DNA of 28,347 nt, taken from IMG/VR virus record IMGVR_UViG_3300046694_000300, positions 1 through 28,347 of that record. One strand, 5' to 3'. This stretch comes from a virus. A program made the position numbers and the translations under genes. Position 1 is the stretch's first letter, and each line of letters starts with the position of its first letter. The notes under the pieces are model-generated. The model saw nothing but the letters and a program-made list of their open reading frames with translations, had not been told where the DNA came from and made no database searches. Positions 1-28,347 of this stretch are shown here, in pieces.

Positions 1-415
1 TCTGATCGCCATCATTCGGCGGCGTGACGGCCGGCACGATGTCGGATGCGGTTGCGGCTGGTGCGACCGGCGACGTCACCACTTGGCCTACAGCGGCGCG
101 GGCGAACGTCATGTCCGCGGTAACCGCCGGGATCATGCCGACCTGCTCGCGGGACACCACATCCATCGCGTTATAAATCGAGGTGATCAGGCCGGTCAGC
201 GTGTTCGCGCCCAGCATGATGCCGGTCTTGGCCGAGTAGTTCCACAGGTAGCGATAGCCCAGCTCAGCCGCGACGCGCAGACAGAACTCTGCTTTAGCCG
301 GCACGGAGGCGACGGCATCGCAGGCCTTGTGGACCGTGGTGGTGGCCGCGAGGGCGGCCGAGGAGAACGCCATCGCGCACATGGCGACGATGGACAACAG
401 CATGGATTTCTTCAT
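1..415 (-). CDS. Secreted hypothetical protein, 3' end outside window
   Basis: An open frame starts at the ATG at 413-415 and runs off base 1 without a stop, giving about 138 residues. The first 23 residues are a typical Sec signal peptide: MKKS, a hydrophobic core rich in Met, Leu, Val and Ala, then an AAxA-like cleavage region (SSAALA|ATT). The mature part contains two cysteines (HKACDAV and AEFCLRV, about residues 31 and 44) that could form a disulfide, and a Pro/Ala-rich tail. An AAGG lies 9 bases before the start. It follows the scaffold-like gene but is separated from it by an intrinsic terminator, so it may have its own promoter. I do not recognise the family. A secreted or envelope protein in the head-gene region is unusual and could be a moron or a lysis/exclusion function. 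Confidence 0.6.
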   Translation of the reverse strand, partial: MKKSMLLSIVAMCAMAFSSAALAATTTVHKACDAVASVPAKAEFCLRVAAELGYRYLWNYSAKTGIMLGANTLTGLITSIYNAMDVVSREQVGMIPAVTADMTFARAAVGQVVTSPVAPAATASDIVPAVTPPNDGDQ

Positions 416-530
416 GGTGTAGCCTTTTGAAAAGTTGGTGTTTTGGAATTTTCGAAACAGACAGGCCATCCAGCCCAAAGCACCAACCCCCATCCAGGCG
501 TTGGCTATGCGTTGCGAGTACTGCGGAAAT

Positions 531-558
531 GAAAAAGGCCTGCGCAGCGGCAGGCCTT
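531..558 (-). terminator. Intrinsic terminator after scaffold-like gene
   Basis: The minus strand reads a 9-bp stem (AAGGCCTGC with its complement, 535-543 and 550-558) around a 6-base loop, followed by a run of T (complement of a532-a536). It lies 20 bases past the stop of the 579-1388 gene. Confidence 0.8.
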
Positions 559-578
559 CGGTGGAACGGTGCGCGGAG

Positions 579-1388
579 TTAGTCGACCAGGACGGCGCCG
601 CCGGCCAACATGCCCGGGCGTGCGGCAGGGTCGGCAGCCTCGTATGCGGCGCGGGTGACTTGCTTTGCGCCGCCGGTGCCGGTCTTGCCGCCCTGGGCGC
701 CGCCGCCGGAAGCGCCGGACGCCTTCAGGATCTGGTCTTTGAACGGACAGGCTTGCACCAGATGGGTCAGGCCCTCGTCAAAGTCGGCGACTTCACCCGG
801 GCGAGTCGGCGAGAAAATTTTATTGCCGGCAGCGTCGTACGGAACCATCTTGCCGTCTTCGACCTTGAAGTTGTTACCGAAGTAGGCTTTGGCCATTTCT
901 GGATGAATTTGCAGGCGGGCCGGGTGTTTGTCGTCGCTGAACAGCTTCGAGCTGGTGAAGCCGCCGCCGATCATATGGGTGTTCAGTTCGTTGGTGCGTT
1001 TATCCAGTTGGGCGGTCAGCTCTTGAATCTGGGTGGCGTTTGCCTTGGCTTGGGCGGCGACCTGCTCCTGAGCGGTCTTCGCAGCAGCATCCTGGATTTC
1101 CTTGACCTGGGCGGCAGTCTTCAGCTCGCCCGAGCTCAGGCTCTTCACGGTGTTCAGGGCGGCCAGCGCGGCCACGCCGTCTTCAATTCCCTCGAACGAT
1201 TTCAGCTTCAGTTCGGCGGCTTCCTTGCCCTCGCGGTGCGTCTTCGCCTCGCCGTTCAGGCGGGTGATGGTGCCCAGTGTGGTATCCGCGTCGAACGGCG
1301 CTTCGGTGCCGTTCGGGTGGATGAAGATCGGGAGTTTCTTCTCAGCATCCACAGCAATGGTGCCGTCGGCGTTGAATTTGAATGGCAT
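579..1388 (-). CDS. Phage scaffold-like protein (DUF6651-type)
   Basis: The 269-residue product begins with a short beta-rich segment (MPFKFNADGTIAV), continues with an Ala/Lys/Gln-rich region predicted to be helical or coiled coil (about residues 85-135, with repeated QA/AK stretches), and ends in a Gly/Ala-rich tail. This matches my recollection of DUF6651 phage proteins, which sit between portal/minor head and capsid genes and are thought to act as head scaffolds. The family assignment is from memory and scaffold function is inferred from helical composition and gene order (terminase, portal, Mu-F protein, this gene). The start is preceded by GGAAAG about 7 bases away, just behind a small GGGC/GCCC hairpin. 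Intrinsic terminators stand both upstream (1461-1526) and downstream (531-558), so its expression seems to be set apart from its neighbours. Confidence 0.65.
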   Translation of the reverse strand: MPFKFNADGTIAVDAEKKLPIFIHPNGTEAPFDADTTLGTITRLNGEAKTHREGKEAAELKLKSFEGIEDGVAALAALNTVKSLSSGELKTAAQVKEIQDAAAKTAQEQVAAQAKANATQIQELTAQLDKRTNELNTHMIGGGFTSSKLFSDDKHPARLQIHPEMAKAYFGNNFKVEDGKMVPYDAAGNKIFSPTRPGEVADFDEGLTHLVQACPFKDQILKASGASGGGAQGGKTGTGGAKQVTRAAYEAADPAARPGMLAGGAVLVD

Positions 1389-1460
1389 GGTCTGACTTTC
1401 CGGGCATCCGCCCTATCGATGGCCTTCCGGCCGTGCACCGCGTCGCGTCCGCTAGCGGCA

Positions 1461-1483
1461 TAAAAAAACCGCCTCAAGGGCGG
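1461..1483 (-). terminator. Intrinsic terminator (second of a tandem pair)
   Basis: The minus strand forms a CCGCC/GGCGG stem (1469-1473 and 1479-1483) with a 5-base loop, followed by seven T (complement of a1462-a1468). It lies between the 1525-1797 gene and the scaffold-like gene. Confidence 0.75.
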
Positions 1484-1503
1484 CCTGGTGAATCTGTGGG
1501 CGT

Positions 1504-1525
1504 AAAAAAACCCGCCGGAGCGGGT
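1504..1525 (-). terminator. Intrinsic terminator overlapping a stop codon
   Basis: The minus strand forms ACCCGC/GCGGGT (1510-1515 and 1520-1525) with a 4-base loop, followed by a T tract (complement of a1504-a1510). The stem includes the first base of the TAA stop region of the 1525-1797 gene. With the next hairpin it forms two terminators within about 65 bases. Confidence 0.75.
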
Positions 1526-1797
1526 TAAGTGGGAGGGTAAAACTTGATCTTTACGAGCAGTTTAGTACGCCGAACTTGAGGCTGCGCATCCACAATGATG
1601 ATGTGCCCTGGCGTTCCGTTGATCATCGCAGGTATGCGGTCGGGCGGCTCCAGCAACAATCGCCAAGTCTTCCACTCATCTAGAGGGCACTCGATATTTA
1701 TCCATACCCCTGACGAATTGAAGTCTACATCCTCATCAAAAGCCGGAATGGCAAGCGCACCGAACCAGCTACCAACATGAAGGCGCATGATGGACAT
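1525..1797 (-). CDS. Hypothetical phage protein, 90 aa
   Basis: A 90-residue, slightly acidic protein starting MSIMRLHVGSW and rich in Trp and beta-branched residues. No signal peptide, membrane helix or known motif is visible. Its ATG follows directly after the TAA stop of the 1798-2040 gene, so it is probably translated by coupling; a GGGG about 9 bases upstream can serve as ribosome site. It belongs to the head-gene operon between the minor head protein and the scaffold-like gene. Function is unknown; head decoration or a morphogenesis accessory are possibilities only by position. Confidence 0.6.
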   Translation of the reverse strand: MSIMRLHVGSWFGALAIPAFDEDVDFNSSGVWINIECPLDEWKTWRLLLEPPDRIPAMINGTPGHIIIVDAQPQVRRTKLLVKIKFYPPT

Positions 1798-2040
1798 TTA
1801 GTAGCCCCGCTTCACTTCGCGCTGGAATGTCACTGGCGGCACGCCATCTGTCAGCACGACGTGCGCGGCCTGTTCGCCGTGCGCCGCCAGGTTGATCTTG
1901 CGAACCGGCGCGCCATCGGGCAGCTTCACGCCCATGCTACCCATGCCGGCGGCCTGCAGCTGGACAAGCGCAGCGACCAGCCCGTCGACGTCAAGGTCGA
2001 CCAGCGGCGCGTTGAGTAGGGATTTGGGATCGAATGTCAT
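1798..2040 (-). CDS. Hypothetical phage protein, 80 aa
   Basis: An 80-residue protein with a Leu/Val/Asp-rich N-terminal half (SLLNAPLVDLDVDGLVAAL) likely to be helical and a beta-rich C-terminal half. A GGGG motif lies a few bases before the ATG. It starts 14 bases after the stop of the minor head gene and abuts the next gene (TAA then ATG). No family recognised. Position in the packaging/head cluster suggests a small structural or assembly accessory protein. Confidence 0.6.
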   Translation of the reverse strand: MTFDPKSLLNAPLVDLDVDGLVAALVQLQAAGMGSMGVKLPDGAPVRKINLAAHGEQAAHVVLTDGVPPVTFQREVKRGY

Positions 2041-2054
2041 GCCCCAATTCTACA

Positions 2055-3233
2055 TCACTGCGCCAGCGCGGCCTTGAGCGTCTCCAGTTTGAGGGGACGG
2101 CCGGACATATCGACCAGTTCGCGCGGCGTCAACTTTCCGGCGCGGAACAGTTCTGCCCTGCCCGGACCAAGCGTTTCATCCTGGTAGGCCGGGCCCATCA
2201 TCTTGAGGAAGTCGGCGAACGTGGTCTTAGCGCTGATTGGGCCGGCGGCCGAGGCGCGCTGTGTCGGCTCGGGGTCGTCCATATCAATACCCATGTCGCG
2301 CAGCGATTTCATCAGCGCGATCTCGACGCTTCGGCAATTCCAGTGCCGCGGCACGCCGCCATTCCATGGCAGGTCGTTGCCGTTGATCGGCTCGTATTCC
2401 CAGTTCCACGACGCTCCGCTGTAGGCGATGCACGTCAGGCTGGTGTGGCTGTCCAGCGTGCTGACCTGCATGAAGCCGTCGGTCACGTCCTTGTTCAGCT
2501 CCAGCGTGGCACGGCGCGCGGCGGCGGCCACCGTGGCGATACTGGTCTGCACGATGGCGGCGGCGTTCTTCTTCGCCAGTGGCATCACGCCCGGAATGCC
2601 AGGTTGGATCACCGGCACAGCGGTTGCTGGCGGCTTGAACAGAGCTGGTACGCTCGGATCAGCGGCAGGCGATGGAGTCGCAACGACCCGTGCCTCCTGC
2701 CCGACGATGCGCTTGATGATCTGCGCGTTCGTCTCGCCCTGCGCCGCGCCGATGCGGATTTGGTTCGCCACCTTGAACTGCGTGTCCTGCGTCTGGCGCA
2801 ACCACCAGGTCTTCGACGGCGCGCCCTGGATCAGGATGTCGCTGGCCAGCTTCTGCAGGTAACCCTCGGTCGGCATCCCGATACCCAACCGGATCGAGGC
2901 GCTGATCTCGCCAGGCGCGGCCCGCTGGATCACCGCGGTGAGCGCGTTCCGGACCGCCATCGACTCCACCTCGGCGATGCCGAATAGGTCAACCTGCAGT
3001 GCGGCGCGGCCGTAGTAGTCCGCGATCAGGGTGTTCGATTCCCGCAGCAACGCGGCCTTAGCCTGCTTGCCCATCTCCGACAGTTCACCGGCATTGGCCA
3101 GCTTCGCGACCAGGTCGCGCTGCAGCAGCACCAGCAGGGCCAGTACCCGGGCTTTCATTTCCGCTTCGACGCGCAGCATCTTGATGCCGCTGGCCAGCAG
3201 CGCTTCGAGCAGCCACTCTTCGAGCGCGCTCAT
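2055..3233 (-). CDS. Minor head / head morphogenesis protein (Mu F / SPP1 gp7-like)
   Basis: A 392-residue protein. The C-terminal half carries the hallmark of the phage Mu protein F-like head morphogenesis domain: a TLDSHTSLTC segment (about residues 259-268), an acidic/aromatic linker, and HWNCRS (297-302), which corresponds to the family's H-x-N-C-R-S signature. The N-terminal 200 residues are largely helical. Members are minor capsid proteins that associate with the portal during prohead assembly and may enter the head or be ejected with DNA. The gene overlaps the portal stop by one base (TAATG), so the two are coupled, in the usual order terminase, portal, Mu-F protein. Confidence 0.85.
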   Translation of the reverse strand: MSALEEWLLEALLASGIKMLRVEAEMKARVLALLVLLQRDLVAKLANAGELSEMGKQAKAALLRESNTLIADYYGRAALQVDLFGIAEVESMAVRNALTAVIQRAAPGEISASIRLGIGMPTEGYLQKLASDILIQGAPSKTWWLRQTQDTQFKVANQIRIGAAQGETNAQIIKRIVGQEARVVATPSPAADPSVPALFKPPATAVPVIQPGIPGVMPLAKKNAAAIVQTSIATVAAAARRATLELNKDVTDGFMQVSTLDSHTSLTCIAYSGASWNWEYEPINGNDLPWNGGVPRHWNCRSVEIALMKSLRDMGIDMDDPEPTQRASAAGPISAKTTFADFLKMMGPAYQDETLGPGRAELFRAGKLTPRELVDMSGRPLKLETLKAALAQ

Positions 3234-4690
3234 TATTCAGCCGCTGGTGCTGGCGCCGGAATTGGCGAAGGGACTGGAGATGGCGCGCCAGGCATCGGCA
3301 CGTCGAACTCGGGGCCTTCCAGCTCGATCTGGCCTTGAATATCTTCCCAGTTTAGATCTGGGTTGAGGATGCCATACCGCTGGAGCTCTTCGAATGCCGT
3401 CTTCCGGTCCAACATGCGATTGTTCACGATCTGCTGCAACGCGATCATGAACGGGCCGGCCGTGGCCAGCACAGCGTCGGATGCGAAGTCGTCGAAGATG
3501 TCCAGATCGCCCTTGTACTCCATGTTCTTGAACTTGTACGAGATGTCCATCGCGTTGTCGAGCGTGTCTTCCAGGCCCTGCACCATGCGCGACAGCTGGC
3601 ACTTCGAATCGCCGTCTTCAATGTTGCTCTGGGTGGCCGTTGCCGCAACAAGGCTCGGCTTCAGCAGCTCAGCGCCCATCGATGACATTTCGGCCTTCAG
3701 GTCTTCCAGCGACAGGCGGCCAGCCTCGATGGCGGCGCCGGTGTGCTCGACATACTTCGCCTCAGCACCGGTGGGCAACTTCAGGAACGACTTGGCTCCG
3801 ATTTCGATCTTGTCGTCGTCCTGCAAGCCAGTGATTGACAGCAGCGGCACGCGCGCGGTGTGTAGGATGCTGTCCTGATCGCTCGACGACTGCCAGTGCT
3901 TGATGTTCAGGTCGGCCAGGTTCAGCAGCGGCGGCTCGGCCGTCATGAAGCCGGTCCGCTTCGTGTAGAACGTGACCATCGGCACGAAGTCGAGCGACGT
4001 TGTGCCATCCTCGTGCAGCTGCCAGACATCCTTCTGGGCACCCGTGCCCTTGCGGTAGGTCGCCCAGCGGCCAGGCTCGAGCACGCGGATCTGTTGGACG
4101 CTGGTCGAACCAAACTCGCCCTCGGCCGGAGGCTCTTCGACGCACTCCATGAAGCGCACCTGGCCGATGACCTGCGCGCCGCCCGGTCCTTTCGTCGGTA
4201 CCGCGTCGATGATCTGGTTTGGCTTGATGTGTACCCAGTACGGCCGCACGCCGGCAGCATCCTCGGCCGCCTTGGTCGGGTACAGCGGCTTGCCGTCCTT
4301 ATCCATGGTCCGCGGAACTTCCACCAGGATATGCGTCATGCCCTTAGCCAGGCCTTCAGTGAACACGCTGTGCGCGAACACCGTGACGTTGTTGCCGCAC
4401 TGGTCGATGTCTTCGATCCACTCTTCAGCGACAGGATCCAGATCGGTGAAGGTGATCGCCTCGGCGAACGGCTTGGCGGCCATGTTCTCCAGCGTGCGGC
4501 CCAGCGCGTTGTACAGCGTCGAGGTCTTGACGCGGTAGTCGTAGCTCTCCTGGTCCTCGGCCGGGAACTTCGGCAGGTAGGTCTCCTTGGCCGCGCGCAT
4601 CGCCTTCGTACCGCCGCACAGGGCGTCGATCTTGGCCCAATCCGGCTGCATGGCGGCGATCGCGCTTGAGACTTCGTTGACCTTGGCCAT
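3233..4690 (-). CDS. Phage portal protein (DUF4055-type)
   Basis: A 485-residue protein in the size range of portal proteins, placed directly downstream of terminase and upstream of the Mu-F-like protein. The N-terminal part (SYDYRVKTSTLYNALGRTLE, about residues 50-69) and the central segment with WVHIKPNQIIDA and ITGLQDDDKIEIGAKS resemble DUF4055 proteins, which serve as the portal in several tailed phages. The last 25 residues are a Pro/Ala-rich tail. An AAGGAAACC ribosome site lies immediately before the ATG. The portal forms the dodecameric ring at one head vertex through which terminase pumps DNA. The role is strong from gene order; the DUF name is from memory. Confidence 0.85.
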   Translation of the reverse strand: MAKVNEVSSAIAAMQPDWAKIDALCGGTKAMRAAKETYLPKFPAEDQESYDYRVKTSTLYNALGRTLENMAAKPFAEAITFTDLDPVAEEWIEDIDQCGNNVTVFAHSVFTEGLAKGMTHILVEVPRTMDKDGKPLYPTKAAEDAAGVRPYWVHIKPNQIIDAVPTKGPGGAQVIGQVRFMECVEEPPAEGEFGSTSVQQIRVLEPGRWATYRKGTGAQKDVWQLHEDGTTSLDFVPMVTFYTKRTGFMTAEPPLLNLADLNIKHWQSSSDQDSILHTARVPLLSITGLQDDDKIEIGAKSFLKLPTGAEAKYVEHTGAAIEAGRLSLEDLKAEMSSMGAELLKPSLVAATATQSNIEDGDSKCQLSRMVQGLEDTLDNAMDISYKFKNMEYKGDLDIFDDFASDAVLATAGPFMIALQQIVNNRMLDRKTAFEELQRYGILNPDLNWEDIQGQIELEGPEFDVPMPGAPSPVPSPIPAPAPAAE

Positions 4691-4702
4691 GGTTTCCTTG
4701 CT

Positions 4703-5983
4703 TTAAATTCTGAGCGTTCCGGATTGCACCGTGCGCTTCACGATTGGGTAGCGCTTCACGATGAAGTAGCCGTTCGCATCATTCGGGTGGTCGTGGCCGG
4801 ATTTCTTGTCCGGCTGCCCGTCCTTTCCCCATACCTGTTGCTCGAGCGCTTCGGTGGTCGTCGGACACAGGTCGGTGTTGATCTTCCAGCGGCGCTCGCC
4901 TTCGGCGTTCAGGATCATGCCGTTGTAGGCGTTGACCCGGTCCTTGACAGCAGGGTTCGCAGGGTTGACCTCAACCAAGAAACCAGCTTGCCGCAGGATC
5001 GACAGATCGGACTCGCTCGCGTTCTTGCTGCTGGTGTTCGCGCCGGACGCATCTGGGTAAATCTTGACCTGATGGCCTTTGTCCTTGAAGTCTTCCTTCA
5101 GGATTTTCGCCATCGCTGGCGTGTCGCGCACCTTCACGCGCTCGGCCAGCGTCAGCGGCAGTCCCTCGCGGACCACGTTCACGCAGGCGGTCATGTTGTT
5201 GACGTTGAAGTCGAGTCCCACCTGCAGCGGCTCGCCCGGCAGGATGATCTGCGTGGAGCGGTTGAGAATGCGGTCGAAATCGGGATAGACCGAGCCGCTG
5301 GTCAAGTTGGTGAACTGGCCGCGCAGATATGCAGCGATCAGCGCCGGCGGGTAGCTGGCCAGCAGCGACGGGATGTAGTCCTCAGGCAGGTTCAGCTCGT
5401 TGTCGAACGTGGACGCCTGGATCAGCCCATAAAGCGTGGCCAGCGACGGTTTGTCGCGGATCGCCTTCACGAACTGCTGGTAGACGAACTTGAAGCCCTC
5501 GGGCGTCGTCGTCACGTCGATGCCGTTCAGCAGCCCCGGCACGTTGTAGCGCATCCGCGCGATGATCTTGCGCCAGGCCGTCTCGGCCTTCTTCATCGGC
5601 ATCACGTCCAGCTCGTCGATCAGCGCATGACCAATCTTGAAGCCGACGATCGTTTCCGGCTTCTCCATCGAGCGGCAAATCACGGTGCCGCGGTAGAGCC
5701 GGCCCTCGTAGACTTCCACCTCATGGTCGCCCTGCTTCACCTTGATGCGCAGGCCCATCAGCGCGGCCACCTCCTCCATCGTGGGATAGAAGATGTCGCG
5801 GATCTGCGGGTAGGTCGGCGCAAAATAGCCCTGGCTGATACCCGGCCACTGCCAGAAGTGCATGCAGATGCCGACGCAGCCGACGAACGTTTTTCCGGAG
5901 CCGAAGCCGGCCACATAGGCCTTGTACTTGTGCGGCAGGTTCAGGAAAGCAGCCTGCGGGATGTTAAGTTCTAGCTCATCCAT
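4703..5983 (-). CDS. terL: Terminase large subunit
   Basis: A 426-residue packaging motor. The ATPase domain shows an adenine-binding segment (NIPQAAFL), Walker A GFGSGKT (residues 26-32) and Walker B LIDELD (121-126), followed by a TTTPEG coupling motif near residue 160. The C-terminal RNase-H-like nuclease has the expected acidic clusters: GLDFNVNN, YPDASG and a final DHPNDA. It cuts the concatemer and drives DNA into the prohead through the portal encoded next. The start overlaps the end of the small-subunit gene by 8 bases. Confidence 0.95.
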   Translation of the reverse strand: MDELELNIPQAAFLNLPHKYKAYVAGFGSGKTFVGCVGICMHFWQWPGISQGYFAPTYPQIRDIFYPTMEEVAALMGLRIKVKQGDHEVEVYEGRLYRGTVICRSMEKPETIVGFKIGHALIDELDVMPMKKAETAWRKIIARMRYNVPGLLNGIDVTTTPEGFKFVYQQFVKAIRDKPSLATLYGLIQASTFDNELNLPEDYIPSLLASYPPALIAAYLRGQFTNLTSGSVYPDFDRILNRSTQIILPGEPLQVGLDFNVNNMTACVNVVREGLPLTLAERVKVRDTPAMAKILKEDFKDKGHQVKIYPDASGANTSSKNASESDLSILRQAGFLVEVNPANPAVKDRVNAYNGMILNAEGERRWKINTDLCPTTTEALEQQVWGKDGQPDKKSGHDHPNDANGYFIVKRYPIVKRTVQSGTLRI

Positions 5984-6434
5984 CGGTTTTCCGCGAAGCG
6001 TCGCGCACGCCGATGTTGATCTGAACAGGCGTCGGCGGCTGCTGGTCGGCCGGCTCGCCCTTGCCCTTGTTCACGAACATATCGCCCATCTCACGAGCCG
6101 CCTGCTCCAAAACCTGATTAGAGAGGCTCACGTTGCGCATCTTGTCGGCCTTGTCCAGGTTCTTCTCCAGCCTGCGAAGCCTGAATGCCCTGCTCGCAAT
6201 CGGGATCTCCGCCACCTCCTCGCGGAACCGCTTGCGGGTATCCTCAAATATGACCCGCCACTTCTTCGACAGGCTCTTGCCGGACACCTTGGTAGGGTCG
6301 TATTGCGCAACCTGGTTGCGGGGCACATCGATGCCAAATTCTTCCTTGACGGACTCCACAACCTGCGTGGGGGTGTCAAAACAAGCCAGCGCTTGGACAA
6401 TATGGCGTTTGGCGTCCTCAGTCAGTGTCGCCAT
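5976..6434 (-). CDS. terS: Terminase small subunit (DUF2280-type)
   Basis: A 152-residue protein starting MATLTEDAKRHIVQALACFDTP. The N-terminal helices with TPTQVVESVKEEFGIDVPRNQVAQYDP (split here: an HTH-like unit at about residues 20-47) resemble DUF2280 proteins, which act as small terminase subunits recognising the packaging site. A basic central helix (RAFRLRRLEKNLDKADKMR) is typical of the oligomerisation region. It overlaps the large-subunit gene, as expected for a TerS-TerL pair. Confidence 0.85.
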   Translation of the reverse strand: MATLTEDAKRHIVQALACFDTPTQVVESVKEEFGIDVPRNQVAQYDPTKVSGKSLSKKWRVIFEDTRKRFREEVAEIPIASRAFRLRRLEKNLDKADKMRNVSLSNQVLEQAAREMGDMFVNKGKGEPADQQPPTPVQINIGVRDASRKTDG

Positions 6435-6464
6435 TGTTTGGATTCCGTCTAGGCAGGGTCTAGG

Positions 6465-7118
6465 TTAGGCTGCCCGCAACAAACAGGTACCGCATGCCCT
6501 CGCAATATTCAGTTTCGCCACCTCTGGAGTGCCCTTGGCGGCGTCGATCAGGCGCTGCACATCGGTGTTTGCGCCGTAGCGACGGACCACGCCGACGAAC
6601 TCTTCCACGTCGTGGCCGCGCATGCAGAGCTTCGGCAGGCCGTACTTGTTGAACACAGGCTGCTGGAACTCGTCCAACTCCTGCGCTGCGTGATAGAGCT
6701 CGTGCTCGACCAGCGCGCAGAACTCGACGTCGCTGCAGGTGAGGCAATGCTCGGCGTCCAGTGTGATCAGGAACTGCGGCACCATGCCGAACCAGTCGGC
6801 CATCTGTTGTTGCTGGCGGCCCTTTGCCCACGGTCCACAGCGGAAGGTCATTTCCTCGCACTGACCCAGCACGTAGCGGCCGGCCTTGGCGAAGCCTTGC
6901 GGCGCCCAAAGGAACTGGATGTCAGCGTACTCCAGGTGCGCGTGGTCGGCGTTGTACAGCAGCCCGCCCTCAGTGAGGATCTCGGCGCGAACCCACTTGA
7001 GCACCTCTGGCGCGGGGGCGTAGCGGGCGGTCAGCGGGTCGGCGAACATCGTCGGCGGATACGGCCTGGTCCGGCCGGGCGCGGCGGGCTTCTTCGCTGC
7101 CATGTGGTGAGCCTTCAT
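6465..7118 (-). CDS. Putative phage metallopeptidase
   Basis: A protein of up to 217 residues with a zinc-peptidase signature HELYH in ALVEHELYHAAQ (residues 139-143 from the upstream start), the form found in the phage metallopeptidase family I recall as PhageMetallopep. A third ligand could be H or E in the following CMRGHDVEEFVG segment. Cysteines at LTCSDVEFC precede the active site. The start is uncertain: ATG at 7118 would be coupled to a short upstream frame through ATGA, while ATG at 7103 (MAAKKP) has an AAGG 8 bases before it. The gene sits just before the terminase small subunit. Its role in the phage is unknown; processing of a virion protein or of host proteins would fit. Confidence 0.75.
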   Translation of the reverse strand: MKAHHMAAKKPAAPGRTRPYPPTMFADPLTARYAPAPEVLKWVRAEILTEGGLLYNADHAHLEYADIQFLWAPQGFAKAGRYVLGQCEEMTFRCGPWAKGRQQQQMADWFGMVPQFLITLDAEHCLTCSDVEFCALVEHELYHAAQELDEFQQPVFNKYGLPKLCMRGHDVEEFVGVVRRYGANTDVQRLIDAAKGTPEVAKLNIARACGTCLLRAA

Positions 7119-7195
7119 TGGTGTGGCCGCCCGTTCCGAGCTGGAACCGCAGTGCGCCTTGGCGCGCTTGCTGCGGCCGGACCCACTCCGGTCAT
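7115..7195 (-). CDS. Possible 26-aa coupled minicistron
   Basis: A short frame starting MTGVGPAAAS whose TGA overlaps the upstream ATG of the metallopeptidase gene (ATGA). It has no good ribosome site and unremarkable composition. The overlap is the only argument for it; it may be chance. Confidence 0.2.
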   Translation of the reverse strand: MTGVGPAAASAPRRTAVPARNGRPHQ

Positions 7196-7264
7196 GTTGC
7201 GTCGGCCACTGCGCACGCTTTTCGAAACCCGCCCGCTGGTGCGCGATGGACGGACAGCACGTGA

Positions 7265-7432
7265 CTATCGGGCCTTACCGGAGCCGGGCCCTTGAATCTT
7301 CGATTGCGCGATGTCGCGCTGCATGCGTAGCAACTGGCAGCAGATGGAAATCCACCGCCTGGAGGTATCGATGTCGGCGCGCCAGATGATGGTGTTCATC
7401 GGCTGGTTCGCCCAATTTTCGGCGGCGCTCAT
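7265..7432 (-). CDS. Small hypothetical protein, 55 aa
   Basis: From the ATG at 7430-7432 the frame gives MSAAENWANQPMNTII and a basic, Trp-containing protein of 55 residues with a CC pair. This start overlaps the TGA of the preceding 36-residue frame (ATGA). A longer reading from 7510 exists in the same frame but would overlap that small gene almost fully. The family is not recognised. Together with the next entry it is a compact two-gene overlap in the position where many phages keep lysis accessory genes, but nothing in the sequence proves that. Confidence 0.4.
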   Translation of the reverse strand: MSAAENWANQPMNTIIWRADIDTSRRWISICCQLLRMQRDIAQSKIQGPGSGKAR

Positions 7433-7539
7433 GATGCGCGCGGCCGGTATGGCCATGTTGCGAGTGGTGCTGCCGTGGCCTGAGCAGGTGCCGGGCGGTT
7501 GACGCCCCACAGGATCATGATGGCGGCGAGCATGCTCAT
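7429..7539 (-). CDS. Tiny hydrophobic-N-terminus protein, 36 aa
   Basis: The frame starts 2 bases past the stop of the 7542-7793 gene (TGACCATG) and encodes MSMLAAIMILWGV followed by a Pro/Ala-rich stretch, ending in a TGA shared with the next ATG. The N terminus is hydrophobic and followed by a Pro/Ala-rich region, which resembles a very short exported peptide such as an Rz1-like lipoprotein, but no lipobox cysteine is present. It is short enough to be overlooked by standard calls. Confidence 0.35.
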   Translation of the reverse strand: MSMLAAIMILWGVNRPAPAQATAAPLATWPYRPRAS

Positions 7540-7541
7540 GG

Positions 7542-7793
7542 TCAGATCGGCCCGGTGATGCGGATCGGAGCGCGCAGCACTGCGTCTGCCGGGATCAGCA
7601 TGGATCCGAACTCGTAGAACAGGTCGGCCAGCCAGCACCAGGCATGCAGCAACGGCACCTTGGGCGTGGCCATCGTCACTTCGGAGTCGGCGTCATCGCC
7701 CTCGAACCACGCAGGGACGCCGTACAGCGTGCCCTCGTGCGTCAGGCCGACAGCCTTGGCCGTGGCGCGCGTGATGTAGATCAGTTCGACCAT
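7542..7793 (-). CDS. Hypothetical phage protein, 83 aa
   Basis: The start at 7793 (MVELIYITRATAKAVG) is preferred because CGAGGT precedes it at a proper distance; the longer frame from 7883 would run into the tRNA gene. The product is 83 residues, with an aromatic segment around LLHAWCWLADLFYEFG. No known motif is seen. It lies between the tRNA-Thr gene and small overlapping genes in the late region. Unknown function. Confidence 0.6.
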   Translation of the reverse strand: MVELIYITRATAKAVGLTHEGTLYGVPAWFEGDDADSEVTMATPKVPLLHAWCWLADLFYEFGSMLIPADAVLRAPIRITGPI

Positions 7794-7871
7794 GGCGACC
7801 TCGAATAAAAAAACCGTCAGCGCATGGGTGCGGAGGCGGCGAACGACCGGCGCGAGCCGGGCGGGAGACAC

Positions 7872-7947
7872 TGGTGCCGCCACAAGGTTTCGAACCCTGG
7901 ACCCGCTGCTTACAAAGCAGCCGCTCTGCCAGCTGAGCTATAACGGC
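7872..7947 (-). tRNA. tRNA-Thr (anticodon UGU)
   Basis: The minus strand folds into a full cloverleaf of 76 bases: acceptor GCCGTTA with TGGCGGC, D-arm GCTC/GAGC, anticodon stem GCTGC/GCAGC with loop TTTGTAA (anticodon TGT), T-arm CAGGG/CCTTG with loop TTCGAAA, discriminator A, and an encoded CCA (7872-7874). The anticodon reads ACA codons, giving threonine. It stands between late phage genes on the same strand. Confidence 0.92.
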
Positions 7948-8228
7948 ATGTCGGCGCCCGGGATCGCCCAGGCCTGAACCGCTTGAAACTGGTGTTGCAT
8001 ATTGCCGCCCTGCGTTCTCACCCTCTGTCGTGACATCGGGGCTACCGCAGGTGCAGCGAATTGGGTGCCAGGTTACAGCGTCCTGGCGGCCGGTTTGGCG
8101 CGCAGATTGGAGGTCTGCGCCCGGCTGTGCGGTTAAAACCGCCGCTTAAGTTGCTATGTTCGGTCGAGGCTACTTCATGGCGCACCTCCGTTGCTGGGCG
8201 GCGCGGTGTGCTCACGCGGCCGGCCAGT
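7948..8228 (-). other. Intergenic stretch with two hairpins, no clear gene
   Basis: No convincing gene is seen in these 281 bases. Two perfect inverted repeats stand out: GCGCAGA/TCTGCGC (8100-8106 and 8114-8120, 7-base loop) and GCGGTT/AACCGC (8129-8134 and 8137-8142). At 8175-8190 the minus strand has a strong GGAGG ribosome site before ATG-AAG-TAG, a two-codon frame. A GTG-initiated frame of 57 codons crosses the region but has no supportive feature. Confidence 0.4.
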
Positions 8229-8390
8229 TCAGTCTTGATCCGCGTCCGGCTGGCGGTTCGCAGGAATCATGTGCCAGCCCAACTGGCGCCGAATCTCTTC
8301 GGGCGTCGGCGGCGGGTCGAGCGGAGCATGCGTGCGGCGCTCCATGTACGCGCGGACGGTTTCTTTCGTCGGGTGCGTCGTATCGGTCAT
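8229..8390 (-). CDS. Small phage protein, 53 aa
   Basis: A 53-residue frame starting MTDTTHPTKETVRAYMERR and containing PPPTPEEIRRQLGW near residue 27, a pattern I recall from small uncharacterised phage proteins in proteobacteria. It lies 16 bases after the stop of the 8407-8676 gene, on the same strand. A GC-rich weak ribosome site precedes it. The protein is charged and probably helical. Function unknown. Confidence 0.55.
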   Translation of the reverse strand: MTDTTHPTKETVRAYMERRTHAPLDPPPTPEEIRRQLGWHMIPANRQPDADQD

Positions 8391-8406
8391 GGTGCGCCGC
8401 CGGCGT

Positions 8407-8676
8407 TTAGTCCGGTGCCTCTGTGAAGGTCACGTAGTACTTCTTGCCTGGCTGGAGCTTGTCGATTACAGCCTGGTTGCGGATCGTCGCATCGAAGCGC
8501 GCCGACGGCGTCTGCTTGCCGAAGATCGCATTCTCGGATGCAGCCTGCTTCTCGGTCGAGCCTTCCCACACCGCGCCGAACTCCACCTTCACCATTGGTT
8601 CGGACTGATTGGCGAAGCGATGCTCGGACAACGCGTTTAGCGTGAGCTTGCAGATCATGATTTGTTCAGTTGCCAT
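8407..8676 (-). CDS. Hypothetical phage protein, 89 aa
   Basis: The ATG at 8674-8676 is chosen over an in-frame GTG two codons earlier because AGAGG lies about 6 bases before it. The protein (MATEQIMICKLTLNALSEHR) is a beta-rich, single-domain product ending in KKYYVTFTEA, similar in style to a family of small phage proteins of unknown function seen near lysis or late genes. It is the first gene after the late terminator, so it should be the first late product if antitermination takes place. Confidence 0.6.
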   Translation of the reverse strand: MATEQIMICKLTLNALSEHRFANQSEPMVKVEFGAVWEGSTEKQAASENAIFGKQTPSARFDATIRNQAVIDKLQPGKKYYVTFTEAPD

Positions 8677-8740
8677 ATTCACCTCTATGTGGATGCCCTT
8701 GGCGGGCGTAGAGGGGTTGGTCTTTCAGTCTTGCGCCCCA

Positions 8741-8768
8741 AAGAAAAAGCCACCGCATGGGTGGCTTT
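8741..8768 (-). terminator. Intrinsic terminator, early end and candidate tR'
   Basis: The minus strand forms AAAGCCACC/GGTGGCTTT (8760-8768 and 8746-8754) around a 5-base loop, running into TTTTTCTTT (8741-8748 complement). It lies beyond the last early gene and ahead of the late genes, about 135 bases downstream of a probable promoter. Confidence 0.8.
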
Positions 8769-8903
8769 GGGTGCTCCCGCGCTATCTGCGGGGTGAGCTA
8801 CATACTGTATGCACGAGCAGAGACACATCGGTCGGTCTGCTCGCGAATCCCTGCTAACGGTGTCGCGCGAACGCGACGCTAACGAATGCAGCGGAGTATG
8901 TGT
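8769..8903 (-). promoter_or_regulatory. Structured leader between late promoter and terminator
   Basis: Four inverted repeats lie in 115 bases: CCCGC/GCGGG (8776-8780, 8788-8792), CATACTGTATG (8801-8811), CGAGCAGA/TCTGCTCG (8814-8821, 8836-8843), and GTCGCG-CGAA-CGCGAC (8862-8877). The last is flanked by two copies of GCTAACG (8853-8859, 8878-8884). As a minus-strand RNA this would be a densely folded leader upstream of the terminator. A role as an antitermination site is inferred. Confidence 0.45.
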
Positions 8904-8909
8904 GACTCA

Positions 8910-8938
8910 ACTGTACATCAGGTTGAAAAAGTAAACAA
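8910..8938 (-). promoter_or_regulatory. Candidate late promoter (pR'-like)
   Basis: On the minus strand TTGTTT (8933-8938) and TACAGT (8910-8915) are separated by 17 bases, with TG just before the -10. Transcription would start near 8903 and run through the folded leader into the terminator at 8741-8768. The hexamers are moderate matches to the sigma-70 consensus. Confidence 0.45.
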
Positions 8939-8955
8939 CCCCATGTGTTGTCGTT

Positions 8956-9918
8956 TCATCCAGTAGATGCCAGCGGCTGTTGTAAACGCGCCATAAATGC
9001 GGCAACCGTCTCGCCTTCATCCTGTTGTAGTTCTGCGACCGTGACGCCGTTGCGCTGCAGTTCCAGCACGCCATCCGACCATAGGCCGCAGCGGAACACC
9101 GGCGAGGGCAGATCGGCTTTCATTTGCTTGAGGTGGACAAGGATCTCCTGGGTCACGGCAGGATCGGCAAGATCGGCGGCGGGCGGATGTGGACGCACTT
9201 CCTCCGTGAGATTGTCCCGCTTCCACGCGTCGTTCGGCACATCGTGAGCACCTACGGGGAATGGCGTCGCACCACGTAGCCCAAGTGGACCGCCGAACGC
9301 TGGCCGGCGTACGACTGGCGCTGGCGGCGTGCCTGGCCCCAGCGTCCACTCCCGGCCATCCTTGGCCAGGCGACCATCCTTGACCGCGCGGCCGATGAAA
9401 TTCGACGGGTACTGATCCGCGCGCAGATTCAGCACCGCGCGGATATCGGCGTCGGACGTCGGACCATGCTCCCGGATGTGTGCGATGGCGCGCTCGATGC
9501 GGCGCAGGCTAGCATCGTCCGCTGGCGATGGCGGCGCCGCACTTGGTTCAGGCGTAGCCGCAGCTGCCGTCGGCGCAGGCACTGGAGAAGGGATAGTCGC
9601 TTCGATAGGCGTTGGCGGCGGCACGCGTAAAGGCAACGTGACAGCCGGCGGCTGCGGCACGGCGGACTGCTGAGACTCGATCCGCGCGATGACCAGCTTA
9701 CCCTCCTTCGACTTCAGGAACGTCTCGCTCAGCGAGTAGAACTGTGCGGGCTGCTGGTTTGGCGCCGTGCCCGAGGTGCGCGTCAAGTCTCCAACATCGA
9801 CCAGCGACTTCAGCGCATCGCTCGCACTCTTGAGGTCGACGTCGAACTTGTCCGCCAGCTGAACCGCGCGCACCGGCTGCTTGGTGGCGATGAATTCCAA
9901 AATCTGTTGATCGTTCAT
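8956..9918 (-). CDS. Double winged-helix DNA-binding-like phage protein
   Basis: The start at 9918 (MNDQQILEFIATKQPVRAVQ) is chosen because AAGGAA lies 6 bases upstream; the frame extends further but overlaps the previous gene. The 320-residue product has an N-terminal winged-helix-like unit (about residues 1-65, with AVQLADKFDVDLKSASDALK as the probable HTH) and a second one near residues 155-210 (IERAIAHIREHGPTSDADIR, then KDGRLAKDGREW as a wing), joined by a long Pro/Ala/Thr linker. A third globular part ends the protein. It is the last early gene before the late promoter. It may be a regulator of early/late transition or a replication accessory; I do not recognise the family. Confidence 0.65.
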   Translation of the reverse strand: MNDQQILEFIATKQPVRAVQLADKFDVDLKSASDALKSLVDVGDLTRTSGTAPNQQPAQFYSLSETFLKSKEGKLVIARIESQQSAVPQPPAVTLPLRVPPPTPIEATIPSPVPAPTAAAATPEPSAAPPSPADDASLRRIERAIAHIREHGPTSDADIRAVLNLRADQYPSNFIGRAVKDGRLAKDGREWTLGPGTPPAPVVRRPAFGGPLGLRGATPFPVGAHDVPNDAWKRDNLTEEVRPHPPAADLADPAVTQEILVHLKQMKADLPSPVFRCGLWSDGVLELQRNGVTVAELQQDEGETVAAFMARLQQPLASTG

Positions 9919-9988
9919 ACGATTCCTTCGGGCGCCGATCTGCTGACGCGGACAGTTTTCGGCAGCCGGGAGGCATGCCGGTAATGCG

Positions 9989-10531
9989 TCAAGGCTCCCG
10001 ACGCAGCCTGGTCGCCGCGCGCGCATTGTGCGCCTGGAGCAGGCCATCCAGTTCGCTGACCATGTCGAGCACGCGGTCGCGCTCGAAACCTTGGGGGCTC
10101 ACCTCCGCCGTGCAGCTCCCCTTGCACGTCGGGCAAATGCGTCGCTCGATCGTCACGCCGGTGCCGTTGCAGGCCTTGCACTTGCCGTCGAGCCAATGCG
10201 CCAGCGAGCGCTCGGCCACACGCTTGTAGAACGCCGGCGCAGTGGCGACATCCCACTCGGCGCGGACCTTAATCCATTTGCGCTCCATCCCCTTGTGGGC
10301 AACCATTTCGCCCCAGACGCGCAGCAGGTGCGCCAAATTCTGTGTGCCGGACTCGAAAACTTTACTGATCGACCCGTCGGCGAACTTCACTCGCGAGAGC
10401 AGCGCCCCCATGCCGGCACCGGTGACATCGGCAACGGCCGCAGCGAACAGTGGCTCCGTGGCGTGATGAGTTTCATCATCCTGCAAAGTGCTGGCGCCCA
10501 AGGCCCAAACATACTGATCGGCAAAGCCCAT
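9989..10531 (-). CDS. Zinc-ribbon phage protein, putative late antiterminator (Q-like)
   Basis: The ATG at 10531 (MGFADQYVWALGAS) is preferred, with GGAGC upstream. The 180-residue product has a zinc-ribbon with CKACNGTG (118-125) and CPTCKGSC (133-140), a DnaJ-like arrangement seen in some lambdoid phage Q-type antiterminators and related phage proteins. The rest is helical and basic. Its place near the end of the early operon and ahead of a promoter-leader-terminator unit fits a Q role: loading onto RNA polymerase to read through the terminator into late genes. The antiterminator role is inferred from position and the zinc-ribbon; a simple DNA-binding role is the alternative. Confidence 0.55.
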   Translation of the reverse strand: MGFADQYVWALGASTLQDDETHHATEPLFAAAVADVTGAGMGALLSRVKFADGSISKVFESGTQNLAHLLRVWGEMVAHKGMERKWIKVRAEWDVATAPAFYKRVAERSLAHWLDGKCKACNGTGVTIERRICPTCKGSCTAEVSPQGFERDRVLDMVSELDGLLQAHNARAATRLRREP

Positions 10532-10612
10532 GTGAGTTGCTCCAAAGAAGACCAAGCGACCTTATCACGTCGGAACAAAAAAGTAATTGGAGTAACTACA
10601 AGCAAGTTGTTG

Positions 10613-10807
10613 TTACCGCCACTTCTTGTTCACCTTTGCCGACTTGGGTTTCTTTCGCGGCGGCCGCGCCTTCTCCGCCTCCAGCTTCACGCTCTCGGCC
10701 GGATCGCGGTAGGATGCCGCCGGAAGTGCGCGGCTCGGCTCCGGGTCGCGGCGCGCCGGCGCCAGCAGCACGGCCAGGAGCTCGTCGCGGGACAGTGGCG
10801 CGTTCAT
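10613..10807 (-). CDS. Small basic phage protein, 64 aa
   Basis: From ATG 10805-10807 (MNAPLSRDELLAVLLAPARR) the frame gives 64 residues, ending in a strongly basic tail (KARPPRKKPKSAKVNKKWR). The ATG overlaps the stop of the previous gene (ATGA), which sets the start. The basic C terminus suggests nucleic-acid contact. No family recognised; it lies between replication genes and the Q-like gene. Confidence 0.6.
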   Translation of the reverse strand: MNAPLSRDELLAVLLAPARRDPEPSRALPAASYRDPAESVKLEAEKARPPRKKPKSAKVNKKWR

Positions 10808-11220
10808 GGATTGGCCCGCAGTTGCGCGTACGCTTTGTCCTGCGCACGGGTCAGCACGCCGATTTCCAGCTTCGGCAGCGCGCGGATATAGTAGCTGATG
10901 GCGCGCCGGATCGTCTCGTACTCGCTGGTCGTCAGGTCGAGCATCGTCGTCGGCCGCGCGCAAGCCTTGGCCAGCGCCTGCCATGCTTTCACGCCTGCAG
11001 CGTACAGCGGCTTGTTGCCCATCTGCGACCAGATGGCGACGCTGGTCAGCAGGTGCTCTGTCAGCGTATTCGCCACCGGCGCCGGCGCAGCGCTGCGGCG
11101 CGCGGCATCGAGTGCGAGCAGCACCGCCAGCGCCACCTGGTCGACGATCTCGGGATCGATGCGCTGCTTGACGGCGATCAGGTCGAACAGGTCGCCCACG
11201 CCAGAATAGTTACCGGCCAT
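10804..11220 (-). CDS. Hypothetical early phage protein, 138 aa
   Basis: The start at 11220 (MAGNYSGVGDLFDLIAVKQR) lies inside the end of the P-like gene, in a different frame, overlapping by 11 bases. The 138-residue product is almost entirely helical (EIVDQVALAVLLALDAARR; EYETIRRAISYYIRALPKLE) without visible zinc or catalytic motifs. It follows the helicase-loader-like gene and overlaps the next gene by ATGA, so it is part of the replication block. Function not recognised. Confidence 0.65.
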   Translation of the reverse strand: MAGNYSGVGDLFDLIAVKQRIDPEIVDQVALAVLLALDAARRSAAPAPVANTLTEHLLTSVAIWSQMGNKPLYAAGVKAWQALAKACARPTTMLDLTTSEYETIRRAISYYIRALPKLEIGVLTRAQDKAYAQLRANP

Positions 11221-11980
11221 CGCCGTCCTCCTCGTTCTCGATGTTGATACCCAGCGCGAGCCGCGCCTCCTTGATCTGGAACGGCTTGAGCCGCTTATCG
11301 CCGCGCTCGAGCCGTGCCATGATCTTCCGCGCCCAGCCCATATGGTCCATGTCGCTGCTGGACGACTTCGTGATTCCGAGCGCGCCCAGCTTCGCCAGCA
11401 TGCGCTGCGCGTCGGCCTGCGCTGTCGGCGACTTGCCGGGGGCGGCCAGCTGCGGCCGGGGCGCCGGGATCGGTTCCCATCCACCGCGCGCCAGCTGCGC
11501 CTTGAGCGCGGCCGCCCAGCGATCCTTCATGAACTGGCCAGGCTGGCTGGCCAACTCGGCGCGCAGGCTCGAAGCAGCCCAGTAGATGGCCGGATGCGAC
11601 CAGACGCCCTGCTCTCCCTTGCCGCGTGCCTCCAGGCCGGCCAGCGCCTCGTGGTAGGCCGCGATCGGGTCGACCGGCGGGTTACAGGCGTCGGCCAGCT
11701 GCGGCACCGTCGGCGCCCAATCGCGGTATAACCGCCGGCACTCGCGTAGGCCCAGGTCCAACTGCGCCGGGCGGATGCCCTCCTCGATGAACACCCGCTC
11801 GCACTCGTCCTTCCAGTTCTGGATGGACTGCTCGTTCGTGAAGTTCTGACGCCACTTGCCCGGATACATACCGTCCAGGCGGTTGAACAGGTGGTCTAGC
11901 AGCGTCTTACCCTTCAGTTCGATGCGTGGCGCGATCCATATACTCAGGCCGTCAGCGCGGGGTGATGTCGATAATTCCAT
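11210..11980 (-). CDS. Phage replication protein P-like helicase loader
   Basis: A 256-residue protein with the pattern of lambda P-type proteins: LFNRLDGMYPGKWRQNF followed by a helical middle, then LRECRRLYRDWAPTVPQLAD (about residues 78-97) and a segment IAAYHEALAGLE plus WSHPAIYWAA that I recognise from phage P homologues. P proteins recruit the host DnaB helicase to the phage origin. The tail contains KSPTAQADAQRMLAKLGALG, variable in the family. The gene overlaps the preceding gene by 29 bases. No phage-encoded helicase is present in the window, consistent with use of the host one. Confidence 0.7.
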   Translation of the reverse strand: MELSTSPRADGLSIWIAPRIELKGKTLLDHLFNRLDGMYPGKWRQNFTNEQSIQNWKDECERVFIEEGIRPAQLDLGLRECRRLYRDWAPTVPQLADACNPPVDPIAAYHEALAGLEARGKGEQGVWSHPAIYWAASSLRAELASQPGQFMKDRWAAALKAQLARGGWEPIPAPRPQLAAPGKSPTAQADAQRMLAKLGALGITKSSSSDMDHMGWARKIMARLERGDKRLKPFQIKEARLALGINIENEEDGDGR

Positions 11981-12608
11981 CCGGCCATTCTCCTGGTGGC
12001 GGCATGCCGCCCTTGTTCACGTGAGCTACCGGGTCGAATCGCCCGGGGCGTGCACCCACCTGCTGCTGGCCGGCCTGCGTGCGCTCGCGTTCGAGCCAAT
12101 CCGCCTTGACGAAGCGCCAGCCCCGCTCGCAGCAGATGACCAGTGCCGCCTCCAGTGTCATCCCGGCTTTAGTCGCCTCGCGCTGGAAGCCCTTCATGAC
12201 CGTCGCCGTAATTTCGGCCTTGATGCGCTGCCGGTGCGCCTTGAAATCGCGGACGACATCGGGATCAACCGCGTCGAAGTACTCGGCCAACGGGTCGGCT
12301 GCGGCCTTCGGTTTGCGCGGCGCGCGCGACTTCGGCCTGGCCAACGCGGCGGCGCGCAGCCCGTCCAGCTCATCCAGCAGCGCCAGGAGGACGCTCGGCT
12401 GCGTGGCCGCGATGTATTCGCAGTCCTCGCGCGCCAGGTCGGTCGGGCAGCCGCCCGGGAACAGCTCTACCTTCTGGACCTGGCCCGGAATCTTGAGCAA
12501 AACGCGCCACTCGTCGTAGGCCTTTTTCTCGTAGGCTGTGCGCGTGCCCTGCGTGGCGGCCATGGCGATCATGCGCAGCGCGGCGGTGTTGACTGGGATA
12601 TCAGGCAT
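11952..12608 (-). CDS. Composite protein: Ea22-like N-terminus with replication-type C-terminus
   Basis: The 218-residue product seems to join two parts. Residues about 5-85 (QGTRTAYEKKAYDEWRVLL, CEYIAATQPSVLLALLDELD) resemble Ead/Ea22-like phage proteins, which carry such an AA-x-P-x-x-LALLDEL helix. Residues about 105-175, with KGFQREATKAGMTLEAAL then CCERGWRFVKADWL, resemble the C-terminal segment of phage replication O-type or DnaT-like proteins. The gene stands where an O-type initiator would be expected, just upstream of the P-like gene. The two-part reading is from memory of the families and is an inference. Confidence 0.5.
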   Translation of the reverse strand: MPDIPVNTAALRMIAMAATQGTRTAYEKKAYDEWRVLLKIPGQVQKVELFPGGCPTDLAREDCEYIAATQPSVLLALLDELDGLRAAALARPKSRAPRKPKAAADPLAEYFDAVDPDVVRDFKAHRQRIKAEITATVMKGFQREATKAGMTLEAALVICCERGWRFVKADWLERERTQAGQQQVGARPGRFDPVAHVNKGGMPPPGEWPDGIIDITPR

Positions 12609-13035
12609 GGGAAGCTCCTTCAGTTGCGCGTACGGTCGGCGCTCCGTACATGGCGGCGATCAGTGGGTCGCGGGTTGGCTTGCGCTTGCGCGCGCGGCCC
12701 TTGGACAAGTGGATATCGAGCCGCTCAGGGTCGGCGCGCAGCTTGGACTTGTAGCGCGCCTGGCGCTGCGCAGATGTCAGACGTTTCGGCTTTGGCGCAT
12801 CCTTGCCGGCGCCGAAAGCATAAGCGGCGACGCGGGTCGCGCGCGGCGTGCGCCGCAACGGCCACTTGGCGATGTGGACCATCCCCTGCTCGTGCATGTC
12901 CTTGATCAGCCGCCAAGCCTGGCCGTAGCAGAGGAATATATTCGGCGCCAGGTCGTGGACGCACAGCGGCCCGCCGGCCAGCGCTGCGGCGACCAACTCC
13001 ATGCGGTATGCGGTGAGCGTGTTATCAGATTTCAT
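12601..13035 (-). CDS. Winged-helix-like phage protein, 144 aa
   Basis: Residues 1-60 (MKSDNTLTAYRMELVAAALA, CVHDLAPNIFLCYGQAWRLI, DMHEQGMVHIAKW) have the spacing of a winged HTH: two helices, a recognition helix with CYGQAWRLIKDMHEQG and a beta wing. The second half is very basic (KPKRLTSAQRQARYKSK, KGRARKRK) and should bind nucleic acid. It overlaps the methyltransferase gene upstream (ATGA-type) and the next gene by 8 bases. It could take part in origin recognition, given that it lies just before the O/P-like genes, or be a regulator. Confidence 0.65.
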   Translation of the reverse strand: MKSDNTLTAYRMELVAAALAGGPLCVHDLAPNIFLCYGQAWRLIKDMHEQGMVHIAKWPLRRTPRATRVAAYAFGAGKDAPKPKRLTSAQRQARYKSKLRADPERLDIHLSKGRARKRKPTRDPLIAAMYGAPTVRATEGASHA

Positions 13036-14105
13036 GCTGCAACCTCGATTTCTGCAAACAGAGTGGATTCGGCCTGGATGCGTTTGCGCGCGATCTCGGC
13101 GTATGCGGGGTTCAATTCGATGCCGATGCAGTCGCGCTGCAGCCGGTCAGCGACTAGGCCGGTGGTGCCGGCCCCGAAGAACGGGTCCAAAACCATCCCG
13201 TCAGGTGGGCAACCGGCCAAGATGCAATTAGTGGGCAGCTCTGGCGGGAAAGTTGCGAAATGCGCCTCAGCGAACGAGTGCGTCGCCATCGTCCAGACGC
13301 TGCGCTTGTTGCGGGTCGACGGGATCTCGGCCGTTTCGCGCCAGCCAGGACCGCGCCCGAGCCGCGCACTGGCCGCAGCATCGATCATTTCCACCGCCAG
13401 CACACGCCCGCGCCGCCGCTGCTCGGCATCGGTTCCATGGCCGAAGCCTACGCCGCGAGCGACGCGCTTCTGTGGTTTCTGACCGGGCACGTCATAATCC
13501 TTGGTGTCCCAGCGGTTGCGTGGCGCGTCGGTGGCGCCGACAGCTGACTCCTTGATCGCCTCGGCATCGTAGAAATAATTCGCGCTTTTGGTCAGCAAGA
13601 AAATGTACTCATGGCTCTTGGTGCAGCGGTCCCGAACCGATTCAGGCATCGGATTCGGCTTGCTCCAGACGATATCTTGGCGCACCCACCAGCCGGCATC
13701 CTGCAGCGCGATGGCCAGGCGGTGAGGCATCATGCACAGGTCTTTGTGCTTGAATCCGGCCGGGATGCTGCTGGAACGCCGCGCGTGCGCCGTCCGGACC
13801 GCGACATGCGGCGCGTCGGTCGTATGCCCACCAGCTCCGAGCGGGCCGTTTGGCTTGCTTGCATAGCTATCACCCATGTTGATCCAGCAGGTGCCATCCG
13901 GACGCAGCACACGGCGCACCTCCTCGAAAACGTCGACCATGACGGCAATGAATTCCGCCGGCGTCGCCTCAAGGCCAATCTGGCCCTCAACACCATAGTC
14001 GCGCAAGCCCCAGTACGGCGGCGACGTCACGCAGCAATGAATGCTGTCGGCGTCAAGCGTGCGCAGTTGCTCGCGCACGTCGCCGATTAAAATTTTGATA
14101 GTCAT
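13032..14105 (-). CDS. DNA N4-cytosine or N6-adenine methyltransferase
   Basis: A 357-residue beta-class amino-methyltransferase. Motif IV is TSPPYW (residues 27-32), the catalytic (S/N/D)PPY motif in the form usual for N4-cytosine enzymes. The SAM-binding motif I, DPFFGAGTTG, lies near the C terminus (307-316), followed by IGIELNP. WSKPNPMPES in the middle is a common motif in this group. The region between holds the target recognition part. No restriction endonuclease is next to it, so it is a solitary phage enzyme, likely protecting phage DNA against host restriction. The ATG overlaps the stop of the previous gene. Confidence 0.9.
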   Translation of the reverse strand: MTIKILIGDVREQLRTLDADSIHCCVTSPPYWGLRDYGVEGQIGLEATPAEFIAVMVDVFEEVRRVLRPDGTCWINMGDSYASKPNGPLGAGGHTTDAPHVAVRTAHARRSSSIPAGFKHKDLCMMPHRLAIALQDAGWWVRQDIVWSKPNPMPESVRDRCTKSHEYIFLLTKSANYFYDAEAIKESAVGATDAPRNRWDTKDYDVPGQKPQKRVARGVGFGHGTDAEQRRRGRVLAVEMIDAAASARLGRGPGWRETAEIPSTRNKRSVWTMATHSFAEAHFATFPPELPTNCILAGCPPDGMVLDPFFGAGTTGLVADRLQRDCIGIELNPAYAEIARKRIQAESTLFAEIEVAA

Positions 14106-14335
14106 ACATCCCCCAGCAGCGGCAGTTGGCGGGCCTTGAACGCGGCTTCGCGCTCGCGCGCCAGAGTGTCCGGGTGCGCTCCCAGGCCGTACAGGTGCTG
14201 GATCTGCTCGAACAGACCATCGCTTTTCTGCGTCGCCGGATGGACGATAACGACCACCCCACTGGCCGCCGTCAGGATCAGCGCATGCTCGCGCGCCAGC
14301 CGGCAGATTTCTTCGTATGCTTGTTCCGGGCTCAT
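14102..14335 (-). CDS. Hypothetical phage protein, 77 aa
   Basis: A 77-residue product, MSPEQAYEEICRLAREHALI followed by a hydrophobic beta segment (LTAASGVVVIVHP), then helices. Its TGA overlaps the ATG of the methyltransferase gene. It resembles small proteins found next to phage methyltransferases and nucleases, but no family is recognised. Probably coupled in translation with the methyltransferase. Confidence 0.6.
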   Translation of the reverse strand: MSPEQAYEEICRLAREHALILTAASGVVVIVHPATQKSDGLFEQIQHLYGLGAHPDTLAREREAAFKARQLPLLGDV

Positions 14336-14359
14336 TTTCTTGTCCGCATTGATATATGG

Positions 14360-14704
14360 TTAAAATTCTTCGATGTCCCAGCCGCCGGCGGTCTTGCGGT
14401 TCGCCTTGATGCCCAGGAATCGGATCGGATACATATCAGCCGCGATCTTGATCTTGGCGCGTGCATCGTCCTGCCATACGCCTTTCACCTCGTGGACCTC
14501 CAGCTCTCCGCTGGCCAGCATCACCGCGAAGTCGGGCGTGTAGAACGTGTTGTCCGCTAGCCGGAACTTCACCCCCTCGAACTTGAACCAGAGGATCTCG
14601 CCGGCCGCGCGCCGCCGCTCCAGCAGCGCGGCATAGGCCTGCTCCGTTTTGTTCATGGCGCCGACCTTCAGACGGCCGAGCGCCTGCAATCGCTTCTGCA
14701 TCAT
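14360..14704 (-). CDS. DUF1064 phage endonuclease
   Basis: The real start is the ATG-ATG at 14699-14704 (MMQKRLQALGRLKVG), which overlaps the stop of the YbcO-type gene; the longer frame upstream is antisense to nothing but lies inside that gene. The 114-residue product shows the PD-(D/E)xK-like core of DUF1064: FKFEGVKFRLADNTFYTPDF with D58, then E72-V-K74 in HEVKGVW. DUF1064 proteins are phage nucleases proposed to act as Holliday junction or recombination nucleases. It stands in a nuclease/methylase block of the early operon. Confidence 0.8.
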   Translation of the reverse strand: MMQKRLQALGRLKVGAMNKTEQAYAALLERRRAAGEILWFKFEGVKFRLADNTFYTPDFAVMLASGELEVHEVKGVWQDDARAKIKIAADMYPIRFLGIKANRKTAGGWDIEEF

Positions 14705-15144
14705 TCGATCAATCCCTTCGTGCGTAAAAATTGGTGGGTGCGCTCGATCCCGGCACGGAAGGCCGCCAGCACCATGTCCTTCGTCAGCCATGCCGGGCGC
14801 GGCCGGCGGCCATCCAGCACGTCGTGGCACGCACTGCAGCCGATCGCCGCCTTCGTGTCCGGCGCCTTCAGCCCCATGCCCTTGCCGTCGGTCAGTTCGT
14901 TGCTGTGGCAGAGCACGGACGTGGCCGGGTCGCGGTTGCAGACGCCCGGCAGGACGATGGTGCAATCCTGGCCGCGCGCCGCCTTGCGGATCGGCGTCAT
15001 CTTCGGGCCCTTGGACTTGAGGCTACGAGCACGTGCGACCTTGGTGATGGTCTTCGTCACCTCGCGGGCCTCGATGCGTTCGCCGCGCGCGAAACCGCCC
15101 TGCTTCATCGGCTTGGTGCTTGGCTTCATGGGGGTACGGCGCAT
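14701..15144 (-). CDS. YbcO-type phage nuclease (DUF1364)
   Basis: The start at 15144 (MRRTPMKPSTKPMKQ) has GGAG about 10 bases before it; the product is 147 residues. After a basic N-terminal region, the core reads IRKAARGQDCTIVLPGVCN, then SVLCHSNE and AIGCSACHDVLDGR, which closely follows the E. coli prophage YbcO pattern (RKAARGxxCxxxxPGVCN ... CSACHDxID). YbcO-like proteins have an HNH-like zinc-bound fold and are assigned as nucleases. Conserved Cys and His are all present. The upstream gene end is about 770 bases away, with a plus-strand gene in between. Confidence 0.8.
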   Translation of the reverse strand: MRRTPMKPSTKPMKQGGFARGERIEAREVTKTITKVARARSLKSKGPKMTPIRKAARGQDCTIVLPGVCNRDPATSVLCHSNELTDGKGMGLKAPDTKAAIGCSACHDVLDGRRPRPAWLTKDMVLAAFRAGIERTHQFLRTKGLIE

Positions 15145-15203
15145 CACTGGACAGCTCCGCTGTAGCCCGTGATATTCTTTGCGAAACAACAATTGAGGCT
15201 GGC

Positions 15204-15833
15204 ATGGAGAAATGGATTCGGGCATACGCCGCACTTGCGCTCATCGCAGTTGCTTCGCTTCTGACTTACGAACTGATTCCTTGGGCGACGGTAAACCGCC
15301 AGGACTGGCCTGCGTGGGTGCAAGCGGTTGGCTCGATTGCAGCGATTGTCGCGGCTTTTTTCTTGGGTGAGCGTCAAGCAGCGAAGGCGCGCAAAGACGC
15401 CATCGACATTGTTCGTATTGAGCTGAGGAACAAGAAAGACGCCATCGTTGAAATCTGCCGTGCTGCAAAGATGCGCAGCGATCTTGTTCGCGACGTTTTT
15501 GTAACGAACTTTCTGCCCATTGGCAGGTATGAGGTCTACGACCATAAACTCATACAGGGCGTCATCGCTGGATTGGAGAGCGCACCAGTTTATGAAATCG
15601 GGAACGCAAAGGCCATAAACGCGTTTCTGGACATTGGACTTCATTGCGGATTGCTGATGCAAACTATTGATCAACTTGACCAAGATGAGGACGTGAGAAC
15701 CGCAATGTTGTTCCCTAGCATGCCATCCCCAAGATTGGTTGTTAGACAGCGTGCCATCGCGGCTCAGTGCGATCGAATCGACGCATTGGTTCAAGCGGTA
15801 TCTGACAACATATTCATCTCTTCTTCGAGCTAG
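15204..15833 (+). CDS. Two-helix membrane protein, antisense moron
   Basis: A plus-strand gene inside the minus-strand early operon. The ATG at 15204 has GAGG 7 bases upstream. The 209-residue product has two membrane helices (about residues 8-27 and 38-56, the second in DWPAWVQAVGSIAAIVAAFF), followed by a cytoplasmic helical domain beginning GERQAAKARKDAIDIVRIEL. The W-P-A-W-V-Q-A-V/I-G-S-I-A-A-I pattern recurs in many uncharacterised bacterial and phage membrane proteins. Its base composition is clearly less GC-rich than the flanking phage genes, a sign of separate origin. A membrane-anchored product expressed against the early operon would suit a lysogenic conversion or exclusion gene, but its function is unknown. 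Confidence 0.75.
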   Translation: MEKWIRAYAALALIAVASLLTYELIPWATVNRQDWPAWVQAVGSIAAIVAAFFLGERQAAKARKDAIDIVRIELRNKKDAIVEICRAAKMRSDLVRDVFVTNFLPIGRYEVYDHKLIQGVIAGLESAPVYEIGNAKAINAFLDIGLHCGLLMQTIDQLDQDEDVRTAMLFPSMPSPRLVVRQRAIAAQCDRIDALVQAVSDNIFISSSS

Positions 15834-15920
15834 ATGACTCCGCGCGCCACCATATTCGAGAAGTAAATAGTGATTGCTATCGCCATGGATGGCTGCGGGT
15901 GCATGGCCCTTGATACTCAT
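15834..15920 (-). pseudogene. Start of a displaced operon gene
   Basis: On the minus strand a GGAGGG site and an ATG (15918-15920), overlapping the TGA of the 15917-16141 gene, start a frame MSIKGHAPAAIHGDSNHYL that continues only as antisense of the plus-strand membrane gene. It looks like the first ~30 codons of a former operon gene cut off by insertion of the plus-strand gene. Confidence 0.35.
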
Positions 15921-16141
15921 GAAGCCCTCCCCGCCAGCACGCGATCAACGAACACCTCACGCTCGGCGTCCGGCACGGCGCTGTACGCCTTCAGCAGGCG
16001 CACCAGGCGCGAATCCTTGCGCATCAGGGCACCATTGCGGCGATCGGCGTCGTCCCGCGCGCGCTCGGCGCCGGCCATGGCCTGCTTGCGGGCGTCCTGC
16101 TGCACTTCCTTGCGGCTCGGGCGGTTGTCGTCGTAGAGCAT
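15917..16141 (-). CDS. Small charged phage protein, 74 aa
   Basis: The start at 16141 is fixed by TGATG overlap with the upstream gene. The 74-residue product (MLYDDNRPSRKEVQQDARKQ) is a highly charged helix rich in Arg, Lys, Asp and Glu, probably a coiled coil. No known family. It lies in the cluster between the SpoU-like gene and the nucleases. Confidence 0.55.
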   Translation of the reverse strand: MLYDDNRPSRKEVQQDARKQAMAGAERARDDADRRNGALMRKDSRLVRLLKAYSAVPDAEREVFVDRVLAGRAS

Positions 16142-16788
16142 CACGCGGCCTCCTTCGCGAATTCCGGCGGCACCGGCTTGCCGCGCCAAGCGCAGAAAGC
16201 CTCGATGTCGTCGCGGTTCAGTGAGCACTTCTCCCCGCCGAAACTCCAGTTGGCGGCTGCTTTACCACCTGGGAATTTGAATGTCACGGTGCTGCCGGAA
16301 GAGCAGCGGCAGGCCCCCGCCAGTCGGAACCCGTCCAAGTTCGCCCAGACGTTGAGGATGGCCGCCCCGGTGAAGTTCGCCTCGAATACCTCGATGAGCG
16401 CCACTTCTGCCGCTTTCCGTGCGCGCCGCTCGACGAACGCCATCTGGCGGCACGTCTCGCTGCAGTAGACGGCGCGGCCGTCGGCGACGGCGCCGTAGAA
16501 ATCTGGATCCTCGCCATCATCTTCGGCGGACTGGCAGACGTCGCTGTCAACCTTGCGGCCGCAGCAGCTGCACTCGAACCACCATCCATGCTCAATGGCT
16601 ACCAGAGGCGGCACGGGGCCCGGCGCATAGGCGTCGAATTCCGGCGATCGCTTGCAGTAGTCGACTTCGTTAAAACCGCAGTCGAGCTCGTTGGCGCCCT
16701 CACGGCGCGCCACGACATTGTGGTGAGCGAACACGATCACGCTGTGGTCACCGCCGTCGTGGACGGTACAAGCTTTCAGCGCTGTCAT
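16141..16788 (-). CDS. Cysteine-rich zinc-finger-like phage protein
   Basis: The ATG at 16788 (MTALKACTVHDGGDHSVIVF) is chosen because GAGG lies upstream and it overlaps the TGA of the SpoU gene. The 215-residue product contains a likely treble-clef or zinc-finger unit: FECSCCGRKVDSDVC near residue 70 and YCSETCRQMAF near residue 107, a spacing seen in FLYWCH/GcrA-like or phage zinc proteins. The C-terminal part is a beta-rich domain (TVTFKFPGG). Function unknown; nucleic-acid or protein contact through the zinc unit is a fair guess. Confidence 0.6.
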   Translation of the reverse strand: MTALKACTVHDGGDHSVIVFAHHNVVARREGANELDCGFNEVDYCKRSPEFDAYAPGPVPPLVAIEHGWWFECSCCGRKVDSDVCQSAEDDGEDPDFYGAVADGRAVYCSETCRQMAFVERRARKAAEVALIEVFEANFTGAAILNVWANLDGFRLAGACRCSSGSTVTFKFPGGKAAANWSFGGEKCSLNRDDIEAFCAWRGKPVPPEFAKEAA

Positions 16789-17264
16789 GACCTCGCTCCT
16801 GCGCGACCGACGGCCGCAAATGGTTGGTGGCCGGCGCGCTGCTCTTTCGCCATGCGGTCGTACAGCACGACATTGACGCAGGCGGCCAGATTCATGCAGC
16901 CCTCGGTCGGGACATAGATCACATCCCGGCACCATGACAGGATATCGGCGCCAAGCGTGCCGTCCTCTGGCCCGAACACGTAGAAGGCGCGGTCTGGGTG
17001 CGTGTATCCGGTCAGCGAGCGCGCGCCCGGCACCAGGTCGACGGCCACAGGCACGCAGTCGAACGGAATGACATTGCGCAGGTCTGCGGTCTGGATCAGC
17101 GGCAGGTGGCGCCAGGCCGACGCGGTGTCGGTTGATGCGCGGCGGAAGCGATCGCCGGACAAGGCCAGCATCGCCGCGCCGTAGCAGCCGGCCGCGCGCA
17201 GTGCGCTGCCGACGTTCGCCGGCGTTTTCGGGTTGTGCAGCCCGATTGCGGAATAACCCCTCAT
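16785..17264 (-). CDS. SpoU/TrmH-type RNA methyltransferase
   Basis: The start at 17264 overlaps the preceding gene's stop (ATGA). The 159-residue protein has the three SpoU motifs: NPKTPANVGSALRAAG (residues 11-26) as motif 1, VFGPEDGTLG (95-104) as motif 2, and IYVPTEGCMNLAACVNVVLY (115-134) as motif 3. The knotted SPOUT fold of such enzymes methylates ribose in tRNA or rRNA using SAM. It is shorter than cellular TrmH and has no RNA-binding extension, as in TrmL-like forms. In this phage it might modify a host or phage-encoded tRNA; a tRNA-Thr gene is present in the late region. Confidence 0.85.
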   Translation of the reverse strand: MRGYSAIGLHNPKTPANVGSALRAAGCYGAAMLALSGDRFRRASTDTASAWRHLPLIQTADLRNVIPFDCVPVAVDLVPGARSLTGYTHPDRAFYVFGPEDGTLGADILSWCRDVIYVPTEGCMNLAACVNVVLYDRMAKEQRAGHQPFAAVGRAGARS

Positions 17265-17698
17265 GGCCGCGCTCCCAGCGCCAGAGCCAAGTCGGCGCGC
17301 TTTGCGGACAGGTCGGCCAGCTTGCAACCGTCCTTCGTGGCGTGGAAGTATTGCAACTGGAGCAGCGGCTGGCCAGCGCGGACGAAGCCGGCGGCGACCA
17401 GGCGCTCCATCGACGGCAGGTCGCGGCGGTTCACCAGGTATTCGTTGCGGCAGCCCCAGTGCAGACGCGGGTGGTGCGGCGTCGCGCCCAGCATGTGGCG
17501 CAGAACGTCCAGATCTTCCGGCTGCAGCGTGGCCGCGCGCTCGGCGAACTGGCAGGCCACGCATTTTCCGTGCTGCTCCAGCTGCTTCGCGAAGGCGGTC
17601 TTTCCGCAGGCGCAGCGCTTCGGGATCAGCACCGGCGGCGCGGATTCGGTGATGTTGACCTGGTGGTGGCGGTCAACTTGGTTCAGGTCGTAGTGCAT
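17261..17698 (-). CDS. Zinc-binding phage protein, 145 aa
   Basis: Start MHYDLNQVDRHHQVNIT with an AAAGG upstream. The protein carries CACGKTAFAKQLEQHGKCVAC (split: CAC near residue 29 and CVAC near residue 47), a possible zinc knuckle, then a helix-turn-helix-like second half (DVLRHMLGATPHHPRLHWG, MERLVAAGFVRAGQPLLQLQ) with winged-helix character. It is the first gene of the minus-strand block after the plus-strand pair and overlaps the SpoU gene by ATGA. Family unknown; nucleic-acid binding is likely. Confidence 0.6.
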   Translation of the reverse strand: MHYDLNQVDRHHQVNITESAPPVLIPKRCACGKTAFAKQLEQHGKCVACQFAERAATLQPEDLDVLRHMLGATPHHPRLHWGCRNEYLVNRRDLPSMERLVAAGFVRAGQPLLQLQYFHATKDGCKLADLSAKRADLALALGARP

Positions 17699-17730
17699 GG
17701 TATATTTGCCTTTCTTATAACGGAGGCGAT

Positions 17731-18144
17731 ATGTTCACGGCTCTTGAAATGTTCGAAAACGAAGCTGGCCGCTGGGAGTGGGTCATCATTTCGATGGAAG
17801 ACAGCGCTATGCGCGGGAAGTTGGGAGTCTCCGCAATTAGCTTCAAAGACAAAGCCGACGCTGAAATAGACGGCAAGCAGCACCTGGAGGCGGAAATTGG
17901 CGCCGATGGCCGGCCGATGCGCTCCAAGGAGGACTTGCGCCACATGATCAAACTCATTGCCTCGGATTGCGCAGACTGCGACGATTCCTATTTCGGGGGC
18001 ATCTACTGGCATGAGCGCGACGAGCTTGGATGCAACTGGAGCGTCTCCACGATCAGCGGCGGGGATTGGTCTGGATGCCTCGACTGCGTTCAGCCTGCGG
18101 CCACGCGCCTTAGGCAAACTTACAATATTGCGGACGAGGGATAG
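17731..18144 (+). CDS. Hypothetical protein, plus-strand moron
   Basis: A plus-strand gene with a strong GGAGG ribosome site 6 bases before ATG. The 137-residue product (MFTALEMFENEAGRWEWVII) is acidic, with a Cys/Asp cluster near the middle (SDCADCDDSYFGG) and a Trp-rich second half; the spaced cysteines could bind metal. Its composition is less GC-rich than its neighbours. It is antisense to the main operon and 45 bases ahead of a second plus-strand gene with a nearly identical GGAGGCGA ribosome site, so they are probably one transcript. Function unknown. Confidence 0.65.
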   Translation: MFTALEMFENEAGRWEWVIISMEDSAMRGKLGVSAISFKDKADAEIDGKQHLEAEIGADGRPMRSKEDLRHMIKLIASDCADCDDSYFGGIYWHERDELGCNWSVSTISGGDWSGCLDCVQPAATRLRQTYNIADEG

Positions 18145-18189
18145 AGTTGTCCCATTTTCAAATTTAATATCCGGCCCTATGGAGGCGAC

Positions 18190-18387
18190 ATGCAACCGAC
18201 GACCAAAGAGGATTGGATCAACTACCTTGCCGGTGTAGAAAAACTTCGTCTGCAGCGAGAGCAAGAGTTGAAGCAATGTATCGCCGAGGGTAAGAGTGAC
18301 CGCAGCATTGAGCAGGCGAGCGCGGCAATCATTCATTGCGCACAGCGAATCGAGTTTGCTAAAAAGGCGATCGCTGAATTCGATTGA
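18190..18387 (+). CDS. Small coiled-coil protein, 65 aa
   Basis: A 65-residue helical product, MQPTTKEDWINYLAGVEKLR, with regular heptad-like hydrophobics (LRLQREQELKQCIAEGK, AAIIHCAQRIEFAKKAIAEF). GGAGG lies 6 bases before the ATG. It follows the previous plus-strand gene and ends 11 bases before the convergent C5-methyltransferase gene. An A/T-rich stretch between the two plus-strand genes could hold a promoter, but no clean one is visible. Function unknown. Confidence 0.65.
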   Translation: MQPTTKEDWINYLAGVEKLRLQREQELKQCIAEGKSDRSIEQASAAIIHCAQRIEFAKKAIAEFD

Positions 18388-18398
18388 CGGCGCAGTAC

Positions 18399-20316
18399 TC
18401 ATGCCACCCTCACAATCTCGTGCTCGTGCGTGAAGTTTGCTGGCAACTTCTCGCCGGTGAGCGCGAAGTGAATGCGGCAGCCGAGCCAGCGGATTTTGTA
18501 GACGCACCAGCTATTGCCCAACGCCTTGTAGCGCGGTCCATCGGCTGCGGCCTGGCAGACCTGCTCCAGCGTCATCACGCCGCCACGCAGCAGGTACTTG
18601 ATCCAATCGCGCTCCAGCTTCTCCATCTTAATCACGCGGCCGTACGGGATAAGCGTGTAATCGTCGGTAAAGGACTGCAGGCGCTCGCACTCGCGCGGCG
18701 TAAGGCGGCGAACAGCCATGCCGGTATTGGCCAGTATGCTGACCTGCGTACCGGCACCACGGCTGCGCCCGGCGGATGCTTCGAGTGTTGCGGCAACGAT
18801 TGGCTGGCCGCGGCCGGTTCCATCCTCGCTGGCGTCGAAGCCCTCGGCTTTCAGGGTATGCGCGATGTCGCCGGTGACGCAAATGGCCAGATTCGGCCCC
18901 AGAGATGAATCGCTGCTATCCGGTTGCTTCCCGTAGCTGCTTGTCTGCGCACCGGCGACTTCTCGCGATCCGATAGTGTGGCAAACAGCCTGCGCTTGAG
19001 GACTAGATGAACCCAGCGCGCCAAAGACTTCGGTGCTGCTAGTGCAATCTTGGCGGGCATCAAAGGCGATGCATGGTGCCCCGCCACTGGCGCGGTCACA
19101 GTTTTGCGTCAGCGTGCCGGTTACTTCTTGGCCCAAGTCGAGGTTCGATCCACGGGCTTGGAAAGCGATTGCCGGTGGTTGGCCACCGTTTGCATGACTG
19201 GCGTCGTGATTGCCGGCGCGGAGGGTCGGAGCCAGGTCGAAACTTGCATCGCCGCCGTAATCCTTCATACTGAAGGCAATGGGGATAAGCAGGCCGGCCT
19301 CAGCGTCCTGTTGTGTGGCGCTGCCCGCCGCCTTGCCACCGGCCTGCAGCGTGCCGGCAATCAGTGTGTCCAGGCCGTCGCCGCGAGGCCGCTCGACGCT
19401 GCGCGCCACCGGCGCCGAGATGTCGGGAGCGTCGACAAAGACACCCCCGAAAGTAGGAATCAGCGTCTCCGTCTCCGCGTCGATGCGAGTCTTCGTCGTC
19501 AAGCAACGCGCAAGTTGCCCCCCCCGCAATTACGTCTACTGGTTGCAATCCACCAGCGCAGTCGAAATCCGTTCCGAGCCCGCCACCGCCTGTAGTGCGC
19601 GAGCTAATTGTTCCGGTAACTTCTTGCCCCGCTTCGCGGCTCGGCGGAGTATCCCGGCGCACGCCGTCGAACTCAAAAAGTACCTCTGCGGGATCGAACC
19701 CCTCTCGAGCACTTGCGACAACGAGCACACGAGCGCGTCGTTGGGCCACGCCGAAATATTGGGCATCAAGGACCCGCCACGCGACTGTTCTTTTGGGACC
19801 ATACACACAACCAGCGTTCGACCATTTGCCCCCTGGTGGTTCGATTGGATCATCTTCGCCGGCAAGGCCAGCAAGGAAGCAGCCGAAGGCATTGTCTTTG
19901 GTGCTGAGTACTCCTGGGACGTTTTCCCAGACGATAACGGCCGGAAGAAGTCCATCTGCAGCGCGGCGCTTGTCGTTTTCATCGGCGATCTCACAAAATA
20001 CAAGGGAAAGGTTGCCGCGCGCATCGTCGAGCGAATTGCGCAGGCCGGCGATGGAGAATGCTTGGCACGGCGTGCCGCCGCAGAGCACATCAACGGTCTG
20101 CACGAAGCCGTCGCGGATTGCGCGGGCGATCTTGGTCATATCGCCCAGGTTCGGCACGTTCGGATAGTGATGCGCCAGCACGGCGCATGCGAATCGATCA
20201 ATCTCGGCTAGCCAGGCGGCGCGCCAGCCAAGCGGATGCCAGGCGACGCTCGCCGCCTCGATGCCACTGCACACGGAGCCGAACATGATATCGGCAGGGA
20301 GCGCGTCACGCTTCAT
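18399..20316 (-). pseudogene. C5-cytosine DNA methyltransferase, frameshifted at a G8 tract
   Basis: Two overlapping frames together make a C5-methyltransferase. The N-terminal frame from 20316 (AGGAG upstream, ATGA overlap) has SVCSGIEAASVAW as motif I, GGTPCQAFSIAG with the catalytic Cys84 (motif IV), ENV (131-133, motif VI) and QRR (192-194, motif VIII). It stays open to 19300 but loses meaning after the run of eight G at 19518-19525. The C-terminal half continues in the other frame, with a long variable target-recognition region, RRLTPRECERLQSF (motif IX) and YKALGNSW (motif X), ending at 18399. Removing one G would join them into about 638 residues. It could be a mutation, sequencing error, phase variation or programmed shift. 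Confidence 0.8.
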
Positions 20317-20654
20317 GCATGAGCTCCTGGTGCGCGGCGCGCAATACGCACTGGTGCCGTGTAAGCGGTGCCGCGGAACGCCGGGCCGGCGATCTGGCCG
20401 ACGTACGGCGCCGGCGGCGCTTCGCCCAGAGCCAGGCGAGCTTCATCGGTGAGGTGGTAAGTGATCCCGGACAGGCGGACGTTGCCGCCGATCATATGAT
20501 CGAAGATTTGGCGGAGTGCCACTTCCAGGCGCGAATCCTCGATGTCGAAGCCGGCGCGCTCGCAGATCTGGTAGAAGGTGCCCGGTCCTTGCTGGAAGGC
20601 GACGAGCAGCGCGTGGGAGCGACTGCCTTTGGCGGGGATGGTGGGATTGCTCAT
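20313..20654 (-). CDS. Small HTH-like phage protein, 113 aa
   Basis: A 113-residue product (MSNPTIPAKGSRSHALLVAF) whose middle, TFYQICERAGFDIEDSRLEV then IFDHMIGGNVRLSGITYHLT, looks like a winged helix. The C-terminal tail is Pro/Ala-rich. It overlaps by ATGA with both the preceding gene and the C5-methyltransferase. Possible DNA-binding accessory protein; family not recognised. Confidence 0.6.
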   Translation of the reverse strand: MSNPTIPAKGSRSHALLVAFQQGPGTFYQICERAGFDIEDSRLEVALRQIFDHMIGGNVRLSGITYHLTDEARLALGEAPPAPYVGQIAGPAFRGTAYTAPVRIARRAPGAHA

Positions 20655-20836
20655 GGGCGGCCACCTGCTTTCGGCGCCAGCTCATCGACGGCGGCGCGGA
20701 GCTTCTGCTCGTTCAGGCGGTGCTTGCTGCGGGCGCGGTCTTTGTCGGCGGCTGGCGCAGCGATCTTGGCCTTGTCGGTATCGCGCCAGTCCTTGGCGGC
20801 CGCTACGACCTTGGTACTGTGGTAGAGGTCCGTCAT
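20651..20836 (-). CDS. Small charged phage protein, 61 aa
   Basis: A 61-residue product (MTDLYHSTKVVAAAKDWRDT) with a Lys/Arg/Asp-rich helical middle. It starts the gene string that leads through the C5-methyltransferase and lies downstream of a 95-base gap that holds a plus-strand terminator. A GAGGC motif lies about 10 bases before the ATG. Function unknown. Confidence 0.55.
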   Translation of the reverse strand: MTDLYHSTKVVAAAKDWRDTDKAKIAAPAADKDRARSKHRLNEQKLRAAVDELAPKAGGRP

Positions 20837-20859
20837 GGATTCGGCCTCGCTTTTTTGTG

Positions 20860-20868
20860 TGGTATCAT
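20860..20868 (+). promoter_or_regulatory. Possible extended -10 promoter of a short antisense RNA
   Basis: TGGTATCAT is an extended -10 (TG-n-TATCAT) on the plus strand; the -35 position holds only TTCGGC. A start near 20875 would give a transcript of about 45 bases ending at the terminator at 20893-20917. Weak on its own. Confidence 0.3.
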
Positions 20869-20892
20869 CGTTGCCTCTGTAGTGGTTGTACG

Positions 20893-20917
20893 AAGCCGGC
20901 CTGGACGCCGGCTTTTT
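20893..20917 (+). terminator. Intrinsic terminator on the plus strand in an early-operon gap
   Basis: AAGCCGGC and GCCGGCTT (20893-20900, 20907-20914) form an 8-bp stem with a 6-base loop followed by TTTTT on the plus strand. The minus strand lacks a T run after the hairpin, so the orientation opposes the surrounding genes. Confidence 0.7.
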
Positions 20918-20931
20918 CTTGCTTGCTTGAT

Positions 20932-21174
20932 TCAGTGCTGCAGCGCCGCGCGGTCGCGGATCTCGGCGACGCCGATCCCGAAGTGCTCGTGGATGTGCAA
21001 GATGTAGGTCGGGCCCAGCGGCAGGCGGCCCTTGCGCAGCTTGCTGATGACTGGCGGCGCGACGTTCATCTCGCGCGCCAGGGCGGCATCGTTCTTCAGG
21101 CGGTGCTCGCCGATCAGGAAGTCGAGCAGCTTGGCGACGCTGCCTGGTTCGGGTACTGCGGTTGCTGCTGACAT
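20932..21174 (-). CDS. Small HTH (XRE-like) regulator, 80 aa
   Basis: The 80-residue protein has the Cro/CI-type helix-turn-helix, DAALAREMNVAPPVISKLRK (about residues 29-48), followed by GRLPLGPTYILHIHEHFG. AAGGAG lies 7 bases before the ATG. Position between SPFH and the early operon, with a plus-strand terminator just beyond its stop, recalls the place of CII in lambdoid phages; a CII role is only a guess. It could also be an autoregulated early repressor. Confidence 0.75.
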   Translation of the reverse strand: MSAATAVPEPGSVAKLLDFLIGEHRLKNDAALAREMNVAPPVISKLRKGRLPLGPTYILHIHEHFGIGVAEIRDRAALQH

Positions 21175-21204
21175 TTTTAGCTCCTTGAGTTCTGGCGTTG
21201 GCAG

Positions 21205-22089
21205 TTATTTCGCGTTCAAGAACGGAATCGGCGCGGAGCCATACATCGTGGTCGGCAGTACCCCGTCCCAGCGGTTCGCCTTCGTTTGCTCTACCTCGAT
21301 ACGGCGCAGTTCCAGCACATCCTTGTTCTGCGCCAGGGCCGCGTTCTGCACACGCAGCGCCTCTGCCTGAGCCTTCGCTACCGTAAGGTTCGCGTAGGCC
21401 TCGCCGTCCGCCTTCGCCGACAGCGCCTTTGCTTCGGCCTCGGCGACCGCGACCTTCTGCTTCTGCTCGGACTCGACGGTCTTGAGCTTGTTCTCGGCGC
21501 CCAGGCGCAGCTGCTCTTGCGTGACCTTTTCGTTGATGGCTTTCATGTAGCTGTCGCCGAAGGAGAAGTTGCGCATGTCGATGTTGATCACGCTGGCGCC
21601 GTACAGGGCCAGCTTCTGGCGCAGCGCGGCGCTGATGTCGCCCGATACCTGGGAGCGCTTGCTGATCAGGTCCGGCGCCGTGTAGCGCGCGGTCACGGCC
21701 TTGAACACTTCAGCGGCGGCTGTCTGCACGTAGCTGGACAGGTTGCCATCGTGGCTATACTTCTCGTAGACCTCCGAAACTCGGTCGGTGGCGATGCTGT
21801 AGCGGACCGTCATGCTGACCTTGACCGGCTGCGTGTCGGCGGTGCTGCCGTCAGCGTTCTCGATGCTCGCTTCCTCGGCACGGATGCTGAAGATGGAGAG
21901 CTTCTGCCACGGCGGCACGAACGCGAGGCCCTCCTGTTCGACACCCTTGATGGCGCCAAACTGCGTTACCACGCCGCGCGAGCCGGTCGGCACGGACTTG
22001 AGCGGCCAGTACGAGAGGACGAGGATTGCGGCCACGACGCCGATGATGATGTTGCGGATCTGCTTGCTCGACAGGTTGGGGATATTCAC
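21205..22089 (-). CDS. Phage-encoded SPFH/prohibitin-like membrane protein
   Basis: A 294-residue protein with an N-terminal membrane helix (residues 12-29, NIIIGVVAAILVLSYWPL) followed by an SPFH domain: VPTGSRGVVTQFGAI, GLAFVPPW, then a DVSGDISAAL-type middle and INIDMRNFSFGDSYMKAI. The C-terminal part is a long alanine-rich coiled coil (QEQLRLGAENKLKTVESEQ, VAVAEAEAKALSAKADGEAY). SPFH proteins form large membrane rings and, in E. coli, HflK/HflC control FtsH, which degrades the lambda CII protein. A phage copy in the early region might modulate host FtsH or the membrane. GGAGAA lies upstream of the ATG. Identification of the domain is firm; the role is not. Confidence 0.85.
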   Translation of the reverse strand: MNIPNLSSKQIRNIIIGVVAAILVLSYWPLKSVPTGSRGVVTQFGAIKGVEQEGLAFVPPWQKLSIFSIRAEEASIENADGSTADTQPVKVSMTVRYSIATDRVSEVYEKYSHDGNLSSYVQTAAAEVFKAVTARYTAPDLISKRSQVSGDISAALRQKLALYGASVINIDMRNFSFGDSYMKAINEKVTQEQLRLGAENKLKTVESEQKQKVAVAEAEAKALSAKADGEAYANLTVAKAQAEALRVQNAALAQNKDVLELRRIEVEQTKANRWDGVLPTTMYGSAPIPFLNAK

Positions 22090-22152
22090 TGGGTTCTCCG
22101 TTGGTTTTCATTTGCCGCGCTGGACGGGGCGCGGCTGCCCGGTCTTGCGGTG

Positions 22153-22800
22153 TTACGGTGATGTGCCGGTGGTTGGTGCTCCGGTGTCGATGGCCAGGCC
22201 GCCGGTGGTGAAACCGCGCTCGACGCATGCCCGGCGTGCGGCCTGCATCAGCGGCGAGAACTCGGCCGTCGGCGACGGATAAGCTTCGCGCTTCTCTTCC
22301 GGCAGCGACCAGTAATGATCGACCGTGCACAGCAGCGTGCGGATGATGTCGACGGGATCTTCCATGTACTGCGGACCGCCTGGCGCCGCATCCAGCATCG
22401 CGACGATATCGACGGCCACCTTCCCGGCAGTGACGGGGTCGATGGCGGTGGTGCTGGCCAGGTGCTGGCAGACGCGGCGCGCCAGGTCCATCTTAGCGGC
22501 GTGCGCCGGCGCCAGACTGCTCATGCGCGCGACTTCCATCGTGCTGTAGATGCGCTCGCCCTGATGGCGGTGCGCGACGCCCGCCAGCTCCTCGTCTGTG
22601 GCAGTCGAGAGCGGTGGAACTGGCGCTTCGGTCAGCGGCGGCAGCGGCACGCCAGTGGTCATCACGTAGTGCAGCGCGCCGGCGGCCAGGTGCGACAGCG
22701 TGACCGGCTCGCCGGAAAGGCAAGCGGCCTTCAGCACGTCGCGCAGCTCGGGCAGGCCGATATCGGTTATCACCTGCGCGGCGTTATTCTGGTTTTCCAT
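22153..22800 (-). CDS. Hypothetical early phage protein, 215 aa
   Basis: The start at 22800 (MENQNNAAQVITDIGLPELR) has GGAG 8 bases upstream; the longer frame overlaps the antirepressor. The product is mostly helical, with a Pro-rich spacer (PLPPLTEAPVPPL) and RGFTTGGLAIDTGAP near the end. No catalytic or zinc motifs are visible. Family not recognised. It sits between the antirepressor and the SPFH gene, all in one direction. Confidence 0.6.
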   Translation of the reverse strand: MENQNNAAQVITDIGLPELRDVLKAACLSGEPVTLSHLAAGALHYVMTTGVPLPPLTEAPVPPLSTATDEELAGVAHRHQGERIYSTMEVARMSSLAPAHAAKMDLARRVCQHLASTTAIDPVTAGKVAVDIVAMLDAAPGGPQYMEDPVDIIRTLLCTVDHYWSLPEEKREAYPSPTAEFSPLMQAARRACVERGFTTGGLAIDTGAPTTGTSP

Positions 22801-22811
22801 TCGTATCTCCG

Positions 22812-23531
22812 TCAGTGCAGGGCGAGCTGCTGCTCGACCTGGTGCTTCGCAAATTCGCCCGCGACCCAGTTGACGCCCTTCGGCGTGAAGCGCGCGCTGT
22901 TGAAGGCGTGGTTGTTCGCCGCGGCGTGGCCGGCCTTGACCACGAACCGGCCGGCGTCGAGGTGCGCTGCCATCGGCGCCAGCGCGCCGCCGAGGCGATA
23001 CATGATTTTTTTCTCGATCAGGAAGTCGCGGAAGATGTGCTCTTTGACCTTCAGCACCTTCGCCACCTGGCGGAAGCCCAGCGCGCCGGTGGCGTCGCAG
23101 TAGCGATCCACGAACTCGACGGCCGGTTTCGCCGCTTCCAGCGCCAGCGCCTTCTGCTCGATCACCTCGGCCTGCTCGGCGGCCAGGCGCAGCGCGGAGG
23201 ACAGTGTCGTCGGCACCTGGAACTTCGGCTGGAGCGCCTGCTCCATCTCGCACATCCGGTCGAAGACCTTCGCCTGCAACACATAGCTGTAGCTCATCGC
23301 CATCAGGCAGGCTTCGCGCTTCGGCAGCCGGTACATCGGATAGGTCTGGCCGTTCTGCGGGTGCTGGTAGGTGTCGGAAAATAATCCGGCACCCTCACCC
23401 AGCACATGCGGCACCTTCTTCATGAAGTCCGAGTGCGCAAGCACAGCCTGGTCACCCGTGCGTTCGCGGTTGATGAAGTCGACCAGCTCAAGACTGGTCA
23501 TGGTCACTACTCCGGCGATGATCGAATTCAC
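22812..23531 (-). CDS. Phage antirepressor (Rha-like N-terminus, KilAC C-terminus)
   Basis: A GTG at 23531 with AAGGAG 5 bases upstream is the likely start; an alternative is the ATG ten codons in (MTSLELVDF, with GGAG). Residues about 11-85 resemble the Rha phage regulator (MTSLELVDFINRER ... YPMYRLPKREACLMAMSYS ... VFDRM). The C-terminal half matches KilAC: FVDRYCDATGALGFRQVAKV, HIFRDFLIEKKIMYRLGG and FTPKGVNWVAGEF. Such proteins are antirepressors or DNA-binding regulators of lytic growth. It lies in the early operon, after the Cro-like gene, in the usual place. Confidence 0.85.
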   Translation of the reverse strand: MNSIIAGVVTMTSLELVDFINRERTGDQAVLAHSDFMKKVPHVLGEGAGLFSDTYQHPQNGQTYPMYRLPKREACLMAMSYSYVLQAKVFDRMCEMEQALQPKFQVPTTLSSALRLAAEQAEVIEQKALALEAAKPAVEFVDRYCDATGALGFRQVAKVLKVKEHIFRDFLIEKKIMYRLGGALAPMAAHLDAGRFVVKAGHAAANNHAFNSARFTPKGVNWVAGEFAKHQVEQQLALH

Positions 23532-23580
23532 GAATGCTCCTTGCGGTGGTTGGCTGCTGGTCGGCTGGCCGGTTAGCTGT

Positions 23581-23871
23581 TCAGGAACGCATCGGCCGCA
23601 ACGCACCGCGGCTCACCCGGCGCGTGCCCTGCCCCGGGAACGAAAAGGCCCGGCGCAGGCCCGCAACAGGCCCTTCCTCCCGCCCCGGCGTGCGGATACG
23701 ATTCTGGTGTGCTGTCACGGCGCGAATGCCGGCCTGGCGGAGGAACCCGCTGATGCTGACGTCGTTGGCGTGGCAGTGGCTCTGCAGGGTGGCCTGCTCC
23801 TCGTCGCCGAGGTAGACCTTGACGACGTTCAAGCGAGGGTCTGGCTTGTAGCGTTGGCTGGTGTGGTTCAT
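23581..23871 (-). CDS. Ribbon-helix-helix-like protein, 96 aa
   Basis: The N-terminal half (VVKVYLGDEEQATLQSHC, then NDVSISGFLRQAGIRAV) has the pattern of a ribbon-helix-helix DNA-binding unit as in MobC/Arc-like proteins: a beta strand, a helix, a turn with S-x-S-x-F-L-R. AGGAG lies 8 bases before the ATG. The C-terminal half is Arg/Gly-rich and variable. Probably a small regulator of the early region. Confidence 0.65.
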   Translation of the reverse strand: MNHTSQRYKPDPRLNVVKVYLGDEEQATLQSHCHANDVSISGFLRQAGIRAVTAHQNRIRTPGREEGPVAGLRRAFSFPGQGTRRVSRGALRPMRS

Positions 23872-23963
23872 GGTGTTGCTCCTATAGTGATGCGTGCTTC
23901 AGGATTAAAACCGGCAGGTCTAGGGCCGGCAGGGTTACTAAATTCGGTGTTGGGCTGGTGCCG

Positions 23964-24383
23964 TCAGCCAGGCAGGCCGCTGTCGCTTGCGCTGCACGGA
24001 AGCCATTCGCCATTGATTTTTTTGAAAGCGCGAACGTTGTACTGGCGCTCCTGGCGCATTTCTTCGATCAGCGCGCGGATCTGGTTCAGCAGCTCAGCCT
24101 GCGCCGGGTCGGCGATCAGCGTGGCGGCGAACTGCTCGGTGGACGGTATCAGGAAGCCGGCGCGCAACATCGCGGTGGCGGCAGCGCCCTCGGCAGCGAC
24201 GAGGCTTTTCATGACCTCTTCCGTTTGAACAGCGGAAGCACGCAGCTGGTCGAGCGCCTTTATCGAGGCATCCACCGATGCGCTGTCGACGTCGATCTTG
24301 AGCGAGCAGATGCTGTCGGCGTACTTCGCCGGGCGCGGCACGTAGCCGAGCAGCGACATGAACCAGGTGACAGGTGATTTCAT
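23964..24383 (-). CDS. Hypothetical early phage protein, 139 aa
   Basis: A 139-residue product starting MKSPVTWFMSLLGYVPRPAK, with a basic/aromatic N terminus and helical remainder (ASVDASIKALDQLRASAVQ, ELLNQIRALIEEMRQERQYN). The start overlaps the stop of the Cro-like gene (ATGA) and has GGAG upstream. No recognised family. It is the second gene of the early operon after the switch. Confidence 0.6.
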   Translation of the reverse strand: MKSPVTWFMSLLGYVPRPAKYADSICSLKIDVDSASVDASIKALDQLRASAVQTEEVMKSLVAAEGAAATAMLRAGFLIPSTEQFAATLIADPAQAELLNQIRALIEEMRQERQYNVRAFKKINGEWLPCSASDSGLPG

Positions 24384-24679
24384 GCAGCTTCTCCAGCGAG
24401 TTTGTGCGGGGTCACGGTGGTGGGTGCGGTGGCAGGGGAAGATGAAGCGAGTTCAGGCCAGATATCCATCCACTTGGTCGGGAACATCGTCTGGCGCGTC
24501 ATGGCGCCATCGGTGATTTCTTCGATCTGATGGCCGTAGCTAGCCGGGATCGGTCGAATGCCGTTCACCCACTGGTAGACCACGTCCCGCGATACCGTTT
24601 TGCCGCACTTCTCGCTAAGCAGGCGGGCAAATGCAGTGATCGTAGTGCCGGTCTTTTCGATGTAGTTTTTGAGTTCCAT
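24380..24679 (-). CDS. Cro/YdaS-like HTH repressor
   Basis: The start is set to the ATG at 24677-24679 (MELKNYIEKTGTTITAFARL) because a longer reading from 24691 would include the promoter -10 box. The 99-residue product has a YdaS/Cro-type HTH: AFARLLSEKCGKTVSRDVVYQ then WVNGIRPIPASYGHQIEEI. The -10 lies 7 bases before this ATG, so the message should be leaderless or nearly so. It is the first early gene, divergent from the repressor gene, in the role of Cro. Confidence 0.8.
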   Translation of the reverse strand: MELKNYIEKTGTTITAFARLLSEKCGKTVSRDVVYQWVNGIRPIPASYGHQIEEITDGAMTRQTMFPTKWMDIWPELASSSPATAPTTVTPHKLAGEAA

Positions 24680-24686
24680 AGCCGCA

Positions 24687-24714
24687 ATCATAGCAGTGCT
24701 ATGTTTGTTGTCAA
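24687..24714 (-). promoter_or_regulatory. Early promoter pR-like
   Basis: TTGACA (24709-24714) and TATGAT (24687-24692) on the minus strand with a 16-base spacer and an extended TGC before the -10. This is a near-consensus sigma-70 promoter that drives the Cro-like gene and early operon. Operator O1 overlaps its -10. Confidence 0.85.
24689..24703. promoter_or_regulatory. Operator O1
   Basis: CATAGCAGTGCTATG is a near-perfect palindrome, overlapping the -10 and spacer of the early promoter. Two weaker copies follow. Confidence 0.75.
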
Positions 24715-24722
24715 GCGAATTT

Positions 24723-24737
24723 CATAGCAATGCTCGT
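24723..24737. promoter_or_regulatory. Operator O2
   Basis: CATAGCAATGCTCGT shares the CATAGCAnnGCT core with O1. Its end joins an inverted repeat AATGCTC/GAGCATT (24729-24735, 24741-24747). Confidence 0.65.
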
Positions 24738-24765
24738 TGTGAGCATTCATAGCACCGCTCAAAAT
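24737..24765 (+). promoter_or_regulatory. Repressor maintenance promoter pRM-like
   Basis: TTGTGA (24737-24742) and CAAAAT (24760-24765) with a 17-base spacer on the plus strand. The start would fall at or next to the repressor ATG (24771), so the message would be leaderless, as for lambda cI from pRM. Confidence 0.6.
24748..24762. promoter_or_regulatory. Operator O3
   Basis: CATAGCACCGCTCAA keeps the CATAGCAnnGCT core of O1 and O2 and overlaps the -10 region of the repressor promoter. Confidence 0.65.
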
Positions 24766-24770
24766 TTGGT

Positions 24771-25313
24771 ATGAATACGAAAATTAAAGAAGTTCGACGA
24801 GGAATCGAAGATTGGCAATTGGAAGACGCAAATCGTCTCCGCGATATCTTTGATACCAGGAAGGCCGCAGCGAAGCGTGCTGGCGAACGTTTTACTCAGG
24901 AGACATTAGCCGAGGCGGCTGGCATCTCGTCACCGGCGATGGTCTGGCAGTATTTGAAGGGGCATCGCGCTCTAAACATCAAGGCGGCTGGGGGCCTTGC
25001 AAGAGCGCTGGGTGTACAGGTAAGGGAGTTCAGCCCTCGCTTGGCCGAAGAAATAGCAACGGTGGCGCCAGCGGTCTCTGGACGAGAAGAGGCACCAAAC
25101 AGCTACTCACTATCCGTCGAGAAGCTTCTTTTAATTCACGCCATTAATGAGCGAGAGGCCGCGATCTTGCGCAGGTATCGGATGGCTGACGCCGTTGGCG
25201 TGGAGATGATCGAAACTGCTGCCGCCAACGCCCCGAGAAGAAATCTCGGCTCCGTTATCAATGACGAGTCGCAAAGCCGGGCGCCTGGGACGGGCAGCGG
25301 CCATAGCTTGTAG
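24771..25313 (+). CDS. CI-type phage repressor
   Basis: A 180-residue plus-strand regulator, divergent from the Cro-like gene. The HTH is at about residues 41-70: FTQETLAEAAGISSPAMVWQ, then YLKGHRALN, in XRE style. The C-terminal part (about 100-165, KLLLIHAINEREAAILRRYR) is helical and has no visible S24/LexA-type peptidase motif, so induction by RecA-style self-cleavage is not expected; the antirepressor may serve instead. No ribosome site precedes the ATG, in keeping with a leaderless message. Its 3' end overlaps a minus-strand small gene. Confidence 0.8.
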   Translation: MNTKIKEVRRGIEDWQLEDANRLRDIFDTRKAAAKRAGERFTQETLAEAAGISSPAMVWQYLKGHRALNIKAAGGLARALGVQVREFSPRLAEEIATVAPAVSGREEAPNSYSLSVEKLLLIHAINEREAAILRRYRMADAVGVEMIETAAANAPRRNLGSVINDESQSRAPGTGSGHSL

Positions 25314-25388
25314 CATAGGAAGCATGCCCTTCTGAAACTCATCCGTCATACCAAGATATGCGTTCATTGCACGTTCAATATCTGTCAT
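25131..25388 (-). CDS. Small paralogous protein overlapping the repressor 3' end
   Basis: A minus-strand frame with start MTDIERAMNAYLGMTDEFQK whose N-terminal ~45 residues have the pattern MLPMLQAMAAARPRRPALRLV. The 25523-25702 gene has the same build (AMVKMMEEVAKKHPRPPR then ADLKIV), so the two look like paralogues, which argues that this frame is real at least in its first half. Its last 60 codons are antisense to the repressor gene. The upstream ribosome site is weak (AAG). Family and function unknown. Confidence 0.4.
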   Translation of the reverse strand: MTDIERAMNAYLGMTDEFQKGMLPMLQAMAAARPRRPALRLVIDNGAEISSRGVGGSSFDHLHANGVSHPIPAQDRGLSLINGVN

Positions 25389-25522
25389 CTTGAGCAATTC
25401 ATGTATTTGATCGGCAACAATACGCCTAATACGCTACCTGCAAACTAACGAATTGTCACACACGGTATTTTCTTTTTGTGAAAGTTGATCGGCGAGGTTT
25501 AGGCGGATCAGTAAATTTACAT

Positions 25523-25702
25523 TTAGGCCTTGGGTTCGGCCGGTGGTTTCACGATTTTCAAATCGGCTCGTGGCGGCCGAGGGTGCTTCTTTGCAACCTC
25601 CTCCATCATCTTGACCATTGCAGCCAAGGCGTCGTCGTCCATCTGTTCTAGGGCTGCCCTCGCCCTTTGCTCGTCCGAATGCCTCGGATCTTTGCATACC
25701 AT
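25523..25702 (-). CDS. Small charged protein, 59 aa
   Basis: An ATG with a strong AAGGAG 7 bases upstream opens a 59-residue frame: MVCKDPRHSDEQRARAALEQ, then MDDDALAAMVKMMEEVAKK and a Pro/Lys-rich tail. It falls below usual length cut-offs. A longer frame in another phase overlaps it but has no ribosome site and looks random. The sequence recalls the first half of the 25131-25388 frame. It points toward the repressor gene on the opposite strand. Function unknown. Confidence 0.65.
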   Translation of the reverse strand: MVCKDPRHSDEQRARAALEQMDDDALAAMVKMMEEVAKKHPRPPRADLKIVKPPAEPKA

Positions 25703-25939
25703 CTTGGTACTCCTTACTGTTGTTGGCGCAGTTCCAATATACGCGGAATGTAACAGTATTACTCATTGGAAATTAGTATGGGGCTTCAATATGTGGTCAT
25801 GCCCCTGCTATCGCATTCCGAGTCGACATTGGTCCATGCTGAAATTTGTTAAATTTAAGTGTAGTCGTGCCAGATAAAAAGTGATGTCATTCGACATCAA
25901 AAACAACACTTTCTGAGGAAGTCGCGCAATGATCGCGCG
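25703..25939. other. Intergenic region with a palindrome
   Basis: No gene is seen. The A/T-rich stretch has divergent promoters in principle, for the small minus-strand gene and the Arc-like gene, but no clean hexamer pair. A palindrome lies at 25882-25899 (separate entry). Confidence 0.4.
25882..25899. promoter_or_regulatory. Candidate operator palindrome
   Basis: TGATGTC and GACATCA form a perfect 7-bp inverted repeat with a 4-base centre, 41 bases before the Arc-like gene. A weak -10 (GATAAA) lies just upstream. An autoregulation site for the ribbon-helix-helix protein is likely by analogy. Confidence 0.5.
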
Positions 25940-26161
25940 ATGAAAATAGCAAAACAGCCACTCAAGACGAAAGCAATCACAATTCGCATCCCCCTCGAAC
26001 TTCATGTTCAGCTAGCAGCTGACGCGGCAAAGCAAGCCTGGACAGTCAACGCCGAAATCAATCACCGCCTCCGGGCTCTGCCAGTACTGGAGCAGCTACG
26101 CATCCTGACCGATGAAGTCGCCCGCCTGAGCGCACTCCTCGAGAAACAGAAGTCGGACTGA
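25940..26161 (+). CDS. Arc-like ribbon-helix-helix regulator
   Basis: The 73-residue product shows the Arc pattern: KAITIRIPLELHVQLAADAA as strand and helix A, then WTVNAEINHRLRAL as helix B. Its C-terminal part (LRILTDEVARLSALLEKQK) is a short coiled coil. The GAGGAAG upstream in fact best serves an ATG 11 bases earlier, which opens a four-codon frame (MIAR) ending on TGA overlapping this ATG, so translation may be coupled. It is the first gene of the plus-strand accessory group downstream of the repressor and is its likely transcription regulator. Confidence 0.8.
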   Translation: MKIAKQPLKTKAITIRIPLELHVQLAADAAKQAWTVNAEINHRLRALPVLEQLRILTDEVARLSALLEKQKSD

Positions 26162-26234
26162 CTGCAACAATTGGATAGATTTCCAGTTGTCAATTTTCAT
26201 ATACTGGAAGCCTTTATCTCATCAGGCTCGCACA

Positions 26235-26603
26235 ATGAAAATAACGATCGCCGCCCTGCTCTGCGCATTGCTGGCCGGCTGCATGACACCCCACAATGTC
26301 TCGCACAAGTACACACCTACCCCACACCCTGAATTAGCAGGCTACTGGGTTGGCTCCAACGCCATCCAAACGCACACGATGTTGATCCGCGCCAATGGCA
26401 CCGGAGAGCTGTGCTACGAGTACCAGGGCAAGTACAAAAGCACGCCCGTCACCATCTCCGGCGATAAGATCATTGGCATGTCGGAAGCCAAGTTCACCGT
26501 CAACGCCGACGGCACAATCTCCCAATGCGCATGGGGCACTTGCGTCAATTTCAAGCGCACGGAACAGATTGCCGCGGCTTGCCGCGAATGGCTGGCCAAG
26601 TAA
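26235..26603 (+). CDS. Small lipoprotein
   Basis: The start at 26235 gives MKITIAALLCALLAGCMTPH, a lipoprotein signal peptide with lipobox LAGC (Cys16). The mature part is about 107 residues, beta-rich with SGDKIIGMSEAKFTVNADG, plus three other cysteines. Lipoproteins downstream of a phage repressor often mediate superinfection exclusion (for example Cor or Llp), which is an inference here. AGG precedes the start. It lies between the Arc-like gene and the ATPase gene on the same strand. Confidence 0.75.
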   Translation: MKITIAALLCALLAGCMTPHNVSHKYTPTPHPELAGYWVGSNAIQTHTMLIRANGTGELCYEYQGKYKSTPVTISGDKIIGMSEAKFTVNADGTISQCAWGTCVNFKRTEQIAAACREWLAK

Positions 26604-26680
26604 GAAATAGCCCGCGCACTAACCTTCTATGAGGACGACATCAAATGTACCTCAAGCCTGAAATCGAGAATTGAGTAATA

Positions 26681-27544
26681 ATGGATTGTACGACTTCACG
26701 CGATATACAAGAGTGGCTGGACGAGCTGATGCAACTCAAGCAGGACGGGCGTTGCGCTGCGCCACGATTCGTTAAACCGTTTCATTTAGCTACGCTAGCG
26801 CACATGCTCCGGACGCTCAAGCTAAAGAAACTGCAACTGCCGGACAAGATTGCGCCATATGCGGATACGATGCGTCTCTGGGATGCGGTCGGTGTACCCT
26901 CACCTTTTGCCGAAAAGACGCGCGCGCCTGGTGGTCGATACCACCCAATACACCCGCTTAGAGATAAATCAACGATCGAAGAGACTGCAGCGTCGCTCAC
27001 CCAACTTTTCGCCACTGTGTGTCCTGACCCACAGACAAACAACGCGATTAACACCATGCTGCGAGAGCTCTTAGACAATTGCTACTCGCACTCCGCAGTA
27101 ACGGATGGTTTGTATGGCCTCATCTGCGCTCAGGTGTGGCCCGCAGGCCGCAAAGGCCAGATCACATTGGCCGATAGTGGCGTGGGAATTCGGAACTCGC
27201 TTGCACAAAATGCATTGCTTTCTGCTAGACTGGAAGCAGTGAATTCATGCGAATTAGCGACAGAATACGGCGTCACCGGTAAGCCAGGGCAAGGGCACGG
27301 AGGATATGGTTTAGCAGTAGCCAGAAAGTTGCTGGAGCAAAACAGGGGTTTTCTGCTAGTATTATCTGGGAATGAGTTGTTCTCGTCGACTGCTGGCATA
27401 GCCCGACGATTCCAAACCAAATCCAGTTGGGATGGAACGTTACTTGTGATTGAGTGGGACCTGGATACACCAATGGACATTGTAGCCGTCTATGAAAGCT
27501 TGCCACTACCTGAGGGGATGGAAGATGATGATTTCAACTTTTAA
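26681..27544 (+). CDS. GHKL-type ATPase, partner of a STAS-like protein
   Basis: A 287-residue protein with a C-terminal GHKL (HATPase_c) domain: N-box LRELLDNCYSHS (residues 127-138), G1-box LADSGVGI (163-170), G2-box GQGHGGYGLAVARKLLEQ (203-220) and a final WDGTLLVIEWD strand. Residues 1-110 are an unrecognised N-terminal domain with MLRTLKLKKLQLPDKI. Such ATPases resemble histidine kinases and the SpoIIAB-type anti-sigma kinases but have no phosphoacceptor domain. The gene end overlaps the STAS-like gene by about 20 bases, so the two are coupled. A nine-codon frame (MYLKPEIEN) with GAGG lies upstream. Function unknown; a switch or defence role is plausible. Confidence 0.8.
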   Translation: MDCTTSRDIQEWLDELMQLKQDGRCAAPRFVKPFHLATLAHMLRTLKLKKLQLPDKIAPYADTMRLWDAVGVPSPFAEKTRAPGGRYHPIHPLRDKSTIEETAASLTQLFATVCPDPQTNNAINTMLRELLDNCYSHSAVTDGLYGLICAQVWPAGRKGQITLADSGVGIRNSLAQNALLSARLEAVNSCELATEYGVTGKPGQGHGGYGLAVARKLLEQNRGFLLVLSGNELFSSTAGIARRFQTKSSWDGTLLVIEWDLDTPMDIVAVYESLPLPEGMEDDDFNF

Positions 27545-27842
27545 AATCAGGATCGAGGACTTGGCACCAGAAGTGACGACTCGCCCAGTTGGAGCGCAAG
27601 CCCGTAGACGCATACTGAACTTTCTGCGTGACTATGAAGTCATCGATATCGATTTCAGTGACCGAAGTTTAACCCCGTCATTTGCGGACGAGTGCATAGG
27701 CCAGCTGGCCGCCGCAATTGGCTTGTCCAGTTTCAAATCCAGGGTCAGGCTGAGTAACGTCAATGAAGCTAGTAGGTCTCTCATAAAACACGTCATTCTG
27801 ACGCGGTGCAATGAGAATCGAAGCCAACACGCACACGCTTAA
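27525..27842 (+). CDS. STAS-like DUF4325 protein
   Basis: Start at the ATG-ATG at 27525-27530 (MMISTFKIRIEDLAPEVTTR), with AGGGG upstream, inside the ATPase gene. The 105-residue protein has YEVIDIDFSDRSLTPSFADE (residues 37-56) followed by ASRSLIKHVIL, the signature of the STAS-like DUF4325 family as I remember it. STAS proteins of the SpoIIAA class bind anti-sigma kinases; pairing DUF4325 with a GHKL ATPase is a recurring but uncharacterised arrangement. It is the last gene before a strong terminator. Confidence 0.8.
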   Translation: MMISTFKIRIEDLAPEVTTRPVGAQARRRILNFLRDYEVIDIDFSDRSLTPSFADECIGQLAAAIGLSSFKSRVRLSNVNEASRSLIKHVILTRCNENRSQHAHA

Positions 27843-27849
27843 ACACTGA

Positions 27850-27872
27850 GCCCGCCACACGCGGGCTTTTTT
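27850..27872 (+). terminator. Intrinsic terminator of the accessory operon
   Basis: GCCCGC and GCGGGC (27850-27855, 27861-27866) with a CACAC loop and six T. It lies 8 bases past the STAS-like gene. Confidence 0.9.
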
Positions 27873-28347
27873 ACGCCACTATCTTTTGCAATCAATTGCA
27901 AACGGGGCGACCCGCGCGCATTAGATAACTCACGCGCTCTATACAGATACAGTTTCCTACAGAAAAGAACTTCGCCTGTAGCCTCGCTCCGCTCGGTTCC
28001 GAGCTGAAGCTCGGGCGCTCGCTCCCGCTCGCTTGTCGCACGCTCCCGCGTGCTCCTGTACCTTATCCTATCGTTTTTCACATCTCAACTCTTGCCCCTA
28101 TAGCCCCAAGCGGAGCTAATAGCGCGAGCGAGCGCGAATAGCTACTGCATCCTTCAGGCGTTTCTCGACTCACATGCGCGAACGCACGTGCGAGGCACCA
28201 TCCGACAGACTTGCGGGTACACGGTCCTATCTTCGCCTCCGTGTGCGGATCTCACCCTCGCCCCCCCAGTTTTCCCAGGTAGCCGTTCCGCCTATCCCCC
28301 ACCGCCGGTTTCTGTTCTTCCCGGTGGGCGGTCGCAAAAAATCACGC
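27873..28347. other. Gene-free repeat-rich end region
   Basis: No convincing gene in 475 bases. Inverted repeats are common: TTTGCAAT-CA-ATTGCAAA (27885-27902), CCGAGCT-GA-AGCTCGG (27999-28014), GCGCTCGCTC (28015-28024) with its complement GAGCGAGCGC (28126-28135), and CCCACCG/CGGTGGG (28298-28304, 28322-28328). A C-rich run lies at 28260-28267. The 80-codon minus frame over 27839-28081 has Arg/Glu-repeat composition and seems spurious. It could be an attachment-side junction, a regulatory region or a replication or packaging site. Confidence 0.45.
27885..27902. repeat. 18-bp palindrome
   Basis: TTTGCAATCAATTGCAAA is a perfect 8-bp inverted repeat with a 2-base centre, 12 bases after the terminator. 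It could bind a dimeric regulator or a recombinase. Confidence 0.6.

Follow-up and report, generated by a model that had tools for sequence, protein, structure and literature searches.

The locus considered here raises the question of what a prophage gains from a GHKL ATPase gene (K) that overlaps a gene for a small DUF4325/STAS-like protein (S) and is closed off by a terminator directly afterwards. The pair lies in a viral stretch of 28,347 nucleotides (IMG/VR record IMGVR_UViG_3300046694_000300, positions 1 to 28,347), which as a whole is referred to below as the window. The initial annotation, made from the letters alone, likened the pair to SpoIIAB/SpoIIAA partner switching and stated that no function was known for it. 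The latter statement is outdated, since CapK–CapS and VapK–VapS–VapC are characterised relatives (PMC13373217). The links of kinase/STAS pairs to the control of immunity (CapKS) and to an anti-phage toxin system (VapKSC) are recent; the chemistry is newly known, and a closed phage cassette that carries no effector is a distinct form of it.

Sequence and predicted fold of K

The features of the pair, all on the + strand, are as follows.

26681..27544, +: K, GHKL serine-kinase-like ATPase, 287 aa (boxes, profile matches, predicted structure and Foldseek)
Within K: residues ~1–86, shortened STAS-like N-terminal domain; residues ~96–260, GHKL domain
27065..27091, +: N box of K, E129xxxN133xxxH137 (invariant alignment columns)
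27173..27190, +: G1 box of K, D165xGxG169I (invariant alignment columns)
27302..27313, +: G2 box of K, G208YGL211 (invariant alignment columns)
27525..27842, +: S, DUF4325/STAS-like protein, ~105 aa (PF14213, VapS profile match and conserved overlap)
27672..27692, +: motif of S, T50-P51-S52-F53-A54-D55-E56 (alignment of 65 DUF4325 sequences)
27848..27872, +: intrinsic terminator, GC-rich hairpin followed by a T run (RNAfold, -14.6 kcal/mol)

The claim of a GHKL ATPase with clear N, G1 and G2 boxes was confirmed at 26681–27544, and the key residues of all three boxes are invariant in the alignment out to the relatives from Clostridioides and Marinitoga phages. In SpoIIAB-type kinases, the N-box positions supply the catalytic base and a Mg/ATP ligand. 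Profile searches matched K to PHROG 3364, a GHKL phage family (E=1e-20), and to HATPase_c at a value slightly short of the Pfam cut-off (E=3e-5), and the kinase from a Deinococcus plasmid operon of the K+S+PIN type is a homologue of K (L050, E=9e-11). The AlphaFold2 model of K (pLDDT 84.5, pTM 0.87) was matched by Foldseek to SpoIIAB with a probability of 1.00 and a target TM of 0.72–0.74; the SpoIIAB structures concerned, which were crystallised with SpoIIAA, are the best target-normalised matches.

The N-terminus of K, which the initial annotation missed, is a degenerate and shortened STAS-like domain. Window-type K proteins are about 20 residues shorter in this region than aligned relatives with a full STAS domain, and the corresponding part of the model consists of helices only, with no beta strands. 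Neither a Pfam search nor the model gave a match to an HTH domain over the 287 residues of K.

S and the layout of the operon

The assignment of S as the DUF4325/STAS-like partner was borne out by a match to PF14213/DUF4325 that exceeds the Pfam cut-off (E=3e-8). S also matches PHROG 5816 (E=8e-4), a profile of 441 positions that holds DUF4325 at its C-terminal end and probably represents fused chains; both PHROG 3364 and PHROG 5816, the phage families that match K and S, are unassigned in function. When a profile of S and its relatives was compared with proteins of solved structure, the sole clear match was Escherichia VapS (PDB 9z7o, E=4e-11), a fragment of which itself matches PF14213 (E=9e-18). 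The resemblance to SpoIIAB/SpoIIAA is borne out by the fold of K and by the homology between S and VapS.

Because the conserved start of S is the ATG at 27525, located within the tail codons of K, and not the opening of the longest frame at 27492, the protein is about 105 residues long. The two genes do overlap, as had been described, by a conserved 20 nt in which the K terminus DDDFNF-stop reads MMISTF in the S frame. The same overlap is retained in the Herbaspirillum, Massilia, Undibacterium and phage-contig copies (L014, L015, L016, L017 and L009), which makes it very likely that K and S are translationally coupled.

The serine of the S motif, Ser52, is the likely phospho-acceptor, as judged from its conservation and its place at the start of helix alpha-2, which was read from the model of a natural K–S fusion (L013). 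The helix-2 serine is kept in the window-type and in most phage-type S proteins of the 65-sequence DUF4325 alignment, in which the PIN-linked proteins carry their serine one residue earlier than the Ser52 column. An ungapped alignment likewise places VapS Ser48 opposite Pro51 of S, one residue ahead of Ser52. The S protein stops about 10 residues past the STAS domain, and its tail is short and poorly conserved in the alignment.

The terminator expected after the pair is the hairpin and T run at 27848–27872, which is absent from the output of a simple consensus scanner. Equivalents are found shortly 3' of S in L014, L015, L017 and L009, and a hairpin terminator lies within a few tens of bases of S in five of the seven copies examined. 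The window holds no same-strand gene 3' of S, and the approximately 500 nt that remain up to the window end contain no convincing gene. A promoter scan returned matches at chance level.

Genomic context in the window

Three genes upstream of the pair are relevant to its setting.

24771..25313, +: HTH repressor-like protein (Pfam search; no match to a LexA/S24 self-cleavage domain)
25940..26161, +: Arc/HicB-type ribbon-helix-helix protein (PF05534, E=4e-5; outside the conserved cassette)
26187..26603, +: small lipoprotein of the J517_1871 family, likely start 26235 (NF045606, E=4e-23; outside the conserved cassette)

These profile matches agree with the neighbours named in the initial annotation (repressor, lipoprotein and Arc-like regulator), and its placement of the pair in an accessory slot of a temperate phage is supported by relatives that adjoin CI or integrase genes. 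The lipoprotein and the Arc-type protein were considered as partners of K and S and rejected, as neither is conserved with the pair in other pair-bearing elements. The reported lack of a sigma factor was confirmed around the pair, and no sigma gene was seen near the inspected window-type relatives.

The host of the prophage is a soil or water bacterium. In a search for the right-hand attachment site, the last 450–500 bases of the window gave no match in 294 Oxalobacteraceae genomes or in plasmids. Elsewhere in the window, an SPFH/Band-7 membrane protein adjoins the antirepressor (21205–22089; Band_7 E=5e-32, PHROG 200), and a tRNA-Thr (TGT) gene lies between the structural and early phage genes (7872–7947).

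Distribution and mobility of the pair

In a scan of 84,980 species, which was pattern-based and may miss divergent copies, window-type K was confined to Oxalobacteraceae, namely Herbaspirillum, two Massilia, Undibacterium and Janthinobacterium. Two prophage records also bear window-type K, and a decayed copy is present in one further Oxalobacteraceae genome (L091). The association of K with S is not due to chance, since orthologues of the pair occur at 51–70% identity in several other elements.

A reading-frame comparison of seven independent pair-bearing Oxalobacteraceae prophages or remnants (the Herbaspirillum region and record G006 being the same prophage) revealed that no genes other than K and S are common to at least three of them. 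The remainder of these phages is unrelated, with tails, terminases, helicase loaders and integrases from different families, and the GC content of the pair is below that of its surroundings at seven of eight loci. Given that K and S alone are shared in this way, are mostly AT-rich and bring their own terminator, the comparison indicates that they form a mobile two-gene cassette closed by that terminator. The spread of such a closed cassette among unrelated prophages, without any of the known outputs, marks the switch itself as a portable module.

No PIN gene or other third gene is common to the window-type copies examined, in a comparison in which the window is a 28-kb fragment and some regions are remnants, so that a partner may lie outside the compared DNA. 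The fact that no third gene accompanies K and S disfavours a phage-encoded target, and a host protein is a more likely target than a phage repressor. In the Herbaspirillum prophage, a CheY-like receiver protein is encoded just 5' of the pair (L014:6824–7204, PF00072 E=3e-21).

Comparison with known kinase/STAS systems

VapKSC is an anti-phage toxin system in which VapS is the antitoxin (EMBO J 2026, PMC13373217). It has been proposed, without biochemical demonstration, that VapK phosphorylates VapS and thereby frees the PIN toxin VapC, and protection against phage Bas42 requires the VapS serine, VapC and F54 of VapK (PMC13373217). For CapKS, it has been demonstrated biochemically that CapK is an ssDNA-activated kinase and CapS its substrate, and the two proteins switch the transcription of immune operons (PMC13373217). 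Both kinases are thought to bind ssDNA in a groove between the STAS and GHKL domains, with VapK F54 and CapK W68 at the contact position (PMC13373217).

The window pair shares with VapKSC the order of a kinase gene and a small DUF4325/STAS gene, a STAS part in the kinase, degenerate in K, and a mobile or anti-phage setting. The conserved serine that begins helix 2 of S aligns one residue off VapS Ser48. Unlike VapKSC, the pair has no PIN nuclease gene and is followed directly by a terminator; the C-terminal helix of VapS reaches the VapC active site, whereas the tail of S is short and unconserved, and the STAS-like domain of K is shortened. Common to the pair and CapKS are a GHKL kinase preceded by a STAS-type domain and, in the gene that follows immediately, a STAS protein. 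However, K lacks the N-terminal HTH of CapK, S (105 aa, STAS only) lacks the winged-helix DNA-binding domain, and no immune operon lies 3' of the pair, nor is anything common downstream in its relatives. As defining parts of both systems were tested for and are absent, K and S are outside VapKSC and CapKS as defined. The pair is a sibling variant of VapKS and CapKS that probably uses the same chemistry, although sensing by K may differ from that of CapK and VapK, because the STAS-like domain of K is shortened and modelled without beta strands.

A more distant likeness exists to SpoIIAB–SpoIIAA, RsbW–RsbV and RsbT–RsbS, which extends to the folds (SpoIIAB for K; SpoIIAA and RsbS for the S-type domain), to the N, G1 and G2 boxes and to the serine beginning helix 2. 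The window pair differs from these systems in having neither a sigma factor nor a phosphatase gene, in the extra N-terminal domain of K and in its phage setting.

Membership in DISARM was also considered, as the PADLOC DrmA model PDLC02567 was weakly matched by window 26681–27541 together with 27492–27839, and rejected, as the match covers only the N-terminal GHKL–DUF4325 stretch of this one DrmA model of 1750 positions. Since PDLC02567 includes such a stretch, DrmA matches can be spurious for kinase/STAS pairs. The stretch also hints at occasional fusion of the pair to a DISARM-type helicase.

Proposed mechanism and alternative explanations

The interpretation favoured here, to which we would give an even chance, is that K and S constitute a lysogen-expressed kinase/STAS partner switch, akin to VapKS and CapKS, that acts in trans. 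It builds on the homology, the kinase boxes, the conserved serine, the overlap, the terminator, the mobility and the lack of a third gene, all of which were observed. K, as a SpoIIAB-like protein kinase, would bind S and, upon a stress signal, phosphorylate it on Ser52, a kinase–substrate relation suggested by homology and conserved residues. The trigger may be ssDNA arising from damage or infection, by analogy with CapK. S would serve as both substrate and output, binding and restraining a target in one phosphorylation state and releasing it in the other. The target would be encoded elsewhere and most likely be a host protein, and the net effect in the lysogen would probably be a conditional response of the host, for example the exclusion of superinfecting phages, an arrest of growth or survival of stress. 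If the target is indeed a host protein, the pair would represent a new way for a prophage to steer or protect its host.

A more specific version, which we put forward tentatively and hold to be somewhat less probable, is that the switch is complete in two genes, such that infection or DNA damage prompts K to phosphorylate S, which in turn exerts direct control over a conserved host protein. The phage would then either be commandeering host physiology or be running a defence whose effector the host encodes.

Among the rival explanations, the one that survives best, while still unlikely, is a two-gene toxin–antitoxin system in which a host protein would be the target of K, acting as a toxic kinase or ATP-binding inhibitor, and S would serve as antitoxin or decoy substrate. 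The pair is an overlapping, closed two-gene operon with no other partner, and the decayed copies also speak for this reading: in Janthinobacterium (L018:8001–8977) K is broken by an internal deletion with a frameshift while S is open, and in L091 (4957–6115) the K frame is interrupted and S is again open. S alone is thus tolerated, in a sample of two decayed copies, and this counts for the partner switch as well. However, the STAS protein of the characterised relatives is the substrate of the kinase, and toxicity resides in a third protein (PMC13373217). The fused STAS–GHKL–DUF4325 proteins found in phage contigs (L013:4939–6192 and L123:5023–6276) also fit a kinase and its substrate better than they fit an independently degraded antitoxin. 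The L013 fusion is modelled as STAS, GHKL and STAS domains in succession (pLDDT 79).

A lysis–lysogeny switch, in which S would act on the phage repressor, antirepressor or integrase and DNA damage sensed by K would induce the prophage without RecA-mediated repressor cleavage, is improbable. The pair does adjoin the repressor in the window, several relatives lie beside an integrase, and the repressors of both the window and L017 lack a match to the S24 self-cleavage domain. Related pairs also adjoin CI or integrase genes in phages of Marinitoga (MPV1, in the order CI, methyltransferase, ATPase, K, S, serine integrase), Francisella (KIRK, in the order CI, 293-aa protein, DUF4325, membrane protein, integrase) and Clostridia, including a Clostridioides phage, and the pair of phage contig L010 lies alongside a serine integrase. 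Nevertheless, the pairs of MPV1 and KIRK adjoin a repressor with an S24/LexA domain, neither repressor, antirepressor nor integrase is common to the pair-bearing elements, and decayed elements such as that of M. polaris retain an intact pair.

More improbable again is an anti-sigma partner switch, with K binding a host sigma factor in the manner of SpoIIAB and S acting as the anti-anti-sigma factor. It would accord with the SpoIIAB complexes as the best target-normalised matches of K and with the S-type domain, as the STAS part of the L013 model matches RsbS and SpoIIAA. The GHKL fold match is, however, generic across the superfamily, no sigma gene lies by any inspected window-type copy, and CapKS and VapKSC work without sigma factors.

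Least likely is a functionless orphan that has lost its effector, left over from a three-gene system with either a PIN or a membrane protein beside K and S: related third-gene operons are common and two window-type copies are decayed, but K and S persist intact in catalytic residues, overlap and terminator at 51–70% identity in several unrelated prophages, and the third gene is absent from every window-type copy examined.

Related architectures in other genomes

DUF4325 was found in 28 of 294 Oxalobacteraceae genomes, at 29 places that manual reading of the frames divided into approximately 11 single HTH–GHKL–DUF4325 proteins, nine loci of a K+S subfamily in which a gene for a small membrane protein comes next (this third gene being visible in eight), seven pairs alone, one fusion and one lone DUF4325. 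A survey of 398 Pseudomonadota genomes also encountered PIN-linked operons (L097 and L101, with PIN confirmed for L101).

The single-chain HTH–GHKL–DUF4325 proteins of betaproteobacterial chromosomes (L028:694–1701, L021, L022, L023, L026, L027, L029, L031, L033, L035 and L038) have mostly replaced the phospho-acceptor serine (QAF), and the L028 gene lies between queA-looking and tgt-looking genes. The L013 fusion is a moron between structural genes, and similar STAS–GHKL–DUF4325 fusions occur beside an alaS-looking gene in some genomes (L107).

A recurrent operon (L080:3772–5622, and also L081–L087, L095, L096, L099, L105, L108, L110 and L113) encodes a GHKL protein whose N-terminus often carries a basic extension, a DUF4325 protein and a third protein of 140–220 aa in which a single hydrophobic segment at the N-terminus is accompanied by a charged region. 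No PADLOC model matched the L080 proteins above noise and the third gene of L080 has no Pfam family; the operon gives the impression of a VapKSC counterpart whose effector is a membrane protein.

Finally, insert IFa of the Methanothermobacter prophage psiM100 (ORFB–ORFC–ORFD, L126:3656–6277) resembles the window pair in being a prophage insertion with a GHKL-like and DUF4325 pair, but differs in the third gene that follows. The 492-aa product of this gene matches the PADLOC candidate defence family PDC-M11A (E=2e-119), making IFa an instance of a kinase/STAS pair with a candidate effector in an archaeal virus.
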